From NCBI GenBank assembly GCA_026671195.1, contig JAPOHD010000029.1, positions 212,342 to 276,341 of the forward strand: a stretch of 64,000 bases of DNA, written 5' to 3'. Below are positions 1 through 64,000 of this stretch, one piece after another. This stretch comes from Draconibacterium aestuarii. GTDB lineage: Bacteria; Bacteroidota; Bacteroidia; Bacteroidales; Prolixibacteraceae. Below the pieces are notes generated by a model. The model was given only the letters and a program-made list of their open reading frames with translations, was not told where the DNA came from and searched no databases. The translations under genes and the position numbers were made by a program. Numbering within the stretch: the first letter of the stretch is position 1; the number at the start of each line of letters is the position of its first letter.

Positions 1-110
1 ATGTAATTGAAAAACGTTGGCCGGCTCTGGAAAAGCAACGATTGGATTTCTTATCAAAAGATTTTAATCCTGGAAATAACTGGTGGGGAAGTATGGTTGT
101 TGAGGATTAG
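1..110 (+). CDS. C-terminal end of an unidentified protein (5' end outside window)
   Basis: The frame beginning at base 3 is open from the window edge to a TAG at 108-110 and encodes about 35 residues ending WWGSMVVED. The aromatic-rich tail looks like the end of a secreted or carbohydrate-active enzyme, but this is too short to assign. It runs in the same direction as the GH99-like gene, 41 bases upstream of its start, so both may share a transcript. No function is claimed. Confidence 0.55.
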   Translation, partial: VIEKRWPALEKQRLDFLSKDFNPGNNWWGSMVVED

Positions 111-151
111 ATACTTATTTCGCACAACTATCAACTAAAAAATAAACCATA

Positions 152-1375
152 ATGAATCGAATAAAACTGAATTCCACGCACTTTTTGTTCTCTTCAATTT
201 TAATGATTCTGGTAATTTCGGTTAATTGCAGCCAACCCGAAAAACCAACTACAGCAATTGACGACAAAAATGAATACTATGTAGCTGCTTATATCTGGCC
301 ATCGTGCCACCACGACGAGCGCTTTGGAGATATGTTATGGCCGGAAGGTACCGGCGAATGGGAAGTCATTAAAAAAGGTAATCCGCGTTTTGAAGGGCAT
401 TATCAACCTCGTTTGCCACTGTGGGGTTACGAAATGGATAACGATCCGAAAGTGATGGAAAAATGGATTGATGCAGCCACAAGTCACGGGGTAAATACGT
501 TTGTATTCGATTGGTACTGGTTTGATGGCGGCCCTTTTCTGGAAAGTTCGCTTAACGACGGTTTTCTGAAAGCCAAAAATAACTCAAAAATGAATTTTTA
601 CATCATGTGGGCCAACCACGATGTAAAACGCAACTACTGGAACGTTCATAAATTTAAAGACGATACCTCTCAACTTTGGGATGGAGCCGTAGATTGGGAT
701 AATTTCAAAATCATTGTTGACCGCGTGATAAAACAATATTTTAAGCAGCCCAATTATTTAAAAATCGATGGCAAACCTGTTTTTTCTGTTTTTAGTGTAG
801 ATAACCTGCTGGAAGGTTTTGGCGGCAGTGTGGAAGAAACCCGCAAAGCATTTGACTATTTCAGAACGGAAGTAAAAAAAGCAGGATTCCCGGATTTGTA
901 TATCCAATGGAACCAGGGCGGTGGTAGTATCTTATCGAAAGAACGGGCAGCAAAATTCTCGCAAAGAATAGAAGACATGAATTTTGATGGTGTGGCCTTG
1001 TATAATATGGGCGGAATCAGTGAAGATTATCTGATTTACGGCGATAATTCAGTCAAAATCAGAGCACAAATGGATTCTGTACTGAATGTGCCCTTATTCC
1101 CCTGTGTTTCGATTGGCTGGGATGACACACCGCGTTTCCCGGCCAAAGGAATGAAAGATGTAGTACACTACCACAATACGCCCGAGAGTTTTGCCACTTT
1201 GCTGTACAAGGCAAAAAAGTATGTCGACAGTCACCCCGAGCAACCCAAACTGATTACCATAAACGCCTGGAACGAGTGGGTGGAAGGAAGTTATCTTTTA
1301 CCCGATATGCAATGGGGATACGGATATCTGGAAGCAGTAAAAAAGGTTATGAATGGAGAAATGGATGTGAATTAA
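152..1375 (+). CDS. GH99-like (WbsX-type) lipoprotein, putative glycoside hydrolase
   Basis: 407 residues. The N-terminus has a lipoprotein signal: a hydrophobic stretch followed by a lipobox ending in Cys near residue 26 (VNCSQ), so the mature protein is probably anchored in a membrane. The rest resembles the GH99-like/WbsX domain: YVAAYIWPSC near the start, FDWYWFDGG around residue 121, YIMWANHDV, a substrate-cleft-like IQWNQGGG and a C-terminal NAWNEWVEGSYLLPD. The NAWNEW(V)EG block near the C-terminus is the family's most recognisable signature. Related proteins act on mannose-type linkages (GH99 endo-alpha-mannosidase) or sit in polysaccharide loci, but the substrate here is unknown. It lies upstream of a GH2 gene on the same strand, which fits a role in glycan breakdown. 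Confidence 0.85.
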   Translation: MNRIKLNSTHFLFSSILMILVISVNCSQPEKPTTAIDDKNEYYVAAYIWPSCHHDERFGDMLWPEGTGEWEVIKKGNPRFEGHYQPRLPLWGYEMDNDPKVMEKWIDAATSHGVNTFVFDWYWFDGGPFLESSLNDGFLKAKNNSKMNFYIMWANHDVKRNYWNVHKFKDDTSQLWDGAVDWDNFKIIVDRVIKQYFKQPNYLKIDGKPVFSVFSVDNLLEGFGGSVEETRKAFDYFRTEVKKAGFPDLYIQWNQGGGSILSKERAAKFSQRIEDMNFDGVALYNMGGISEDYLIYGDNSVKIRAQMDSVLNVPLFPCVSIGWDDTPRFPAKGMKDVVHYHNTPESFATLLYKAKKYVDSHPEQPKLITINAWNEWVEGSYLLPDMQWGYGYLEAVKKVMNGEMDVN

Positions 1376-1408
1376 ATAACACCTCAAAAAAGGAATTATC
1401 AGGAGTTC

Positions 1409-4400
1409 TTATGGCTTTGTAATTTTTCCGAACCAGCTTGTGTCCATCAGGCGCATGGTACCCGAAAATAAAGCCACAACACCGGTTAAAATACCAATTA
1501 CTTTTTCTATTGATAAACCTTGCGACATTACCATAAATGCAGCAAGTGGGATCAATAACAACAACAACAGGTATTTGGTATTTTTCCATTTCCCTTGTCT
1601 TCCAAGCATTTGTTCCAACCCGGTTTTTTCATCTTCATCTACCGAATATTTTAGGAAATACCGGAATGCCGAACTAAATATTTTAGGATAAGGCTCCAAC
1701 TCCACGAGTCCTTTCACTCGTAACCGATTGATCAGAAACCGGTTTTTAAAATTCAACAAGCCATCGTCGGCCAGATCGAAAAGAATCAACTTTTCCATCC
1801 GCGTTAAATATTTCCAAATATGGCTGAACTGCAACTTCAACAGATGCGCATCGGCCAATATTTGTTCCTCCTCATCCTTTACATCAACATATGAAATGTT
1901 TGGATAAAGCGTTTTCAAAGTTTGCTCAATTGTTTCTTTCTTCACTTTTCCTGTAAATCGAAAATAGTCTTTAAAAAGAAGTTGCAGACCATTCAAATAA
2001 CTTTCAATTTCCATTTCTTCTGTTACCCCCGGTTTATGTTCCACAATGTAATCCTGAAAGTATTCCTTTATATAATCGGTGTCGAAAGGCAGCTCAAATA
2101 TTAGTTTTGCTTTAACATGTTTCCCCAACACATTTAACCTTGAAAGCAGCATATCTCCTTTTTTGTAATCAAGTATTTGGGCTTCCATTCCGGTTATCCA
2201 AACAAAATGATTTCCTGCGGGAACAAGCGTTAAAACATTGCTGTTCTTATCCACTATTTTTTCGGCAGTTATAATTCCGGGTTCTTCCAAAGTACTTTTA
2301 CCTTTCTTAAGAAGAGATTTTGCTTGATCAAGAAACTCCTGACCGTTGAATGAAAGCAAAAGAATATGTTTTATCCCTTCATTTTTTAGCAGATCAGTCC
2401 ACTGCGGATTATTGGGTGTTTTCCATTTTGCGGTAATTGTTCCAAGCAATATGTCGGCCAGATAACGAACTGTAGTCAGGATTAAAATCCCCAACACAAA
2501 CAACGGTAAAATAAAAATCAGTACCCACATATATGGTTTTAATCCAAACGGAATTACCCCGAGCAAATTTTTTTGCCGCTCAATTTTTTGCAGATGAGAT
2601 GACTTGACTTGTGCCACCCCACTATTTTCAGCATTTCTGTACAAGAGAACTGAGTCGGTCTTTTGAATATCTTTGATAAAAACCCAATCGCTTGTTGTAT
2701 TTCGTTCGTATAACAGTGAATTCAAATAATTATCTCCGGTTAATACACTGGGTAGCTCGTAGTACATTATATCGGCATTTGCGAGTTGTCTTTCTGCCTG
2801 AGCTGAATTCTCCAGTTTGTCAATTAACCTGTCTGTTTCACCGGGAAAATAAAACTGCGAATCCATGCTGTCAAGTTTACTGCCGTTAACAGCCTCCAGC
2901 CATTTCTTCGCTTTTTCTGCCTCTTTATAAGAAGAATGTAACACTACATTTTCGCTGGCCAGATGTAGCATTTCATTTTTTTGCGCCAGAACTTCTTCCT
3001 GGTAACGGATGCTCAGATAATAAGCTGTTACAGGAACAGCTGACAAGCAAAGCAGCCAAATTAACATGTACGACATATATTTTTGCCGCACGGTAAAATA
3101 TCCACTGTCGTATTTATTACCTATCAATTTGAATGTCCGGGTTCCAATTAAAATAAGCACAACAAGTAATACTATTACTAAAATCGAGTTTGGGATACTA
3201 ATCCAGAATAACATAGCAACAGAAACTGCAACAATAAACATCAATAGTAAAACAGAGCCGAAAGTGGCTTTTTTATAAAGAATTACATAAGCAGTTACGC
3301 CGGAAAAGGCAATAAAAACAAGCTGATAAAAAAGCATTAAAATCGCTGATTTTAGTAAAAAAGCACCCAGAAGCTGACACAGTAAAAGAAGCGACTGAAG
3401 AATAAGCAGTGAAGTATACTCCCGTTCTTTATCGGGGCGAAAAAGTATCCATTTTAAGGGCCAGGTCTTCGACTTCATAAAACGTTTGCTCGCTGCTGTT
3501 TGATGTATAATTAGCTTACCAAGAACTATACAAACAAAGGTGAACAACAAAAAATAAAACGTAAACAGGTAAATGCGGGTGTTTTTGTTGTCGGTATAAT
3601 TTAAATCGATAAGCGTTACATGATACAAAGGTTTTTCTGGTAATGGAACAATCCTTGCCAGCCATTTTTTTTCGTTGTAGGTTATTCGAGCCAGTACTTC
3701 GGTTCGGTACCTTATGCTTCCCTCAATTTTAGGATTGTGGTTGATTTCCACCAAAAAGTTTTCCTGCAGGTTTTTCAATTCATTGGAATGATATAAAATA
3801 TTTCCATCTCCGTTTATTATTAAAAAGGTTACGTCTCTGGGTAAAACCTGATGATACAACGAAGGAACGTCAGAAGTAATAGCCAGGTATTTTGATTCTT
3901 TTGTTACCGGGCTTTTTAAGCGGAACGAAACAGCTGTTTCCAATTTGCTTGTGTTGTACGATTTAATGGATTCGATGTAAAAAGCCTCAATACTGTCGTT
4001 AAAACTACTCCTGCAGGGCCAGCTAAAATTTTCATCAAGACTCCTGAAATAATTTCGTGAACTCAGATCAATGGGCACTAAATCAGAAAATGGCGTGTGG
4101 GTAATAGTTTTTTGAGCCATTCCATGATCATTCATTAAAATGATTTCGTTAAACGGTATAGAATCAATAAAAATCTTATTATTGCTGATATTCATTTTAA
4201 CGGAATTCAATTCTCTGGTAAGGAAACTCGTTGAATCGTACGATGCCTTTAATAATGTATCTGCTAGATTTAAAATGTGTTTAAAATCGCTTTCCACATT
4301 TTTGCATAGCCGGCTCGAAATGGTTTCAATTCTTTGTCGCGAAGTATGCCGGTCGACCACATAATATTTCATGGTGCCAATAAAAAGCAATATCAGCAAA

Positions 4401-5431
4401 CTCACTCCTAAAATCAGTGAAACTGTGGCATTGTTCACATCTCTAACATTAAGTCTTTCTTTACGGTTAATAAAAACAATCTTTAATATGGGCATGCCAA
4501 TTAGCAGTAACAAAATAATGCCTGAAAAAATGGTAAGCAACTGGCTGTTAAATGTTCTTGTTTTTTTTCGGTATTCATCATTCGGAATAAACCCGGCCAG
4601 ATAAAATTTCTGGTCAAGAAAATTTATAGGCAAAAACAATACATTGGTTTCTGTTCCCTGTATTTCTATATTCTGAAAAACTCCTCCCTGCGTTTTCGAG
4701 ATTGTATCATTTAAGGCGGTTAAATTGGTGATATCGTTTACGATACTACCGTTTGAATTGTAAATAATCCCGGCCGAATCTAATAAGGCTATATTTTCAA
4801 AAAGTTGATCGAACTTTAGGTTTTCCATCAACTTTGAAACGGGAACATCCATGATCGTAAATGAATTTGAGGATTTTATTTCAAATGAAATTGCTCTTGA
4901 TTTCTTTCTCTCGAAGATCTTTTTAAACGTATTTTTAAAAGTAGTAAGGTTATCATTATGCTTCCCTTCATATGTAATATTGTTCAGGTTAAAAAAGATA
5001 TGTTGTTTGTATTTGCTGACATAAGTCGAAACTCTGTTTGTATCTTGAAAATCATCCTGTTCATATGCATTTTTTGGTATGGCCTTTATTTGTTTATCAA
5101 AACCGTTAACAACACCCAAAATTTCACTAATTGTAAGTGAATCTTTTTCAATAAACTTCCTATTTTTTACCCAAACCTCAAGAGAATCAAAATTCTGTTC
5201 TTGCCGAATTGCGTAAAATGCACTGTAAATTTTGAAATGAGACGCGTAATAATCATGTTTGTGATGCATGTTCTCTGCGTATCTTTCCAAAATCCTGAAC
5301 CCACGTTCCTTCACCAGCATTTCCTGCTTTGGAATAAAGAGAAAAAAATAGGAAGCGTACAGAATTATTAGTAATACGATTACAATAATCCAGCTGAAAT
5401 TGTTTGTCGCTTTTGATCGTAGTGGTTTCAT
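1409..5431 (-). CDS. Very large multi-sensor membrane protein (Cache-like extracytoplasmic modules)
   Basis: About 1340 residues from the ATG at 5431, which has AGGA about 6 bases upstream; an in-frame GTG at 5527 would add 32 residues with no membrane character. Layout: a membrane helix near residues 12-34, an extracytoplasmic region of about 260 residues, two helices, a second extracytoplasmic region of about 280 residues whose end resembles a Cache fold, a cluster of about five helices, a third short extracytoplasmic loop, another helix, then a cytoplasmic part of about 300 residues and a last hydrophobic segment close to the C-terminus. The cytoplasmic part contains a winged-helix-like stretch (MEKLILFDLADDGLL) but no visible histidine-kinase, GGDEF or Walker A motif. 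The gene converges with the GH99-like gene, 33 bases away. It is probably a sensor; ligand and output are unknown. Confidence 0.75.
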   Translation of the reverse strand: MKPLRSKATNNFSWIIVIVLLIILYASYFFLFIPKQEMLVKERGFRILERYAENMHHKHDYYASHFKIYSAFYAIRQEQNFDSLEVWVKNRKFIEKDSLTISEILGVVNGFDKQIKAIPKNAYEQDDFQDTNRVSTYVSKYKQHIFFNLNNITYEGKHNDNLTTFKNTFKKIFERKKSRAISFEIKSSNSFTIMDVPVSKLMENLKFDQLFENIALLDSAGIIYNSNGSIVNDITNLTALNDTISKTQGGVFQNIEIQGTETNVLFLPINFLDQKFYLAGFIPNDEYRKKTRTFNSQLLTIFSGIILLLLIGMPILKIVFINRKERLNVRDVNNATVSLILGVSLLILLFIGTMKYYVVDRHTSRQRIETISSRLCKNVESDFKHILNLADTLLKASYDSTSFLTRELNSVKMNISNNKIFIDSIPFNEIILMNDHGMAQKTITHTPFSDLVPIDLSSRNYFRSLDENFSWPCRSSFNDSIEAFYIESIKSYNTSKLETAVSFRLKSPVTKESKYLAITSDVPSLYHQVLPRDVTFLIINGDGNILYHSNELKNLQENFLVEINHNPKIEGSIRYRTEVLARITYNEKKWLARIVPLPEKPLYHVTLIDLNYTDNKNTRIYLFTFYFLLFTFVCIVLGKLIIHQTAASKRFMKSKTWPLKWILFRPDKEREYTSLLILQSLLLLCQLLGAFLLKSAILMLFYQLVFIAFSGVTAYVILYKKATFGSVLLLMFIVAVSVAMLFWISIPNSILVIVLLVVLILIGTRTFKLIGNKYDSGYFTVRQKYMSYMLIWLLCLSAVPVTAYYLSIRYQEEVLAQKNEMLHLASENVVLHSSYKEAEKAKKWLEAVNGSKLDSMDSQFYFPGETDRLIDKLENSAQAERQLANADIMYYELPSVLTGDNYLNSLLYERNTTSDWVFIKDIQKTDSVLLYRNAENSGVAQVKSSHLQKIERQKNLLGVIPFGLKPYMWVLIFILPLFVLGILILTTVRYLADILLGTITAKWKTPNNPQWTDLLKNEGIKHILLLSFNGQEFLDQAKSLLKKGKSTLEEPGIITAEKIVDKNSNVLTLVPAGNHFVWITGMEAQILDYKKGDMLLSRLNVLGKHVKAKLIFELPFDTDYIKEYFQDYIVEHKPGVTEEMEIESYLNGLQLLFKDYFRFTGKVKKETIEQTLKTLYPNISYVDVKDEEEQILADAHLLKLQFSHIWKYLTRMEKLILFDLADDGLLNFKNRFLINRLRVKGLVELEPYPKIFSSAFRYFLKYSVDEDEKTGLEQMLGRQGKWKNTKYLLLLLLIPLAAFMVMSQGLSIEKVIGILTGVVALFSGTMRLMDTSWFGKITKP

Positions 5432-5636
5432 AAAGCGTCCTGATTTTGGGTGATTTAATGGTATATCTTTAACAAAGATACGCCAATCCCATCCCAAAGT
5501 CAATAGTAGTACTTTATCTATCAACACATTAAGCCAACCACAACATACAAGGGCTGCAACTTTTTATCGTTTAAAGTCAATTCCTCGATTTGATTTGTTT
5601 TATGTATTTTAGTCCCTTACAATTAAACCTGAAACC

Positions 5637-8432
5637 ATGACAAAGCATTTGTTAGCGATTCTTGTATTTCTTTTTTCACCGAATCTTTTTGCCCAGCCAA
5701 CCGAAACACTTTTTCTTTCAGGTACCGACGCCGCCAACACGGTTGAATGGGACTTTTTATGTACCGACGGGAGAAACAGCGGAGAATGGACAAAAATACC
5801 AGTGCCTTCGAACTGGGAACTTCAAGGTTTTGGAACTTACAATTACGGGCACAACTGGAAAAACAAGGATAAAAAACTTGGCAAGGAACACGGACTTTAC
5901 AAATACGAATTTGAAGTTCCGGCAAACTGGAAAGGCAAAACGATAAACATCGTTTTCGATGGTTCGATGACAGATACCAACGTGAAAATCAATGGAAAGT
6001 TGGCCGGCGAAATGCACCAGGGAGCCTTTTATCGTTTTAAATACGATATTTCGAAATTACTGAAATACGGGAAAACCAATACTTTGGAAGTTGATGTGGC
6101 CAAACATTCGGCCAACGAATCGGTGAATCGTGCCGAACGACAAGCCGATTTCTGGATATTTGGAGGCATTTTCCGTCCGGTTTTTTTAGAAGCACTTCCG
6201 GCAGTCCACATGACCAGAACTGCCATCAATGCAAAAGCCGACGGTTCTTTTAACTCTTTAATTGTACTCAACCAGTCAAAATCGGATTATTCCGTTTGGG
6301 TTGATCTGTTCGATTTGGATGGAAACAAAATAGGTAAAACAGTTCAGGCAGAAATAAAAAAAGGCACAACCGAAACTTTTGTATCGGGCAAATTTAACAA
6401 CATTAAATCGTGGAATCCGGAGTGGCCCACTTTGTACGACCTGAAAATAAGCCTTAAAAAAGGAACGGACGTTATTCATGAAGTTACAGAGCGAATCGGA
6501 TTCAGAACAGTTGAATTACGCCAGCACGATGGTTTTTATATCAACAACGAAAAAGTGGTATTTAAAGGAGTTAACCGCCACTCTTTCTGGCCCGAAACCG
6601 GACGCTGTTTAAGCGAAGAGAATTTACTGGAAGACATTCGTTTGATCAAAGAAATGAACATGAATGCAGTACGTTGTTCGCACTACGTTCCCGACAAACG
6701 TTTTCTTGAATTATGCGATTCGATGGGACTTTTTGTGTTAGACGAAGTTACCGGCTGGCAAGATGGCTACGATACAATTGTTGGTCCGAAACTGATAAAA
6801 GAAACGGTGTTAAAAGACGAGAATCACCCGAGTGTGGTTATTTGGGATCACGGAAACGAAGGCGGCTGGCTTTTTGAAAACGAAAAGTGGCTGCAATACT
6901 GGGACATTCAAAAACGTCCGGTAATTTGTCCCTGGCTTTTACACAACGGAGCAGATACCCACCATTATCCGGAGTTTGAACATGCCATTGGCAGAACAGT
7001 AAATGGAAACGATCCGTTTATGGCAACCGAATTACTTCATGGCTTGTACGACGGAGGACACGGAGCCGGTTTAGAATCTTTTTGGAGAAGTTACGAGAGC
7101 ACTCCTTTGTTGGCCGGTGGTTTTCTTTGGGTGCTTGTTGATGAAGCTGTTTTACGTACCGATATGGAAGGCACCGTTTTCGATGCGGATGGTAATCATG
7201 CTCCCGACGGAATACTGGGGCCTCATCGCGAAAAAGAAGGTAGTTTTTACACCGTAAAAGAAATCTGGTCGCCGGTGCAGGTTGAGCCGGTTACCATCAA
7301 TAAAAAATGGAACGGGCGTCTTTTTCTGAAAAACAAATTTATTTACACCGATTTAATCGATTGTGTGTTTACCTGGAAAGCCTTGAAAACAAAGGTTGGC
7401 TCAACTGAGCAAATTGTTACCGGCTCGGGAATTGCTCCCAGCCCCAAAGCACATCCCGGCGAAACAGCGATGGTTGAAATGCAGTATGGAAACGCACTTG
7501 AAGAGGCCGATATTTTTGAATTCAAAGCTGTTAACCACGAAGGCTACGAACTTTACACCTGGAGTTGGCCGGTTGTTCAGCCCACCGAAAAAGCACAAGA
7601 CTTTATAACTGAAATACATTCGGACTCAGAAGTCAAAGTAAATGAAAACGGGAATATAGTATCTGCTGAAAGCGATGGTATAACTGTTTCATTCAACAAA
7701 AAAGATGGAACCATTATTTCTGTAAAAAATGAAAAGGGAGCTATTTCGTTTAGCGGAGGCCCACTGCCGGTTGGAGTCGACTCAGAAGTTACCGGTACTC
7801 AATGGGATATGAATAAAAAAGGAGAATTTTACTTTGAAATAACCTATTCGAAATATCCGCAAAAAGCAGTTTGGACCCTGCATAAAAACGGATTACTGGA
7901 ACTGGAAGCAGAGCAAATAAAACAATCGTTAAAAGATATCGACTACATTGGGCTTACTTTTAACTATCCGGAAGAAAAAGTGAAAGGCATTAAATGGATG
8001 GGCCGCGGACCATACCGTGTGTGGAAAAACCGGATAAAAGGCAGTAACATGGGTATTTGGGAGAAAGCGTACAACAATACCATAACAGGCGAAAGTTTTG
8101 AGAACCTTGTCTATCCTGAATTTAAAGGATATCATGGAAATCTGTATTGGGCAACATTGGAAACTTCAGAGTCGGATTTTACCGTTATTTCTGAAACTCC
8201 AAACCTGTTTTTCAGGTTGTTTACACCCGCCGAACCTCAATACGTTCAGGGAGGTGTGTATCCTCCGCTTCCTGAAGGCGATCTGTCTTTTTTATACGAA
8301 ATACCGGCAATAGGTACTAAATTTAAAAGTGCCGAAAAGTTGGGGTCTCAAAGCCGAAAAGGAATATACCGTGGACACAGTGGCGACGAAAACTACCCGA
8401 TAAAACTCTGGTTCGATTTTAGAAATAATTAG
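5637..8432 (+). CDS. Glycoside hydrolase family 2 (beta-galactosidase-like), secreted
   Basis: 931 residues with a Sec signal peptide ending near FAQP (about residue 20). Domains in order: jelly-roll sugar-binding domain (about 25-190, with VPSNWELQGFGTYNYG), immunoglobulin-like domain (about 190-290), TIM barrel starting at GFRTVELR (about 290-580), then a further beta domain and a C-terminal beta-galactosidase small-chain-like domain (about 690-930). The acid/base Glu is visible in HGNEGGW (E408). E465 in MATELLHG, followed by LESFWR, corresponds by position to the nucleophile region. GH2 enzymes remove beta-linked galactose, glucuronate or mannose; specificity cannot be read here. It is probably periplasmic and trims oligosaccharides imported by the nearby SusC/SusD pair. 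Confidence 0.93.
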   Translation: MTKHLLAILVFLFSPNLFAQPTETLFLSGTDAANTVEWDFLCTDGRNSGEWTKIPVPSNWELQGFGTYNYGHNWKNKDKKLGKEHGLYKYEFEVPANWKGKTINIVFDGSMTDTNVKINGKLAGEMHQGAFYRFKYDISKLLKYGKTNTLEVDVAKHSANESVNRAERQADFWIFGGIFRPVFLEALPAVHMTRTAINAKADGSFNSLIVLNQSKSDYSVWVDLFDLDGNKIGKTVQAEIKKGTTETFVSGKFNNIKSWNPEWPTLYDLKISLKKGTDVIHEVTERIGFRTVELRQHDGFYINNEKVVFKGVNRHSFWPETGRCLSEENLLEDIRLIKEMNMNAVRCSHYVPDKRFLELCDSMGLFVLDEVTGWQDGYDTIVGPKLIKETVLKDENHPSVVIWDHGNEGGWLFENEKWLQYWDIQKRPVICPWLLHNGADTHHYPEFEHAIGRTVNGNDPFMATELLHGLYDGGHGAGLESFWRSYESTPLLAGGFLWVLVDEAVLRTDMEGTVFDADGNHAPDGILGPHREKEGSFYTVKEIWSPVQVEPVTINKKWNGRLFLKNKFIYTDLIDCVFTWKALKTKVGSTEQIVTGSGIAPSPKAHPGETAMVEMQYGNALEEADIFEFKAVNHEGYELYTWSWPVVQPTEKAQDFITEIHSDSEVKVNENGNIVSAESDGITVSFNKKDGTIISVKNEKGAISFSGGPLPVGVDSEVTGTQWDMNKKGEFYFEITYSKYPQKAVWTLHKNGLLELEAEQIKQSLKDIDYIGLTFNYPEEKVKGIKWMGRGPYRVWKNRIKGSNMGIWEKAYNNTITGESFENLVYPEFKGYHGNLYWATLETSESDFTVISETPNLFFRLFTPAEPQYVQGGVYPPLPEGDLSFLYEIPAIGTKFKSAEKLGSQSRKGIYRGHSGDENYPIKLWFDFRNN

Positions 8433-8563
8433 CTCGTTATTAGGTGTAAAAGCATTTTTTATCGTCACATTAATAGCAGCTCAAAAACCGGCAAGAGGGA
8501 ATTTGACCAGAAATTACTTAATTTTAAAAAAGAGAAATCGAATAATTATATAAATAACAAACC

Positions 8564-9493
8564 ATGAAACGAAGGAATTTTATCAAAAACACCGCAGCAA
8601 GTGGTGTTGCTTTAACCGGCCTAAGTAGTGTTATAAATGCTGCGGCCTCCGAAACTAAAGTTTCTAATTCAGCCAAATTTAAACTAAAGTATGCACCGGG
8701 TTTGGGTACTTTCCGCGAGCACGCCGGAAACGATCCTATTGACAATATCAAATTTATTGCAGATCAGGGTTTCCGGGCAATATTTGACAATGGTCTGATG
8801 AACAAACCACCTGAATTGCAGGAAAAAATTGCCAACGAACTGGCTCGTCAGGGAATGGACCTGGGCCCCTTTGTATTATATGCCGATTTTAAAACAAAAT
8901 CATTTGTTACCCAAAAACCCGAAATAAAAGAAATGCTTAAAGACACCATGCAGAAAGGTCTTGAAGTACAAAAAAGAACAGGCGTAAAAACAGCACTTAT
9001 TGTTCCGGGTCATTTTGATGAAGGTCTTGAATATGCTTATCAAATGGCAAACATAATAGATAATTTACGGATGTGTTGCGATATTGCAGGGCCAAGTGAT
9101 CTTAAACTGGTAATGGAACCGCTTAATGCATGGACGAATCATCCGGGACTTATTTTAACCAAAATGCCTGAAGCCTATATGCTTTGTGTAGCAGTAAACC
9201 ACCCAAGTTGTAAAATTGTAAATGACATGTACCACCAGCAGATTACTGAGGGAAATATTATTCCGAACATTGACAAATGCTGGGATCACATTGGTGCTTT
9301 CCATATAGGTGATAATCCAGGACGGAATGAACCTACCACCGGCGAAATAAACTATAAAAATATTTTCAAACATATTTATGATAAAGGTTACGATGGTACC
9401 CTTTGCTGCGAACACGGGAAAAGCCTGGGAGGCAAAGAAGGCGAAATTGCTTTCATTGAAGCCTACCGGAAGGTTGATGCATTCGAAGTATAG
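8564..9493 (+). CDS. Hydroxypyruvate isomerase-like TIM barrel protein with twin-arginine signal
   Basis: 309 residues. The N-terminus MKRRNFIKNTAASGVALTG is a twin-arginine signal, so the folded protein is probably exported to the periplasm. The body is an AP-endonuclease-2-like TIM barrel of the sugar isomerase/epimerase group. The metal-binding signatures of the hydroxypyruvate isomerase branch are all visible: Glu in MEPLNAW, Asp/His in NDMYHQQ, His in FHIGDNPGRNEP followed by TGEINY, and Glu in CCEHGKS. The partners suggest it acts on a sugar or keto-sugar released by the locus rather than on free hydroxypyruvate; that is inference. The gene is followed by a strong terminator and converges with the large FAD oxidoreductase gene. 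Confidence 0.9.
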   Translation: MKRRNFIKNTAASGVALTGLSSVINAAASETKVSNSAKFKLKYAPGLGTFREHAGNDPIDNIKFIADQGFRAIFDNGLMNKPPELQEKIANELARQGMDLGPFVLYADFKTKSFVTQKPEIKEMLKDTMQKGLEVQKRTGVKTALIVPGHFDEGLEYAYQMANIIDNLRMCCDIAGPSDLKLVMEPLNAWTNHPGLILTKMPEAYMLCVAVNHPSCKIVNDMYHQQITEGNIIPNIDKCWDHIGAFHIGDNPGRNEPTTGEINYKNIFKHIYDKGYDGTLCCEHGKSLGGKEGEIAFIEAYRKVDAFEV

Positions 9494-9512
9494 ATTTTCT
9501 AACGATATACTT

Positions 9513-9543
9513 GTAAAAAGGTGGCCGTTTGCCACCTTTTTAC
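9513..9543. terminator. Bidirectional Rho-independent terminator
   Basis: A perfect 13-bp stem (9513-9525 with 9531-9543, GTAAAAAGGTGGC and its complement) closes a 5-base loop. The stem itself carries an A-run on one side and a T-run on the other, so it can act in both directions. It lies between the convergent isomerase (ends 9493) and FAD oxidoreductase (ends 9615) genes. Confidence 0.85.
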
Positions 9544-9614
9544 ATTTAGGGATGTTTAATCCAATATTGGACCTTTCATCAAAGGTAAATAATCAGAAAC
9601 CGTCAGTTCGCTTA

Positions 9615-12600
9615 TTACAGTTCTATTTTCTCCAATCTTTCGTTCGAAAACATCTTGAGTACACCATCAGCATGCCGGAAGTAATGCCCTCGCAAATCTT
9701 TTGAATATTCATTCAGAATTTCATTTCCAACTCCATTCATATCACCGCATTTGTACAGAGCTCTCCCGAGAATTAACTCACGCAGAGAATTGTTTCTGGT
9801 AGTTACATCATTTTTGAATTTTGGTGCCAGTTTTTTGGCCGTTTGAATATCGGGCATTGCATTTCCGCGAACGCCAGGCATTTGCAACAATTTAAAAAGT
9901 GGTTCAGCAGCGTCCTGATCGGCAATGGTTTCAAGCGCAATTGCCACAGCCCTGAAATGAGAAAAATGACTGTCGGGTGTGAGTTTTTCTGCCAACCTGA
10001 AAATAGCAGGAAGCGCTTCCGTCTTTTTTGTCCGGCCTGCTGCAATAATAAGACTATCGAGATAACTGATACTTCTTCCAAACTGCCCCATTCCCCTGAA
10101 ATTCCAACCCTCATCCCATTCTTCGTAACTGTCGATTGCCTTTATTAATTCCTTCCAACCAACCGACACGCCCAACATACCAAGAATACGTGCATAAACC
10201 AGTTTATGGGTTTCATTTTTGGTTAGATAATATTCATCGGTTAAGGCAGTGATTCCTTTTTCCTGATCCCATAAAACCGTTTCCAAACCATCCAAATCAT
10301 TTACTACTCTTTTAGCCGCTTTCTGTATTTCTTCAAACGCAGGCGGATAATTATCAGCATCGGTTAAAACCGATTCGGGCATACTGCCGATTTTCACCAG
10401 TTCTTTTTGTAATGATTTTATATCGACATTCCTGATTTTCTGTCCATTTTTAGCGGCCATTGCAGCAGCCCAGCCCACTGCATATCCCTGATTCTGCAAA
10501 CAGGGTTGCATACGAATTACCGGCATGGCATCGCGATGTGCACTCGCTCCGAGCCCGGTAACAGCGATACCATCCAATCCTTTTGGAAGTAAAGCCCGAA
10601 AAGGCACATAGGCTATTACATCAACGCCGCTGTGCTCTGGCGGTTTAAGAGAGAAGAAAGGGTCTTCGGTAAAACCGTGCGTATCGAACGAACTTTTGTG
10701 TACAGAAATAGTATCAGGATAGGTCCGTCCATTGTAAACATCAAGAACGGAAACGGTTAAATCTCCTGTCATCCTACGTCGTTCGCGAGTTTGCGGAATT
10801 TTACCAATATCGTATTGTCCTTCGAACTTATCTTTGGCAACTACCATGGCACGCCAAACGTCCAGCATATCAGAATCGTTAATAAAGGTCCAGTCTGTGT
10901 TGTTATAAAAATCGTTTGGATTTTTAAACGGAAATCCGGCACCTTGCACAGCCACCGATTTCCCGTCGGTGTAACTATAAGCCGCCCCTGCCGAAATAGC
11001 GGTATCTGCACTTCCGGTCGAATCAATAACTGTTTTCCCCAAAACAATTCCTTTTCCTGCAGGAGTAGCCACGACAATACCAATTACACGGCCCTTATCA
11101 ACCACTGCCCCACAACCAATAACGCCAAACCAGATTTCGCCACCAGCATTACGAATTTCTTTTCTAAAATACTCTGTTTTCCAGTCGAACACCCACCATT
11201 CCAATCGGTCCTTTTTCCGCGGATTTTCAGGACCCATATTTTTTACCCCGCGATCTACAATATTGGTATATCCTTCGCGATAACCATGGTAGTATTTACC
11301 TATCATTCCTAGCGTACCAATTCCACCCAAACCGTGCATATAATCAATTACAAGGGTTTTTGCACCGTGTTGAGCAGCCCCCACACCGGCAGGCGCACCA
11401 GCAGTACCGCCACCAAGAACAACAACGTCATAATTGCCTAAAACCGGAAGTGAAGTTTCTTCAGCCAATACATTTCCCCTGTTCAACGATGGACGCAAAC
11501 CCTCCAGTAATTCGCCAACATCGCACGAAACAGTTCCCTCATTTGTTTTACCTTTTATTTTAGAACCTGACGGAGTTGCCATAGAACTGGCGATAACTGC
11601 TGCTTCTGTTCCAATTCGCTCCCCTATTCGAATCATTTTACCGGGTTCCAATAGTGTTTCTGAAGCTTTTTTGCTCAGATTTGCACTTCCGCTTAAAACA
11701 AAAAGATTCTCTGTTTTCCGGGGTTGAAATACTTTCAAATTGATGTGTTCCAAATCAACATCCGCATTATTCCAGCGTTTTTGTCCGGAGAGCTTATCCG
11801 GTGGATTCTGAAATAACAAGTCTGATACTTCTACCTGGTCAGCATCCCAGGTAAGGTCGCGAGCAATCTGTTCTGCTTTGGCAAACGATGACCAGCTGCC
11901 ATCTTTCATATCGATATCTATGGTGTATTCAATCGCTTTGTACTGAATTTTGGTTTCCTTGAAGCTTCCGTCAGCCGATTCTCCGGATGATGTAAAATTG
12001 ATTTGAACCGGTTCTTCATGTACCTGTCCTCTCAGGCCTGCACCTGTTTTTAACTTGTTGCCAACTACCGTAAGCTTAAAGTCCTGTTTTCCGGCCGGAT
12101 AAGTTCCGAAGTTTGCTCCTGCCATTCGAGCCACCAAAGCACGCGGAGTGGCATCGATAATTGTTTTTGTAAGAATAGCCTGTCGCCCCGAACGGTTTGC
12201 CATGACCACACCAGTCAATTTGCCACTCTCATCAGTTAAAACATCGGTAGCAAAACAAGAATATAAGAAATTGATATTATGGTCTATCAGAGCATCATCA
12301 AGCATTTTTTTCACTTTTAATTGCGATGGCAAACCTTCACCCCATATTTTTGTTCCCAATTCTGTTTCCAAAACCGACGGGTCTTTTGTCCAAAGCCTGA
12401 AAGTTCCTGATACATCTTCTCCAAGATATGGCTCCTGCGCCAGGAGAAAGACTTTTGCACCGGCCCGTGCTGCTTCAACTGCAGCAGCTACACCCGCAGT
12501 TGAACCGCCAATAACCACTACATCCACATCGTAAGCCACTGGAATCTGTCTGGCCGATTGGTAGCAAAACTGTTTGTTTTCCTCAATTACAGTATGCGAA

Positions 12601-12674
12601 TACGCCTTTAAACCGCCCAAAGTTAAAAAAGCGGTTCCGGCAGCCGATTGATAAATAAAATCTCTCCTTTTCAT
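9615..12674 (-). CDS. Double FAD-dependent oxidoreductase (two FAD modules in one chain), Tat-exported
   Basis: 1019 residues. The N-terminus MKRRDFIYQSAAGTAF is a twin-arginine signal. A first FAD-binding Rossmann motif is seen at about residue 50 (VVVIGGSTAGVAAAVEAARAG) and a second, complete one at about 412 (VVVLGGGTAGAPAGVGAAQHG), so the chain looks like an internal duplication of the PF12831-type oxidoreductase. The second module keeps the LGGIGTLG region typical of the family. The last 230 or so residues are helical and repeat-like (AIALETIADQDAAEPLFKLL), resembling HEAT/PBS-type repeats. Family members sit in Bacteroidota polysaccharide loci and are often misnamed xanthan lyases; the true reaction is unknown. 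It is the last gene of the minus-strand array, 42 bases after the transporter gene. Confidence 0.88.
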   Translation of the reverse strand: MKRRDFIYQSAAGTAFLTLGGLKAYSHTVIEENKQFCYQSARQIPVAYDVDVVVIGGSTAGVAAAVEAARAGAKVFLLAQEPYLGEDVSGTFRLWTKDPSVLETELGTKIWGEGLPSQLKVKKMLDDALIDHNINFLYSCFATDVLTDESGKLTGVVMANRSGRQAILTKTIIDATPRALVARMAGANFGTYPAGKQDFKLTVVGNKLKTGAGLRGQVHEEPVQINFTSSGESADGSFKETKIQYKAIEYTIDIDMKDGSWSSFAKAEQIARDLTWDADQVEVSDLLFQNPPDKLSGQKRWNNADVDLEHINLKVFQPRKTENLFVLSGSANLSKKASETLLEPGKMIRIGERIGTEAAVIASSMATPSGSKIKGKTNEGTVSCDVGELLEGLRPSLNRGNVLAEETSLPVLGNYDVVVLGGGTAGAPAGVGAAQHGAKTLVIDYMHGLGGIGTLGMIGKYYHGYREGYTNIVDRGVKNMGPENPRKKDRLEWWVFDWKTEYFRKEIRNAGGEIWFGVIGCGAVVDKGRVIGIVVATPAGKGIVLGKTVIDSTGSADTAISAGAAYSYTDGKSVAVQGAGFPFKNPNDFYNNTDWTFINDSDMLDVWRAMVVAKDKFEGQYDIGKIPQTRERRRMTGDLTVSVLDVYNGRTYPDTISVHKSSFDTHGFTEDPFFSLKPPEHSGVDVIAYVPFRALLPKGLDGIAVTGLGASAHRDAMPVIRMQPCLQNQGYAVGWAAAMAAKNGQKIRNVDIKSLQKELVKIGSMPESVLTDADNYPPAFEEIQKAAKRVVNDLDGLETVLWDQEKGITALTDEYYLTKNETHKLVYARILGMLGVSVGWKELIKAIDSYEEWDEGWNFRGMGQFGRSISYLDSLIIAAGRTKKTEALPAIFRLAEKLTPDSHFSHFRAVAIALETIADQDAAEPLFKLLQMPGVRGNAMPDIQTAKKLAPKFKNDVTTRNNSLRELILGRALYKCGDMNGVGNEILNEYSKDLRGHYFRHADGVLKMFSNERLEKIEL

Positions 12675-12716
12675 TTTTAGAAATATTAGGTTTAGTTGAT
12701 TTTGGTCTGAAATAAA

Positions 12717-14159
12717 TTATGCCTTTGAAAGCTCTCTGTCAAAATAGGCTTTTCGGTAAAAGAAAAATGCGACAAACGACACAAAGGAGAACAGTATTCC
12801 AATGGAATATGAAATCTCTTTTGACAGTGAGAATCCTTCCGGGGCAAACAACAGGTAAGTTGTGATAACCACTGTCATAAATACTGCCGGAATTAAAGTT
12901 ATCCAATAAAACTTTCTCTCCTGCGCCAAATAGATTGTAATGGTCCAGAGCACAATGGTGGCAAGCGTTTGGTTCGACCAGGCAAAATAGCGCCAAATCA
13001 CACTAAAATCAATTTGTGTAAGAAAAAATCCAATGGCAAAAAGCGGAATACTCACCATCAAGCGGTTTTTAATTGGCCCTTGTTTGTAATTCAGAAAATC
13101 AGCTACGATCAGTCGTGCACTTCTGAACGCTGTATCGCCAGAAGTAATAGGTGCAGCAACCACTCCAAGCAAAGCCAGAATTCCTCCAAATGTTCCTAAC
13201 AGTGAATTTGAAATCTCGTTAACCACAAATGCAGCATTGCCGTTATTCGCATTCATTACTTCATTCAATTCACGAATTCCACCAAAGAAACTCATACTTA
13301 TTGCAGCCCAAATCAGAGCCACAACCCCTTCTGTAATCATAGCACCGTAGAACACCCTTCTTCCATATCGTTCATTGGTTATACACCGCGCCATTAAAGG
13401 AGATTGTGTTGCATGAAACCCGGAGATCGCACCACAGGCAATGGTAATAAACAACATGGGGAAAATCGGAAATTTCTCAGCGCTGTCGTGATAATTATGA
13501 ATACTTGCAAAATTCAGTTCGGGAATATGATACCCCTTGACAAAAAGAGCCACAATCAATCCAACAGCCATAAAAACAAGCGCAAAACCAAATACGGGGT
13601 ATATGCGGCCAATAATTTTATCAATGGGTAGCATCGTTGCCAATAAATAATAAAAAAAGACAACCCAAACCCAAAAAGTCATAGAGGCAAAATCGGTTGT
13701 TAATCCTGCCAGTATCTTTGCCGGCCCCATTATAAACACTGCACCAACAATAATCATGAGCAATACAGTAAATGCCCTCATAAACTGTTTTGTACCTTTT
13801 CCCATGTAGATACCAACGATTTCGGTTATACTCAAACCTTTGTGTTTAATCGAAAGCATTCCGGAGAAATAATCGTGTACAGCCCCGGCAAAAACAGACC
13901 CCAGTACAATCCAGATAAAAGCTACCGGCCCCCACATAGCACCTGCAACTGCCCCGAAAATAGGTCCCAGCCCGGCAATATTTAAAAACTGAATGAGGAA
14001 TATTCGCCACCACGGAAGTGGCATATAATCCACACCGTCTGTCATTGAATAGGCCGGAGTTTCCCGATTGGAATCAATCCCGGCAATCCGTTCAATTACC
14101 TTGGAGTAGAAAAAATATCCCAGTAGTAAAATAATCAGCGAAGAAATAAAAGTAATCAT
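12717..14159 (-). CDS. cstA: Short-form carbon starvation CstA-type transporter
   Basis: 480 residues, almost wholly membrane helices (about 11-13 segments). The N-terminal signature of CstA is clear: FYSKVIERIAGID, then DYMPLPWWRIFLIQFLNIAGLGPIFG and GSVFAGAVHDYFSGM. E. coli CstA is about 700 residues; this is the shorter form common in Bacteroidota. CstA proteins take up peptides and pyruvate-like nutrients under carbon limitation. Here the gene sits between FAD oxidoreductases in a sugar locus, so it may import a small organic acid or sugar-derived product across the inner membrane; that is inference. Spacing to neighbours (42 and 87 bases) fits one operon. Confidence 0.9.
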   Translation of the reverse strand: MITFISSLIILLLGYFFYSKVIERIAGIDSNRETPAYSMTDGVDYMPLPWWRIFLIQFLNIAGLGPIFGAVAGAMWGPVAFIWIVLGSVFAGAVHDYFSGMLSIKHKGLSITEIVGIYMGKGTKQFMRAFTVLLMIIVGAVFIMGPAKILAGLTTDFASMTFWVWVVFFYYLLATMLPIDKIIGRIYPVFGFALVFMAVGLIVALFVKGYHIPELNFASIHNYHDSAEKFPIFPMLFITIACGAISGFHATQSPLMARCITNERYGRRVFYGAMITEGVVALIWAAISMSFFGGIRELNEVMNANNGNAAFVVNEISNSLLGTFGGILALLGVVAAPITSGDTAFRSARLIVADFLNYKQGPIKNRLMVSIPLFAIGFFLTQIDFSVIWRYFAWSNQTLATIVLWTITIYLAQERKFYWITLIPAVFMTVVITTYLLFAPEGFSLSKEISYSIGILFSFVSFVAFFFYRKAYFDRELSKA

Positions 14160-14246
14160 CTTTAAATTCGTTTAGTTCTGGTTTTTCAAAAGGGATCAAA
14201 ATAATAAAAATTTAGCTCCTTTTGGAATTGACATGTTATCTCTATT

Positions 14247-15929
14247 TCACAATTGACTGACCGATAATTTTTGATTTTTACTGATAAGTTTTTCTTTTAA
14301 TTCATCATATTGAACGTCCTGAACGGATTTTTCTTTATCAATAGCAATACTGGCTGCAACCGCTGCCGATTGGCCCAAAATCATAAATACAGGCTCCATC
14401 CGGATAGACCCAAAAGCAATATGACTGGATGAAACAGCTACCGGAACAAGCAGGTTGGTGCATTCTTCTTTTTGCGGAACGATCGATCCATAAGAAATTT
14501 GATAAGGCTGATGCGGATGAATACCGAGATCACCTTCGTTTTGCACAAAACCCTCCTCTGTAACATATCGTTGAATATTGTGCGAGTCCATTGTGTACGA
14601 ACCCATTCCAATGGGTTGCGGCACCTCTCTTTTCCCCAGAACATCATTCTCGCTGGTTACATATTCGCCTATCATTCTGCGTGCTTCGCGAATATACAAC
14701 TGATGTGGCCAGTTTCCGTTGTCGGTAAATTCATCGGCTGCCAATCCCCAATTTTGCATGGCTGTCCTTACTTCATCCGGCACGCGTGCGTCATTCGAAA
14801 CAAAATAGAGCAATCCTTTTTGGTAATCTTCGTGTTCTTTTATGATTTCCTTTCTTCGTTCATACGAAGCCTCAGGATAATCGTAATTCATTCCGATATT
14901 ATCGCTACTAAAAGGACCATGGTTATTGGTGTCCGTTTTCCGGTTTGGAATCATATCAAATTTATTGAACCATTCATTCCATCCCGCTTCAAAAACGCGT
15001 ACCAGTAATTCATAATCCTTTGGATCGTAATTGTCGGGTTTTGGAAAAGGCACCCTGTTATCCGCATGATTACTCATACAAAGCCGAAAACAATAGGCCT
15101 GAACTTTATCATCTCCGGTACAATTTTCGCCAGGTTTTTCTGCCGAAATTTTGGGAAGTAGTCCGCTGGAAGGATCGCCAGGAATTACGTACGGATCAAT
15201 TTTAGATTTAAAATGATGTCCGTGGTGAAACACTCCTGCCTGAACGCCGTTCCACTCTTCATTGTACACCGAGCAGGATTCGCGACCAACATGATAACTA
15301 ATTCCTGCTGCCGCCATCAAATCCCCTTCATAAGTTGCATCGATAAAAATTTTGCCTTGGTAGTTTTTACCTGACAACGTAGTAATAGCAGTTATTTTTC
15401 CACCTTCAACCTGTACGCCATTTTTACGATCGAGCCACTCATCGCGATCAACCGGTATATTATTTTCAACAATAAAATCTTCGAATACCTGTTCGGCTAC
15501 ATGTGGTTCAAAAATCCACATAGTGCGGTTTTCTCCGTCCATTGCAACAGTTCCCTGCCCTTTGTTTCCGTATTCTGAATGTTTTTCCCAAATCCAGGCA
15601 GCTGAATCATTGTAATGTTTCCAAACCCGATGGTAAAATTCGCGCGAAAGTCCTCCGATAGTTGATTTGTTCCCTGTATCGGTAAAACCAAGTCCTCCGG
15701 CAGAAAGTCCGCCCAGGTGTATATCTGGCGAAACAACGATTACCGATTTGCCGGAGTGAACCACCTCAACAGCAGCAGTAACCGCTGCTGAAGTTCCACC
15801 ATAAATGATTACGTCAGCGGTGTTTTCATTGCCTGCTTTATTCACTTGTTGGCATCCCCAAAAAATAATGCCGGTAAAAATTATCAAGAAAACGGATTTT
15901 GCAATGTTCATGTTTAATCTATTTCTCAT
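14247..15929 (-). CDS. FAD-dependent oxidoreductase, lipoprotein (PF12831-type)
   Basis: 560 residues from the ATG at 15929; a second in-frame ATG at 15911 is equally plausible. A lipobox is visible (FWGCQQ), so it is probably membrane-anchored in the periplasm. The FAD-binding motif is VIIYGGTSAAVTAAVEVVHSG, followed by LGGLSAGGLGFTDTG and GGLSREFYHRV. In the second half, RREARRMIGEY-like and [18 protein letters not shown] blocks are typical of the family. It is clearly a paralogue of the next gene upstream (16004-17704), sharing these blocks in order. The reaction is unknown; association with SusC/SusD argues for oxidation or reduction of a glycan-derived substrate in the periplasm. Confidence 0.88.
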   Translation of the reverse strand: MRNRLNMNIAKSVFLIIFTGIIFWGCQQVNKAGNENTADVIIYGGTSAAVTAAVEVVHSGKSVIVVSPDIHLGGLSAGGLGFTDTGNKSTIGGLSREFYHRVWKHYNDSAAWIWEKHSEYGNKGQGTVAMDGENRTMWIFEPHVAEQVFEDFIVENNIPVDRDEWLDRKNGVQVEGGKITAITTLSGKNYQGKIFIDATYEGDLMAAAGISYHVGRESCSVYNEEWNGVQAGVFHHGHHFKSKIDPYVIPGDPSSGLLPKISAEKPGENCTGDDKVQAYCFRLCMSNHADNRVPFPKPDNYDPKDYELLVRVFEAGWNEWFNKFDMIPNRKTDTNNHGPFSSDNIGMNYDYPEASYERRKEIIKEHEDYQKGLLYFVSNDARVPDEVRTAMQNWGLAADEFTDNGNWPHQLYIREARRMIGEYVTSENDVLGKREVPQPIGMGSYTMDSHNIQRYVTEEGFVQNEGDLGIHPHQPYQISYGSIVPQKEECTNLLVPVAVSSSHIAFGSIRMEPVFMILGQSAAVAASIAIDKEKSVQDVQYDELKEKLISKNQKLSVSQL

Positions 15930-16003
15930 TTATTTAAGTTAAGTCGGTTATTTACTTTCATTACTAGTATAATACAGATATGGTGGCAAGTGTACTATAA
16001 ATC

Positions 16004-17704
16004 CTACTGCAATATCTGTTTGTCTTTTAGAAGTTTTTCTTTTAGCCGGTAATAATCCAGATTTTGTATTTCTGTTTGGTTATCAATAGCCAAGGAAGCA
16101 GCCGTGGCAGCCGATTGCCCTAAAACCATAAATACCGGTTCCATGCGGATTGATCCAAAGGCAATATGAGATGCACTAAGACAAACAGGAACTAACAGAT
16201 TTGTACATTCTTCCTTTCGCGGAACAACTGAGAGGTAGCTGATTGGATATGGTCCGGGAACAGAAGCTTCCACATTCCCTTCGTTTTGAACAAATCCGTT
16301 GGCATCGACATAACGCTGAACCTGATGAGAATCCATGCCATAAGCTGCAAGTCCTACTGGATCTATCGCTACTTCATAACCTTCACAATGTTTTTGAGTC
16401 ATCACACAATCGCTTATCATCCGTCTGGCTTCTCTGACATAAAGTTGTTGTTGCCAACCGTCTTCCCGTTCATACTCATCTTTGCACATTCCCCATTTGG
16501 AAACATTATCGCGCACTTTTTGGGGAATTCGAGGGTGATAAGCCAGCGTCCACATGAGTCCCTTTTGATAATCTCTGTGGCATTCAATTATTTTTTCCCG
16601 CACCTCGTACGAAGCTTCCGGATAGTCATAATTCTGCCCGATAAAATCGGTAGAAAATCCCTTTTGATTGTTGGTGTCAGTTTTTCGATTCGGCATTGCA
16701 GAATTGATCCAGGGCACCAGGGGATCGCCATACGAATACATCTTTTCAATAGGCCCTTCTGCTGCTTCATAATTCCGAAAAAGAAGTTCGTAGTCTAGTT
16801 CTTCATAATTCTCCGGTTTAGTAAACGGGATCCGATTCTCCGGTACATCTGTCAGCGTCATCCTGAAACAATATGCCTGAATACCTTTGTCGCCATCGCC
16901 ATCAACACCGGGACCTCCCACTTTTATAAATGGTAATAATCCGCTTTCAGGGTCTCCTTTTACAATGTAAGGATCAACTTTATCTATAAAATTATGATGG
17001 ACACTGTTGCGCGAAACTGTTCCCCTAAGTGTGATACCTATATCGTTGGCCTGCACACCGTTTAATGTTTCGCCATATTGTTTATTCGACTCCCGGCCGA
17101 CAGTGTAACTCACTCCTGCAGCAGCCATTAAATCGCCTTCGTATGTAGCATCGATAAACATTTTTCCTTTATAAGAATATCCGCTTTCCATCACGATTTC
17201 AACAATTTTTGCTCCCCTTTTCTTTACACCGTCCTTTCGGTCAAGTCTTTCTTCGTATACTAACTCGATGTTTTCGCCGGCAATCATCTCCTGATAGACT
17301 TTTAAAGCAGCCGATGGCTCAAAGGTCCACATGGCATCTTCTCCTTCTTTAGTGCGGGTTTGTCCGCGATCCCTGTATTCCATACTTTGCTGCCATTTCC
17401 AGTGGTTCGGATCATCATAATATCTTTTAATATTCTGGTAGAATTCACGCGAAATTCCTCCAATGGCTTGTTTATTTCCGATATCTGTTGCTCCAAGACC
17501 ACCGGTTGTTAATCCTCCAATTCGTTTAGATGGTTCAATCAACACTACCGTTTTTCCCATCCGAGATGCCTGAATAGATGCAGCTATTCCAGCCGAGGTA
17601 CCGCCATAAATTACGATATCGTAATCGTTTTGTTCGCTTATGATAGGAATATACAGGAAATAGGAAAAAATAAAAATGAGTAGAAAATTCTTTTCCGAAA
17701 TCAT
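16004..17704 (-). CDS. FAD-dependent oxidoreductase, exported (PF12831-type)
   Basis: 566 residues. The N-terminus has a hydrophobic signal segment ([17 protein letters not shown]) and no lipobox Cys, unlike its lipoprotein paralogue at 14247-15929. The FAD motif is [21 protein letters not shown], followed by [16 protein letters not shown] and [11 protein letters not shown]. The C-terminal [10 protein letters not shown] and [18 protein letters not shown] blocks match the paralogue almost word for word, so the pair arose by duplication. It lies directly downstream of SusD across a strong intercistronic hairpin. Substrate unknown. Confidence 0.88.
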
Positions 17705-17722
17705 AACCAGTTTTTTTATGTT

Positions 17723-17753
17723 ATAGGTTCTCCGAGCCTTTCGGAGAACCTAT
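17723..17753. other. Intercistronic hairpin between susD-like and FAD oxidoreductase genes
   Basis: A perfect 13-bp stem (17723-17735 with 17741-17753, ATAGGTTCTCCGA and its complement) with a 5-base loop lies in the 66-base gap. On the minus-strand transcript it is not followed by a U-run (an A-run follows instead), so it is not a classic terminator. It could protect the upstream susC/susD message from 3' decay or partly attenuate the downstream oxidoreductase genes. Confidence 0.7.
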
Positions 17754-17770
17754 GATGATCTAAACTAGAA

Positions 17771-19468
17771 CTAATCTCCATATCCAGGATTTTGAACCAT
17801 TTCCGGGTTTGTATCCATTTCAATATATGGAATTGGCCATAAATAATCGCGATTTTTGTCAAATGAACGTATTTCAACAACACGCATTTTAAAATCTGCA
17901 GACTCTCCCTGATCAGCAATCGGAATATCATCATAATATGATGTTCCGTATTCGTCAACTCTTGGCGAAATTAAAGGATAAGATTTTTTCATTCGTCCAA
18001 GTACAGGAAGGTTCATAACATTTTCTGCTATACCCCACCTTCGTATATCAAACAAACGTAATCCTTCACAAGACAATTCATATTTTCGTTCTCTTCGTAC
18101 TGCATATTTCAAATCTTCTGCATTGGTTGTTGTCAGAGGAGGCATCTCTACCGAAGGTCTTTGTCTTACTTTATTAATTGCATCCAAAACCGTTTGGTCA
18201 ATACTTCCAGAGGATATCTTAGCCTCGGCATAATTCAACAAAACCTCGGCATAACGAATAATAATAGTATTTAATTCACTATCATTTACAGCATCCTTGT
18301 CTAAATTATCAGCATATTTGCGCCATCCAATTCCGGAAAATGTTGCATAGGCATGAGTTGCTTCCAAATTAGAGATACGTTTAGGCGGGTTCTGATTATA
18401 ATCCCAGCAATACAAACTATCGCCATGAGTTTCATATTGAAATCCAAGAAAAATTGATCCTGACAGAGATAAGGTATAACCTAACCTTGGATCTCTATTT
18501 TCGTATGGATGCTGAGGATCAAATAAAGAAGATTCGTCGATCTGCAATCCATCAATACATTCCCATGAGTCTGCCGTTTGGTAACTCGGTTTCTTATTGG
18601 TATGACCTTTGGCATTTCTAGTTCCAAAAAATCTAAACATGGAATGCATTTGTTCGCCTTTTAAAAACTGAACAGATAATATTATTTCTTTTGACTCTTG
18701 ACCCGCATATTGAAACAGATCCATATAGTTGGAGCTTAACTCATATTCAACACCTTCAAGTGCCATAACTTTTTGTGCAGAAGAAATTGCAACATCCCAT
18801 TTCTCATTATATAATGCAACTCTCGACATAATTGCCCAGGCCGCTCCTCTTGTTGCACGACCTGAGATCGGGTCATTTCCCTGTGGAAGATCATTTGCAC
18901 ATTCATCCAACTCTGATAGAATGAAATCGACTACATCCGCTTTAGAACTTCTGGGGATATTGGCTTCTGATAGAGTCAGTGGCTGAGTAACCAAAGGAAT
19001 TCCTCCGAATAATTCGGCTAAATAATGATAATAAAATGCGCGAAGAAAACGAACTTCAGCTTTACTTTGGTTATATAAATCCGTAGGAATATTCTCTTGT
19101 CCTCGCTCCATATTTGTTAAAACGTAATTACATTTTGCAATTCCTTTATATAGATTTGTCCAAAGTCCAAGAATATCACTATTCCGAGAATCAGCAGAAC
19201 CTCGTCCGACAGCTTGCAATGCCGATCCATTTCTATCCCAACCAATATCTGATATTTGATCAAAAACCAAATGAAAAGGCATACTCTGGACTTTTGTCCA
19301 CATTGCATTATAACATCCTGCTACAGCCATCTCCAACTCTGTTTGATTAGACAAAAAAGTTGCATCAGAAGGACTATTTAGAGGATATCTCTCAAGATAG
19401 TTGTCACAAGAGATAAGAAGAACCGTCAATAAAATGAATATGGTTGAATATTTTATTTTTGATTTCAT
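17771..19468 (-). CDS. SusD/RagB-family nutrient-binding outer membrane lipoprotein
   Basis: 565 residues with a lipoprotein signal (LLISCDNYLERYP, Cys near residue 21). The SusD hallmarks are present: the N-terminal DNYLERYPLNSPSD start, the helical TPR-like core (FLRAFYYHYLAELFGGIPLV), the RYAEVLLNYAEAKI block, RRERKYELSCEGLRLFDIRRWG and the C-terminal LWPIPYIEMDTNP. SusD binds glycan at the cell surface and lids the SusC channel. It follows SusC by 11 bases and is translationally linked. The ligand cannot be deduced. Confidence 0.96.
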   Translation of the reverse strand: MKSKIKYSTIFILLTVLLISCDNYLERYPLNSPSDATFLSNQTELEMAVAGCYNAMWTKVQSMPFHLVFDQISDIGWDRNGSALQAVGRGSADSRNSDILGLWTNLYKGIAKCNYVLTNMERGQENIPTDLYNQSKAEVRFLRAFYYHYLAELFGGIPLVTQPLTLSEANIPRSSKADVVDFILSELDECANDLPQGNDPISGRATRGAAWAIMSRVALYNEKWDVAISSAQKVMALEGVEYELSSNYMDLFQYAGQESKEIILSVQFLKGEQMHSMFRFFGTRNAKGHTNKKPSYQTADSWECIDGLQIDESSLFDPQHPYENRDPRLGYTLSLSGSIFLGFQYETHGDSLYCWDYNQNPPKRISNLEATHAYATFSGIGWRKYADNLDKDAVNDSELNTIIIRYAEVLLNYAEAKISSGSIDQTVLDAINKVRQRPSVEMPPLTTTNAEDLKYAVRRERKYELSCEGLRLFDIRRWGIAENVMNLPVLGRMKKSYPLISPRVDEYGTSYYDDIPIADQGESADFKMRVVEIRSFDKNRDYLWPIPYIEMDTNPEMVQNPGYGD

Positions 19469-19479
19469 AGATTTGATTT

Positions 19480-22400
19480 TTAGAATTTAACATCAACTCC
19501 AATACTATATGTTTTTACTTGCGGATAGTAACCACCATTGCCAACTGGGGCTTCAACATCATATCCATCCCAGAAATTGTCAAGAGTAAATAGGTTTTGT
19601 CCACTAATATAAATCCGTAATTTTTGAGCATTAATCTTTTTAAGTGCAGATGATGGAAGTGAATATCCTATTTGAAGATTCTTTAATCGCATATAAGCTG
19701 CATCTCTCAACCAAAAACTTGAGGTCTGCTCATTATTTGTTTCGTTGAAAGCAAAACGAGGGAATGTTGCATCTGTATTTTCCGGAGTCCAACGATCTTT
19801 GTGCTGTTCCTGTACTGTTCCTCCCATTAAAAATGGCATAATTCCCTGATCTCGAATCAATCCATCAGCTTTACCTACACCTTGTATAAAAATCCCTAAA
19901 TCAAAATTTTTGTATTGGCCATTAAATGTAAAGCCGAATGTAAACCTGGGAATTGTTTCGCCAATAATTTTATAATCGCTTGAATTAATAATTGAATCAT
20001 TATTTTGATCCAGATATTTTATATCTCCAGGAGCTATTGTTCCATACTGAGTCGCATATTTATAAGTACCATCTGCATTAAAATCATCTTCAGTAATAAA
20101 TCCATCTGCTTCCAGCCCATAAATAGACCACATTGGGTACCCCTCATGGTTTACTGTTGTCCCCGTCTTGTTTACTCCTTTTAAATCAAGAACTTTGTTT
20201 TTAACATCCGATATATTAAAACCAATTTCATACTTGAAATCATTGTCCCAATTTACATAGTTAATCCCAAGATCCCAGCCTCTATTTTCTACTTTCCCTG
20301 CATTTTGTTCGGGTGCATTCATCCCGATAATTCTCGGGATATCCAAAGCTAAAAGTATATCGTTGGTAACTTTATAATAGTATTCAGCTACAACATTAAT
20401 TCTATCTAGTAAAGTAATATCAAGTCCAAGGTTCGATGCAGTAGTTGTTTCCCAAGAAATTTCGGTGTTGGCAAGATCTGTTATTCCAGCACCACTAGCA
20501 ACTTGTTTTTCAAATACATATTTTAATCCCAAATTTACGTCAGAAGAAAATGGGTAAGTTCCAATATCCTGATTTCCTAATTGCCCCCATGATGCACGTA
20601 CTTTCAGGTTATTTACAACAGGTTTTAAAGATTCAAAGAAACTTTCCTCCGAAATACGCCATCCGGCAGAGAATGATGGAAAAAATCCCCATTTTCGATC
20701 TTGTGCAAACCTTGATGAACCATCATATCTATAGTTCGCTTCAAAAAGGTACCTCTCCTTAAAATTATAATTTAACCGACCGAAGAATGATTGTAATGCC
20801 CATTCACTGGCCCAACCATAAGACTTTTGATTTTCTTCTCCTCCTGAATTGAGAACCGGATAATCAGGAAAAGGAAAACTTTCACGATATCCAGATAATC
20901 CATCATTGCGATAATCTTCTTGCTGATATCCCAATAGTAATTTAAAACCATGCTCTCCGAAGATTTTGTCAAACGTAGCAGTACTTCTAAAATTATTGTG
21001 CAAATTTCTGTTATGACTTGTATTTAGTGTACTTTTCTGTGGTGCCTTATAACTTTCACTGCCATCCCAGCGGTATGTCTGAATAGCTTTTACGAAGTTT
21101 GTATTATTTGATTGCCAGTAGTTTGGTGAATAGGTCAAGTTCATTGAGAACCAGTTAACCGGTTTATATTTTAAACCCAGGTTCATTGTAAATGATGGAG
21201 ATTCAGATTTACTTAATCCACCATCTTTTGTGAATGCCACCGGATTATCACCGTTCCATCCTTCTCCCCAAGAACCATCTGAAAGAACAGCAGTTTGGTT
21301 GGCGGGTATACGTCCTGACCAATGAATTGCTGAACTCGTACCTCGTGAAGGTTCGGTCAAGTGCGACTGTTTAATATGCGCATCAATCTGAGCAGAGAAA
21401 CTATTTGTTAACTGCATATCGGTATTTATACGTAGTGTATATCTTTTAAAATCAGTGTTTGACATTATACCGTTCTGATCGAGGTACCCTAAAGAAGCCA
21501 AAACTCGAACCTTTTCTGAACCACCGTTCATTGTGAGAAAATGACTTTGCATTAAGGCATTTTCTGTTAGTACTTTGTCGTACCAGTCAGTATCAGGATA
21601 TTTGTCAGGATTGGTTGACATATTTACCTTATAATCATCAATATAAGCATCAGAATAAAGTGGTGATTTACCCACATTTACATAAGCTTCGTTGGTTAAT
21701 AACATGTGGTCTATCGCACCAACCATGTTAGGAATGTCAGTCGGTCTTTGAGCACCTATATAGCCATTGTAAGAAACAGAAAGAACATCCTTTTGAGCTC
21801 TTTTGGTGGTTACAAGTATAACCCCATTTGCTGCACGTGAACCATAAATTGATGCAGAAGCTGCATCTTTAAGAATCGATACAGATTCAATAAGAGTTGG
21901 ATCAATATTATTAATTCCCATTTCAATCCCATCAACCAAAACCAAAGGGTTATTATTCCCTAATGTTGTTTTACCACGAATACTTATCGTTCCTCCATCA
22001 CGTCCAGGCTGACCATTTCTCTGAGTCACAACAACCCCGGGGGCGACTCCCTGCAGAACCATTGAAGTTTGTGCAACCTGCCTTCGGGCAAGTTCTTCAC
22101 CATCAACAGAAGTAATGGCCCCTGTTAAATTGATCTTTTTCTGAGTTCCATAACCAACCACCACAACTTCATCTACTCCTACAACATCTTCTTTTAATAT
22201 AACAGCCACAGTAGTTTTATCACCAACCAAAATCTCCTGGCTGACCATACCAACAAAAGAGAAAACCAGTGTTTGATCGGGACCTACATTTTGTAATGAA
22301 AATTTACCGTCTATTTCCGATACAGTACCGATAGTGGTCCCTTTAATTATTACAGTAACTCCAGGCAACGGGCTTCCATTTTTATCAGTCACGCTACCGG

Positions 22401-22791
22401 TAATCGTTTTCTGTTGAGCTTCTTCAGACGAAATAACAATTAGGTTTTCTTCAACAACTTTAAAGATTACACCCGATTCATCCTTAAATATTTCTTTCAT
22501 TATCTCGATGATATCTTTATCCTTAATCTTTACGTCAATTCTTTTATCTACATCAATTAAATCACTTGGATACAAAAACTTATACTGACTTTGATCTTCA
22601 ATTTCATTCAAGATCTCCTTTATCGTATAGTTTTTGTAATTCAGATCCAGTTTGGTTTGTTGCGAGTAACTTTTAGCAGAAACATGTAGAACTGAAATAA
22701 GGATGATAAAACCTAATAGTTTCATTTTTAATAAAATTTGATTAAACCCTTTTTCTTTTGAGAAGGGTATAAGTTTCTCAATTTTCTTCAT
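19480..22791 (-). CDS. SusC/RagA TonB-linked outer membrane transporter with STN signalling domain
   Basis: About 1103 residues from the ATG at 22791; a GTG at 22818 is in frame but adds nothing recognisable. After a signal peptide (MKLLGFIILISVLHVSAKS) come an STN domain (about residues 45-105, ending VVEENLIVIS), a carboxypeptidase-regulatory-like domain (ITGSVTDKNGSPLPGVTVII), the TonB plug (VVVVGYGTQKKINLTG) and a large beta-barrel ending in the aromatic residue of VDVKF. The STN domain means that uptake is coupled to signalling through the FecR protein encoded immediately upstream. With SusD it imports oligosaccharides in a TonB-dependent way. Confidence 0.96.
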   Translation of the reverse strand: MKKIEKLIPFSKEKGFNQILLKMKLLGFIILISVLHVSAKSYSQQTKLDLNYKNYTIKEILNEIEDQSQYKFLYPSDLIDVDKRIDVKIKDKDIIEIMKEIFKDESGVIFKVVEENLIVISSEEAQQKTITGSVTDKNGSPLPGVTVIIKGTTIGTVSEIDGKFSLQNVGPDQTLVFSFVGMVSQEILVGDKTTVAVILKEDVVGVDEVVVVGYGTQKKINLTGAITSVDGEELARRQVAQTSMVLQGVAPGVVVTQRNGQPGRDGGTISIRGKTTLGNNNPLVLVDGIEMGINNIDPTLIESVSILKDAASASIYGSRAANGVILVTTKRAQKDVLSVSYNGYIGAQRPTDIPNMVGAIDHMLLTNEAYVNVGKSPLYSDAYIDDYKVNMSTNPDKYPDTDWYDKVLTENALMQSHFLTMNGGSEKVRVLASLGYLDQNGIMSNTDFKRYTLRINTDMQLTNSFSAQIDAHIKQSHLTEPSRGTSSAIHWSGRIPANQTAVLSDGSWGEGWNGDNPVAFTKDGGLSKSESPSFTMNLGLKYKPVNWFSMNLTYSPNYWQSNNTNFVKAIQTYRWDGSESYKAPQKSTLNTSHNRNLHNNFRSTATFDKIFGEHGFKLLLGYQQEDYRNDGLSGYRESFPFPDYPVLNSGGEENQKSYGWASEWALQSFFGRLNYNFKERYLFEANYRYDGSSRFAQDRKWGFFPSFSAGWRISEESFFESLKPVVNNLKVRASWGQLGNQDIGTYPFSSDVNLGLKYVFEKQVASGAGITDLANTEISWETTTASNLGLDITLLDRINVVAEYYYKVTNDILLALDIPRIIGMNAPEQNAGKVENRGWDLGINYVNWDNDFKYEIGFNISDVKNKVLDLKGVNKTGTTVNHEGYPMWSIYGLEADGFITEDDFNADGTYKYATQYGTIAPGDIKYLDQNNDSIINSSDYKIIGETIPRFTFGFTFNGQYKNFDLGIFIQGVGKADGLIRDQGIMPFLMGGTVQEQHKDRWTPENTDATFPRFAFNETNNEQTSSFWLRDAAYMRLKNLQIGYSLPSSALKKINAQKLRIYISGQNLFTLDNFWDGYDVEAPVGNGGYYPQVKTYSIGVDVKF

Positions 22792-22858
22792 AAATTTGTT
22801 ATTGATAAAGTTTAACACTAATGATACATTTAGAGCTTGTACATTTTGTTAGATTTTC

Positions 22859-22893
22859 AAGGCCAAAGGATGTTGGTAGCATTTTTTGGCCTT
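22859..22893. other. Hairpin between fecR-like and susC-like genes
   Basis: A 9-bp stem (22859-22867 AAGGCCAAA with 22885-22893) closes a 17-base loop in the 149-base gap. No U-run follows on the minus-strand transcript. It may separate regulator and transporter transcripts or form a leader structure for the susC message. Confidence 0.45.
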
Positions 22894-22940
22894 TTGATTT
22901 TTTACATAGGCATACTGGTTTAGTTAATTATTAGTTATTA

Positions 22941-24032
22941 TTAGTTATTTGATATTACAATCGTATCATTTTCAAGTTTGTACCCAAAAGGAGAAGCAAA
23001 ACTCATTGCTTCCAATGCCCCTTCAATACTCACCTCATCAAAGGTTCCTGTAAATTGAATGTTCTTGGTACTTTCAGAGTTAAATATGAATACCACTCCA
23101 AAACGTCGCTCAAGCTGATTCACAATCTTCTCAAACGATTCTTTCTCGAAAATCACCTTATTGTATTTCCACGACACTGCCTTTTCTACATTCGCATTTT
23201 TAGTTAAAACTGCGTTCTTTATTGATTTTACAGGTAAAACCAGTTCATTCTCCGTTTCATCTGCACTCGGGATTAACTCATTTACGCCATTTTTAACCCC
23301 TTTTATAAAGGTAATTTTCTCATTGGGTTTAAGTGTAACCAGTTGTGTTGGTTCACCCTTACCATAATTTGCCTTTTGTATAATCACTTCACCCTCAATT
23401 AAAGTGGTTTCAATGGTGTTTTCATCCGGATAATTTTTAACATTGAAGGAAGTACCGGTTACTCTTACATCAATTTCTCCGGCCCGCACATAAAATGGTT
23501 TATCTTTATTTTTATAAACATCAAAATAGGCTTCTCCAATTAACTTTACTTCGCGTTTATCACCATCAAATTGTCCGGGATAGATCAATTTACTATCAGC
23601 ATTTAACCAAACTTTTGTCCCATCGCTAAGTATAATCTGCGAACGTGATCCTTTAGGCGTGCTAATTTCCTGGTAGGCAATATTTGTATTTTCCGACTTA
23701 AATAATTTTGGGTTCAACAAAACAGAACCGAAAATAACGGCCATCAATACAACTGCTGCAACCGAGGCAACATTAATAAACAAGTAGCGCGATTTGATTT
23801 TCCTAGTTTTTTCATCAACCAAAATTTGGGTTTGGAGGTGGCTATTATTAAAATCAGGAATATATTTTTTCGGATTGCCAATTATTTCAGAGGCATTGTA
23901 CAATGCTTCCAATTCTTTAAAATGCTCTCTGTTGGAAGAACTTTTATCGAGCCAATTTTTTAATCCCTCTTTTTGAGATTTGTTCAGCTGATTGTTTAAA
24001 AATCCAATTATCAGGTCGTCTATTTTTGTCAT
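22941..24032 (-). CDS. FecR-family anti-sigma factor with DUF4974
   Basis: 363 residues. A cytoplasmic N-terminus of about 75 residues (sigma-binding), one membrane helix (INVASVAAVVLMAVIFGSVLL), the FecR domain (about 120-225: EISTPKGSRSQIILSDGTKVWLN begins it in two stretches; DVRVTGTSFNVKNY closes the core) and the C-terminal DUF4974 module (VIFEKESFEKIVNQLERRFG). It holds the sigma factor encoded upstream until the STN domain of the cognate SusC signals substrate. It lies between the sigma gene (68-base gap) and susC. Confidence 0.94.
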   Translation of the reverse strand: MTKIDDLIIGFLNNQLNKSQKEGLKNWLDKSSSNREHFKELEALYNASEIIGNPKKYIPDFNNSHLQTQILVDEKTRKIKSRYLFINVASVAAVVLMAVIFGSVLLNPKLFKSENTNIAYQEISTPKGSRSQIILSDGTKVWLNADSKLIYPGQFDGDKREVKLIGEAYFDVYKNKDKPFYVRAGEIDVRVTGTSFNVKNYPDENTIETTLIEGEVIIQKANYGKGEPTQLVTLKPNEKITFIKGVKNGVNELIPSADETENELVLPVKSIKNAVLTKNANVEKAVSWKYNKVIFEKESFEKIVNQLERRFGVVFIFNSESTKNIQFTGTFDEVSIEGALEAMSFASPFGYKLENDTIVISNN

Positions 24033-24100
24033 TTTTTTACTGGCTTACACCTTAAAGACAAAATAATAGAATGCTGCAGTAAAAGAAAAACTGAAAATTT

Positions 24101-24697
24101 TTACTTTTTTACAATTGGAATTGTGAAAAGAACTAATACATAATCCTTTAAAGATTGCTTTAATTTTTGTAATGCAATTGAAATTTGTTTTTGAACAGTA
24201 TTTTTTGAAATACCCAAATAACTTGCTATCTCATCGTATGATTTTCCTTCAAAACGACTTATTTCAAATATCTGCCTGCATTTTTCGGGCAGCTCATTTA
24301 TTGCATCTTCAATTTTCGAACTCAGTTCAGTAGCAATATAAATAGAGTACCCATTATCCTGACTGATTGCCATATAATCATTCAGATTATCGAGCTGTAC
24401 ATTCCGTTTATCTAGCCGGGCTGATTTACTTTTAATAAAATTGAGGCTACTATTTAATACCGCCTTGTACAAATAAGCATGTACCGAACTTGTAATTGTG
24501 ATTTTTTTTCGATTTTCCCATAATTTCAGAAAAGTGAGCTGAACGATCTCTTCTGCCTGGTCCTTATCGCTAACTATTTTTTGCGCATGATAGCACAACG
24601 AAATGTAATATTTTGAATACAAATCACGATAAGCATTTTCGTTACCTTTCTTTATGCCATCTATTAAATTATATTCATCCATTAAATCCGGTTTCAA
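24101..24697 (-). CDS. ECF RNA polymerase sigma factor (FecI-like)
   Basis: 198 residues. Region 2 is seen at about 20-85 (DLYSKYYISLCYHAQKIV, then AEEIVQLTFLKLWENRKK) and region 4 at about 125-185 (LPEKCRQIFEISRFEGKSYDEIA and the helix-turn-helix GISKNTVQKQISIALQKLK, quoted as partial blocks). It is the first gene of the minus-strand locus and should direct transcription of susC and susD once released by the neighbouring FecR. No convincing TTTG/TAnnTTTG promoter was found upstream. Confidence 0.95.
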   Translation of the reverse strand: MKPDLMDEYNLIDGIKKGNENAYRDLYSKYYISLCYHAQKIVSDKDQAEEIVQLTFLKLWENRKKITITSSVHAYLYKAVLNSSLNFIKSKSARLDKRNVQLDNLNDYMAISQDNGYSIYIATELSSKIEDAINELPEKCRQIFEISRFEGKSYDEIASYLGISKNTVQKQISIALQKLKQSLKDYVLVLFTIPIVKK

Positions 24698-25140
24698 GTT
24701 TAGACCTTTAGAGTAAGCTCATATACAAAGAAAAACAAAAATTGAATAGTTGTACTAACCTGCAAATAAAAGCTTTTACACATTTTACTTAACTCAAAAT
24801 CATATCAAAGCACTTGTGCTAATTAGTATAGATGAATATAATAATTCCGAAGAAATTTTCTACAGAATGAACTACTTTATAGCAAAGCAATTGAAGTATT
24901 AACAAGGAATTAGTATAAAAAACAAAGTAGAGCTTCACAAAATTAATTCCAGATAGAATTGAAATACAATCCTTTTATTCAATCATCATCTACTCTTCCA
25001 TAAAAAAACCTTATACATACGAAACAAAAAAAGTTAACGTTATATCCTTGCGTAAATCAACAAAAACATTAATTCAATGCAGTAAGCACTGTAATTTTTC
25101 CAGTCGTCTGCTCACTTTATAACGGAAACAACTGTAAAGA
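24698..25140. other. Intergenic region of about 440 bases, no gene seen
   Basis: AT-rich DNA between the divergent sigma-factor gene and the next plus-strand reading frame. It must hold the promoter of the sigma/FecR genes, but I could not identify a clear consensus pair, a strong hairpin or an RNA gene. Confidence 0.5.
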
Positions 25141-25446
25141 ATGTTACTACAGTACCACATAAATCAACTAAGCAATTCATCATTATGGATAAGTTGCCTG
25201 GCCATTTATCACAAAAAAGTAGAAACCCGAACAGAAAACTCCGGCACCGAATGTTTAGCTAAGATAGTGTCCATTAACCATGCAACAATAGTAGATACCC
25301 CGCATAAATTTTCAATATTTAATACAACACAGAATAAGAATGAAAAAAAAATCCCTGATTTTAAATTGAATTACAAACATAAAGGAGCTGATCCCCTATT
25401 TAAAAGCTCGTTATACAATATTGCGAAACCCACAAATTACGTCTAA
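25141..25446 (+). CDS. Doubtful small protein, possibly a decayed copy of the next gene
   Basis: An open frame of 101 residues with no recognised domain. Its first residues (MLLQYHINQLSN) resemble the start of the next gene (MLQNYINQLVED), which could mean a degraded partial duplication of the UPF0158 gene start; similarity ends after about 12 residues. Composition is not strongly protein-like. It may be noncoding. Confidence 0.25.
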   Translation: MLLQYHINQLSNSSLWISCLAIYHKKVETRTENSGTECLAKIVSINHATIVDTPHKFSIFNTTQNKNEKKIPDFKLNYKHKGADPLFKSSLYNIAKPTNYV

Positions 25447-25491
25447 CGCTTAAAGACAAATAATCGCAAATGCAAAAACCAACCATAAACA

Positions 25492-26586
25492 ATGTTGCAA
25501 AATTACATTAACCAATTGGTGGAAGATTTATTAGACGCTGCAACAAATCCTCCATCGCCACATTACATCGAATCCCCCCCTCATATGAAACAAACTCCAG
25601 ATATCTCGGAATTAGCCTTGGTTCCGTTTAAACCTATCTCCGAGCTGGTCGGAATTCAATCTGAGTTTTTCCCGGATATGATGGACTTAAATACCAATCA
25701 ATGCAAACAAGTAAATGATGCTATTTTTAAGGTTTTTGATTCTCTTCATCTCGAATTAGTTGATGAACCTCCGGGATTACCGCCCGAAATACTTTACGAT
25801 GTCCTCACCACAAATTGGCAACACCCAGTGCAATATCTGCCTTTGTCGGGAATGGATGTTGAGTTATGTTCCAGAGACCCGTTAACCTGCCCTTATGGTG
25901 ATTATTGTAACTGTAGTGGTGATATGGACGAAGAAGAGGAAATTCCTACGCGTTTTGAAAAAATCATTCCAAAAATTACCGAATCAATCGATGCTCGCTT
26001 TATATGCTACATTAATCCTGAAACACTTGAGATTGAAAAGATATCCAAAACATTGATGGATGATATGTACAAATATAAATTGACTCCCGGATATATTTTG
26101 GAAGATGAAAAACTAAAGCATGAAAACTGGAATCAGTATTATGTTTTTGAGCCTCTCGAATCACATGAATCATTTAAAATAATGGAGGTATTTGTAGAAG
26201 CTCTGGAAGACAAAAAGTTTAGCGAGCAACTTTTGGAAACACTTAACCATGAGAAACCATTTGCCAACTTTAAATGGAAAATTGATACTTCGTCCTACCA
26301 GCAAACCTGGCTCGATTTTAAACAAAAGTGGCTCGAAAACCATGTTAAACAAATCATTTGGGCAGAAATTAATCGGGTATCATTTTTCGACGAAGAAATA
26401 AATAGTTTTTACAATGAGGATGGAACGACAATAGATCCCGAAAATGTTCCTGTACCCAGCCTGTGTGTTATTTGCCAAAATAGCATGGCCGACGATTGGG
26501 AAGAAAATCTTTTATGCCTGATAAACAGAAATGATAAGCGCAACGATGATGATTTTAGATGCCGAATATTCAGAAAAATAAATTAA
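25492..26586 (+). CDS. UPF0158 family protein
   Basis: 364 residues. The central-to-C-terminal part resembles the UPF0158 family: ARFICYINPETLEIEKI, NWNQYYVFEPLESHESFKIM, EKPFANFKWKIDTSSYQQ, WLDFKQKWLENHVKQIIW. Length and the N-terminal 150 residues, which include a Cys-rich stretch CPYGDYCNCSGDMDEEEE, exceed the core domain. A second Cys pair is seen in VPSLCVICQNSM. Function of the family is unknown. It is the last chromosomal gene before the integrated element. Confidence 0.75.
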   Translation: MLQNYINQLVEDLLDAATNPPSPHYIESPPHMKQTPDISELALVPFKPISELVGIQSEFFPDMMDLNTNQCKQVNDAIFKVFDSLHLELVDEPPGLPPEILYDVLTTNWQHPVQYLPLSGMDVELCSRDPLTCPYGDYCNCSGDMDEEEEIPTRFEKIIPKITESIDARFICYINPETLEIEKISKTLMDDMYKYKLTPGYILEDEKLKHENWNQYYVFEPLESHESFKIMEVFVEALEDKKFSEQLLETLNHEKPFANFKWKIDTSSYQQTWLDFKQKWLENHVKQIIWAEINRVSFFDEEINSFYNEDGTTIDPENVPVPSLCVICQNSMADDWEENLLCLINRNDKRNDDDFRCRIFRKIN

Positions 26587-26615
26587 CCCAGGGAATTGAA
26601 CCCTGTATTAATATA

Positions 26616-26649
26616 AAATGCCTGACTATCTGTCGATAATCAGGCATTT
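26616..26649 (-). terminator. Hairpin, probable ancestral terminator of tRNA-Leu left outside the element
   Basis: A 10-bp stem (26616-26625 with 26640-26649, AAATGCCTGA and complement), extended inside the loop by TATC/GATA (26627-26630 with 26635-26638). It sits 3 bases outside the left copy of the attachment core. Before insertion the tRNA gene, read on the minus strand, would have run from the core straight into this hairpin and a T-rich tract, so it was probably the tRNA terminator. It may now terminate the UPF0158 transcript. Confidence 0.6.
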
Positions 26650-26652
26650 CTC

Positions 26653-26666
26653 GTACCCGGGGCGGG
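26653..26666. repeat. attL core repeat (copy of tRNA-Leu 3' end)
   Basis: GTACCCGGGGCGGG, identical to 41268-41281. Together with the next bases it also forms inverted 6-bp arms (GTACCC at 26653-26658, GGGTAC at 26666-26671), which fits a tyrosine-recombinase crossover site. Confidence 0.85.
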
Positions 26667-26780
26667 GGTACTGTCATATTTTATACAATTTCTTTCATTT
26701 TTACACAAACACTAATACACAGCTATTTATAAGCTTTTATTATGTTGGATTGCAACAATTTTTAGTCGTTTTCACTACCT

Positions 26781-26809
26781 TTCGTTCCCCTTTTCGTTCC
26801 CCTTTCGTA
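26781..26809 (+). repeat. Left subterminal repeats TTCGTTCCC
   Basis: Two exact copies of TTCGTTCCC (26781-26789, 26793-26801) and a partial third (26804-26809) lie between attL and the integrase start, in the same orientation as two copies at the right end (41200-41219). Position and repetition fit arm-type integrase or excisionase binding sites. Confidence 0.65.
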
Positions 26810-26838
26810 CATTTGTAACTAAAGCAAACTTTTCAATT

Positions 26839-28146
26839 ATGCCCAATGTAAGGTTTCATTTGAACTTGAACAAGATCGATAAAAAAGGATTTGTGCCAAT
26901 TCGTGCAAAAATATGCGCTGAATCAAAAGCCAGGTATAAAACCATTGGAAAAATAAAAAAAGACGACTGGGGAAAAAAGCAAACTGTAAAGACTGGCTCA
27001 GAAAAATATCAGGAACATAATGCCAGGATAAACAAAACGATTGCTGAGTTAAAGAAAAATGCCGAAGAATTATTTAGCTATTGTATTGCGAACAATATTG
27101 ATTTAACAATCAAAATGGTTGAAGATTTTTTTGCAGGAAAATCAACAAACAAAAAGATTTCAAAAATAACTTTTAATGGGGCTTTTGAAGAATATCTTGA
27201 AACCGGTAAACCAACCAAAGGATATAATACCAATCGGAACTACAAAACGGCAAAAAATTTTTATATGGAGTTTCAAGAAAATACCGGCATAAAAATAGCT
27301 TTTGAAAATATCGATATGCAACTGTGGGATGAAATTATAAAATACAGCTATGAACTAAGATGTAATTTCCTTGAGCCCGATTCAGATAAAAAATACAGAA
27401 TTTTATTACAGCCGAATACTTTAGCTAAGTATAAAAATGTTCTTGTCTCTTTCTTAAACTGGGCTACAGAAAGAGAGTACTATTTCGGCACAAAACACTT
27501 AAAATTTAAAGCACCTGAACAAAATATCGATATTATATATCTAACCGAAAATGAACTTGATCAACTTTACTTGCACAAATTTGAAAGCGAAAAACTGGAT
27601 CGAGTAAGAGATGTGTTTTGCTTGGGGTGTTATACCGGATTACGGTATAGCGATCTAAATACACTGAATAATGATCACATTCAAAATGGCTTAATCAGGA
27701 AGAAATTAATAAAAACCTCTAAACTGGTTGAAATACCAATTCTTCCAATGACTCAGGACATTATAAACAAGTACAGCAATTCTTTTAAAACACTACCAAC
27801 TTATTCTGATGTTAAATTGAATGAGTATATAAAAGAATGCTGCAAAGAAGCAAAAATAAATCAACCCTACACAATTACTAAATATCCAGGTAACAAACGA
27901 ATCGATATTACAAAACCAAAACACGCATTTATTGTAGTGCATACTGCGCGAAAAACATTCATAAACCTTGCACATAAATATGATATGCCTCAAAGTTTGA
28001 TTATGGATATTGTAGGACATTCAGAATATGAAACTTTTTTGAAGTACCGAAAGTATGAACCAGAAAAAAAGAAAATTGATATGAAAAAGGCGTTTGAGGA
28101 TTATACTCATAGAATACAGACAAAGAAAAACATGAAAACACCCTGA
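26839..28146 (+). CDS. Tyrosine recombinase/integrase
   Basis: 435 residues of the Bacteroidota integrase type: an N-terminal arm-binding domain (MPNVRFHLNLNKIDKKGF, then KTIGKIKKDDWGKK), a SAM-like core-binding domain (about 110-220) and the catalytic domain. Active-site residues are visible: R269 in GLRYSDL, Lys in KTSKLVEIPI, H368-x-x-R371 in VHTARKTF, H394 in VGHSEYE and the nucleophile Y403 in FLKYRKY. All are intact, so the enzyme should be active. It lies 172 bases inside attL and should integrate and excise the element at the 3' end of tRNA-Leu(CAA). Confidence 0.95.
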   Translation: MPNVRFHLNLNKIDKKGFVPIRAKICAESKARYKTIGKIKKDDWGKKQTVKTGSEKYQEHNARINKTIAELKKNAEELFSYCIANNIDLTIKMVEDFFAGKSTNKKISKITFNGAFEEYLETGKPTKGYNTNRNYKTAKNFYMEFQENTGIKIAFENIDMQLWDEIIKYSYELRCNFLEPDSDKKYRILLQPNTLAKYKNVLVSFLNWATEREYYFGTKHLKFKAPEQNIDIIYLTENELDQLYLHKFESEKLDRVRDVFCLGCYTGLRYSDLNTLNNDHIQNGLIRKKLIKTSKLVEIPILPMTQDIINKYSNSFKTLPTYSDVKLNEYIKECCKEAKINQPYTITKYPGNKRIDITKPKHAFIVVHTARKTFINLAHKYDMPQSLIMDIVGHSEYETFLKYRKYEPEKKKIDMKKAFEDYTHRIQTKKNMKTP

Positions 28147-28319
28147 GAAAGCAGATTTTATCAAAACATTTAACAGATTATCAAATAGATAATACCTACG
28201 GAAGGTTAAAATACCCTAACAAGTTCTAACAAAAACTGTTTTTTTTTGGTTTTTGTAAAACAAAATATCGACTTTTGGACTTGATTTAATTAATTTAAAT
28301 CTTTATCTTTTCAACAAGT

Positions 28320-29033
28320 ATGGCAAATAGAACACCAGAAAAAATTGACCCTTGCCCCATAATAGATGCGGTATTTGAAATACGATTCATATCAAGTATT
28401 CCACCAAGTGCAATTTTTGGGATTATTTATAATTCATTTAAGGATGAATACAAGAAGGTTGAAAACTTACCAATCTCCCAGTTACCAGAACCAGTAAGAA
28501 ATAGTGATCCTTCATTAAGATTTAAGCCATTATATAGAATACTTAACGAAGACAGCGTGATACAAGTAGGCCCAAACGTATTCACAGTTAGCGCCTTAGC
28601 TCCATATCAAGGATGGAATTTTTTCTCTTCAAAAATATACAGCAGTATTTCTAAAGTCATAGAAATAGGATGCATGGATAGTGTAACTAGACTAGGATTG
28701 AGATATATTAATTTTTTCCCAGAAAATATTCTCAATAATATTGATTTAAATATCTCTATTTCTGGTGAAGGATTGAATCCGAAAAATAACACATTATTAA
28801 GAACAGAAATTGGGCAAGATCCATATACCAGCACACTTCAAATTACAAATCAGATTGAGCACAACGGGAAAAGTGGTTCAATAATTGATATAGATACGTT
28901 TACAACAAATAATTTGGTTGAATTTATGGGGAATTTCAAACATTTTATTGAACTTGCTCATTCTAACGAAAAGGAATTATTTTTCAGCCTTTTAAAGGAT
29001 GCATTTTTAGAAAAATTTAATCCTAAATATTAA
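28320..29033 (+). CDS. TIGR04255-like protein, first gene of a three-gene cargo operon
   Basis: 237 residues. The opening (KIDPCPIIDAVFEIRFISS), the central NVFTVSALAPYQGWNFFSSKI, and VTRLGLRYINFF match my memory of the sporadically distributed TIGR04255 family, whose function is not established. No membrane segment or catalytic motif is evident. Its stop codon is followed at once by the ATG of the next gene, and that gene overlaps the third by ATGA, so the three are translationally coupled. A possible promoter is TTG at 28281 with TATCTTTT at 28304. Location beside an abortive-infection gene in a mobile element suggests a defence role; this is inference. Confidence 0.7.
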   Translation: MANRTPEKIDPCPIIDAVFEIRFISSIPPSAIFGIIYNSFKDEYKKVENLPISQLPEPVRNSDPSLRFKPLYRILNEDSVIQVGPNVFTVSALAPYQGWNFFSSKIYSSISKVIEIGCMDSVTRLGLRYINFFPENILNNIDLNISISGEGLNPKNNTLLRTEIGQDPYTSTLQITNQIEHNGKSGSIIDIDTFTTNNLVEFMGNFKHFIELAHSNEKELFFSLLKDAFLEKFNPKY

Positions 29034-29360
29034 ATGAAAACACAATCTAATACAACCAAGAGTCTAATTCTCTTTACTGCTCTAGGGACATCTCTTAGCG
29101 CTGCTACAATTGCCCTGCCTTATGAAGAAGTTTGTATCAACAATTCCGATAAGGCTATTCATTACGAAACCGCTGTAAATAATCCTTATATGAATTTGAT
29201 AAATCAGGTTGACGAGTCATATTCTCTATGGCAAAATAATAGCGAAATTGATAAAATCAATTCAATCATCGCTTTGTCTGAAAGAATAATTTCAAATAGT
29301 AAGGATATTGAAAGTGAATATGTAGAGATTGTTAATGACAATTTTTGGGATCTGATATGA
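29034..29360 (+). CDS. Small unknown protein, second gene of the TIGR04255-like operon
   Basis: 108 residues. Residues about 10-28 (LILFTALGTSLSAATIALP) are hydrophobic and could be a membrane anchor or signal segment; the remainder is helical and acidic, ending VNDNFWDLI. No family recognised. The start codon directly abuts the upstream stop (TAAATG) and the stop overlaps the next start (ATGA at 29357), strong evidence that it is real and made with its neighbours. Confidence 0.65.
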   Translation: MKTQSNTTKSLILFTALGTSLSAATIALPYEEVCINNSDKAIHYETAVNNPYMNLINQVDESYSLWQNNSEIDKINSIIALSERIISNSKDIESEYVEIVNDNFWDLI

Positions 29361-29980
29361 CATTAGAAGACATTAAAATTTACTTGCCTAAATTTTTGTC
29401 TTCATTGTCTGAAAAAGAATTATTTGAAAGTATCTCAGAATTCCCAGATAGTCTAGACCAAAGATTTTACACTAATTACCTGAAAAAGGAACCTGTTATT
29501 TATCAAGGCGATGGAATTAATGATTTATTGATTATAAATCTGCCGAATCCAGAAATAAAACCAGCCCCAGGAATAATATTATCAAATACGTGTGATATTG
29601 ATCCAACCAACGACAGACTATTTCCATCTCAGATTATGTACGCCCCTATATTTAATCTTGAAAAATATCAGTCTATTCTGTTTGAAAAATCAAACAAATC
29701 TAATCAACAGATCTTAGATCATATAAAGGCAATCAAAAATCAAGAAATAACTCAGATATTCTATCTACCGGAGTCACCAGGCACACTTTCTGAATCATTA
29801 GTTTTTCTTGATCGCATAATTAATTTTCCAAATAACATGGTAGATAGAAACAAAATTACTACGCAACGAATATTTACACTTAGTGATTACGGCGCCTATC
29901 TTTTTGTGTTAAAATTATCTATTCATTTTACAAGAATCAAAGATCAGGTTGAAAGAAAAAGTACCTCTATTACTGAATAA
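29357..29980 (+). CDS. Unknown protein with a TCDI motif, third gene of the TIGR04255-like operon
   Basis: 207 residues from the ATG at 29357 (MTLEDIKIYLPKFL); this start is chosen because it overlaps the preceding stop as ATGA. The middle has a pattern YQGDG..., then IILSNTCDIDPTND and IMYAPIF, reminiscent of small bacterial proteins with a hydrophobic strand followed by (S/T)xxCD(I/L). I cannot name the family. The conserved-looking Cys-Asp pair is the obvious candidate functional site. No membrane segment. Confidence 0.65.
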   Translation: MTLEDIKIYLPKFLSSLSEKELFESISEFPDSLDQRFYTNYLKKEPVIYQGDGINDLLIINLPNPEIKPAPGIILSNTCDIDPTNDRLFPSQIMYAPIFNLEKYQSILFEKSNKSNQQILDHIKAIKNQEITQIFYLPESPGTLSESLVFLDRIINFPNNMVDRNKITTQRIFTLSDYGAYLFVLKLSIHFTRIKDQVERKSTSITE

Positions 29981-30082
29981 AAGATTCGATAAATCAACTA
30001 ACTGATAAATCTAGAAGCTTCTTTAGAAGTGACCGGACACCATTTTTATATTTCTGATGAATATTAGAATTTATTTAGATAA

Positions 30083-30922
30083 ATGAAAAAGATACACCCA
30101 GACTATTTCTATTTACCAGAACAATTCTGGAAAAAACATGAATTGTGTGTGTACCTCATTGGCCAAGTGGAAGAATTCATTTTGAAAGAAGAATACATTG
30201 GCTTAAAAGTTTTCTCTCTAAATCTTGAAAACGAAAAAGATACACCCAATAGAAATGAACACATTTTTGATTTTCTAATCCGCACGAAAAGAAAAGACTA
30301 TTATGAAAAGCTGGTAACCTGTCAGGTTTTGCATGGATTAATTATCGACATGTGTTATTTCATACAAGAAGCTCTTACCTGTTCAAAAAAACAAAGAACA
30401 GTTGTAACCTTTGCATTGTTAAGGAAACCCTTTGTATATGACTTAATTGTTGTATTAAGATTAATGTTTGAAGATGGGTTTATTGAGAAGTTTAATGAAG
30501 AAGATGACTTTGACTCAACCGGTTTAAATAAGGATGAAAAAATAGTTCTACTTGAAGAAGCCACTAAATATACGTTAACAAAACCTATTACAGAAATAGA
30601 AATGTATGAGTTCATTTTTGACACAAAAAACCCCAATAGCATAATAAACCTTTCCAACAAAGCCTTACATCCATCAACTACAAGAAATCAAAACAACAAA
30701 ACGGGTAAACAGAATTTAAATTTCGCTTTTTCCGAGAACGAGGATATTCAAAGATATTGGCAATACATATATTCAGTTTTACCAATGGTACTAACATATC
30801 TTGTTGAGATTATCGAAATATTTGTGTTTAGCTTGCTTGAAATTGATTCAAAAATATATTCTGCAAGAATTGAAGATAGAGCCCAAAAACTTATTGAGTT
30901 GACAGGTGTCAAAATTGAATAA
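30083..30922 (+). CDS. Unknown protein in defence-like cargo block
   Basis: 279 residues, no recognised domain. It is rich in predicted helix, with a hydrophobic C-terminal stretch (VLPMVLTYLVEIIEIFVFSLL) that could be one membrane segment or a helix-bundle core. It stands alone on the plus strand 102 bases after the three-gene operon and converges with the AbiC-like gene, five bases from its end. Its own promoter is not evident. Confidence 0.65.
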   Translation: MKKIHPDYFYLPEQFWKKHELCVYLIGQVEEFILKEEYIGLKVFSLNLENEKDTPNRNEHIFDFLIRTKRKDYYEKLVTCQVLHGLIIDMCYFIQEALTCSKKQRTVVTFALLRKPFVYDLIVVLRLMFEDGFIEKFNEEDDFDSTGLNKDEKIVLLEEATKYTLTKPITEIEMYEFIFDTKNPNSIINLSNKALHPSTTRNQNNKTGKQNLNFAFSENEDIQRYWQYIYSVLPMVLTYLVEIIEIFVFSLLEIDSKIYSARIEDRAQKLIELTGVKIE

Positions 30923-30927
30923 CGGAT

Positions 30928-31812
30928 TTAGCTCTCTGATTTTTCAGATTCATTTCTTACATATGCAGAATCTTCATAAAACGTTACATGTGATAAGTCT
31001 GCCAATTCATCAAATCCGAGATTGTTAAACAAGGAATATTTCTCAATTAATCGCTTAAATTTTTTATTCGTGGCCATATATAAAGAATTGTAAAACAACC
31101 ACAATAGTTCATAAGCAGATAACTGCGCCCCCAACAAACTTATAAACTTGCACTTTTCTTCAAATTCTTCTATCGATTCAGTATTCTCTGTAAACTGAGT
31201 ACTATCCACCAGCGTCAATATTTGATACAAATTACTGAAATAGTGGTCAAAATCATTTCGATGTTTCTTATACTCAATTCCGTAGCTATTAGATATATCT
31301 ATAATCGTTTCATCATTTGCCAATTGTTTCCGCAATGCCGAATAATGCAACTCAAATACATCCCTTCCCTTATAGTCTATCATTTCAATTACTCTTGTTG
31401 GCTCGCTAAAAGGAATATTTTTCCCGATTATTCGAGCTTCCTCAATTTGGCAATCAATATTATTCACAATATCATGATGCAAGGAAAGCATATTAAAGAA
31501 AGTATTCTCAAACCGTTGTAACCTTAAGGTTAGGTTCTGAGTCTTAAACTCTTCCCTGGTTTCAGCTAATTCATCTCGTTGAAGTTTTAATTCCCGGCTT
31601 TGAAGAAAGATGGTTATGATTATACCGGCAAAAGCCAATCCCGAGAATAGCGAATTAACTACACCAAACATATCTCCAAATACTCCTCTACGATTACCAT
31701 CAAAAGCAAGTAAGATAAAATTGGAAGCCCATAGGATTATTACAATAATTGCCGACACCCAAATAATTTTTTTAATTGAAACTTCCTTTTTTGAGGATTC
31801 AGATTTACTCAT
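30928..31812 (-). CDS. Putative phage abortive-infection membrane protein (AbiC-like)
   Basis: 294 residues. Two membrane helices near the N-terminus (about 13-35, IIWVSAIIVIILWASNFILL; about 46-66, SLFSGLAFAGIIITIFLQ) are followed by a coiled-coil-like SRELKLQRDELAETREEF and a cytoplasmic helical domain with FENTFFNMLSLHHDIVNNI and GRDVFELHYSALRKQL. This order matches the putative phage abortive-infection (putAbiC) family. Such proteins are thought to stop infected cells supporting phage growth; mechanism unknown. It is the clearest defence gene in the element. Confidence 0.8.
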   Translation of the reverse strand: MSKSESSKKEVSIKKIIWVSAIIVIILWASNFILLAFDGNRRGVFGDMFGVVNSLFSGLAFAGIIITIFLQSRELKLQRDELAETREEFKTQNLTLRLQRFENTFFNMLSLHHDIVNNIDCQIEEARIIGKNIPFSEPTRVIEMIDYKGRDVFELHYSALRKQLANDETIIDISNSYGIEYKKHRNDFDHYFSNLYQILTLVDSTQFTENTESIEEFEEKCKFISLLGAQLSAYELLWLFYNSLYMATNKKFKRLIEKYSLFNNLGFDELADLSHVTFYEDSAYVRNESEKSES

Positions 31813-31884
31813 ACGTTCAGATTAGTTGTTTTCATCAAACTTAGCTATTTTTGATCATAAGATTACAGATCATAAGTTTTTATT

Positions 31885-32514
31885 ATGCGTATCACCAATT
31901 CACAAAAAAAGTATCTAGCAGACCTAACCCACAAGAGCAATCTAAAAGTCAACGACTTTATTGTAACTGGTCAGTACAAAGAATTCAAGGTAAAGTACAA
32001 ATATGACTTCTACTCTTTTTCTATTCGAAAATCGAAGCAAGACGAATATTTGCGAAACATCTATCCCATAGATAATACCAATGGTTTTTCATTGTCTTGC
32101 AATTGGGGTCAAACTGTCAAGCGGTACTCAGATTGGGCACAAGCATTGGGAAAGGAACTAAATACACCAACTGGTTGGGAAACAATGGATAGTGACAGCT
32201 ACCTAAACACAAACAAATCTGACTTTGATGAATTTTTCTCGGATTATGAAAAGAAGCAATTAAGAAGCAATATAAATGAATTAAAAGACCGAATAAAGAG
32301 CTTAGATATAACTCAAGATTCACTAAACATTATTGAATATAAACTTGATGATTTAGACAATAAACTTGATGAGTTAAGAAAGTTTGACTGGAAATCTCTG
32401 TTCATCGGTACAATAGTAAATTTTAGTATAACTTTAGCTCTTGAACCTAGCATTGCGGCGGATATTTGGATGCTAATAAAAGATATATTCTTCACACATA
32501 AGATTCTGACTTAA
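31885..32514 (+). CDS. Unknown protein with coiled coil and C-terminal membrane segment
   Basis: 209 residues. The N-terminal 110 residues form a small mixed domain; residues about 113-165 are a coiled coil (LRSNINELKDRIKSL, YKLDDLDNKLDELRKF), followed by a hydrophobic segment (SLFIGTIVNFSITLALEPSIAA, about 167-190). A sensor domain, coiled coil and single C-terminal anchor is a layout seen in standalone membrane effectors, but no family is recognised. It is divergent from the AbiC-like gene (72 bases) and two bases upstream of the next gene. Confidence 0.65.
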   Translation: MRITNSQKKYLADLTHKSNLKVNDFIVTGQYKEFKVKYKYDFYSFSIRKSKQDEYLRNIYPIDNTNGFSLSCNWGQTVKRYSDWAQALGKELNTPTGWETMDSDSYLNTNKSDFDEFFSDYEKKQLRSNINELKDRIKSLDITQDSLNIIEYKLDDLDNKLDELRKFDWKSLFIGTIVNFSITLALEPSIAADIWMLIKDIFFTHKILT

Positions 32515-32516
32515 TC

Positions 32517-32816
32517 GTGATCACGCCCAAAAAATACCAACAAGCTAAGCGACAAATCGAAAAGGCTAGAGCAACAATCCGGGAAGCTGAAGAAATTATT
32601 AAAGCCTACGAAGCCCAGGAAGAAAAGGCCAAATCAAAAAGACTTCTACTGCTAAGAAAAAACGATTATGTAGAATATATTGGCGGTTCAAATTCAAGGG
32701 TTCTGACAGTTGGCAGAAAGTATCGACTTACGAGCGAATCTTTTAATGGCCGGCTGGCACTAATTAACGATAGTGGTAACCGTATGATCACTCGGCCAAA
32801 ATATTTTAAGTTTTAA
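32517..32816 (+). CDS. Small coiled-coil protein with SH3-like tail
   Basis: 99 residues starting at a GTG, two bases after the previous stop, so probably cotranslated. Residues about 5-45 are a charged helix (KRQIEKARATIREAEEIIK), and residues about 48-99 look like a small beta-barrel (DYVEYIGGSNSRVLTVGRKY, LALINDSGNRMITRPKYF). No family named. The pairing with a coiled-coil membrane protein suggests that the two interact through their helices; inference. Confidence 0.6.
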   Translation: MITPKKYQQAKRQIEKARATIREAEEIIKAYEAQEEKAKSKRLLLLRKNDYVEYIGGSNSRVLTVGRKYRLTSESFNGRLALINDSGNRMITRPKYFKF

Positions 32817-33080
32817 ATACTCCAGTATCTAAATAATTCTGATTCTGAACGATCCCTATATGTAAAAGATATGACCTGGTCACACCCAAATTAATCCAGA
32901 TACAAGATCCCACCCCAATATTTTTTCTGATACTTTCCAGCAAAAAACACAGCTAACACCAATAAAAATATCGGTAATCGATTTAACACATTGCTCCAGT
33001 ATCCTAAAAATATACTGCAATTTAAACTTCAAAAACTTTTCTTCAGACGCCACCGTAACAGCATAATAAAATACGTGGCT
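32817..33080. other. Noncoding stretch in cargo block
   Basis: AT-rich sequence with no convincing gene, hairpin or promoter. An open frame beginning at 32991 runs into the region annotated as a degraded T9SS tail, but its first 30 residues are not protein-like. Confidence 0.4.
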
Positions 33081-33378
33081 ATGAGTAGAACTAAAATTTG
33101 CATTCTCCCAAAACTAAATAATTATGATAACCCTAAAGGTAAACGGTTTGTTTACTTTTCATTTAGCATCCCAGCAAAAAAGGTCACAATCAAATTCAAG
33201 CCAAATACTTTTGCTAAACTTGTTATTACCAATAATAATGATCAAAAGTGTATTATACAGTTATTAAACATGGTATAAATCAACGACAAATTAATATCGA
33301 AAAACTATGTACAGGAATCTATTTTGTGAGTTTTAAAAATCGAAGCAAAGCAATAACTCTTAAGCTATTTGTATAATA
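33081..33378 (+). pseudogene. Degraded C-terminal type IX secretion sorting domain (frameshifted)
   Basis: From 33081 one frame encodes about 65 residues ending FAKLVITNNNDQKCIIQLLNMV and stops at 33278. The other frame then continues from about 33280 with NQRQINIEKLCTGIYFVSFK and ends KAITLKLFV before two stops at 33376. Joined by a single frameshift, this reads like the Type-A T9SS C-terminal signal (strand, then IN(I/L)xxLxxGIYFV, then a basic hydrophobic end). No secreted cargo domain remains upstream. It appears to be a fossil of an earlier surface protein gene carried or captured by the element. Confidence 0.4.
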
Positions 33379-33443
33379 AATACATTTTAGCTGTTGCATT
33401 CATTAGTCTTATCAATTTAAAACTAAATTTTCAGCAGAGGAGA

Positions 33444-33989
33444 TTATTTTTTAGGAGTCCAAATAAAATGTTCGGCAATAAATTTCATCATGCTTTCTGT
33501 GTCATTTACATCGAAAGGTCTACTTTCTATTTGAAATTTTAAGGATTCATTTGAATCTTCAATTTCTTTTGCTTTCATTTTTACAAACTCAACTTCCTCC
33601 GAATTTCCCCAAAGACCTAATGCAAACCTTTCCAATAAATTATGTGTTTTTAATGCGTCAATTAACTGTTTTTTATCTTTCAATTGCTCTTCTAAAAGTT
33701 TTGATATTTGTTTTTTAAGCTCTTCGTTTTCATTTATCAAATTAGTGATCTCGGAACTATGACTTCCACCTTCTATTTCAAATAATTCATTGAATGATAC
33801 ACCTAAGGCAACAGCGAACTTTTTCCCAAGTTCTATTGAAATATTTTCTGTGATGCCATTCTCAATATTTGCAATAGCGGTGTCAGAAATGCCAATCATA
33901 TTAGACATTTCTTTACGGCTAAATCCTTTTGATTTTCTTCGATTTAATAACTCCTTACCTCTTTTAATAACCTGTTCGCTATTTTTCAT
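33444..33989 (-). CDS. XRE-family helix-turn-helix regulator (element repressor)
   Basis: 181 residues. An XRE/Cro HTH covers about residues 10-70 (GFSRKEMSNMIGISDTAIANIENG), followed by a coiled coil (about 80-115, INENEELKKQISKLLEEQLKD) that probably dimerises it, and a C-terminal helical region. It is transcribed divergently from the excisionase-like gene; two palindromes in the gap are likely operators. By analogy with other integrative elements it should repress excision and replication genes. Confidence 0.88.
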   Translation of the reverse strand: MKNSEQVIKRGKELLNRRKSKGFSRKEMSNMIGISDTAIANIENGITENISIELGKKFAVALGVSFNELFEIEGGSHSSEITNLINENEELKKQISKLLEEQLKDKKQLIDALKTHNLLERFALGLWGNSEEVEFVKMKAKEIEDSNESLKFQIESRPFDVNDTESMMKFIAEHFIWTPKK

Positions 33990-34062
33990 GTGATAAAAAT
34001 AGCAAGAAATGTTTGTTTATTCAAGTTTACTAGGGACTTATGGGATATAAAAAACAATTATT

Positions 34063-34099
34063 ACAAGTATTCTTGTTGTTTGTTTACAAGTTTTCTTGT
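34063..34099. promoter_or_regulatory. Paired palindromic operators for the XRE repressor
   Basis: ACAAG-TATT-CTTGT (34063-34076) and ACAAG-TTTT-CTTGT (34086-34099) are perfect 5-bp inverted repeats with 4-base spacers, centres 23 bases apart, i.e. about two helical turns, allowing cooperative binding on one face. They lie in the divergent promoter gap between the XRE gene and the excisionase-like gene. Confidence 0.75.
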
Positions 34100-34180
34100 T
34101 TTTGTAATTTCTTTTTTACAATATTTGTTGTAATTAATGAAATGAAATCAAATTTCAACAAAATGTAAAACTCAGTAATT

Positions 34181-34453
34181 ATGGAAAATGAAAGAGTAAT
34201 TATCGCAACCGACAGCAAAACATTAAAAAAAGTCCTTAGTGATTTTTTCAATCCGATTTCAGAATCAAATTCAGTTCCTGATTTTGAAGATGACAAGTTA
34301 ACACAACCACAGGCCGCTAAACTGGCCGGGATCTCAATTCCCACGCTTAAAAAAGAAATAAGAGCTGGGAAATTCAAAGAGTACGAATTAGGCAGAAAAC
34401 GATATCTGCTTAAATCGGAATTACTCAAAGCATTACGAACTACAAATCTTTAA
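34181..34453 (+). CDS. Excisionase-like helix-turn-helix protein
   Basis: 90 residues. The C-terminal half is an HTH_17/MerR-like winged helix: LTQPQAAKLAGISIPTLKKEI followed by the wing GKFKEYELGRKRYLLKSELL (quoted as two blocks). Such proteins act as recombination directionality factors or regulators. It is the first gene to the right of the XRE operators and starts the replication-module operon. Confidence 0.82.
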   Translation: MENERVIIATDSKTLKKVLSDFFNPISESNSVPDFEDDKLTQPQAAKLAGISIPTLKKEIRAGKFKEYELGRKRYLLKSELLKALRTTNL

Positions 34454-34464
34454 TTTTTTCAATC

Positions 34465-34719
34465 ATGGATAAAAATTCACCCGACCTTTTCGAAAAATTA
34501 TTAGTAGAAAAACTTTCAAAAGAAAATGAACTGCAGTACCTACTTGACGATTACCAGGAAAATGCCGTAAACCTTATGTTAGCACATGACATATGTTGTA
34601 ACTACACCGATATGTCCGAGTTAGATGAGCGACACCAAATCGCCATTTCTACACTATGGAATACAATACATGCTTTTTTACAAGCAGGTCATAAAGGTTT
34701 TAAAGTTGTAAATAAATAA
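34465..34719 (+). CDS. Small unknown protein of the replication operon
   Basis: 84 residues, acidic and helical, no membrane segment and no recognised domain. Eleven bases after the excisionase-like gene and four bases before the next gene, so it is part of the same operon. Confidence 0.6.
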   Translation: MDKNSPDLFEKLLVEKLSKENELQYLLDDYQENAVNLMLAHDICCNYTDMSELDERHQIAISTLWNTIHAFLQAGHKGFKVVNK

Positions 34720-34723
34720 TTTA

Positions 34724-34942
34724 ATGGCAGAAGAAACCGTTTTCCGCAAGTTTGTTAAACTGGCAATGGAGTGCCAAACACGCAATACTAAAGCGAAATA
34801 CAACAAACTTATAAGCGAACCCCTTTCGCCGGTCACTATTGTATTTATCGCCCAATTACGTGAAGAGTACAACGATTTTATGACCGATTGTACTGCACTT
34901 CTTAAAGCCGAAGAAATTTATCGTCAAACCCAATTAAATTAA
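34724..34942 (+). CDS. Small unknown protein of the replication operon
   Basis: 72 residues, helical, no recognised domain. Its stop codon overlaps the ATG of the following ATPase gene (TAATG at 34940-34944), so translation of the two is coupled. Confidence 0.6.
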   Translation: MAEETVFRKFVKLAMECQTRNTKAKYNKLISEPLSPVTIVFIAQLREEYNDFMTDCTALLKAEEIYRQTQLN

Positions 34943-36729
34943 TGGACTATAAAGAATTAATCCCGGATAGTGAGAATCCTTCGGAAGATCAGAAAAAGAA
35001 CGGATTTTTTATTGAAGGTGGTAAATATTTCCTGGAAGAAACGCGAGGTAGAGGAACCCGCAAAAAGGAGCTTTCTAATTTTGTTATGCAAAGTATTTTT
35101 CACTTAAATAATGGTACCAATAATTCAAAACGCATAATAAAAATTCAGCGGTATACAGGCGAAATAAGTTTTATCGAGGTTTATTCTTCAGAAATGAAAC
35201 ATGCAACTTTTGAAACATTTCTGAAATCAATCAGGTGTACTTTTATTGGTGGTACGGAAAACCTCAACTTAATATTTGCTCGCTTAATGGATGACGAAAA
35301 CGAAGCCTTTTATATTGACGTTTTAGGCTGGATCCCGGAACATAATATTTATGCTTTTGCAGATTCAGTAATTACACAATCGAACCAGGTAGAAAAAGTG
35401 AACGAATTAGGTATTATCACTGATGCAAACGAAAACAAAAGCTATTATCTTCCTTCGTTTGGCATTGCCAATATTAACGATGCTGGCCACGATACAAACC
35501 GGCTCTATAAGTTTCGGGCTGGCAACTTAAGCTTCGAAAGTTGGTCACAATACTACTTTCAGTCGTTTGAATCGAACGGAATAATCGGAATCCTTTTCCT
35601 TATCCTATCTGTTTTTCGTGATATTGTGTTTAACCAGGTTGGATTTTTCCCTTTTCTATTTTTGCATGGCGATTATGGAACCGGTAAAACATCGTTTGTT
35701 GAGCGTTTGCTTTCCGTTTTTGGAAAAGACACAATAGGAACAGCATTAAACAATGCCACTATTACAGCTTTAAGCCGTATAGTTTCCACCCGGCTTAATT
35801 CCTTATTCTACTTTAAAGAATATACTTCGGATACCGAAGAAAGCGCCCAAGACTTTATTTTAACAGCCTACGATGGTGCCGGGCGAACTACAGGAGTAAA
35901 ATCAAATGATAACCGGACACAAAGCCTGGTAATCAAATCAGGAATTATTTTGGATGGGAATGAATTACCGGTTGAAAAATCAGCCGTTTTTTCTCGGATG
36001 ATTTTAGCCTCATTCGAGAAACAAAATTTTTCGGACGAACAAAAAGAAGCTTTTGAAAAATTAAAAAGTGAAGCTGAATTTGGACTTGGAAATATTTTGC
36101 TCGAAATTCTGAAGTACCGTGAGCTATTTGCCACTAATTTTAAAGAGGCATATAGCGAAAACCTGAAAAATTTAAAACAATCTGAACTTTCAAAAAATCT
36201 CCGCGAGCGCATGTTGAATCATGTTGCCTTATTACTTGCACCGGCAAAAATACTAGACGATAAACTAACATTTCCATTCTCCTTCAAAGAGGCTACTCTT
36301 CAAATTATTGATCGTGCCTTAAATCAAGATGAACTATTAAAGGAATCAAATGCAGTTACTGTTTTCTGGAATGCAATTGCCTATGGCATTCGTAATGCAA
36401 CAGTGAATCAATACGATGAAGGATTAAATAATAGCAAAGCTGATTTTCGTGTGAAGTACGATAGTACCGGGGATGGAATTCTACAGATTAAATACCCCAA
36501 TTTATATCCAAAATATGTGTCGTATTGCAAAAGCAACAATATCAAATTTTTAGATAAAAATAGTCTGAAAAGTTTATTGACCTCAGAGGCAAACAAATCT
36601 TTTATTAGGAGTTCACAGCAAAATAGAGGGAGTGCATATACTGATTTCAATTTCGGCTCTTGTTATCAGTTTGCATTTCAACAAAAAGAAAAAGGAATTG
36701 AGGTTAATGAAGTAGAATTATATATGTAA
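34942..36729 (+). CDS. P-loop ATPase of the element's replication module (DUF927/helicase-like)
   Basis: 595 residues. A Walker A motif is visible at residues 243-250 (GDYGTGKT) and a Walker-B-like SLFYFKEYTSD follows about 35 residues later. The N-terminal 200 residues are a separate mixed domain (FIGGTENLNLIFARLMDDEN). The arrangement resembles DUF927 and primase-associated helicase proteins of mobile elements, whose likely job is unwinding DNA at the element's origin. Its stop codon lies within the first repeat of the iteron cluster. The family name is my best guess; the ATPase call is firm. Confidence 0.75.
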   Translation: MDYKELIPDSENPSEDQKKNGFFIEGGKYFLEETRGRGTRKKELSNFVMQSIFHLNNGTNNSKRIIKIQRYTGEISFIEVYSSEMKHATFETFLKSIRCTFIGGTENLNLIFARLMDDENEAFYIDVLGWIPEHNIYAFADSVITQSNQVEKVNELGIITDANENKSYYLPSFGIANINDAGHDTNRLYKFRAGNLSFESWSQYYFQSFESNGIIGILFLILSVFRDIVFNQVGFFPFLFLHGDYGTGKTSFVERLLSVFGKDTIGTALNNATITALSRIVSTRLNSLFYFKEYTSDTEESAQDFILTAYDGAGRTTGVKSNDNRTQSLVIKSGIILDGNELPVEKSAVFSRMILASFEKQNFSDEQKEAFEKLKSEAEFGLGNILLEILKYRELFATNFKEAYSENLKNLKQSELSKNLRERMLNHVALLLAPAKILDDKLTFPFSFKEATLQIIDRALNQDELLKESNAVTVFWNAIAYGIRNATVNQYDEGLNNSKADFRVKYDSTGDGILQIKYPNLYPKYVSYCKSNNIKFLDKNSLKSLLTSEANKSFIRSSQQNRGSAYTDFNFGSCYQFAFQQKEKGIEVNEVELYM

Positions 36730-36989
36730 ATATTGTAAATAATGTAAATATATTCTATTTAATATCTAGTTATCAATTTATTACACATTTACATTGCATT
36801 TACATGATTTACATTGAAAAAATAGAGTGAAATCATGCATGTAAATATTGTAAATGATGTGTAAAGCAACTTAAAAAACTGAATTTCTGCATATTAAGAG
36901 CATTATCTACTATTCTGCATTTACATCGAAAAACGTTCATAAAATACAGTTATACAATAATTTAGACTAAAACATTTACAGTATTTACA
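36725..36989. repeat. TGTAAAT iteron cluster, candidate replication origin or operator
   Basis: Eleven exact copies of TGTAAAT or its complement, plus one variant, occur in 265 bases. Forward: 36725, 36734, 36743, 36840, 36849 and TGTAAAG at 36860. Reverse: 36787, 36798, 36807, 36919, 36974, 36983. The first three are spaced exactly 9 bases apart; most others 9 or 11. Groups of three alternate in direction. The cluster fills the gap between the ATPase gene and the primase N-terminal gene, where an iteron-type origin or an autoregulatory operator would be expected. Confidence 0.75.
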
Positions 36990-37036
36990 TTTTTTGAACT
37001 AGATACCATTGATTCTCTGCCAAAAAAATTAGATCG

Positions 37037-37588
37037 ATGAAAAAACAGCCACAATTTAGCTATTACGATGCACCGGTTAAAAACGTAATTCCGCGCAAAA
37101 CAATCACCTTTGCAGATGTATATCGTGCTTTAAGCGGCAACTTCTTAAAAGAGCATACACAACAATTGAGGTTAATAGCTGATAAGACCAAAAACAGGGA
37201 GTTTAAAGCCACTTATTTTCCTTACGTAACTTTCTCAGGTACTTTCAGCAAACGCAACGAAAAAGGCTTAATTCAACACTCAGGGCTTATTGCTTTAGAT
37301 TTCGATCATGTGGAAAATGTTCAAGCTCTAAAAAACAAATTATTGCTTGACAACCACTTTTATACAGAACTTCTTTTTATATCTCCAAACGGCAACGGTA
37401 TAAAATGGATTATCAAAATCGATACTTCAAGAAAGTATTCTCATGCCGATTGGTTCCAAATATTATCCAATTATATAAAAAGTACATACGAAATCGAGGT
37501 GGATAAAGCCTGTAAAGATGTTTCCAGGGCAACATTCCTTTGTTACGATCCTGATGCTTATATAAATCCGAAATACCTGGTAATATGA
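37037..37588 (+). CDS. BT4734/BF3469-type primase N-terminal domain protein
   Basis: 183 residues. The core matches the N-terminal domain found in VirE/BT4734-like replication proteins of Bacteroidota: YFPYVTFSGTFSKR, LIALDFDHVENV, LLFISPNGNGIKWIIKI and SRATFLCYDPDAYINP. The Asp-x-Asp in LDFDH and the GNGIKW block suggest a primase-polymerase-like active site. In many elements this domain is fused to a PriCT domain and helicase; here it is a separate gene whose stop overlaps the next start (ATGA at 37585). Confidence 0.85.
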   Translation: MKKQPQFSYYDAPVKNVIPRKTITFADVYRALSGNFLKEHTQQLRLIADKTKNREFKATYFPYVTFSGTFSKRNEKGLIQHSGLIALDFDHVENVQALKNKLLLDNHFYTELLFISPNGNGIKWIIKIDTSRKYSHADWFQILSNYIKSTYEIEVDKACKDVSRATFLCYDPDAYINPKYLVI

Positions 37589-38004
37589 AACAGAAATTCG
37601 ATCCTGAAATATGGTTGGTAGAACGCAAACCGTTTGATCCATCTCAATGGTTAGATGATCCTGCTCCAGAACCACAAAAAAAACAGGTGCCGGCCAATTA
37701 TTCAAACAACCTCGAATACGACGTTGAAATTGTGGTTCAAAGAATTGAGGAGAGCCAGCTCGATTTAACATGTAATCAAGGAGACTGGGTAAAACTTGGG
37801 TTTGCTTTTGCCTCAGAATTTGGCGAAGTTGGCCGGAAATACTTTCATCGTATTTGTCGCTTTTATTCAGGCTACAGTTATGCCGAAACCGACCAGCAAT
37901 TCAACAAATGCCTAAGAGGGGAAAGGTCCGGGTCTTCTATTAAATCGTTTTTCTTTGCTGCAAAACAAGCCGGTATTAATGTATTTGTAAAACCTCAATC
38001 TTAG
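37585..38004 (+). CDS. PriCT-2-like primase C-terminal domain protein
   Basis: 139 residues. Residues about 45-130 resemble the primase C-terminal domain 2: NQGDWVKLGFAFASEFGEVG, ICRFYSGYSYAETDQQFNKC and GSSIKSFFFAAKQAGI. It overlaps the N-terminal primase gene by four bases and probably forms a complex with it. The split of an otherwise single polypeptide is notable. Confidence 0.75.
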   Translation: MKQKFDPEIWLVERKPFDPSQWLDDPAPEPQKKQVPANYSNNLEYDVEIVVQRIEESQLDLTCNQGDWVKLGFAFASEFGEVGRKYFHRICRFYSGYSYAETDQQFNKCLRGERSGSSIKSFFFAAKQAGINVFVKPQS

Positions 38005-38007
38005 GCT

Positions 38008-38361
38008 ATGGCCAAAATCAAAAGTATCATTGAAAAGTACGACCTTAACAGTAAGGGATTCTTACGAACCATTCTAGAACTCTCCAAGAATGATTTTCCG
38101 GTAGAAATGAAACTGGCAAAAGAGAAATTCCCTGTTAAATTTGCCAGATATTCAGAATCCGGAAAAGTTGTGCCAGCTGAAATGTTTGTAGCAATTTGTG
38201 AGCATTTTACAATCTCCCACCAAAGGATATTAGAAAAGATTGTTGCTTTTTACAACATATCAGAAATTAACGAGATTAAACAAATTGTTAATTGGTTTGG
38301 ATTGAAGCTACCAAAAACAGATGAAGAAATTTCTAGAAAATTTGGACTAAAAAGTACTTAA
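38008..38361 (+). CDS. Unknown small protein of the replication module
   Basis: 117 residues, basic and helical, no recognised domain. It starts three bases after the primase C-terminal gene, so it belongs to the same operon. It may be a DNA-binding or replication accessory protein; no motif supports a firmer call. Confidence 0.6.
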   Translation: MAKIKSIIEKYDLNSKGFLRTILELSKNDFPVEMKLAKEKFPVKFARYSESGKVVPAEMFVAICEHFTISHQRILEKIVAFYNISEINEIKQIVNWFGLKLPKTDEEISRKFGLKST

Positions 38362-38861
38362 TCGTTTTTATCGTACCTAAGCATCCCTAATCGTTTATAT
38401 CATATCGTATCATAATACCCTCAATTTCCCATCACCTATGTTTACATAAAAGTTCTTTGGATTCGTGCTTTTTATCTATGGAAACCATGATCTTAAACTG
38501 GTATATCCTTCAGGTTTACGGTTCTGGAACTTTGGGTTTGTTTCTATTTACCGTTGGCTTTCCTGTTTCGATATACCGGTTTTTAAAAATCGTTTTTTCA
38601 AGTTATGGTTGAAATCAAGGTGTTTTCGCTTCTGGAAAACCGTTTACACAACTTTGTAAGTGGTGTAAACATATTGTGTTTACTGGGCTTACCAACAAAA
38701 ACTATTATGCTTAGGTTTTCTTTGAAAGTAACCCAATAAACCATCAGTTTTCCTTGAAAATATACCCGTATACAAAAGAGAAAACTAGAGTATACAGTAA
38801 TGGTAATCCAAAGAAACTAAGCACGAATACCAGCAAAAATGTTACTTATTTTTTTAATATT
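38362..38861. other. 500-base noncoding region with GTTTAC repeats and an inverted repeat
   Basis: GTTTAC occurs at 38440, 38514, 38642 and 38678 with its complement at 38665. GTTTACAC (38642-38649) and GTGTAAAC (38663-38670) form a perfect 8-bp inverted repeat with a 13-base loop. The short open frame at 38465-38659 has no protein-like features. The region may hold a second origin, a transfer or mobilisation site, or a regulatory site for the downstream DNA-binding-like protein. Confidence 0.45.
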
Positions 38862-39446
38862 ATGAGCAATTCAAAAAAGGTGGTTAAAACCATCAGAATG
38901 ACAGCGGAATTCAATGACAAATTTGAAACCGCTTTTGAAGAATCAAATTTCGATTCAAAAGGTGAATATTTAGAATCATTATTTGACAAAGCAAACGACG
39001 ATGAACCAACAGTAGAGATTGAGGAAGTTGAGAAAGTGATTGAGGTAGAAAAGAAACTCAAATCCAATCAGCTTCTGATTACGTTAACACCAGCTCAGCA
39101 GTTTGTATTACGCGAACATGTAACCCGTTCTCCGGACTTTGCACAAGAACAAAACCGAGTTATCGAAAAACTAGCGAATAAACCCTGGTGGGCTTCAAAT
39201 GATGTTTACAAACCAGAGTTTCAAGAGCTTTGGATTCGAAATATAGAGTTAGACGAAAATATGGAAGAATCTGAAAGGCAAGATGCCATTAAGCACAATA
39301 TGTCTGCCTTCATTATTAATATGTTTCTGGTTAGACTTATTAGTAATGATCTTGATGAATCAGAAGTAAGAGTCGAAGATATTGAAACATTCATCCTGGA
39401 ACAATCTGAAATCTCAAAATCGGTAGAAGATGAAAACGCAGCATAA
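38862..39446 (+). CDS. Unknown protein with ribbon-helix-helix-like N-terminus
   Basis: 194 residues from the ATG at 38862; an in-frame ATG at 38754 adds 36 residues without protein character. The N-terminus (VKTIRMTAEFNDKFETAFEE, then SKGEYLESLF) looks like a strand-helix-helix DNA-binding fold. A central acidic stretch (EIEEVEKVIEVEKKL) and a C-terminal domain (LTPAQQFVLREHV, KPWWASNDVY) follow. It could bind the repeats directly upstream. The family is not recognised. Confidence 0.65.
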   Translation: MSNSKKVVKTIRMTAEFNDKFETAFEESNFDSKGEYLESLFDKANDDEPTVEIEEVEKVIEVEKKLKSNQLLITLTPAQQFVLREHVTRSPDFAQEQNRVIEKLANKPWWASNDVYKPEFQELWIRNIELDENMEESERQDAIKHNMSAFIINMFLVRLISNDLDESEVRVEDIETFILEQSEISKSVEDENAA

Positions 39447-39879
39447 TTTAAGAAAATGCGATTCACCGTTTATTTCTGTGGCAAATAATCCTGAAGAGTC
39501 TGCATTTCTAGGCTTATTTGAAGGTAAGTGGAAAGCCAAAAGAGAAGCCAGACAATCAGAATCCGGGTCCAGTTCTGATAATTCCGGTGGTAGTCCTGTC
39601 TCGCTTGGTAGTGGTGGAGGTTTCTTCAATCTACTTGGTTCAATTTTAGGTGGCACCGCTGGATTGGTTGGTGCTGCAGCTCCAATATTACCGTCATTAG
39701 GAATTGGATCAAAATCCAGGATAGAAGAAACACAAGCCCAGGCGTTGGCTCAAACCCAAATCCTAAATGCACAACAATCAATTCTTGATGAAAAAGCTTC
39801 AGAACAGAAACAAATGCTTATGATTGGCGGAACATTTATTCTTGTGGTAGTAGTTATTTTAGTTGCCTTGCGAAGTTAA
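39430..39879 (+). CDS. Small Gly/Ser-rich protein with C-terminal membrane anchor
   Basis: 149 residues. After a charged N-terminus come a Ser/Gly-rich linker (SESGSSSDNSGGSPVSLGSG), a hydrophobic Gly/Ala segment (LLGSILGGTAGLVGAAAP), a Gln-rich helix (ETQAQALAQTQILNAQQS) and a C-terminal membrane helix (MLMIGGTFILVVVVILVALRS) at the very end. The layout recalls small phage virion or membrane-remodelling proteins, but no family is recognised. It overlaps the preceding gene by 17 bases and is followed by a strong terminator. Confidence 0.65.
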   Translation: MKTQHNLRKCDSPFISVANNPEESAFLGLFEGKWKAKREARQSESGSSSDNSGGSPVSLGSGGGFFNLLGSILGGTAGLVGAAAPILPSLGIGSKSRIEETQAQALAQTQILNAQQSILDEKASEQKQMLMIGGTFILVVVVILVALRS

Positions 39880-39910
39880 CAGGGCTATTGGCATATTTTA
39901 GGTGAATAAT

Positions 39911-39945
39911 CCGGTTCTTGCTTTTGTGGGAGCCGGTTTTTTTTT
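39911..39945 (+). terminator. Rho-independent terminator of the tail module
   Basis: A 7-bp stem (39911-39917 CCGGTTC with 39930-39936 GAGCCGG, one G-U pair) is followed by nine T residues. Flanking AGGTGAATAA (from 39900) and TTATTCATTTCACCT (to 39958) could pair outside it. It ends the operon from the ribbon-helix-helix-like gene. Confidence 0.75.
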
Positions 39946-40073
39946 ATTCATTTCACCTAGTATTCTTTTTTATAAATCGGTATCTAATTCATGCAAAAAA
40001 AACCAAGGATTTATTATTTTGTCAAAGAATTACATAACTACATTTTTCAAAACCTACATTTTATTATACCTAA

Positions 40074-40853
40074 ATGAACGAAATTATCACAACGACAATA
40101 ACATTAGTATCTGGAGGTTTCATTTGGGAAGGATTCAAATTCTTCTATCCGGAAGTAACAAGATATATCGATTCTAGGGTTAAGGCCAAAAAAACTTTCT
40201 ATGAAAATTTAGATCCAATATTAAAATCTTCTAGCGAACTATATGGGAAATTGGAATCACTAGCAAAAGAAGATTTTTCAACTTTCATAAATCCTTCTAA
40301 TTCTAACTCCAAGAACCCAGAACAAAATAAAAAATACGTTTTGTATTTATTTTCTCAGTTCTGGGCTTGCATCGAATTTCTTAGATTAGAAAGTCAATAT
40401 ACCGATCTCTCAAAAAATAAAAAAGGAAAACAATTGTTACGATTTATTGAAACTATTGAATCAAGAAAATATAGAGTTTTAGATCGATCAAACCAGAGAA
40501 TTATTGGTGAATGTTTAATTTTAAATAAAAACCAAAAATTTAAAATCATGACCTTAAACGAATTTTTGGACAATTACGAGACTGTTGATTCCTCTTTTCA
40601 CAAATGGGTTAAAACTTTAGAAAACAAACTCGAACAAGTCAGTGATAAGGAAACAAGACAATTGGTACTTAGATTTGGAGTAATAGTTGCATTGATTATT
40701 GACCATTTTGATCCTTATCATACAACGGTTCGAAGAAGAGCTATATATTTAAATAAATTATCCCCTAAAAGTCACAAAATGATAAAACATAGTTTACTCA
40801 AACATTATCTTACATTTATCAAAAATAAATCAACCTATTATTTATTAAAATAA
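40074..40853 (+). CDS. Unknown membrane-anchored protein at the right end of the element
   Basis: 259 residues. A short hydrophobic N-terminus (IITTTITLVSGGFIWEGFKFF) could anchor it; the rest is a helical, basic domain (YLFSQFWACIEFLRLESQY, RQLVLRFGVIVALIIDHFD). No family recognised. It is the last gene of the element, has its own transcription context after a terminator, and is the kind of right-end cargo often linked to defence; inference only. Confidence 0.6.
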   Translation: MNEIITTTITLVSGGFIWEGFKFFYPEVTRYIDSRVKAKKTFYENLDPILKSSSELYGKLESLAKEDFSTFINPSNSNSKNPEQNKKYVLYLFSQFWACIEFLRLESQYTDLSKNKKGKQLLRFIETIESRKYRVLDRSNQRIIGECLILNKNQKFKIMTLNEFLDNYETVDSSFHKWVKTLENKLEQVSDKETRQLVLRFGVIVALIIDHFDPYHTTVRRRAIYLNKLSPKSHKMIKHSLLKHYLTFIKNKSTYYLLK

Positions 40854-40854
40854 G

Positions 40855-40919
40855 AAAGTCCGCGGGTTTCTATTTCTTCAAAGAAGAAAATTTAACCGTT
40901 GGACTTTGCTGCTATTTTT
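40855..40919 (+). terminator. Long hairpin after the last element gene
   Basis: AAAGTCC (40855-40861) pairs with GGACTTT (40901-40907), with further pairing inside (CGG/CCG, TTCTTC/GAAGAA), followed by ATTTTT at 40914-40919. A plausible terminator for the gene ending at 40853. The rest of the gap to 41199 shows nothing recognisable. Confidence 0.45.
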
Positions 40920-41199
40920 AAGATCTAAATCTTGTCTTATTAAGGAATCTAAATTACAAAAAGAAATTATAAGACAGGTAGTTTTTACTAAATATTGCAA
41001 GTCCTTCTTTTAAATTTTTGATTTTATCAAAAAAAACAAATCCGTAAAAGTATAAAGGAACCACCAAAAAAGTACTTACACACTGACTACTAACACTTTT
41101 GATCAGTTCTGACGAGAATATAAATCTTACCAAACATGAATTTATTTATACAAAAATAATTCTAGGTTTTCATTCCTAAAAAGTTTTCATAAAACCCTA

Positions 41200-41219
41200 T
41201 TCGTTCCCTATTCGTTCCC
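41200..41219 (+). repeat. Right subterminal repeats TTCGTTCCC
   Basis: Two exact copies (41200-41208, 41211-41219), same sequence and strand as those beside attL, 49 bases inside the right core. Candidate arm-type sites for the integrase. Confidence 0.65.
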
Positions 41220-41229
41220 CCTTTAAAAC

Positions 41230-41264
41230 AAAAGCTCTTAACTATCAATCAGTTAAGAGCTTTT
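41230..41264 (-). terminator. Element-borne terminator for tRNA-Leu
   Basis: A perfect 14-bp stem (41230-41243 AAAAGCTCTTAACT with 41251-41264) and 7-base loop. On the minus strand it is followed by TTTTGTTTT. It begins four bases beyond the tRNA 3' end, inside the element, and so replaces the terminator displaced to 26616-26649. Confidence 0.8.
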
Positions 41265-41267
41265 AAA

Positions 41268-41281
41268 GTACCCGGGGCGGG
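41268..41281. repeat. attR core repeat at the tRNA-Leu 3' end
   Basis: GTACCCGGGGCGGG, identical to attL at 26653-26666. It covers the 3' acceptor strand and part of the T-stem of the tRNA gene plus one flanking base. Beyond it the tRNA continues on one side and the element on the other. Confidence 0.85.
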
Positions 41282-41352
41282 AATCGAACCCGCACTCCGT
41301 TGCCAGAACTGGATTTTGAATCCAGCGCGTCTACCAATTCCGCCACCCGGGC
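41269..41352 (-). tRNA. tRNA-Leu (anticodon CAA)
   Basis: 84 bases without encoded CCA. Acceptor stem GCCCGGG pairs with CCCGGGT (one G-T end pair), D-arm GGCGGAATTGGTAGACGC, anticodon stem CTGGA/TCCAG enclosing TTCAAAA (anticodon CAA), a long variable arm typical of class II Leu tRNAs, T-arm GCGGG-TTCGATT-CCCGC and discriminator A. It is intact despite serving as the integration site, because the element restores its 3' end. Confidence 0.95.
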
Positions 41353-41493
41353 AAACTTCCTTTGTGGAAAATTGGTCTGCAAAACTAATTATTTCAGTTG
41401 AATTAGCAAAAACAATTTGAAAAAGATTTTTGTGTAAAAGAATACCTCGCTGAAATGAGCTCAGAGAGGTACTCTATTTGGTGTTAGAATCAG

Positions 41494-42873
41494 CTATTTA
41501 GCCACTTCCTTTTTCAAATCGATTCGTTTTACAACCTGTCCGTAAATAATTAACGACACGGCTGCTACCGAGGCTATTCCCACAAAATAATACCAGATGT
41601 AATGGGCATTAACTGCAGCTGCCTGCCATTCTTCGTGCGTATCGAACAATAATGGATCGGGGCAATATTTTGTTAACAAATAACCCGACAGGCCAAAACC
41701 GAGAATGGAAGAAAGAAACGAATGCAGATGACTAAATCCGAGATAAAGTCCTTCCTCGCCTTTTGGTGCTTGAAGCGAAAAATACTCCAAATAACGGGGA
41801 GAAATAAATGTTTCTGCTAATCCCTGGAAAACAATCCCAACAATCATCATAAAGGCAACCGGATGAAAACCAAAAATAAGCTCACCTCCAAAAAGATTTC
41901 CCGAAGCCATAGCCAGTGCCGAAACTGGCATAATAAACATTCCAACTGTCATAGAAAACAGCGATGTTTTTTTGCGCATCAACTGTGTTACAATACCTAC
42001 AGTAAGAAAAACAACAAGTGGGTTAACGTTGGCAAACCACGAAATAGCACTACCCTCGCCTGCCAGGCGTAAAACATATTTTGGCATGGTGGCATACAAC
42101 TGTTGCTGTACCATCCAAAAGCCTGTTATTATAATAATTAACAAAACCAGTCTAAGGTTCGTTACCACTTTCATAAGTGCTGTAACAATCTCCTCAAAGG
42201 TTTTTACTTCACCATGTTTATTGCTTGCTTTATAAAAAAAGAAAACCAGAATAACTGCTAAAAATGTGATACCAGCTGCAAAATAATTTAAGGTAACCAA
42301 ACCTTCGTTTCCCAGCGCATCGCGCAAAGGTTTAACAATAGTTTTACCCGAAAACGCACCAATATTCACCATCATATAAAAAATAGAATACCCTTGCGCC
42401 CTTGTTTCCTGTGTTGTTTCACGTGCAACAGTTCCGGTAATACACGATTTAATAAACGATCCACCAATCATAATCACCAACATAATCGGGATGATAATCC
42501 ATTTAAGATCACTCTCGCGGAGACCGCTAAACTGTGTGGTTTTTGTATACTCTACCAAACCTGCCGATTGCAACAGGGTAGGCAACACACCCATGGCAAA
42601 ATAACCAATCGAAAGCAAAGAAAAAGCAATTAAAAGCGACTTTTTGAATCCTATTTTATCGGCTATCGCACCTGCAAAAGTCGGTAACAAATACAATCCG
42701 GCCGAAAACGATCCGGCCAACATGGCTGCCTGAAAATCGTTAAATCCTAAAATTCGCGACAGGTAGAGCGTTATTACAATAAATACTCCGTAATACGCAG
42801 CTCTCTCCAATAATTCTACCACGTTAGCTACCCAAAATGCTCGCGAAAATTTCACTTTCCCTGTTTTTCTCAT
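41494..42873 (-). CDS. MFS transporter, POT (peptide) family-like
   Basis: 459 residues with about 12 membrane helices. The start VANVVELLERAAYYGVFIVI matches the E-x-x-E-R-x-x-Y-Y-G motif of proton-dependent oligopeptide transporters, although the later FYxxINxG motif is only approximated by YMMVNIGAFSG. It probably takes up small peptides with protons across the inner membrane. A near-perfect parS-like sequence lies within the gene (42415-42430). Confidence 0.82.
   Translation of the reverse strand: MRKTGKVKFSRAFWVANVVELLERAAYYGVFIVITLYLSRILGFNDFQAAMLAGSFSAGLYLLPTFAGAIADKIGFKKSLLIAFSLLSIGYFAMGVLPTLLQSAGLVEYTKTTQFSGLRESDLKWIIIPIMLVIMIGGSFIKSCITGTVARETTQETRAQGYSIFYMMVNIGAFSGKTIVKPLRDALGNEGLVTLNYFAAGITFLAVILVFFFYKASNKHGEVKTFEEIVTALMKVVTNLRLVLLIIIITGFWMVQQQLYATMPKYVLRLAGEGSAISWFANVNPLVVFLTVGIVTQLMRKKTSLFSMTVGMFIMPVSALAMASGNLFGGELIFGFHPVAFMMIVGIVFQGLAETFISPRYLEYFSLQAPKGEEGLYLGFSHLHSFLSSILGFGLSGYLLTKYCPDPLLFDTHEEWQAAAVNAHYIWYYFVGIASVAAVSLIIYGQVVKRIDLKKEVAK
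42415..42430. other. parS-like site inside the transporter gene
   Basis: TGTTTCACGTGCAACA differs by one base from the palindromic ParB site TGTTTCACGTGAAACA. It lies in coding sequence, as many chromosomal parS sites do. Confidence 0.5.
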
Positions 42874-43018
42874 TATATCTTTTTGTTACGTTATGCGCAC
42901 AAATTTAACAGCATAATCGGTACCACAAAATGACATTTTTTTTATAAACATAATACATGGTCTTTTTCGGTGATTTACTTTTTCATACCTTAGCAACTAC
43001 CGATAGAACTGTTTCGCT

Positions 43019-43594
43019 ATGAATCCATTCGAGGAAAAGAACTTATTTGAAAAAATACAAACCGGAGATGAAAAGGCTTTCGAGTATTTATTTAAAACCT
43101 ACTATGCAAACTTGTGTGTATTCGCAACGAAGATTATTGAAGACGAAATCGCTGCTGAAGAAATCGTACAGGATTTTTTTGTGAAATTATGGGAAAAGCG
43201 GGCTCAGGTTTCAATTGAAACATCGGTTAAAAATTACCTATTTCGATCGATCAAAAACTTGTGTATTAATCATATCAAACACAATAATGTAAAGCTTCAG
43301 CATGCAAAACAAATTGTTGCCGAGGCTGAAACAAACAATTTCCGCGACAATTTTATTGAAATTGATTTGGCCGTTAAAATTGAAGAAAGTATTCAATCGC
43401 TTCCAGAAAAACGACGCGAAATTTTCAGATTGAGTCGCGAAGAAGGATTAAAATACCGCGAAATTGCCGAAAAATTAAAGTTATCAGTTAAAACCGTAGA
43501 GGCCCAAATGGGGCTGGCACTCAAAACTTTACGAAATAAGTTAAAAGACTATAACACCTTTCTGTTTTTTATATGTGCGTTCAAAACAAAATAG
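43019..43594 (+). CDS. ECF RNA polymerase sigma factor of the STN-protease cassette
   Basis: 191 residues. Region 2 (FKTYYANLCVFATKIIED, then AEEIVQDFFVKLWEKRAQ) and region 4 (LPEKRREIFRLSREEGLKY, then the helix LKLSVKTVEAQMGLALKTL) are clear. It is the first gene of a four-gene cassette on the plus strand, divergent from the transporter gene. Its end (43594) is 40 bases before the start chosen for the FecR gene. It is expected to activate the following genes when released by FecR. Confidence 0.95.
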   Translation: MNPFEEKNLFEKIQTGDEKAFEYLFKTYYANLCVFATKIIEDEIAAEEIVQDFFVKLWEKRAQVSIETSVKNYLFRSIKNLCINHIKHNNVKLQHAKQIVAEAETNNFRDNFIEIDLAVKIEESIQSLPEKRREIFRLSREEGLKYREIAEKLKLSVKTVEAQMGLALKTLRNKLKDYNTFLFFICAFKTK

Positions 43595-43634
43595 ATTTAG
43601 GGGTAAAATAATTGTGTACTGTCATTTAAGTGTA

Positions 43635-44687
43635 ATGAAGAAAAAGGAGAACATAGAAAAATTTGATTGGGAATTACTTGCAAAACAGGTAAGTGACGAA
43701 AGTAATTCGCAAGAAAAATTGAAGGTGAAGGACTGGTTGAGTCAATCTGACAACAACCGGAAAAAACTGGAGCAGACCAAAAAAATGCTCAATAAAATTG
43801 ACACTTATTACCAGGCTAAAAAGTTTAATACCAATTTGGCCTGGATAAATGTACATGCACAAATAAGCCCATCGAAAGAAAAATCTATTCAGCACAAAAA
43901 GAAAAGAAAGGAGGCAATTGCACAATTTTACAAATACGCTGCAATAGTTGTTGTTGCTCTTTTATTGGGCTCTATTGGCTATTTAATTGGTTTTAGAAAC
44001 CAGAATCCGGCAGTTTACAACGAAATCATTTCGGCTGAAAACCAGGTTTTAAAAGAGTATGTTTTACCTGATGGTTCAGTGGTTGCTTTAAACAGCAACT
44101 CAAAACTTCTGTTTCCCAGGAAATTTAAGGGCAACATTCGCGAAGTTACCATTATTGGCGAGGCATTTTTCGATGTAAAACCCAATCCCGAAAAACCGTT
44201 TCTTATTAACGCCGGTGATGCACAAATAAAAGTTTTAGGTACCTCTTTTAACGTGTGCGCCTACCCGGGAACCGAAACCATTGAAGTAACCGTAAAAACA
44301 GGTAAAGTGCAGGTAATCAGCAAACATACTGATCTGATTACCGAAAACCGGGAGGTATTTCTAACTCCCGGAGAAAAAGGAACATTATTCTCCGAAAACC
44401 ATTTACTGGAAAAATCGGTAAATACTGATCCCAATTTCCTTGCCTGGAAAACACATGATTTAATATTTAACGAAGTTCCGTTAATTGAAGTTGTCAGATC
44501 ACTTGAAAAAGCTTACCACATTGAGATTGACCTCAAAGAACCAGAGCTGAATGACCTTTTATATGAGGGTCATTTCGACCAGAAACCGATTGATTTTGTT
44601 TTGGATGTAATTCGGCTCACATTCAATCTGGATTTATCGGTTGACAACGAACTTTACACTCTTTCGAGCCGTACTAACAAACAATAA
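43635..44687 (+). CDS. FecR-family anti-sigma factor with DUF4974
   Basis: 350 residues from the ATG at 43635 (MKKKENIEKFDWELLAKQVS); an upstream in-frame start at 43575 overlaps the sigma gene and adds non-conserved sequence. Cytoplasmic N-terminus, one membrane helix at about 93-114 (AAIVVVALLLGSIGYLIGF), FecR domain (VLKEYVLPDGSVVALNSNS, GEAFFDVKPN, KVLGTSFNVCAY) and C-terminal DUF4974 (LIEVVRSLEKAYHIEIDL). It should hold the upstream sigma factor. In Sus loci the partner is a SusC STN domain; here the only STN proteins are the next two genes. Confidence 0.93.
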   Translation: MKKKENIEKFDWELLAKQVSDESNSQEKLKVKDWLSQSDNNRKKLEQTKKMLNKIDTYYQAKKFNTNLAWINVHAQISPSKEKSIQHKKKRKEAIAQFYKYAAIVVVALLLGSIGYLIGFRNQNPAVYNEIISAENQVLKEYVLPDGSVVALNSNSKLLFPRKFKGNIREVTIIGEAFFDVKPNPEKPFLINAGDAQIKVLGTSFNVCAYPGTETIEVTVKTGKVQVISKHTDLITENREVFLTPGEKGTLFSENHLLEKSVNTDPNFLAWKTHDLIFNEVPLIEVVRSLEKAYHIEIDLKEPELNDLLYEGHFDQKPIDFVLDVIRLTFNLDLSVDNELYTLSSRTNKQ

Positions 44688-44699
44688 AGCCTTGTTGTC

Positions 44700-46265
44700 A
44701 TGAAAACACTATTGAATAAAATTTACTTAGTTGTGATTTTGGCCGTTTTTGCATTGGTACTTTTTCCGATAACACAATATGCCCAGGATAAAAAAAGCCA
44801 GGCGCTCGATCAAAATATCACAATTTATGCTGAAGATGAACCACTGGAAGATGTAATAGAAAAGATCTGTAAATATTTAAATCTCGACTATTCTTACAAT
44901 TCCAACCTGGTTTCTGACAAAAAAATCAGTTTAAATATTTCGAATAAGCCTATTAAATATGTACTCGATAAATTAATGAAGGACTTTTACCTTCTTTTTG
45001 AAATTGAAGATAACCTGCTGGTAGTTCGCGATTATGTTCCACTGGATAAAAGTATTGATTTTGAACAAAATACGCAGCAATATTTCGGAAACAACCGCGG
45101 ATTTCTGTTCGATAATCAACGCGACAAACAAATCACTTTTAAGTTTAAATCGGCCAGTAACCTAATTATTATTCCGGTTACAATTAATGATTCAGACACT
45201 TTGAATTTTATTCTGGATACGGGAGTTCGTTACCCTATTATTACAGAGCTTCCTTTTGTTAATAAGCTGAATTTAAACTACATGATGCCGGTTGAAGTGA
45301 AAGGATTGGGCGAAGGAGTATCGCTAACCGCATACCGCTCGGGGAATAATATCATGCAAATTGACGGACTGACGGCCCGAAACCAGGAAGTACAAATGAT
45401 TATTGACGAAAATTTCCAGATTTCGCACATGTTGGGTATTCCGGTTCATGGTTTAATTGGTTTTAACCTGTTTAAAGATTATGTGGTTGAAATTGATTAT
45501 TTAAACGAAAAACTTACGCTGCACAAACCCGAATATTACAAATACCGCGATCGGAAAAAAGACATCATCATGCCTTTGCATTTCGACGGTAACAAACCAT
45601 TTGTACGTACCAGCATTGTAACCGACGACCTGAAAGAAGTACCAGTAAAACTTTTGGTTGATACGGGAGCCAGCGATGCACTTTGGCTTTCAGAAAGCTC
45701 AGACGAACGCATTAAACTGCCCCAAAACCATATTGAAACATTTTTAGGAAGAGGTTTAAGCGGTGATTTATACGGAACCAAAGGAAGAATTGACGGAATT
45801 TGGGTAGGTCCACTCATTTTACCCAAACCAATTGTTGCTTATCCAAACTCAGAAATAATCGACCAGCTTATTTCTTCGAACGACAGAAATGGTACGATTG
45901 GAGCAGAAATTTTGCGCCGCTTTTTTGTAACCATCGATTATCGAAACGCACGATTAACATTGCGTCCAACGCATAAAATAAAAGAAGAATTTAACTATAA
46001 TATGAGTGGAATGGAAGTAACCAATCCGATGCCCGGATTACCCGTTTATACCATTTCTAATATTCGCGAAAATTCGCCGGCCTATTTCGCCGGATTACAC
46101 GAAAATGATCAGATTTTGTCTATTAACAGTAGTAATCATACATCATTAGAATTAAATGATATAAACTTATTGCTTCAAAGTAAAGAGAACAAAAAAATTA
46201 AATTAAAAGTGTTACGAAACGGAGAAGAATTTAAAACTTCTTTTGAACTGAAAAAGATGTTTTAA
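44700..46265 (+). CDS. STN domain + tandem retropepsin-like aspartic protease + PDZ
   Basis: 521 residues. A signal peptide (VVILAVFALVLFPITQYAQ) is followed by an STN-type domain (about 35-105: AEDEPLEDVIEKICKYLNLD, then ISNKPIKYVLDKLMKDFYLL). Next are two retropepsin-like modules, each with an aspartic protease DTG: D173-T-G in FILDTGVRYPII and D321-T-G in LLVDTGASDALW. A PDZ domain ends the protein (about 440-515: NSPAYFAGLHENDQILSIN). Two DTG motifs in one chain could form a complete pepsin-like active site without dimerising. Aspartic protease-PDZ proteins are known in Bacteroidota; the STN fusion and the sigma/FecR context are unusual. Probably periplasmic. Confidence 0.85.
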   Translation: MKTLLNKIYLVVILAVFALVLFPITQYAQDKKSQALDQNITIYAEDEPLEDVIEKICKYLNLDYSYNSNLVSDKKISLNISNKPIKYVLDKLMKDFYLLFEIEDNLLVVRDYVPLDKSIDFEQNTQQYFGNNRGFLFDNQRDKQITFKFKSASNLIIIPVTINDSDTLNFILDTGVRYPIITELPFVNKLNLNYMMPVEVKGLGEGVSLTAYRSGNNIMQIDGLTARNQEVQMIIDENFQISHMLGIPVHGLIGFNLFKDYVVEIDYLNEKLTLHKPEYYKYRDRKKDIIMPLHFDGNKPFVRTSIVTDDLKEVPVKLLVDTGASDALWLSESSDERIKLPQNHIETFLGRGLSGDLYGTKGRIDGIWVGPLILPKPIVAYPNSEIIDQLISSNDRNGTIGAEILRRFFVTIDYRNARLTLRPTHKIKEEFNYNMSGMEVTNPMPGLPVYTISNIRENSPAYFAGLHENDQILSINSSNHTSLELNDINLLLQSKENKKIKLKVLRNGEEFKTSFELKKMF

Positions 46266-47785
46266 TGCATCGAAAAAAACTAGTTATATTAGCTGCTATC
46301 CTGTTGCTGTCGCTTGTATCTATAGGCCAGCAACAGGATGGTTCTGTTTTTGAACGCCGGATCACCATCAGCCAACCTAATCAAACACTCGATTTTATTC
46401 TGGAACAAATCAGCTGGCAGGCAAACGTCTTTTTTTCTTATGATGCATCCATTATTAATTCAACGGAAAAATATACCATCGAAGCCAAAAACAAATCACT
46501 CTACACCGTTCTAAATCAACTTTTCGACAGTAATAAATTCCACTTAAATGAACTGGAAAACCAAATAATTATTACTAAAAAACAGGAGCAATCCGTATCC
46601 AGTAACACGGTGAACGATTCAATCCAGATCAAATATTTTTTTCTTTCAGGAAAAATAATTGAGCAGCGAAAAGGCCGGCCGTTAATATATGCTTCGGTTT
46701 CGGTGCACAACAAACCCATCGGTACAATTAGCAATACCGATGGCGAATTTCTTTTAAAAATCCACCCCGACAATATTCTGGATACGATTATTATTTCGAG
46801 TATGGGTTATGCACAAAAAAGGATTCCAGCCTATAATCTGCTCGACGAAGATTTATTTATTCTTTCGCCCATTTCAATCCAAATAAAAGAGGTAAAAGTT
46901 ATCGCAACCACTCCAAAACAATTATTAAAAAATATGCGCGACAACCTTAGCAAAAATTATTCGTCGCACAGCAAGTTAATGACGGCGTTTTACCGTGAAA
47001 CAGTGAAGCAGGACAATAATTATATTAATGTTTCGGAAGCGGTTATGGAAATATTAAAATCGCCATACGAAAATACTTCACGCATCGATTTGGTGCGTCT
47101 TTTAAAAGGAAGAAAAAGTCCGGACGTACAACCTTTTAAATGGCTGAATTTTAAATTACAGGGGGGACCTTTTACAATTACCCAACTCGATGTGATTAAA
47201 ACAGTAGAAAGTTTTATCGATCCAAAATATGAAGAACTGTATAATTACGAGATCGACCGTGTAATTTGGTACAATAACCATCCGGTGTATGTGGTGAAAT
47301 TTCATCCGCTTTCTTCCACTTTTTATCCGGCTTTTGAAGGAGAAATGTATGTTCATCGTGAAACATTTGCATTGTTGCACGCCAGTTACCAAATTAGTAA
47401 AGCAGGACTTAAAGAGGCCAGGGAGGTTATGATTATGAAAAAACCACCCAAAGTAAAAGCAGGCCCCACCTTTGTTCATTATAGCGTTTCATTTCAACAA
47501 TACCAGGGAAAATGGCAGTTGGCGTCGGCCCAGGCATCGGTAAAATTTAAGGTACGCAGCAAACGCGACCGCTTGAATTCCGAATTCCATAGTGTTTCCG
47601 ATTTATTGATAACAAACATAGAATCGACTGAATTAAAGCGTTTTACAAAAGATGAAAAATTTACAAAACAAGATATTTTTGTAGAAAACCTGGGTAAATT
47701 CGATGAAAAATACTGGGAAAACTACAACATTATAAAACCCACCGAAGATCTGCGCAAAGCTTTTAAAAACGAATCGTTAAACTGA
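46265..47785 (+). CDS. STN domain + carboxypeptidase-regulatory-like domain protein
   Basis: 506 residues. Signal peptide (LVILAAILLLSLVSIGQQ), STN-type domain (about 30-100: SQPNQTLDFILEQISWQAN, AKNKSLYTVLNQLFDSNKFH), then a carboxypeptidase-D-regulatory-like beta domain (about 122-205: LSGKIIEQRKGRPLIYASVS, GTISNTDGEFLL). The C-terminal 290 residues (MTAFYRETVKQDNNYINVSE, then HRETFALLHASYQISKAGLK) resemble the tail of Bacteroidota proteins annotated only as carboxypeptidase-like regulatory domain proteins. No TonB plug or barrel is present. Its ATG shares one base with the protease stop, so the two are translationally coupled. Confidence 0.82.
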   Translation: MHRKKLVILAAILLLSLVSIGQQQDGSVFERRITISQPNQTLDFILEQISWQANVFFSYDASIINSTEKYTIEAKNKSLYTVLNQLFDSNKFHLNELENQIIITKKQEQSVSSNTVNDSIQIKYFFLSGKIIEQRKGRPLIYASVSVHNKPIGTISNTDGEFLLKIHPDNILDTIIISSMGYAQKRIPAYNLLDEDLFILSPISIQIKEVKVIATTPKQLLKNMRDNLSKNYSSHSKLMTAFYRETVKQDNNYINVSEAVMEILKSPYENTSRIDLVRLLKGRKSPDVQPFKWLNFKLQGGPFTITQLDVIKTVESFIDPKYEELYNYEIDRVIWYNNHPVYVVKFHPLSSTFYPAFEGEMYVHRETFALLHASYQISKAGLKEAREVMIMKKPPKVKAGPTFVHYSVSFQQYQGKWQLASAQASVKFKVRSKRDRLNSEFHSVSDLLITNIESTELKRFTKDEKFTKQDIFVENLGKFDEKYWENYNIIKPTEDLRKAFKNESLN

Positions 47786-47872
47786 TTTGTTTCATTCAAT
47801 TTATAACGTTATCCGGTTATGTATGTAACTCTGAAGGTTTTTGCGTAATTTTGCAGCTTATAAAACGCAATA

Positions 47873-48214
47873 ATGGAACAATACAGCACAAGACAGAATA
47901 AAATAGCGAGGCTCATTCAACGCGAAATGGCTGACATTCTTTTGAAAATAAATAAAACACATTTTTCAGGAAAATTAATAAGTGTAACGATTGTACGTGT
48001 TACCAAAGATCTGGGAATTGCCCGCGTTTATTTAAGCATTTTCCCTTCGGAATATGGCGAGGAAATTTTAAAAGAACTGACCACAATCAATAAACAACTC
48101 CGTGGCGAGTTAGGAAGAAAAGTGGGCAAAAGTCTTCGCGTAATTCCTGCATTGGAATTTTATATTGACGACAGCCTTGACTACATCGAAAAAATTGACA
48201 AATTATTGGACTAG
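47873..48214 (+). CDS. rbfA: Ribosome-binding factor A
   Basis: 113 residues, normal for RbfA. The KH-like fold is seen in RQNKIARLIQREMADILLK, VTIVRVTKDLGIARVYLSIF and LRVIPALEFYIDDSLDYIEKI (quoted in parts). It helps mature the 30S ribosomal subunit, notably the 5' end of 16S rRNA. It stands between the STN cassette and the LolC/E-like permease. Confidence 0.93.
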   Translation: MEQYSTRQNKIARLIQREMADILLKINKTHFSGKLISVTIVRVTKDLGIARVYLSIFPSEYGEEILKELTTINKQLRGELGRKVGKSLRVIPALEFYIDDSLDYIEKIDKLLD

Positions 48215-48265
48215 AAAGTCAAATAATTAAGGCATTACAACGTTAATAGGTCAAATGTAACTCGA

Positions 48266-49498
48266 TTGAATTTACCATTTTTTATAGCAAAACGATACCT
48301 GATTTCCAGGAAAAAACAAAATATTATTAACATAATATCTGGGATTTCCATGGCTGGTGTTATTGTAGGAACAATGGCTATCATTATTGTAGTTTCGGTT
48401 CTGAATGGCTTTACCGATTTAATCGGAATGTTTTACAGCGATTTTGATCCTGACCTTAAAATTTCGGCTACGGAAGGAAAGATGTTCGATCCTGAAACAA
48501 TTGATGTAGATAAAATAAAAGCCGTACCGGGTGTGGTTTCGTATGCCGAAGTTGTTGAAGAAGTTGCCATGTTAAAATATGGAAGGCAACAATATCCGGC
48601 AACTATAAAGGGTGTTCCGGCCAATTATCCAGATTATACAAACATTGATAAACTGCTAATTGAAGGCGAGTATTATTTGGAAAAAGATGGCATTAATTAC
48701 GCTGTGTTAGGGCGTGGAGTAGCGAATTACTTAGGTGCGGGTGTTTCCTTTTTAGATCCTGTTCATATCTATGTTCCCAAAAAAGGGAAGCAAATTTCAA
48801 GCAATCCGGCACGTTCGTTTAATACCGATTATTTATTTCCATCAGCTGTTTTTGCCGTACTGGAAGATATTGATGCACAATACATTTTAGTATCTGATAA
48901 GTTTGCTTCAGAACTGTTCGAAAGTGGAAATAAGATTTCAGCCATTGAACTCGATCTGGATAATGACGCCAACTCAAAGCAAATTCAAAAAACGATACAA
49001 TCGATCCTTGGCGAAAGTTTCCACGTGAAAAACAAAGAACAGCAACACGATTTGGTTTTCAAAACCATGAAATCGGAAAAATGGGCCGTTTATTTTATTC
49101 TGGTATTTATACTTGTACTTGCTTCGGGTAACATGATAGGCAATCTTACCATGCTTTATATCGATAAAAAAGAAGACATATCGATACTACGAAGTATGGG
49201 ACTTACAACTAAAAAAATTAATCGTGTTTTTCTTTACGAAGGTTGGTTAATTTCGTTTGTAGGTGGGCTAATTGGAACCATTTTAGGTGTCTTTGTTTGT
49301 TGGTTACAAATTACTTTCGAGCTTATAAAACTTCCCGGTGCTACCAATTCCTTTATTATATCTGCCTATCCTGTACAAATTATTTTTACCGATATTTTAT
49401 TGGCATTTCTTGCCGTGCTCATCATCGGTTTTGCTGCATCGTGGTATCCCGTAAAATTTATGTCATCAAATCATTTGGCTGAATCAAATATCATTTAA
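48266..49498 (+). CDS. ABC transporter permease, LolC/LolE (FtsX) type
   Basis: 410 residues from a TTG start at 48266; the first residues (MNLPFFIAKRYLISRKKQN) match the start of the family, so the TTG is preferred. A first membrane helix (GVIVGTMAIIIVVSVLNGF), a large periplasmic domain (about 45-265) and three C-terminal helices (WAVYFILVFILVLASGNMI, WLISFVGGLIGTILGVFVCW, ILLAFLAVLIIGFAASWYP) with the FtsX-type ILRSMGLT loop. Likely releases lipoproteins from the inner membrane together with a LolD-type ATPase encoded elsewhere. Confidence 0.88.
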   Translation: MNLPFFIAKRYLISRKKQNIINIISGISMAGVIVGTMAIIIVVSVLNGFTDLIGMFYSDFDPDLKISATEGKMFDPETIDVDKIKAVPGVVSYAEVVEEVAMLKYGRQQYPATIKGVPANYPDYTNIDKLLIEGEYYLEKDGINYAVLGRGVANYLGAGVSFLDPVHIYVPKKGKQISSNPARSFNTDYLFPSAVFAVLEDIDAQYILVSDKFASELFESGNKISAIELDLDNDANSKQIQKTIQSILGESFHVKNKEQQHDLVFKTMKSEKWAVYFILVFILVLASGNMIGNLTMLYIDKKEDISILRSMGLTTKKINRVFLYEGWLISFVGGLIGTILGVFVCWLQITFELIKLPGATNSFIISAYPVQIIFTDILLAFLAVLIIGFAASWYPVKFMSSNHLAESNII

Positions 49499-49666
49499 CT
49501 GATTTTAGTTAGAATTTTGCCTCTATTTTTGTTATAAATTGCACCAAAATTCTACGGCAACAAATTCAAAAAATGAAACGAGCATAATAAAAAGTTCTTC
49601 TATGACTCAAGAGTATGATTATGCGAGTTCCATGCGTTACCGTTGAGAACAAACAATTATGAACGA

Positions 49667-50695
49667 ATGAAAGCAATTGTAAAAAGCAAACCCGAAAAAG
49701 GAATTTGGATGGAAGATGTTCCAATGCCGATTATTGGACCAAATGACATTCTTTTAAAAGTAAAAAAAGCAGCAATTTGCGGCACCGATCTGCACATTTA
49801 CAAATGGGATGAATGGGCACAGCAAACGATAAAAACACCTGTTATAATTGGCCACGAGTACATGGGAACAGTGGTTGAAGTCGGCTCGGAAGTAGACCGT
49901 GTTAAAGTTGGCGAACGGGTAACTGTTGAAGGTCATATTTCCTGTGGTTTCTGCCGAAACTGCCGCCGCGGAAGACAACATATTTGTGACAATACCATTG
50001 GAATTGGAGTAAATCGTAACGGGGGTTTTGCCGAATATATTTCGGTACCCGCCAAAAATGTTCTGCATATCGATAACCAAATATCAGACGAAATGATGGC
50101 TATTATGGACCCTTTAGGAAATGCAACCCATACAGCCCTGTCTTTTCCTCTATTAGGCGAGGATGTCCTTATAACGGGCATTGGAGGCCCTATTGGAGCC
50201 ATGGCTGCTGCCATCTGCAAATTTTCGGGTGCACGAAACATTATTGGCACCGATTTAAGCAAATACCGTAGAAATCTGGCACGTAAGATGGGAGCCACAC
50301 GTGTAATTGATCCCACTAAAGAAAGTATTAAAGAAGCCATGAAAGTTCATCACATGGTAAGTGGTTTCGATATTGGTTTGGAGTGCTCGGGTTCGCCCGT
50401 TGCTTTTAACGATATGGTTAATCACATGTACAACGGAGGAAAGATTAGTTTGCTTGGACTGCTTCCTCAAAGCACTCAAATTAACTGGAGCAAACTAATT
50501 TTTAAAGGATTAACCTTAAAAGGTATTTATGGTCGCGAAATGTACGAAACCTGGTATCACATGGAAATGATGCTGACTTCAGGCCTGGATATTTCATCGA
50601 TAATTACACATCGTTTTAAAGCCGACGATTACCAGCAAGCCTTTGAAATAATGGAAGCCGGCGATTGCGGAAAAATTATTTTGGATTGGGAATAG
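49667..50695 (+). CDS. tdh: L-threonine 3-dehydrogenase (zinc-dependent)
   Basis: 342 residues from the ATG at 49667 (MKAIVKSKPEKGIWMED); the TTG at 49643 would add eight residues with no counterpart. Medium-chain dehydrogenase layout: catalytic zinc ligands in AICGTDLHIYKWDEW and IIGHEYMGTVVE, structural zinc cysteines in CGFCRNCRRGRQHIC, and the nucleotide-binding fold (VLITGIGGPIGAMAAAICKF). The Thr dehydrogenase signature DLHIYKWDEW separates it from general alcohol dehydrogenases. It oxidises threonine to 2-amino-3-ketobutyrate with NAD. Confidence 0.93.
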   Translation: MKAIVKSKPEKGIWMEDVPMPIIGPNDILLKVKKAAICGTDLHIYKWDEWAQQTIKTPVIIGHEYMGTVVEVGSEVDRVKVGERVTVEGHISCGFCRNCRRGRQHICDNTIGIGVNRNGGFAEYISVPAKNVLHIDNQISDEMMAIMDPLGNATHTALSFPLLGEDVLITGIGGPIGAMAAAICKFSGARNIIGTDLSKYRRNLARKMGATRVIDPTKESIKEAMKVHHMVSGFDIGLECSGSPVAFNDMVNHMYNGGKISLLGLLPQSTQINWSKLIFKGLTLKGIYGREMYETWYHMEMMLTSGLDISSIITHRFKADDYQQAFEIMEAGDCGKIILDWE

Positions 50696-50697
50696 AG

Positions 50698-50750
50698 TGA
50701 TAGGAATTCCGATTTGCAGTAGTATTTATACAAATCGGAATTCGCATCAC
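50698..50750. other. Long hairpin after tdh
   Basis: A perfect 13-bp stem (50704-50716 GAATTCCGATTTG with 50731-50743) extended by GTGAT/ATCAC (50698-50702, 50746-50750). No T-run follows, so it is a terminator of unusual form or an mRNA-stabilising structure. A parS-like site begins three bases later. Confidence 0.55.
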
Positions 50751-50752
50751 AT

Positions 50753-50768
50753 TGTTCCACGTGAAAAA
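50753..50768. other. parS-like ParB binding site
   Basis: TGTTCCACGTGAAAAA differs at one position from TGTTCCACGTGAAACA. It lies in the tdh-rsgA gap. Confidence 0.65.
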
Positions 50769-50836
50769 TCTTCCTTCATTAACTGAAATTTCCTAAAATA
50801 CAAGTTTTAAAGCTACCTTTGTCAAAAATTTGGAAT

Positions 50837-51787
50837 TTGAAAAAAGGTTTAGTAATAAAATCAACGGGTAGTTGGTATACAGTTGAAGATGAAAACGGTA
50901 ATACCTTTGAATGCAAAATCAAGGGTAAATTCAGAATTAAAGGAATTAAGAATACAAATCCCGTTACCGTAGGAGATCGTGTTGGATTCACGCTTCAAAA
51001 GGTGTCAGCCGATGAAAATGAGGCTCAGGTGGGCCTTATAACAAGCATTTCGGAGCGAAAGAACTATATTATCCGCCGTTCGATAAATCTTTCGAAACAA
51101 GCACATATAATTGCCGCTAACATCGACCAGGCAGTATTGGTTGTTACACTAAATTTTCCGGTAACTACTACAACATTTATCGACCGGTTTCTGGCATCTG
51201 CTGAAGCATACAGAATCCCTGTATTAATCGTTTTCAACAAAATTGATCGTTACAACGAAAAGCAAAACAAAGATTTAGAAATACTGTTGAATACATACCA
51301 AAACATTGGCTATAAATGTCTTACCACATCTGCTAAAACCGGTGATGGTTTAGATGAATTAAAAAAGGCCTTAAAAGATAAAACCAACGTGGTGAATGGT
51401 CACAGCGGAGTTGGTAAATCAACCTTGATAAATATTTTGGAACCTGGATTAAACCTTAAAACAAAAGAAATTTCAGATATTCATAAAACCGGAAAACACA
51501 CCACCACCTACTCGGCATTATTTAAATTAAACTTTGGTGGATATATTATCGATACTCCAGGGATAAAAGCATTTGGAATGTTAGAAATGGAAGCCTGGGA
51601 AATATCGCATTATTTTGTTGAAATATTTAAAATATCAGAAAACTGTCAGTACAATAATTGCTCACACACTCACGAACCGGGATGCGCCGTAAAAGATGCA
51701 GTAAAAAATGGAAAAATAGCGCAAACAAGATTTATTAGCTATCTGGGAATGTTGGAAGCGGATGATAAACATCGACCTGCATTCTAA
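50837..51787 (+). CDS. rsgA: Ribosome small-subunit-dependent GTPase A
   Basis: 316 residues from the TTG at 50837 ([20 protein letters not shown]), which fits the usual family start; another TTG at 50819 is possible. An OB-fold domain (about 1-70) is followed by a circularly permuted GTPase: G4 NKID comes first, then G1 GHSGVGKST and G3 DTPG. The C-terminal zinc-binding domain has the Cys/His pattern [14 protein letters not shown]. It assists late 30S assembly, complementing rbfA encoded 2.6 kb away. Confidence 0.94.
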
Positions 51788-51807
51788 ATTTTTTAATAGA
51801 CAATCTC

Positions 51808-51823
51808 TATTTCACGTGGAACG
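51808..51823. other. parS-like ParB binding site (degenerate)
   Basis: On the minus strand CGTTCCACGTGAAATA, matching 14 of 16 positions of TGTTCCACGTGAAACA. It lies in the 79-base gap between rsgA and mnmA. Confidence 0.5.
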
Positions 51824-51866
51824 GCAATTTCTAAATTACATTTAGCTTTTATATAGATAAATTCTA

Positions 51867-52916
51867 TTATTCCGCACTTTCAATAAACCCTCCGCCAACC
51901 AAACGTTCTTGATCGTAAAAGACTGCAGTTTGTCCTGGTGCAATCATAGCCTCAGGTTTTAATAATTCGACCTCAGCCCTTGTCTCATTTAAAATATTCA
52001 ATCTACAAGGGGTTTCCTGTAGCCTGTAACGTACTTTTACAATTAAGTCTATACCACTATTAACTATCTCTTTATCAAGTATATAATGATTTTTGATGAT
52101 GATTTTTGATCGGTATAGATCGTCGTATTTTGCGAGTACTATTTCGTTATAATCTGGACGAATTTCAGCCACAAAAAGCGGAAAATTTAGATTAATGCCT
52201 AACCCTCGTCTTTGACCGATGGTATAATTCGTAATTCCCGAATGTTGTCCCAAAACAACACCATTTTGATCGACAAAATTACCAGGTTGAGATTTTATGT
52301 CTTCCTTTTCCAAAAATTGACGGTAATCATTTCCTTCAATAAAACAGATTCCCAGGCTATCCTTTTTATTCGACAAAGAAATAAAGCCTCTCTCACCGGC
52401 TAATTTTCTAATATCAGTTTTTTGATATTCACCTAACGGGAAAACCAATTTATCTATAATCTTTCTTTCCAATCCCCATAGAAAAAACGATTGATCCTTT
52501 TCAGGATCTGCTCCCTGGAAAAGATATTTTTTGCCGTTATAAAAACCAGTTTTTACATAATGACCTGTTGCAATAAAACCACAATTTTCCTTTTCGGCAT
52601 ATTCATTAAGATACCGGAACTTTAAAATAGGATTGCAATAAGCACATGGAAATGGAGTATGTCCTTTTAAATATTCATCAACAAAATACCGAATTACTAC
52701 CTTTTCAAATTCATTTCTTAAGTCAACACTAATATGTTTGATTTTTAAATGTAGCGCAAGTTGTTTTGCATCGTCTAAAAAATGATGATTTTGTTCATCA
52801 GTTCCACTAAAAAGAAAAGTAATTCCAATTACTTCATACCCCTGATCTTGCAACACCATGGCAGAAACCGAACTGTCGATTCCACCACTCATCCCTAATA
52901 AAACACGATTATTCAT
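51867..52916 (-). CDS. mnmA: tRNA-specific 2-thiouridylase
   Basis: 349 residues from the ATG at 52916 (MNNRVLLGMSGGIDSSVSAM). The PP-loop SGGIDSS binds ATP; the catalytic cysteines are visible in FPCAYCNPILKF and LGICFIEGNDY. The C-terminal beta-barrel region includes GQRRGLGINL. It makes 2-thiouridine at the wobble position of Lys, Glu and Gln tRNAs, the same position modified by MnmG encoded nearby. The start lies eight bases inside the end of uvrC. Confidence 0.95.
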   Translation of the reverse strand: MNNRVLLGMSGGIDSSVSAMVLQDQGYEVIGITFLFSGTDEQNHHFLDDAKQLALHLKIKHISVDLRNEFEKVVIRYFVDEYLKGHTPFPCAYCNPILKFRYLNEYAEKENCGFIATGHYVKTGFYNGKKYLFQGADPEKDQSFFLWGLERKIIDKLVFPLGEYQKTDIRKLAGERGFISLSNKKDSLGICFIEGNDYRQFLEKEDIKSQPGNFVDQNGVVLGQHSGITNYTIGQRRGLGINLNFPLFVAEIRPDYNEIVLAKYDDLYRSKIIIKNHYILDKEIVNSGIDLIVKVRYRLQETPCRLNILNETRAEVELLKPEAMIAPGQTAVFYDQERLVGGGFIESAE

Positions 52917-54735
52917 TATCCGATGAATGAAAGTAATTAAAAACAATCAATGCTTTTGCCTTTCCAATAGAATCAGAAAGTGTATCCAGAGTTTGGCTCT
53001 TTATATTTTTTACCGATTTAAAATCCTTTAACAGCTTTTCGACGGTCTTTTCCCCCACCCCACTTATTGAATTTAATTCGGATGAAATAAACGTTTTTGA
53101 TCGTTTATTGCGATGAAAAGTAATTCCAAATCGATGTGCTTCATCACGCAAATGTTGGATTACTTTTAGTGATTCGGAATTTTTATTAATATAAATAGGA
53201 ACAGAATCTCCTGGAAAATAGATTTCCTCGAGCCGTTTTGCAATTCCAATTACTGCTATTTTTCCACGTAAATTTAGTTTATCCAAAGCTTTCATGGTTG
53301 ATGACAACTGTCCCTTTCCACCATCTACAACTAACAATTGCGGAAGTTCCTTTTTCTCCTCAACCAATCTTTTATAACGACGATAAACTACCTCTTCCAT
53401 CGATGCAAAATCATTAGGTCCTTCAACCGTTTTTATATTAAAATGACGATATTCCTTTTTCAAAGGTTTTGCATTTTTAAATACAACACAGGCTGCAACA
53501 GGTTCCGTTCCCTGCAAATTACTATTATCAAAACATTCTATATGCACAGGTAATTGTTTTAACTGAAGATCGGTTTTTAATGTATTTAAAATACGCTCGG
53601 TGCGCACTTTTGGATTCTTCATTACAGCCTGCTTTTCCTTTTCGAGTCTGAAGTATTTTGCATTACGTTGCGACAACTCCAACAGCTCCTTTTTCTCCCC
53701 CCGTTTAGGAACTTTAAATACCACATTTTCTATAACATCCTCAAGTTTCAAAGGCACCAAAATTTCTTTTGCATTGCTAAATATCTTTTGCCGTATATCA
53801 ACAATACCAGCTAAAAGCAACTCTTCCGGAGTCTCATCGAGCACCTTTTTTATCTCCAAAGTAAATGTTTGTATTATTGCTCCTTTTATAATTTTGAGGT
53901 AATTAATAAAGGCAAAATTTTCATCTTCTTCAATCGAAAAGACATCCACATCAGTTATTACAGGCGAAACAACAGTTGATCGGCTTTGATACCGTTTCAA
54001 AGAATCATACTTTTCTTTGATTTTAATAGCCTCCTCAAACTGCAAATTAACTGACATTTCTGTCATTATCTGCTTTAAATGTTTAATTACTCCGGATACA
54101 TTTCCTTTCAAAATATCTGTAATATCAGCAATTCCTTCATTGTACTTCTCCTCCGAATAATGCTCTTCACAAGGTCCGTAACAATTACCAATGTGGTATT
54201 CCAAACAAACTTTATACTTTCGGCCTTCTATATTTTCTTTCGATAAATTATAATTGCAGGTACGCAATTTATACTCCGATTTAAACAAACCAAGCAATGT
54301 ACGAACGGTATAAACCGATGTGTATGGACCGAAGTATTTTGATCCGTCGCGTATTAAATTACGGGTACTAAACACTCGCGGGAAAGACTCATTTTTTATA
54401 CAAATCCAGGGATAACTTTTATCGTCTTTTAGTCGAATATTGTATCGGGGTTGATACTTTTTTATCAGGTTATTTTCGAGTAACAAAGCATCTTGTTCAC
54501 TCGCCACAACCATGTGCTTTATATCGGTTATATTCCGAACTAATAACGCGGTTTTCCGATGTTCTTGCTTTTTTGAAAAATACGAAGAAACACGTTTTCG
54601 CAAATCCTTCGCTTTTCCAATATAAATTATCGTATTTGAATTGTCGAAAAACTGGTAAATACCCGGCTGATGTGGCAAAACCGAAATGAGCGATTTTAAA
54701 TAATGGAGACTACTATTTACCGTTTGATATTTCAA
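52909..54735 (-). CDS. uvrC: Excinuclease ABC subunit C
   Basis: 608 residues. The N-terminal GIY-YIG nuclease domain is seen at about 24-100 (GIYQFFDNSNTIIYIGKAKD), a UVR motif near 205-240 (MSVNLQFEEAIKIKEKYDSL), the RNase H-like second nuclease (HIECFDNSNLQGTEPVAACV, LLVVDGGKGQ) and a C-terminal helix-hairpin-helix (SISGVGEKTVEKLLKDFKSV). It makes both incisions in nucleotide excision repair. Full length. Confidence 0.96.
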   Translation of the reverse strand: MKYQTVNSSLHYLKSLISVLPHQPGIYQFFDNSNTIIYIGKAKDLRKRVSSYFSKKQEHRKTALLVRNITDIKHMVVASEQDALLLENNLIKKYQPRYNIRLKDDKSYPWICIKNESFPRVFSTRNLIRDGSKYFGPYTSVYTVRTLLGLFKSEYKLRTCNYNLSKENIEGRKYKVCLEYHIGNCYGPCEEHYSEEKYNEGIADITDILKGNVSGVIKHLKQIMTEMSVNLQFEEAIKIKEKYDSLKRYQSRSTVVSPVITDVDVFSIEEDENFAFINYLKIIKGAIIQTFTLEIKKVLDETPEELLLAGIVDIRQKIFSNAKEILVPLKLEDVIENVVFKVPKRGEKKELLELSQRNAKYFRLEKEKQAVMKNPKVRTERILNTLKTDLQLKQLPVHIECFDNSNLQGTEPVAACVVFKNAKPLKKEYRHFNIKTVEGPNDFASMEEVVYRRYKRLVEEKKELPQLLVVDGGKGQLSSTMKALDKLNLRGKIAVIGIAKRLEEIYFPGDSVPIYINKNSESLKVIQHLRDEAHRFGITFHRNKRSKTFISSELNSISGVGEKTVEKLLKDFKSVKNIKSQTLDTLSDSIGKAKALIVFNYFHSSDNE

Positions 54736-54738
54736 ATC

Positions 54739-55257
54739 TTAATATTTAACTAATATCTGCGTTTCAAAGTTTTTTAGTAATTCTTTGTTTGGGGTACTTA
54801 TAAACTCCAGATCGCAAATAAAACTAAAATAAACTTTTTTCACTCCACATTTTTGCGCCAACTTTAAAGCAGCAACTGCAGTTCCTCCTGTAGCCAATAA
54901 ATCATCGTGAATTAAAACCACATCATCCTTTTCCAAAGCATCAACATGCATTTCAATCCTATCTGTGCCATACTCCAGATCATACGTTTCAGTTACAATA
55001 TCGCAAGGTAACTTACCTTTTTTTCGAATAGGCACAAAACCTGCATCCAAACGATTTGCAACAGCACCTCCTAAAATAAACCCACGTGCTTCCAAACCCA
55101 CTACCTTAGTTATCCCCTTCTCTTTAAAATTATCCGAAATAACATCGGTTACATATTTCATTGCTTCCTTATTTTTAAAAAGCGTAGTAATATCCTTAAA
55201 ACTAATACCTTCTTTTGGATAATCAGGTACTTCTCTTATTTCCTTTTTTAAATCCAT
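54739..55257 (-). CDS. apt: Adenine phosphoribosyltransferase
   Basis: 172 residues, usual length. The family start IREVPDYPKEGISFKDITTL, the EARGFILGGAV substrate loop and the PRPP-binding motif VVLIHDDLLATGGTA are intact. It recycles adenine to AMP. Three bases separate it from uvrC downstream. Confidence 0.96.
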   Translation of the reverse strand: MDLKKEIREVPDYPKEGISFKDITTLFKNKEAMKYVTDVISDNFKEKGITKVVGLEARGFILGGAVANRLDAGFVPIRKKGKLPCDIVTETYDLEYGTDRIEMHVDALEKDDVVLIHDDLLATGGTAVAALKLAQKCGVKKVYFSFICDLEFISTPNKELLKNFETQILVKY

Positions 55258-55269
55258 ATCTTTCTGATT

Positions 55270-55285
55270 TGTTCCACGTGAAACA
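55270..55285. other. Exact parS site
   Basis: TGTTCCACGTGAAACA, a full 16/16 match to the classic ParB binding site, in the 28-base gap between apt and mnmG. Confidence 0.85.
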
Positions 55286-57166
55286 CTATCGACCTAGCAA
55301 AACTAAAAGTACATTTATATCAGAAGGAGAAACTCCTGAAATGCGTTTTGCCTGCCCAATTGTTTTTGGCTGAATTTTTTCTAATTTTTGACGAGCCTCT
55401 GTAGAAATTGATTTTAGCTCGCTGTATTCAAATTTATTTTCAATATTTATGTTTTCAAATTTATCGAGTTTTTCTGCCAACAACTTTTCTCGATTAATAT
55501 ATCCATCATATTTGATCGAAATTTCTGCTCCCTCTATAATTTCCATTTTTCTGTTCTCCGGAATCTTCTTTAGAAATGATTTTAATGGGGTAATTATCTC
55601 TATCAAATCAAATATTGAAATCTGAGGGCGCAAAATTAAGTCAAAAAGCTTAACTCCCTGCTTTAATTCGGTCGTACCCATTTCTGTAAGTAATTGATTT
55701 ACAAACCTTGGCTTAACAGAAAAATTCTTAGCGAACATAATTATTTCAGAAATCAAGCGTGTTTTTTCTTCCAGCAGTTTAACACGTTCTAGAGAAGCCA
55801 GCCCAATTTTATTTGATTTTTCAGTCAATCTTATGTCTGCATTGTCCTGACGCAATAAAATTCTAAATTCTGCCCGGCTAGTAAACATCCGATAAGGTTC
55901 GTCTACTCCTTTTGTTACCAGATCATCAATTAAAACGCCAATGTAAGCTTCGTTCCTTTTTAAAATAAAGTTATGTTCATCACCTATCGATTTTAAACTG
56001 GCATTTATTCCTGCCATTATTCCCTGGGCTCCGGCTTCTTCATAACCAGTAGTTCCATTAATTTGTCCGGCAAAATATAAATTCTCAATTATTTTAGTTT
56101 CCAAAGTATGATTCAACTGAGTAGGTTCAAAATAATCGTATTCAATTGCATATCCCGGCCTGAATATTCTTGCATTTTCCAGACCGCGTATTTTTCGTAA
56201 TCCTTTTAACTGAACATCCCACGGCAATGAAGACGAAAAACCATTTAAATAAAATTCAATCGTCTTTTCCCCTTCGGGCTCCAAAAACAATTGGTGTTTT
56301 TCCTTTTCAGCAAAAGTCACTAATTTCGATTCTATACTTGGGCAATAACGTGGACCGGTACTTTGTATCGTTCCGTCGAACATTGGTGATTCTTCAAAAC
56401 CTTTTGCAAGTTCATCATGAACGTCCGTGCTTGTATGCGTAATCCAACACGACTGTTGCTTTAACTTACTTTCAGTACCAGGTAAATACGAAAATTTGAA
56501 GTAACCTTCATCTCCCTTTTGTTCGGTAAGTTTCGAAAAATCAATACTCCTTCCATCTATACGTACCGGTGTCCCGGTTTTCATTCTTCCGGTTTTAAAA
56601 CCTTCATCTAAAAGTTGTTCAGAAATATTATATGAAGCAGCCTCCCCTATTCGGCCTCCTTTCATTTTTTCTTTACCAATATGCATTAATCCATTCAAAA
56701 ACGTTCCATTTGTAAGAACCACTGTTTTTGCTTTGAATTCAATTCCAATACCTGTAATTACACCCTTTACTTTTTTATCTTCAATTATTAGTTGTGTTAC
56801 TGCATCCTGCCATAGATGAAGATTTTCAATACTTTCTAAAATATCACGCCATTCTTCTACAAAACGAAAACGGTCGTTCTGCGAACGTGGGCTCCACATC
56901 GCTGGCCCTTTTGACCGATTAAGCATTCGAAACTGAATAGTAGTTTTATCGGCAATAATACCAGAATAACCACCCAAGGCATCAATTTCGCGCACGATTT
57001 GCCCTTTGGCAATTCCACCCATTGCCGGATTACACGACATTTGACCGTATTTAGTCATATCCATTGTAATCAGCAATGTTTTAGAACCTAAATTTGCAGC
57101 AGCGGCTGCGGCTTCACAACCAGCATGTCCTCCTCCCACAACTATTACATCATATTCTGGCATCAT
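55286..57166 (-). CDS. mnmG: tRNA uridine-5-carboxymethylaminomethyl modification enzyme, FAD subunit
   Basis: 626 residues, normal length. The FAD motif VIVVGGGHAGCEAAAAAANLG (opening of the protein), SCNPAMGGIAKGQIVREIDA, TNGTFLNGLMHIG and the GYEEAGAQGIMAGINA block identify MnmG/GidA. The C-terminal helical domain (KRISGVSPSDINVLLVLLG) closes it. With MnmE it modifies the wobble uridine of several tRNAs. The stop is one base from an exact parS site. Confidence 0.97.
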   Translation of the reverse strand: MMPEYDVIVVGGGHAGCEAAAAAANLGSKTLLITMDMTKYGQMSCNPAMGGIAKGQIVREIDALGGYSGIIADKTTIQFRMLNRSKGPAMWSPRSQNDRFRFVEEWRDILESIENLHLWQDAVTQLIIEDKKVKGVITGIGIEFKAKTVVLTNGTFLNGLMHIGKEKMKGGRIGEAASYNISEQLLDEGFKTGRMKTGTPVRIDGRSIDFSKLTEQKGDEGYFKFSYLPGTESKLKQQSCWITHTSTDVHDELAKGFEESPMFDGTIQSTGPRYCPSIESKLVTFAEKEKHQLFLEPEGEKTIEFYLNGFSSSLPWDVQLKGLRKIRGLENARIFRPGYAIEYDYFEPTQLNHTLETKIIENLYFAGQINGTTGYEEAGAQGIMAGINASLKSIGDEHNFILKRNEAYIGVLIDDLVTKGVDEPYRMFTSRAEFRILLRQDNADIRLTEKSNKIGLASLERVKLLEEKTRLISEIIMFAKNFSVKPRFVNQLLTEMGTTELKQGVKLFDLILRPQISIFDLIEIITPLKSFLKKIPENRKMEIIEGAEISIKYDGYINREKLLAEKLDKFENINIENKFEYSELKSISTEARQKLEKIQPKTIGQAKRISGVSPSDINVLLVLLGR

Positions 57167-57600
57167 AATTTCATCCCCTTAAAATCAACTTCACTTAAAT
57201 AGTAATTTTCCTTATCGGTCATTATTCGTTGTTCTTCATCGGTTTTATCGTTATAACCAACCAAATGCAACACTCCATGAAATACAACGCGATATAATTC
57301 CTTAATCATCTCTACTTCATATTCTTTAGCGTTTTCCCTTATTCGGTCTACACTAATAAATAAATCGCCCGAAATTACATTTTCCTCCACATAATCGAAA
57401 GTAATAATATCTGTATAATAGTGATGATTAAGGTATTGTTTATTTATATCCAACAAATAGTTATCAGAGCAAAAGATAACAGCAATGTTTCCAATTGACT
57501 TTATTTCACTGTTTATCAGATATTTAACCTTAGTAATTAGTATATTTTTATGGAAATTTATTGTTTCCAGATCTTCAAAAAAAAATTCTATCTCATTCAT
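57163..57600 (-). CDS. ybeY: Endoribonuclease YbeY (16S rRNA maturation)
   Basis: 145 residues. The YbeY core is visible: SDNYLLDINKQYLNHHYYTD, TFDYVEENVISGDLFISVDR and the metal motif FHGVLHLVGYND. The usual motif is HGxLHLxGYDH; here the third His is replaced (YNDKTDEE), as I recall for Bacteroidota relatives. It processes the 3' end of 16S rRNA. It overlaps mnmG and the RsbW-like gene by four bases each. Confidence 0.9.
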   Translation of the reverse strand: MNEIEFFFEDLETINFHKNILITKVKYLINSEIKSIGNIAVIFCSDNYLLDINKQYLNHHYYTDIITFDYVEENVISGDLFISVDRIRENAKEYEVEMIKELYRVVFHGVLHLVGYNDKTDEEQRIMTDKENYYLSEVDFKGMKL

Positions 57601-58007
57601 TTACACTCTATGTCAAATTGCAACCTATTCCCTTTTTCATTGAATGAAATGTGTTTTGCAATGGTTTTAATAATATGAATTCCCCTACCCGACTCCTTTA
57701 ACAGATTTTCCTTTTTTGTAGGATTAGGTAAATTGTCAACGTCAAATCCATCACCTTCGTCAGTGATACTTACAGAAATTAAGTGTGTTTTACAATCAAC
57801 CCATAACTCAACTTTCTTATTATAATCGCCTTTATTTCCGTGTACAATAGAATTTATTGTTGCTTCAGAAATGCACAGAAATACCTTATTGAAACATTCT
57901 TTATTTAGTTGATGACTGGCAAACACATCGCTAATAAACTTTTGAACCTTGTGAAGTTCCGATTTAGCTGATTTAATTACTAATATGTTGGGTGTCGATT
58001 CTATCAC
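57597..58007 (-). CDS. RsbW-like ATPase (anti-sigma/serine kinase fold)
   Basis: 136 residues. GHKL ATPase motifs are present: N-box ATINSIVHGNKG, G1 DEGDGFDVDNL and G2 GRGIHIIKTIAKH. Such proteins bind sigma factors or phosphorylate STAS antagonists. Start is a GTG at 58007 overlapping the DUF4175 stop (TAGTG). No STAS partner or PP2C phosphatase is encoded in the window, so the target is unknown. Confidence 0.85.
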   Translation of the reverse strand: MIESTPNILVIKSAKSELHKVQKFISDVFASHQLNKECFNKVFLCISEATINSIVHGNKGDYNKKVELWVDCKTHLISVSITDEGDGFDVDNLPNPTKKENLLKESGRGIHIIKTIAKHISFNEKGNRLQFDIECK

Positions 58008-61000
58008 TATTTGGCTTGGATTTTGTTCAGATACTGTTTGTACTTTTTATTGTAAAAGTTATTTAATTTATGTGAGTTTTTATTCAAATATTCAATCGAA
58101 TAATTTTCTTTCTCTTTATACTCGAAAAACTTCACAGGGTTACTGTAAAAATCTTCAGCACTTTCTGATTCCCTTTTATCTTCGAATTCCCGTTCCATTT
58201 CAGCTTTTTCAGCTTCCAACAAACGAGTGGTAATTAAGTTCTGACGAGCAATTGTTTGTGCGTTTATTGACTTGTTCATTAATTCCTTTCTGTTTTGTTC
58301 AAGCAAATCATCAATATGCTGCAGTGCTTTCTTAGCATCACTCCCTACACTTCCATTATTCATCATATCGCGAAGCATTTGCTGCATCATTTCGTGTTGC
58401 ATTAAGCTTTGCCCCATTTGTTGGCTCATTTTACCCTGATTGCCGTTTTTCATCTCATCAATCATTTTCTGCAACTGTTCCTTCATACTTTCCGACTGCT
58501 TTTTCATATCTCCCATTCCTGAACTTCCCTGACCGGGATTTTCACATTGCTGGTCACCAGGCTTACTGTTTGCCTGCATTTTTTCAAGGTTTTCGAGTGC
58601 TTCATTTAATATTAAAGCCATATTATTTGCAGCTGTTATTACAAATTGTTGACTGCTCCTGGCACTCGGAAAAAGTGCCTCTTCCATTTGATCTTTCGCT
58701 TTGCTTAAATTCAATTCCATGGAAACCAATTCGTTATTTACCATACTACTAATTTGAGGTGTCCGCATAGCTAACGAATACAAAGAATCGCGTACAATTT
58801 TACTCTGATCAACAATTCTTTTTTGTTTTTGGTTAAGTTGTATTAAACTTGGGTCTTTAGCATCAATTCTTTCCAAATCTACCAGTACTTCTTCCTGCGT
58901 AAACGAGAGTAAAATAAGATTACTCAGGATCTGTCGTAGGTTCTGAATATTTTCCTGGTTCTGTTTTTGAGTATTCATATCAAGCATTTGTTGCATGCCA
59001 AATGCCATATTTTGTAGTTGTTCTGAAGTATTTTTTAAACCTGAACTCGATTTCTTTTTGTTCTTTTTATCGAGATTTTCTTTACTGTTCTCCATACTTT
59101 TATCTATCTCTTCAAAATCTTCACTGAAATCGTCAAAATTCATTGGATTTTCATGTTCCTTATTTATTTCAAGCGTTTCTTTTAGCTGATTCCGAAGGTC
59201 TTTTAATCCTTCCTGATGTTGTTCAACTTTCTCTTTTGTTTCTTCGTAATTCTTCTTTTCGTTAACCTCCTTGGCCATTTTCTCTTCTTCATCAGCCATT
59301 TTATTTACTTCATCAATAACATTTTGAAGTTTCTGCTCCATCTTGAGTTTTTTCAGCATTTCAAGGTTCTTATCCAGCTGTTTTTGAAGATCTTCCATAG
59401 TAAGATCCATATCTTTTGCCAGCTGATTTAAATTTTTACTATCAAAATTTTCAGCCAGTTTATTAAACTCCTCCATTAATTCTCTTAGCTCATCGGTAAA
59501 AACTTCATCCAAAAGCTCTTCAATCTGCTTTTGTTTTTCCATCATTTCTTCACTATGCTGATCAAAAGAATTCATGTAATTATTCAGGCTTTCGTTGTCC
59601 TGCTTAATTTTATTATAGAGTTGTTCCAGTTTATTCTGCTTTTGAACGATATCACTAACCATCTGCGATTTTTCCCAATCAGAATTATTAGTTTCCATAT
59701 TTTTGAGCTGCAGATTTTTAATATCATCATTTATTTCTTTAGCCAATGTCTGACTTTCTTCAAACATCTTTTCAATATTTCTGAATTGTTCTGCTTCATT
59801 GGCAAGCAACTCTTCTCTATTCGGGAATTCAAATAAATAACTGTTTGAAGTTGTTGTTTTATAGCCGTTAATAACGTCGTTATCAGTTACCGAAAAGTAA
59901 TAAGAAACAGCTCCTTTTGTATCAGGCAGATCTTTAAAATCATAACTAAAGTAGAATTCCTGATCAGTCAAATATTTTACAAAAGGAACAGCAATTGTAG
60001 AATCGGAATTGTTTATATTATAATGAAACGTCAGTTTTGAAAATCCGTAATCGTCACCAACTACACCCTTAAAAAAGAAACGTGTTAACCGCATCGAATC
60101 TTTTACCTGCATAACATCAATTTCAGGGAATAAATCTGGAATAACATCAACCGAATACGACAAGGCAAGCTCAGGTTCTGTTACCTTATTTCTTATAAAT
60201 ACATTATACTTCCCCGACTTATAAAACCTCTTTTCCAGTTGAAAGACATCACCTTCTTTAGCAGCATAAAGTTTAACCGAATCATTTAAAAGTACATACA
60301 ACGAATCAACATCAATCCCATTAAACCTCCATTCAACTTTCGTTCCGTTTGGTATTTGAACATCGCCAATATTATCTAAAAACAAATTTTGAAGACCTGT
60401 ATACTTTGGAGGATAAATGCCGGTTGTAAAGTTTATAATACCGGGTTTTGGTAACAACTTCAAATTATAACTATCCGATTTGTATTTCAGATCGGTAAAA
60501 TAAAACGTTACAGGGTTAATTACCGAAGCCATTTCAAACTGATACGATCCCGCACTATTGGTTTTCATCAGGTAATTATTTCCTTCTATATTAATGTAGA
60601 CTATCTTTGGAATTTCATCACCTTCGGCGTTTACCTGGATAATATATGAATCGCCCTTTTTAGCTTTTAACGATGTGTTTATAAGTTCAAATGCGAACGG
60701 TGCCGGTTTAACGAATTCCTGATTGTAGTGAAGTAATCGGTTGGTTGAATCAGTAAATACATTCTTATTTGAAACAGCTATGCCAACCATCATTAAAATA
60801 CTTATAATCAAATACATACCTATATTTCTGATGTTTTTAAACTGAACTGCATCATTAAAATCAAATACTTTTAATTCATTAATCTTCTGATCAATACTTG
60901 CCAGAACAATTTCGTTTGAATATTTATTGTCATTAAAATCTGCTAACTCAATAATATTCAATAACTTATCTTTTATATCACTGAAATGTTTTTGTATAAG

Positions 61001-61288
61001 CGAAGAAGAAGATTTTAAATCGATAGGTTTCAATATATGAAGTAGTCGTAAAACAGGTATTCCTACAAACTGAAGAATTAACAATGTGCTAAATATTATC
61101 AGTCCATAAAATATGAGTTTACGAACATCTGACGACAAGTAAACAAAGTACTCAACCACCGAAAACACTGTATAAAGCAGCAAAAGAATGATTGCCGATA
61201 AAACCAATCCTTTAACCAATTGAAACAAATAGTACTTTAATTTGAAAGAATTGAGCTTATTAACAAGTATGTTGAAATTTTCTGTCAT
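58007..61288 (-). CDS. DUF4175 family membrane/coiled-coil protein
   Basis: 1093 residues. Two membrane helices near the N-terminus (LVLSAIILLLLYTVFSVVEY, LIFYGLIIFSTLLILQFVGI), a third at about 150-172 and a periplasmic beta-rich region (about 185-480), then a very long Glu/Lys/Met/Gln-rich coiled coil (about 490-760; for example KKLKMEQKLQNVIDEVNKM) and a Met/Gln-rich segment (KMSQQMGQSLMQHEMMQQML). This is the DUF4175 layout. Function unknown; a scaffold or cell-envelope role is plausible. First gene of an operon running to apt. Confidence 0.85.
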   Translation of the reverse strand: MTENFNILVNKLNSFKLKYYLFQLVKGLVLSAIILLLLYTVFSVVEYFVYLSSDVRKLIFYGLIIFSTLLILQFVGIPVLRLLHILKPIDLKSSSSLIQKHFSDIKDKLLNIIELADFNDNKYSNEIVLASIDQKINELKVFDFNDAVQFKNIRNIGMYLIISILMMVGIAVSNKNVFTDSTNRLLHYNQEFVKPAPFAFELINTSLKAKKGDSYIIQVNAEGDEIPKIVYINIEGNNYLMKTNSAGSYQFEMASVINPVTFYFTDLKYKSDSYNLKLLPKPGIINFTTGIYPPKYTGLQNLFLDNIGDVQIPNGTKVEWRFNGIDVDSLYVLLNDSVKLYAAKEGDVFQLEKRFYKSGKYNVFIRNKVTEPELALSYSVDVIPDLFPEIDVMQVKDSMRLTRFFFKGVVGDDYGFSKLTFHYNINNSDSTIAVPFVKYLTDQEFYFSYDFKDLPDTKGAVSYYFSVTDNDVINGYKTTTSNSYLFEFPNREELLANEAEQFRNIEKMFEESQTLAKEINDDIKNLQLKNMETNNSDWEKSQMVSDIVQKQNKLEQLYNKIKQDNESLNNYMNSFDQHSEEMMEKQKQIEELLDEVFTDELRELMEEFNKLAENFDSKNLNQLAKDMDLTMEDLQKQLDKNLEMLKKLKMEQKLQNVIDEVNKMADEEEKMAKEVNEKKNYEETKEKVEQHQEGLKDLRNQLKETLEINKEHENPMNFDDFSEDFEEIDKSMENSKENLDKKNKKKSSSGLKNTSEQLQNMAFGMQQMLDMNTQKQNQENIQNLRQILSNLILLSFTQEEVLVDLERIDAKDPSLIQLNQKQKRIVDQSKIVRDSLYSLAMRTPQISSMVNNELVSMELNLSKAKDQMEEALFPSARSSQQFVITAANNMALILNEALENLEKMQANSKPGDQQCENPGQGSSGMGDMKKQSESMKEQLQKMIDEMKNGNQGKMSQQMGQSLMQHEMMQQMLRDMMNNGSVGSDAKKALQHIDDLLEQNRKELMNKSINAQTIARQNLITTRLLEAEKAEMEREFEDKRESESAEDFYSNPVKFFEYKEKENYSIEYLNKNSHKLNNFYNKKYKQYLNKIQAK

Positions 61289-61722
61289 TTTTTCTAAACT
61301 GCTATTTTCCAGGCCACTTTATTTTCCACCAATTGTTAATAACAGTGTGTAAATTGGTAAAAAAACAAAAATAATCTTTTAAGTTAATATTTGCAGATTT
61401 CACAATTTTCTTCATATAACTGCAAATCACAAATAACAATCACTTTCTTTCTATTTTTTAATTGAAACATATTCACACTCTATTAACTTGTTTATATCGC
61501 TTCAACTAAACAAACAACCACTATTAACAGTTGTTTAAAACTATTTTTAGTCTCTTATTCTTTAAGGCTTTAATAGGATAAAGGTATGTTGAAAACAGGC
61601 GAAATAACGTGTTGACTTCTTCTTTACAAAAACTAAAAAATAGTAATTAACACTTGCAAACAGGATATTATTACTAGTATTACTTTTATATTTGTTTAAT
61701 TAAGAATATAAATAATAGAAGT
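61289..61722. promoter_or_regulatory. Divergent promoter region with a TAnnTTTG box
   Basis: A 434-base AT-rich gap between the DUF4175 and response-regulator genes. TATATTTG at 61687-61694 matches the Bacteroidota -7 element and is 28 bases upstream of the regulator's start. A matching -33 TTTG at the right spacing was not found. No RNA gene seen. Confidence 0.4.
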
Positions 61723-62094
61723 TTGGACATACTTTTAGTTGAAGACAACGTTTTAAACCAAAAAGTGGTTACGTTTAATTTAAAAAAATTTGATTACAAT
61801 GTAACAGCTGTAACCAATGGACGAGATGCAATTAATAAAATTACTGATCAAGATTTCGATTTGGTATTAATGGATCTTATGCTACCTGAAATGGACGGCT
61901 ATTCCATTACTGCTGAAATCAGAAAAATTGAAAAAGAAAAAGGTATAAACAAACCCGTACCTATAATTGCCATTACAGCTAATACTTTGGATAATGATCG
62001 TCAGAGATGTTTTGATGTTGGTATGAATGAATATTTATCGAAACCTTTTACAGCCGATCAGTTAATTGAAAAAATACGAATGTTTATTTCGTAG
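61723..62094 (+). CDS. Stand-alone response regulator receiver protein
   Basis: 123 residues from a TTG. A complete receiver domain and nothing else: acidic pair E7-D8, phosphoacceptor D51 (LVLMDLMLPEMDGY), T85 and K107 (YLSKPF). The sequence style (VEDNVLNQKVV, ITANTLDNDRQRC) resembles receivers of hybrid kinases and phosphorelay intermediates. No kinase gene is nearby. It lies nine bases upstream of ruvB and is probably cotranscribed. Confidence 0.9.
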   Translation: MDILLVEDNVLNQKVVTFNLKKFDYNVTAVTNGRDAINKITDQDFDLVLMDLMLPEMDGYSITAEIRKIEKEKGINKPVPIIAITANTLDNDRQRCFDVGMNEYLSKPFTADQLIEKIRMFIS

Positions 62095-62103
62095 ATGTAT
62101 TTT

Positions 62104-63126
62104 ATGGAGGAGAATTTCGATTTACGAGGAAATTCGTACGCAAATAATGAAAAAGAGCTGGATAAACAGCTCAGACCATTACAGTTCAACGATTTCAGAG
62201 GGCAAAAACAAATTGTGGAAAACCTTGAAATATTTGTTTTAGCTGCTAAAATGCGTGACGAATCGCTTGATCATGTTTTATTACATGGTCCGCCGGGATT
62301 GGGAAAAACAACCTTATCGAATATTATTGCCAACGAATTGGGAGTTGGGATTAAAATTACATCAGGACCGGTTTTAGATAAACCGGGTGATTTGGCCGGA
62401 TTGTTAACCAACCTGGAAGAAAATGATGTACTTTTTATTGATGAAATTCATCGCCTCTCCCCTATTGTTGAAGAATATTTGTATTCGGCCATGGAAGATT
62501 TCCGGATCGATATAATGATTGACAAAGGACCTAGTGCACGGTCGGTTCAATTAGAACTAAATCCGTTTACTTTAATTGGAGCTACTACCCGTTCGGGATT
62601 ATTAACTTCTCCCCTGCGTGCCCGGTTTGGTATTAAATCGCATCTGGAGTACTACGATGCCGATATTTTAACGGGAATAGTAAAACGCTCTGCCGGTATC
62701 CTTAAAGTAGAGATAAGTGACGAGGCAGCCTCTGAGATAGCTTTTCGAAGCCGTGGCACGCCGCGTATTGTAAATTCATTGCTACGCAGGGTACGTGATT
62801 TTGCCCAGGTAAAAGGAAACGGTAAAATTGATATGGCGATTACACGTCATGCACTGGCAGCTTTAAATATCGACAAACACGGTCTGGATGAGATGGATAA
62901 CCGTATTCTTTTGGCAATAATTGATAAGTTTAAAGGTGGGCCGGTTGGAATTACAACCATTGCAACTGCAGTTGGCGAAGATGCCGGAACCATTGAAGAG
63001 GTTTACGAGCCATTTCTGATTAAGGAAGGATTTATAAAACGAACTCCACGCGGAAGGGAGGTTACCGATTTGGCCTACAAACATTTAGGAAAGGTAAAAT
63101 ACGGTGATTCACCGGGACTTTTTTAA
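62104..63126 (+). CDS. ruvB: Holliday junction branch migration helicase RuvB
   Basis: 340 residues from the ATG at 62104 ([20 protein letters not shown]); an ATG at 62095 is also in frame. AAA+ motifs: Walker [13 protein letters not shown], Walker [12 protein letters not shown], sensor 1 [12 protein letters not shown], arginine-finger region [14 protein letters not shown], and the C-terminal winged helix ([20 protein letters not shown]). It drives branch migration with RuvA. A strong terminator follows. Confidence 0.97.
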
Positions 63127-63168
63127 AAGAGAATACCTTTGTAAATCAACTTTTAGAACAGATGCAAA

Positions 63169-63222
63169 AAGACCGAAGCCAGTAGTTTATTTATAAACAA
63201 ACTGGCTTCGGTCTTCTTTTTT
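63169..63222. terminator. Bidirectional terminator after ruvB
   Basis: A 15-bp stem (63169-63183 with 63201-63215, AAGACCGAAGCCAGT and complement) with an inner GTTTAT/ATAAAC pairing, an A-run before and CTTTTTT after. It serves the convergent ruvB and glutaminyl cyclase genes. Confidence 0.9.
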
Positions 63223-63242
63223 AATTTAGTAGTGATTGGTAT

Positions 63243-64000
63243 TTATTCCTTTTCAATAAAATTTACCTCAAATAAACGTGGATAAAGTTTTCCGGTAACG
63301 AACATGCGGTCGTTTTCCTTGTCATAGGCAATGCCGTTTAAAACATCAATCCGCTCGCTTTGTTTGTGGTACATATCTATTAAACCGCTCATGTCAATTT
63401 CCTCCAGAACTTTTCCTGTTTTAACGTCAATTTTAACAATATAATCGGTAGTATAAATGTTCGCATAAATAATTCCGTCGATGTATTCCAACTCGTTCAG
63501 CACATTCATAGTTCCTCGATTATTTGCCACTTGCAAGGTTTTTATTATCGAAAAATCGTGGGGATTTAACCAGGTAAGTACATTGGTTCCATCGCTCATT
63601 ATCAGATTGGTTCCATCGTTGGTAAGCCCCCATCCCTGCTGCGATTTAAACTGAAAACTATCTATTCTTGCAAAGGTTTCCAGGTCGTAAACAAAGCCTT
63701 TTTGTGCATGGTAGGTAAGCTGGTATATTTTATCGTTTAAAATGGTAATTCCTTCTCCAAAATACTTGTCTTCCAAATCAAAAGACTGTAATGCCTTTCC
63801 GGTTTTAAGATCAACTTTAAGTAATTTAGAATGCCCTTTTTCACCGGTACCTTCATACAAATATCCATTGCGGTATTCCAAACCTTGAGTATAGGATGTT
63901 TTTAAATGCGGATAGTTGTTTACTACCTGGTAAGTAAGTTGTTTGGGTTGAATATCGGAAACAACAGTTAATGCCTTTAAACTTGTATTTTTCAGCCCAT
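63243..64000 (-). CDS. Glutaminyl-peptide cyclotransferase (5' end outside window)
   Basis: The frame stays open to the window edge, so at least 252 residues belong to the protein and the true start lies beyond 64000; the TTG at 63881 is internal. The family's beta-propeller start is visible just inside the edge (YPHLKTSYTQGLEYRNGYLY, then EGTGEKGHSKLLKVDLKTGK), with later YHAQKGFVYDLETFARIDSF, GWGLTNDGTNLIMSDGTNVL and LNGIAYDKENDRMFVTGKLY blocks. This is the plant/bacterial-type glutaminyl cyclase, which forms N-terminal pyroglutamate on exported proteins. Confidence 0.88.
   Translation of the reverse strand, partial: GLKNTSLKALTVVSDIQPKQLTYQVVNNYPHLKTSYTQGLEYRNGYLYEGTGEKGHSKLLKVDLKTGKALQSFDLEDKYFGEGITILNDKIYQLTYHAQKGFVYDLETFARIDSFQFKSQQGWGLTNDGTNLIMSDGTNVLTWLNPHDFSIIKTLQVANNRGTMNVLNELEYIDGIIYANIYTTDYIVKIDVKTGKVLEEIDMSGLIDMYHKQSERIDVLNGIAYDKENDRMFVTGKLYPRLFEVNFIEKE

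Follow-up and report, generated by a model that had tools for sequence, protein, structure and literature searches.

The window, a 64,000-nucleotide stretch of the 6.37 Mb Draconibacterium aestuarii assembly, carries four tightly packed genes on one strand, flanked by a divergent POT/MFS gene and by rbfA (Table 1). An ECF sigma factor (SIG) and a FecR-type anti-sigma factor (FECR) are arranged in tandem, FECR containing the Pfam families PF04773 and PF16344 and a hydrophobic segment, FYKYAAIVVVALLLGSIGYLIGF, that was spotted by eye. They are followed by an STN-bearing aspartic protease with a PDZ domain (PROT) and by an STN-NTE protein (CRP). An earlier note on this DNA had claimed just this gene set for positions 43019-47785, and the anatomy of the operon is well supported.

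Table 1 Features of the cassette; positions refer to the window unless residues are given
Feature	Position	Strand	Description
Promoter-like element CTTTTTCATACCTTAG	42978..42993	+	25 nt upstream of the SIG start
SIG, ECF sigma factor	43019..43594	+	NCBIfam TIGR02985 (Sig70_bacteroi1), 175.3 bits against a cut-off of 126.4
FECR, anti-sigma factor	43635..44687	+	Hydrophobic segment, FecR domain, C-terminal FecR_C/DUF4974
PROT	44700..46265	+	N-terminal hydrophobic segment, STN, two-lobed aspartic protease, PDZ; 521 aa
PROT domains (residues)	STN ~39-111; protease 131-426 (D173, D321); PDZ ~450-515		
CRP	46265..47785	+	N-terminal hydrophobic segment, STN, SusC-type NTE, predicted LolA/LolB/RseB-like domain; 506 aa
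CRP domains (residues)	STN 30-112; NTE/CarboxypepD_reg 123-207; LolA/LolB/RseB-like 214-465		

Domain make-up of PROT and CRP

As single sequences, the STN regions of PROT and CRP score 12.6 and 14.5 bits in Pfam, under the cut-off of 28.4. Profile-profile comparison over family alignments matches the two to each other at 99% (4e-18) and both to the STN domains of eight transporters from the same genome at 94-99%, with controls (PDZ, NTE and protease lobe) at no more than 3%. The assignment of an STN to both proteins in the earlier note thus fails on single-sequence Pfam scores and stands on the profile comparisons with transporter STNs. By the same method FecR_C reaches 86-88% with PROT-STN and 76-80% with CRP-STN, against 11-27% with the transporter STN set. 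In both structure models the strands and helices follow one another as in an STN, and the domain lies at the N-terminus, as the signalling domain does in TonB-dependent transducers. The CRP alignment (A1) comprised 37 of 46 complete sequences and that of PROT (A2) 42 of 53, each together with the window sequence; near-duplicates and a small number of further sequences had been dropped.

The PROT model is a two-lobed, pepsin-like enzyme, with two D-T/S-G motifs in two homologous lobes, as in clan AA. Its closest structural match is a Bacteroides fragilis endopeptidase (PDB 9iy9), the matched part of which starts at residue 150. Sequence searches of solved structures returned nearly all PDZ matches, both for the single PROT sequence (best 60 of 72) and for alignment A2 (best 60 of 171). 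A catalytic aspartate is lost in three of the 107 PROT genomes, some of whose sequences are partial: L214 has D321N together with DNS at the first motif, and L230 and L231 have D173N together with DMG at the second. PROT is still constrained in these three, somewhat relaxed in L230/L231 (omega 0.116), which makes them candidate pseudoproteases on which purifying selection still acts. Further variants of the first motif are DTS in L194 and DTD in L101; six PROT pieces that lack one or both motifs are fragments.

The C-terminal part of CRP is predicted to form a LolA/LolB-like half-barrel, a fold shared with the sigma-E regulators RseB and MucB. At the level of fold only, the model has the half-barrel that in LolA and LolB covers a lipid cleft, and a LolA-like domain of the kind present in RseB and MucB. 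After residue 465, where a C-terminal RseB domain would be expected, it contains short helices only, and the aligned ranges end at about residues 465-468. Searching solved structures with A1 brought up receptor chains of the SusC and TonB-linked types, together with a single ribosomal protein at 0.22. Since the predicted domain resembles LolA, LolB and RseB, it suggests that the ligand of CRP may be a lipid or lipoprotein.

Neither protein has a plug or barrel family among its Pfam hits, and in place of a plug and a 22-strand outer-membrane barrel the models give protease-PDZ and LolA-like domains. Across 109 family loci (from 107 genomes, two of which contribute two contigs each; stretches of up to 14 kb) plug and barrel matches are absent and no frame reaches 880 aa, in agreement with the earlier view that neither STN protein is a transporter.

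Conservation and history of the cassette

In a family sample of 140 genomes, PROT was matched in 107 at 1e-12 and CRP in 135 at 1e-8, some of the latter possibly through transporter NTE domains only. The conserved four-gene order that the earlier note had proposed to look for is present, complete and on the same strand, in 96 of the 107 PROT-bearing genomes, one of them with a stop inside PROT. Nine of the other 11 are broken by contig ends and agree with the order, and two have PROT alone; a third solo PROT is found at L063. The environmental type strain Draconibacterium orientale FH5T (L045) is among the carriers of the cassette. One solo-PROT genome (G023) has a single FecR_C hit besides PROT. 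The 33 genomes that lack PROT make up five of the 23 genera plus one more genome of the window's own genus. Omega values, which are rough as dS exceeds 1 in many pairs and is infinite in others (no value) and as frames were taken stop to stop, are lowest for PROT among the four genes in 8/9 pairs (0.02-0.12) and highest for FECR in 9/9 (0.13-0.34).

At the level of the order, eight CRP loci were read (L179-L186). Five of them (L179-L183), from two other families, contain an STN-less CRP, SIG, FECR and an STN-bearing CRP, without PROT; L184 has CRP without SIG or FECR, and L185 and L186 have a lone STN-less CRP. The N-termini of these STN-bearing CRPs match transporter STN at 95%, the CRP-STN of the family at 99% and PROT-STN at 47%. 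In L179-L183 the STN-less and STN-bearing CRP genes lie on either side of SIG-FECR, and the pair suggests a duplication with capture of an STN. Within the family, SIG-FECR-CRP was found in all seven loci read from two PROT-less genera, chosen for full-length CRP, with FECR in two pieces in L104. Judged from these sequences, SIG-FECR-CRP is the older core and PROT a later addition; CRP is the older partner of FecR because the core occurs without the protease in 5/8 order-level and 7/7 PROT-less loci.

In a tree of CRP, some deep supports of which are modest (0.63-0.79), the order-level cassettes that lack PROT branch outside the family, and the seven PROT-less loci group together in a single clade nested inside the PROT-bearing ones. 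This placement led us to reject the protease as the ancestral partner; a gain of PROT early in the family, followed by at least one loss, is probable. The solo PROT genes, three in number, have nested positions, so SIG, FECR and CRP were probably lost around them. SIG-FECR-CRP presumably works elsewhere without PROT, and the solo genes show that PROT and its STN have value outside the cassette.

Protease relatives extend beyond the family. Among 395 genomes of the class, at least 64 besides the window's own match PROT at 1e-12, a lower bound with at most three candidates scored per genome. All of these matches start at query residue 71 or later, and STN fusion as a general trait of Bacteroidota was rejected on this ground. 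Both aspartates are kept in 39/39 of the STN-less sequences read, in most of which the protease is preceded by a short stretch resembling a signal peptide.

A proposed FecR-type switch without a transporter

Of 96 stretches of 180 nt taken from upstream of SIG, 61 contain a relaxed form of the promoter-like element, compared with 1.6% of mononucleotide shuffles; the other 35 lack it. In the window's own genome the strict form, CTTTTTNNTAMCTTMG, has a single match, ahead of SIG (six in the backward-read control), and the relaxed form has four (16 in the control). In this genome and in relatives, the same type of element precedes genes resembling prmA, gmd and a further ECF sigma, names that come from reading the sequences, and it is therefore probably a general promoter type of the group; accordingly, no regulon was drawn. 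The idea that SIG has a private promoter and so regulates itself was rejected, as the element also precedes unrelated genes and the controls exceed the matches. The motif TACCTT(A/C)GC recurs 14-56 nt before the start codons of unrelated genes at L298, L301, L305, L306, L307 and L309.

We tentatively favour a reading in which the operon is a FecI-FecR-type switch in which two STN proteins of the periplasm have taken the place of the outer-membrane transporter, and which works like the sigmaE-RseA-RseB-DegS system. Binding, lipid sensing and cleavage in this operon are what we infer. In the resting state the STN of CRP would bind the C-terminus of FECR as a shield, comparable to the STN of FoxA on FoxR and to RseB/MucB on RseA/MucA. 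Capture of a misplaced lipid, lipoprotein or similar acylated molecule by the half-barrel would then make CRP release FECR, and PROT, docked through its own STN, would act as the site-1 protease that cuts the periplasmic part of FECR. RseP would complete the cut and free SIG, and newly made CRP would re-establish the shield; where a genome lacks PROT, the first cut would be made by some other protease such as Prc. A gene for an RseP-type site-2 protease is present in all six genomes checked. Cleavage of FECR by PROT and restoration of the shield by fresh CRP are the weakest of the proposed steps. It is possible, and we hold this with less confidence, that a FecR factor has been rebuilt as an envelope-stress sensor converging on sigmaE-RseA-RseB-DegS, with the STN-LolA protein as a lipid-gated shield and the STN-borne aspartic protease as a dedicated site-1 protease.

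The occurrence of PROT alone in three genomes, its absence from five of 23 genera and the loss of a catalytic aspartate in three genomes stand against this mechanism. The earlier note suggested that the protease, and not substrate uptake, may generate the signal; a signal made by the protease in place of a sensed ligand is not supported, given the protease-free cores, the predicted LolA-like domain of CRP and the genomes with a lost aspartate. What holds of its interpretation is that the protease and the STN domains are real, but the older signalling partner is the LolA-like STN protein. PROT could instead be an output induced by SIG, an envelope quality-control protease for misfolded periplasmic or surface proteins, whose STN would help in assembly or dock it to CRP or another STN protein; FECR would then be cleaved by proteases of the Prc type, as happens in Pseudomonas. 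We regard this as a somewhat less likely account, which comes close behind the best model because of the solo PROT genes, the lost aspartates, the PROT-less cores and the non-private promoter element. It also draws on the retention of the STN by solo PROT in three genomes, on the intact aspartates of the STN-less relatives and on the conservation of PROT, which is the best conserved cassette member by identity in one set of loci and has the lowest omega in most pairs. It leaves unexplained why the STN is fused to the protease exactly where the FecR operon holds it, and why PROT is so tightly spaced with FECR.

Both STN proteins might also act as pseudo-receptors in a feedback loop, titrating as shields that stop FECR breakdown once SIG is active, with enzyme activity and lipid binding secondary. 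PMC11637429 reports for Pseudomonas that overproducing STN signalling domains inhibits signalling at the cell surface, and PROT with a lost aspartate remains constrained; we nevertheless think this unlikely, as aspartate loss is confined to the 3/107 genomes (some sequences partial) and sequence conservation extends over the C-terminal half of CRP in five order-level loci. Least probable of all is an ordinary nutrient-uptake FecR system with its transporter elsewhere in the genome and both STN proteins accessory. In this genome STN is hit 25 times in frames of 919-1291 aa and FecR_C 38 times, in some cases within transporter frames and once in PROT, which would leave room for such a partner; yet all eight transporter loci examined there are adjoined by a FecR gene of their own and, as described above, plug and barrel matches are absent from the 109 family loci.

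Known systems and genomic surroundings

The favoured switch shares with FecI-FecR-FecA and FoxI-FoxR-FoxA an ECF sigma, a FecR-type anti-sigma, an adjoining STN partner and an RseP in the genome. Unlike FecA and FoxA, its STN domains sit on a protease and on a LolA-like protein, and the cassette has no TonB-dependent barrel; compared with a SusC-type transporter, CRP retains the STN-NTE head and has the pore replaced. Passages of PMC11637429 describe the STN of FoxA as shielding the FecR-type FoxR, which Prc and RseP degrade; there the site-1 protease of FoxR is called unidentified, and contact of STN domains with PDZ proteases is suggested as a possibility. The logic of a sigma, an anti-sigma, a LolA-fold regulator and a PDZ-bearing periplasmic protease recalls sigmaE-RseA-RseB-DegS and AlgU-MucA-MucB-AlgW. 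The anti-sigma of the cassette differs from RseA in being FecR-type, without a Pfam RseA domain, CRP differs from RseB and MucB in carrying an NTE, and PROT is an aspartic protease that would dock through its STN, whereas DegS is a serine protease. The degS gene itself lies outside the rpoE operon. In the MucA-MucB and RseA-RseB pairs, as passages of PMC7400510 describe them, a LolA-like protein shields the anti-sigma from a PDZ protease until lipid releases it.

In contrast to the LolA, LolA3 and LolB proteins of Bacteroidota, CRP has an STN and an NTE and adjoins FECR. Within the main text of two papers on those Lol proteins, 'FecR' and 'RseB' do not occur in PMC11885536, nor 'STN' and 'operon' in PMC13103446. 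PROT shares its aspartic protease catalytic motif with two bacterial periplasmic enzymes, B. fragilis 9iy9 and RloA of Pseudomonas, the latter described in PMC12239564 as retropepsin-like with a signal peptide; 'PDZ' does not occur in that paper, and unlike RloA, PROT combines two lobes in a single chain with a PDZ domain and an STN. The gene set is described in no title or abstract opening among the literature matches listed, most subscription journals and bioRxiv preprints lying outside that scope.

The cassette is a new form of cell-surface signalling, built in a way that recalls the sigma-E stress system. In it the STN serves as a portable adaptor that links a FecR switch to a pepsin-like protease and to a LolA-like half-barrel, periplasmic domains unrelated to each other. 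Tied to a predicted protease and a lipid-carrier-like protein, not to a pore, such a switch may sense the state of the envelope instead of food, and this suggests that some of the many Bacteroidota FecR/sigma pairs may watch the envelope, not nutrients. If the favoured mechanism is true, STN-borne PROT would be the site-1 protease still missing in cell-surface signalling, delivered by a transporter-derived domain; the operon provides a natural STN-protease fusion for testing STN-protease contact in FecR-type signalling.

At the place occupied by rbfA in the window, an MG2-type protein follows 44 of the 96 complete cassettes. Such a protein, or its start, also follows CRP in five of the seven PROT-less loci, called by Pfam in L103 and by a similar N-terminus in L104, L105, L117 and L120; in L106 the contig stops after CRP, and in L107 a gene for a penicillin-binding protein takes that place. 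The MG2-type protein is about 850-870 aa long and combines MG2 with CarboxypepD_reg (Pfam on L103 and L114), with a weak Plug match in L103 only. Upstream of the cassette, at 37585-40853 of the window, lies a PriCT-2 primase-type ORF (PF08707, 2e-9), followed by ORFs with no Pfam match over the cut-off among the three scanned; the arrangement suggests that a mobile or phage-like element has its boundary here.
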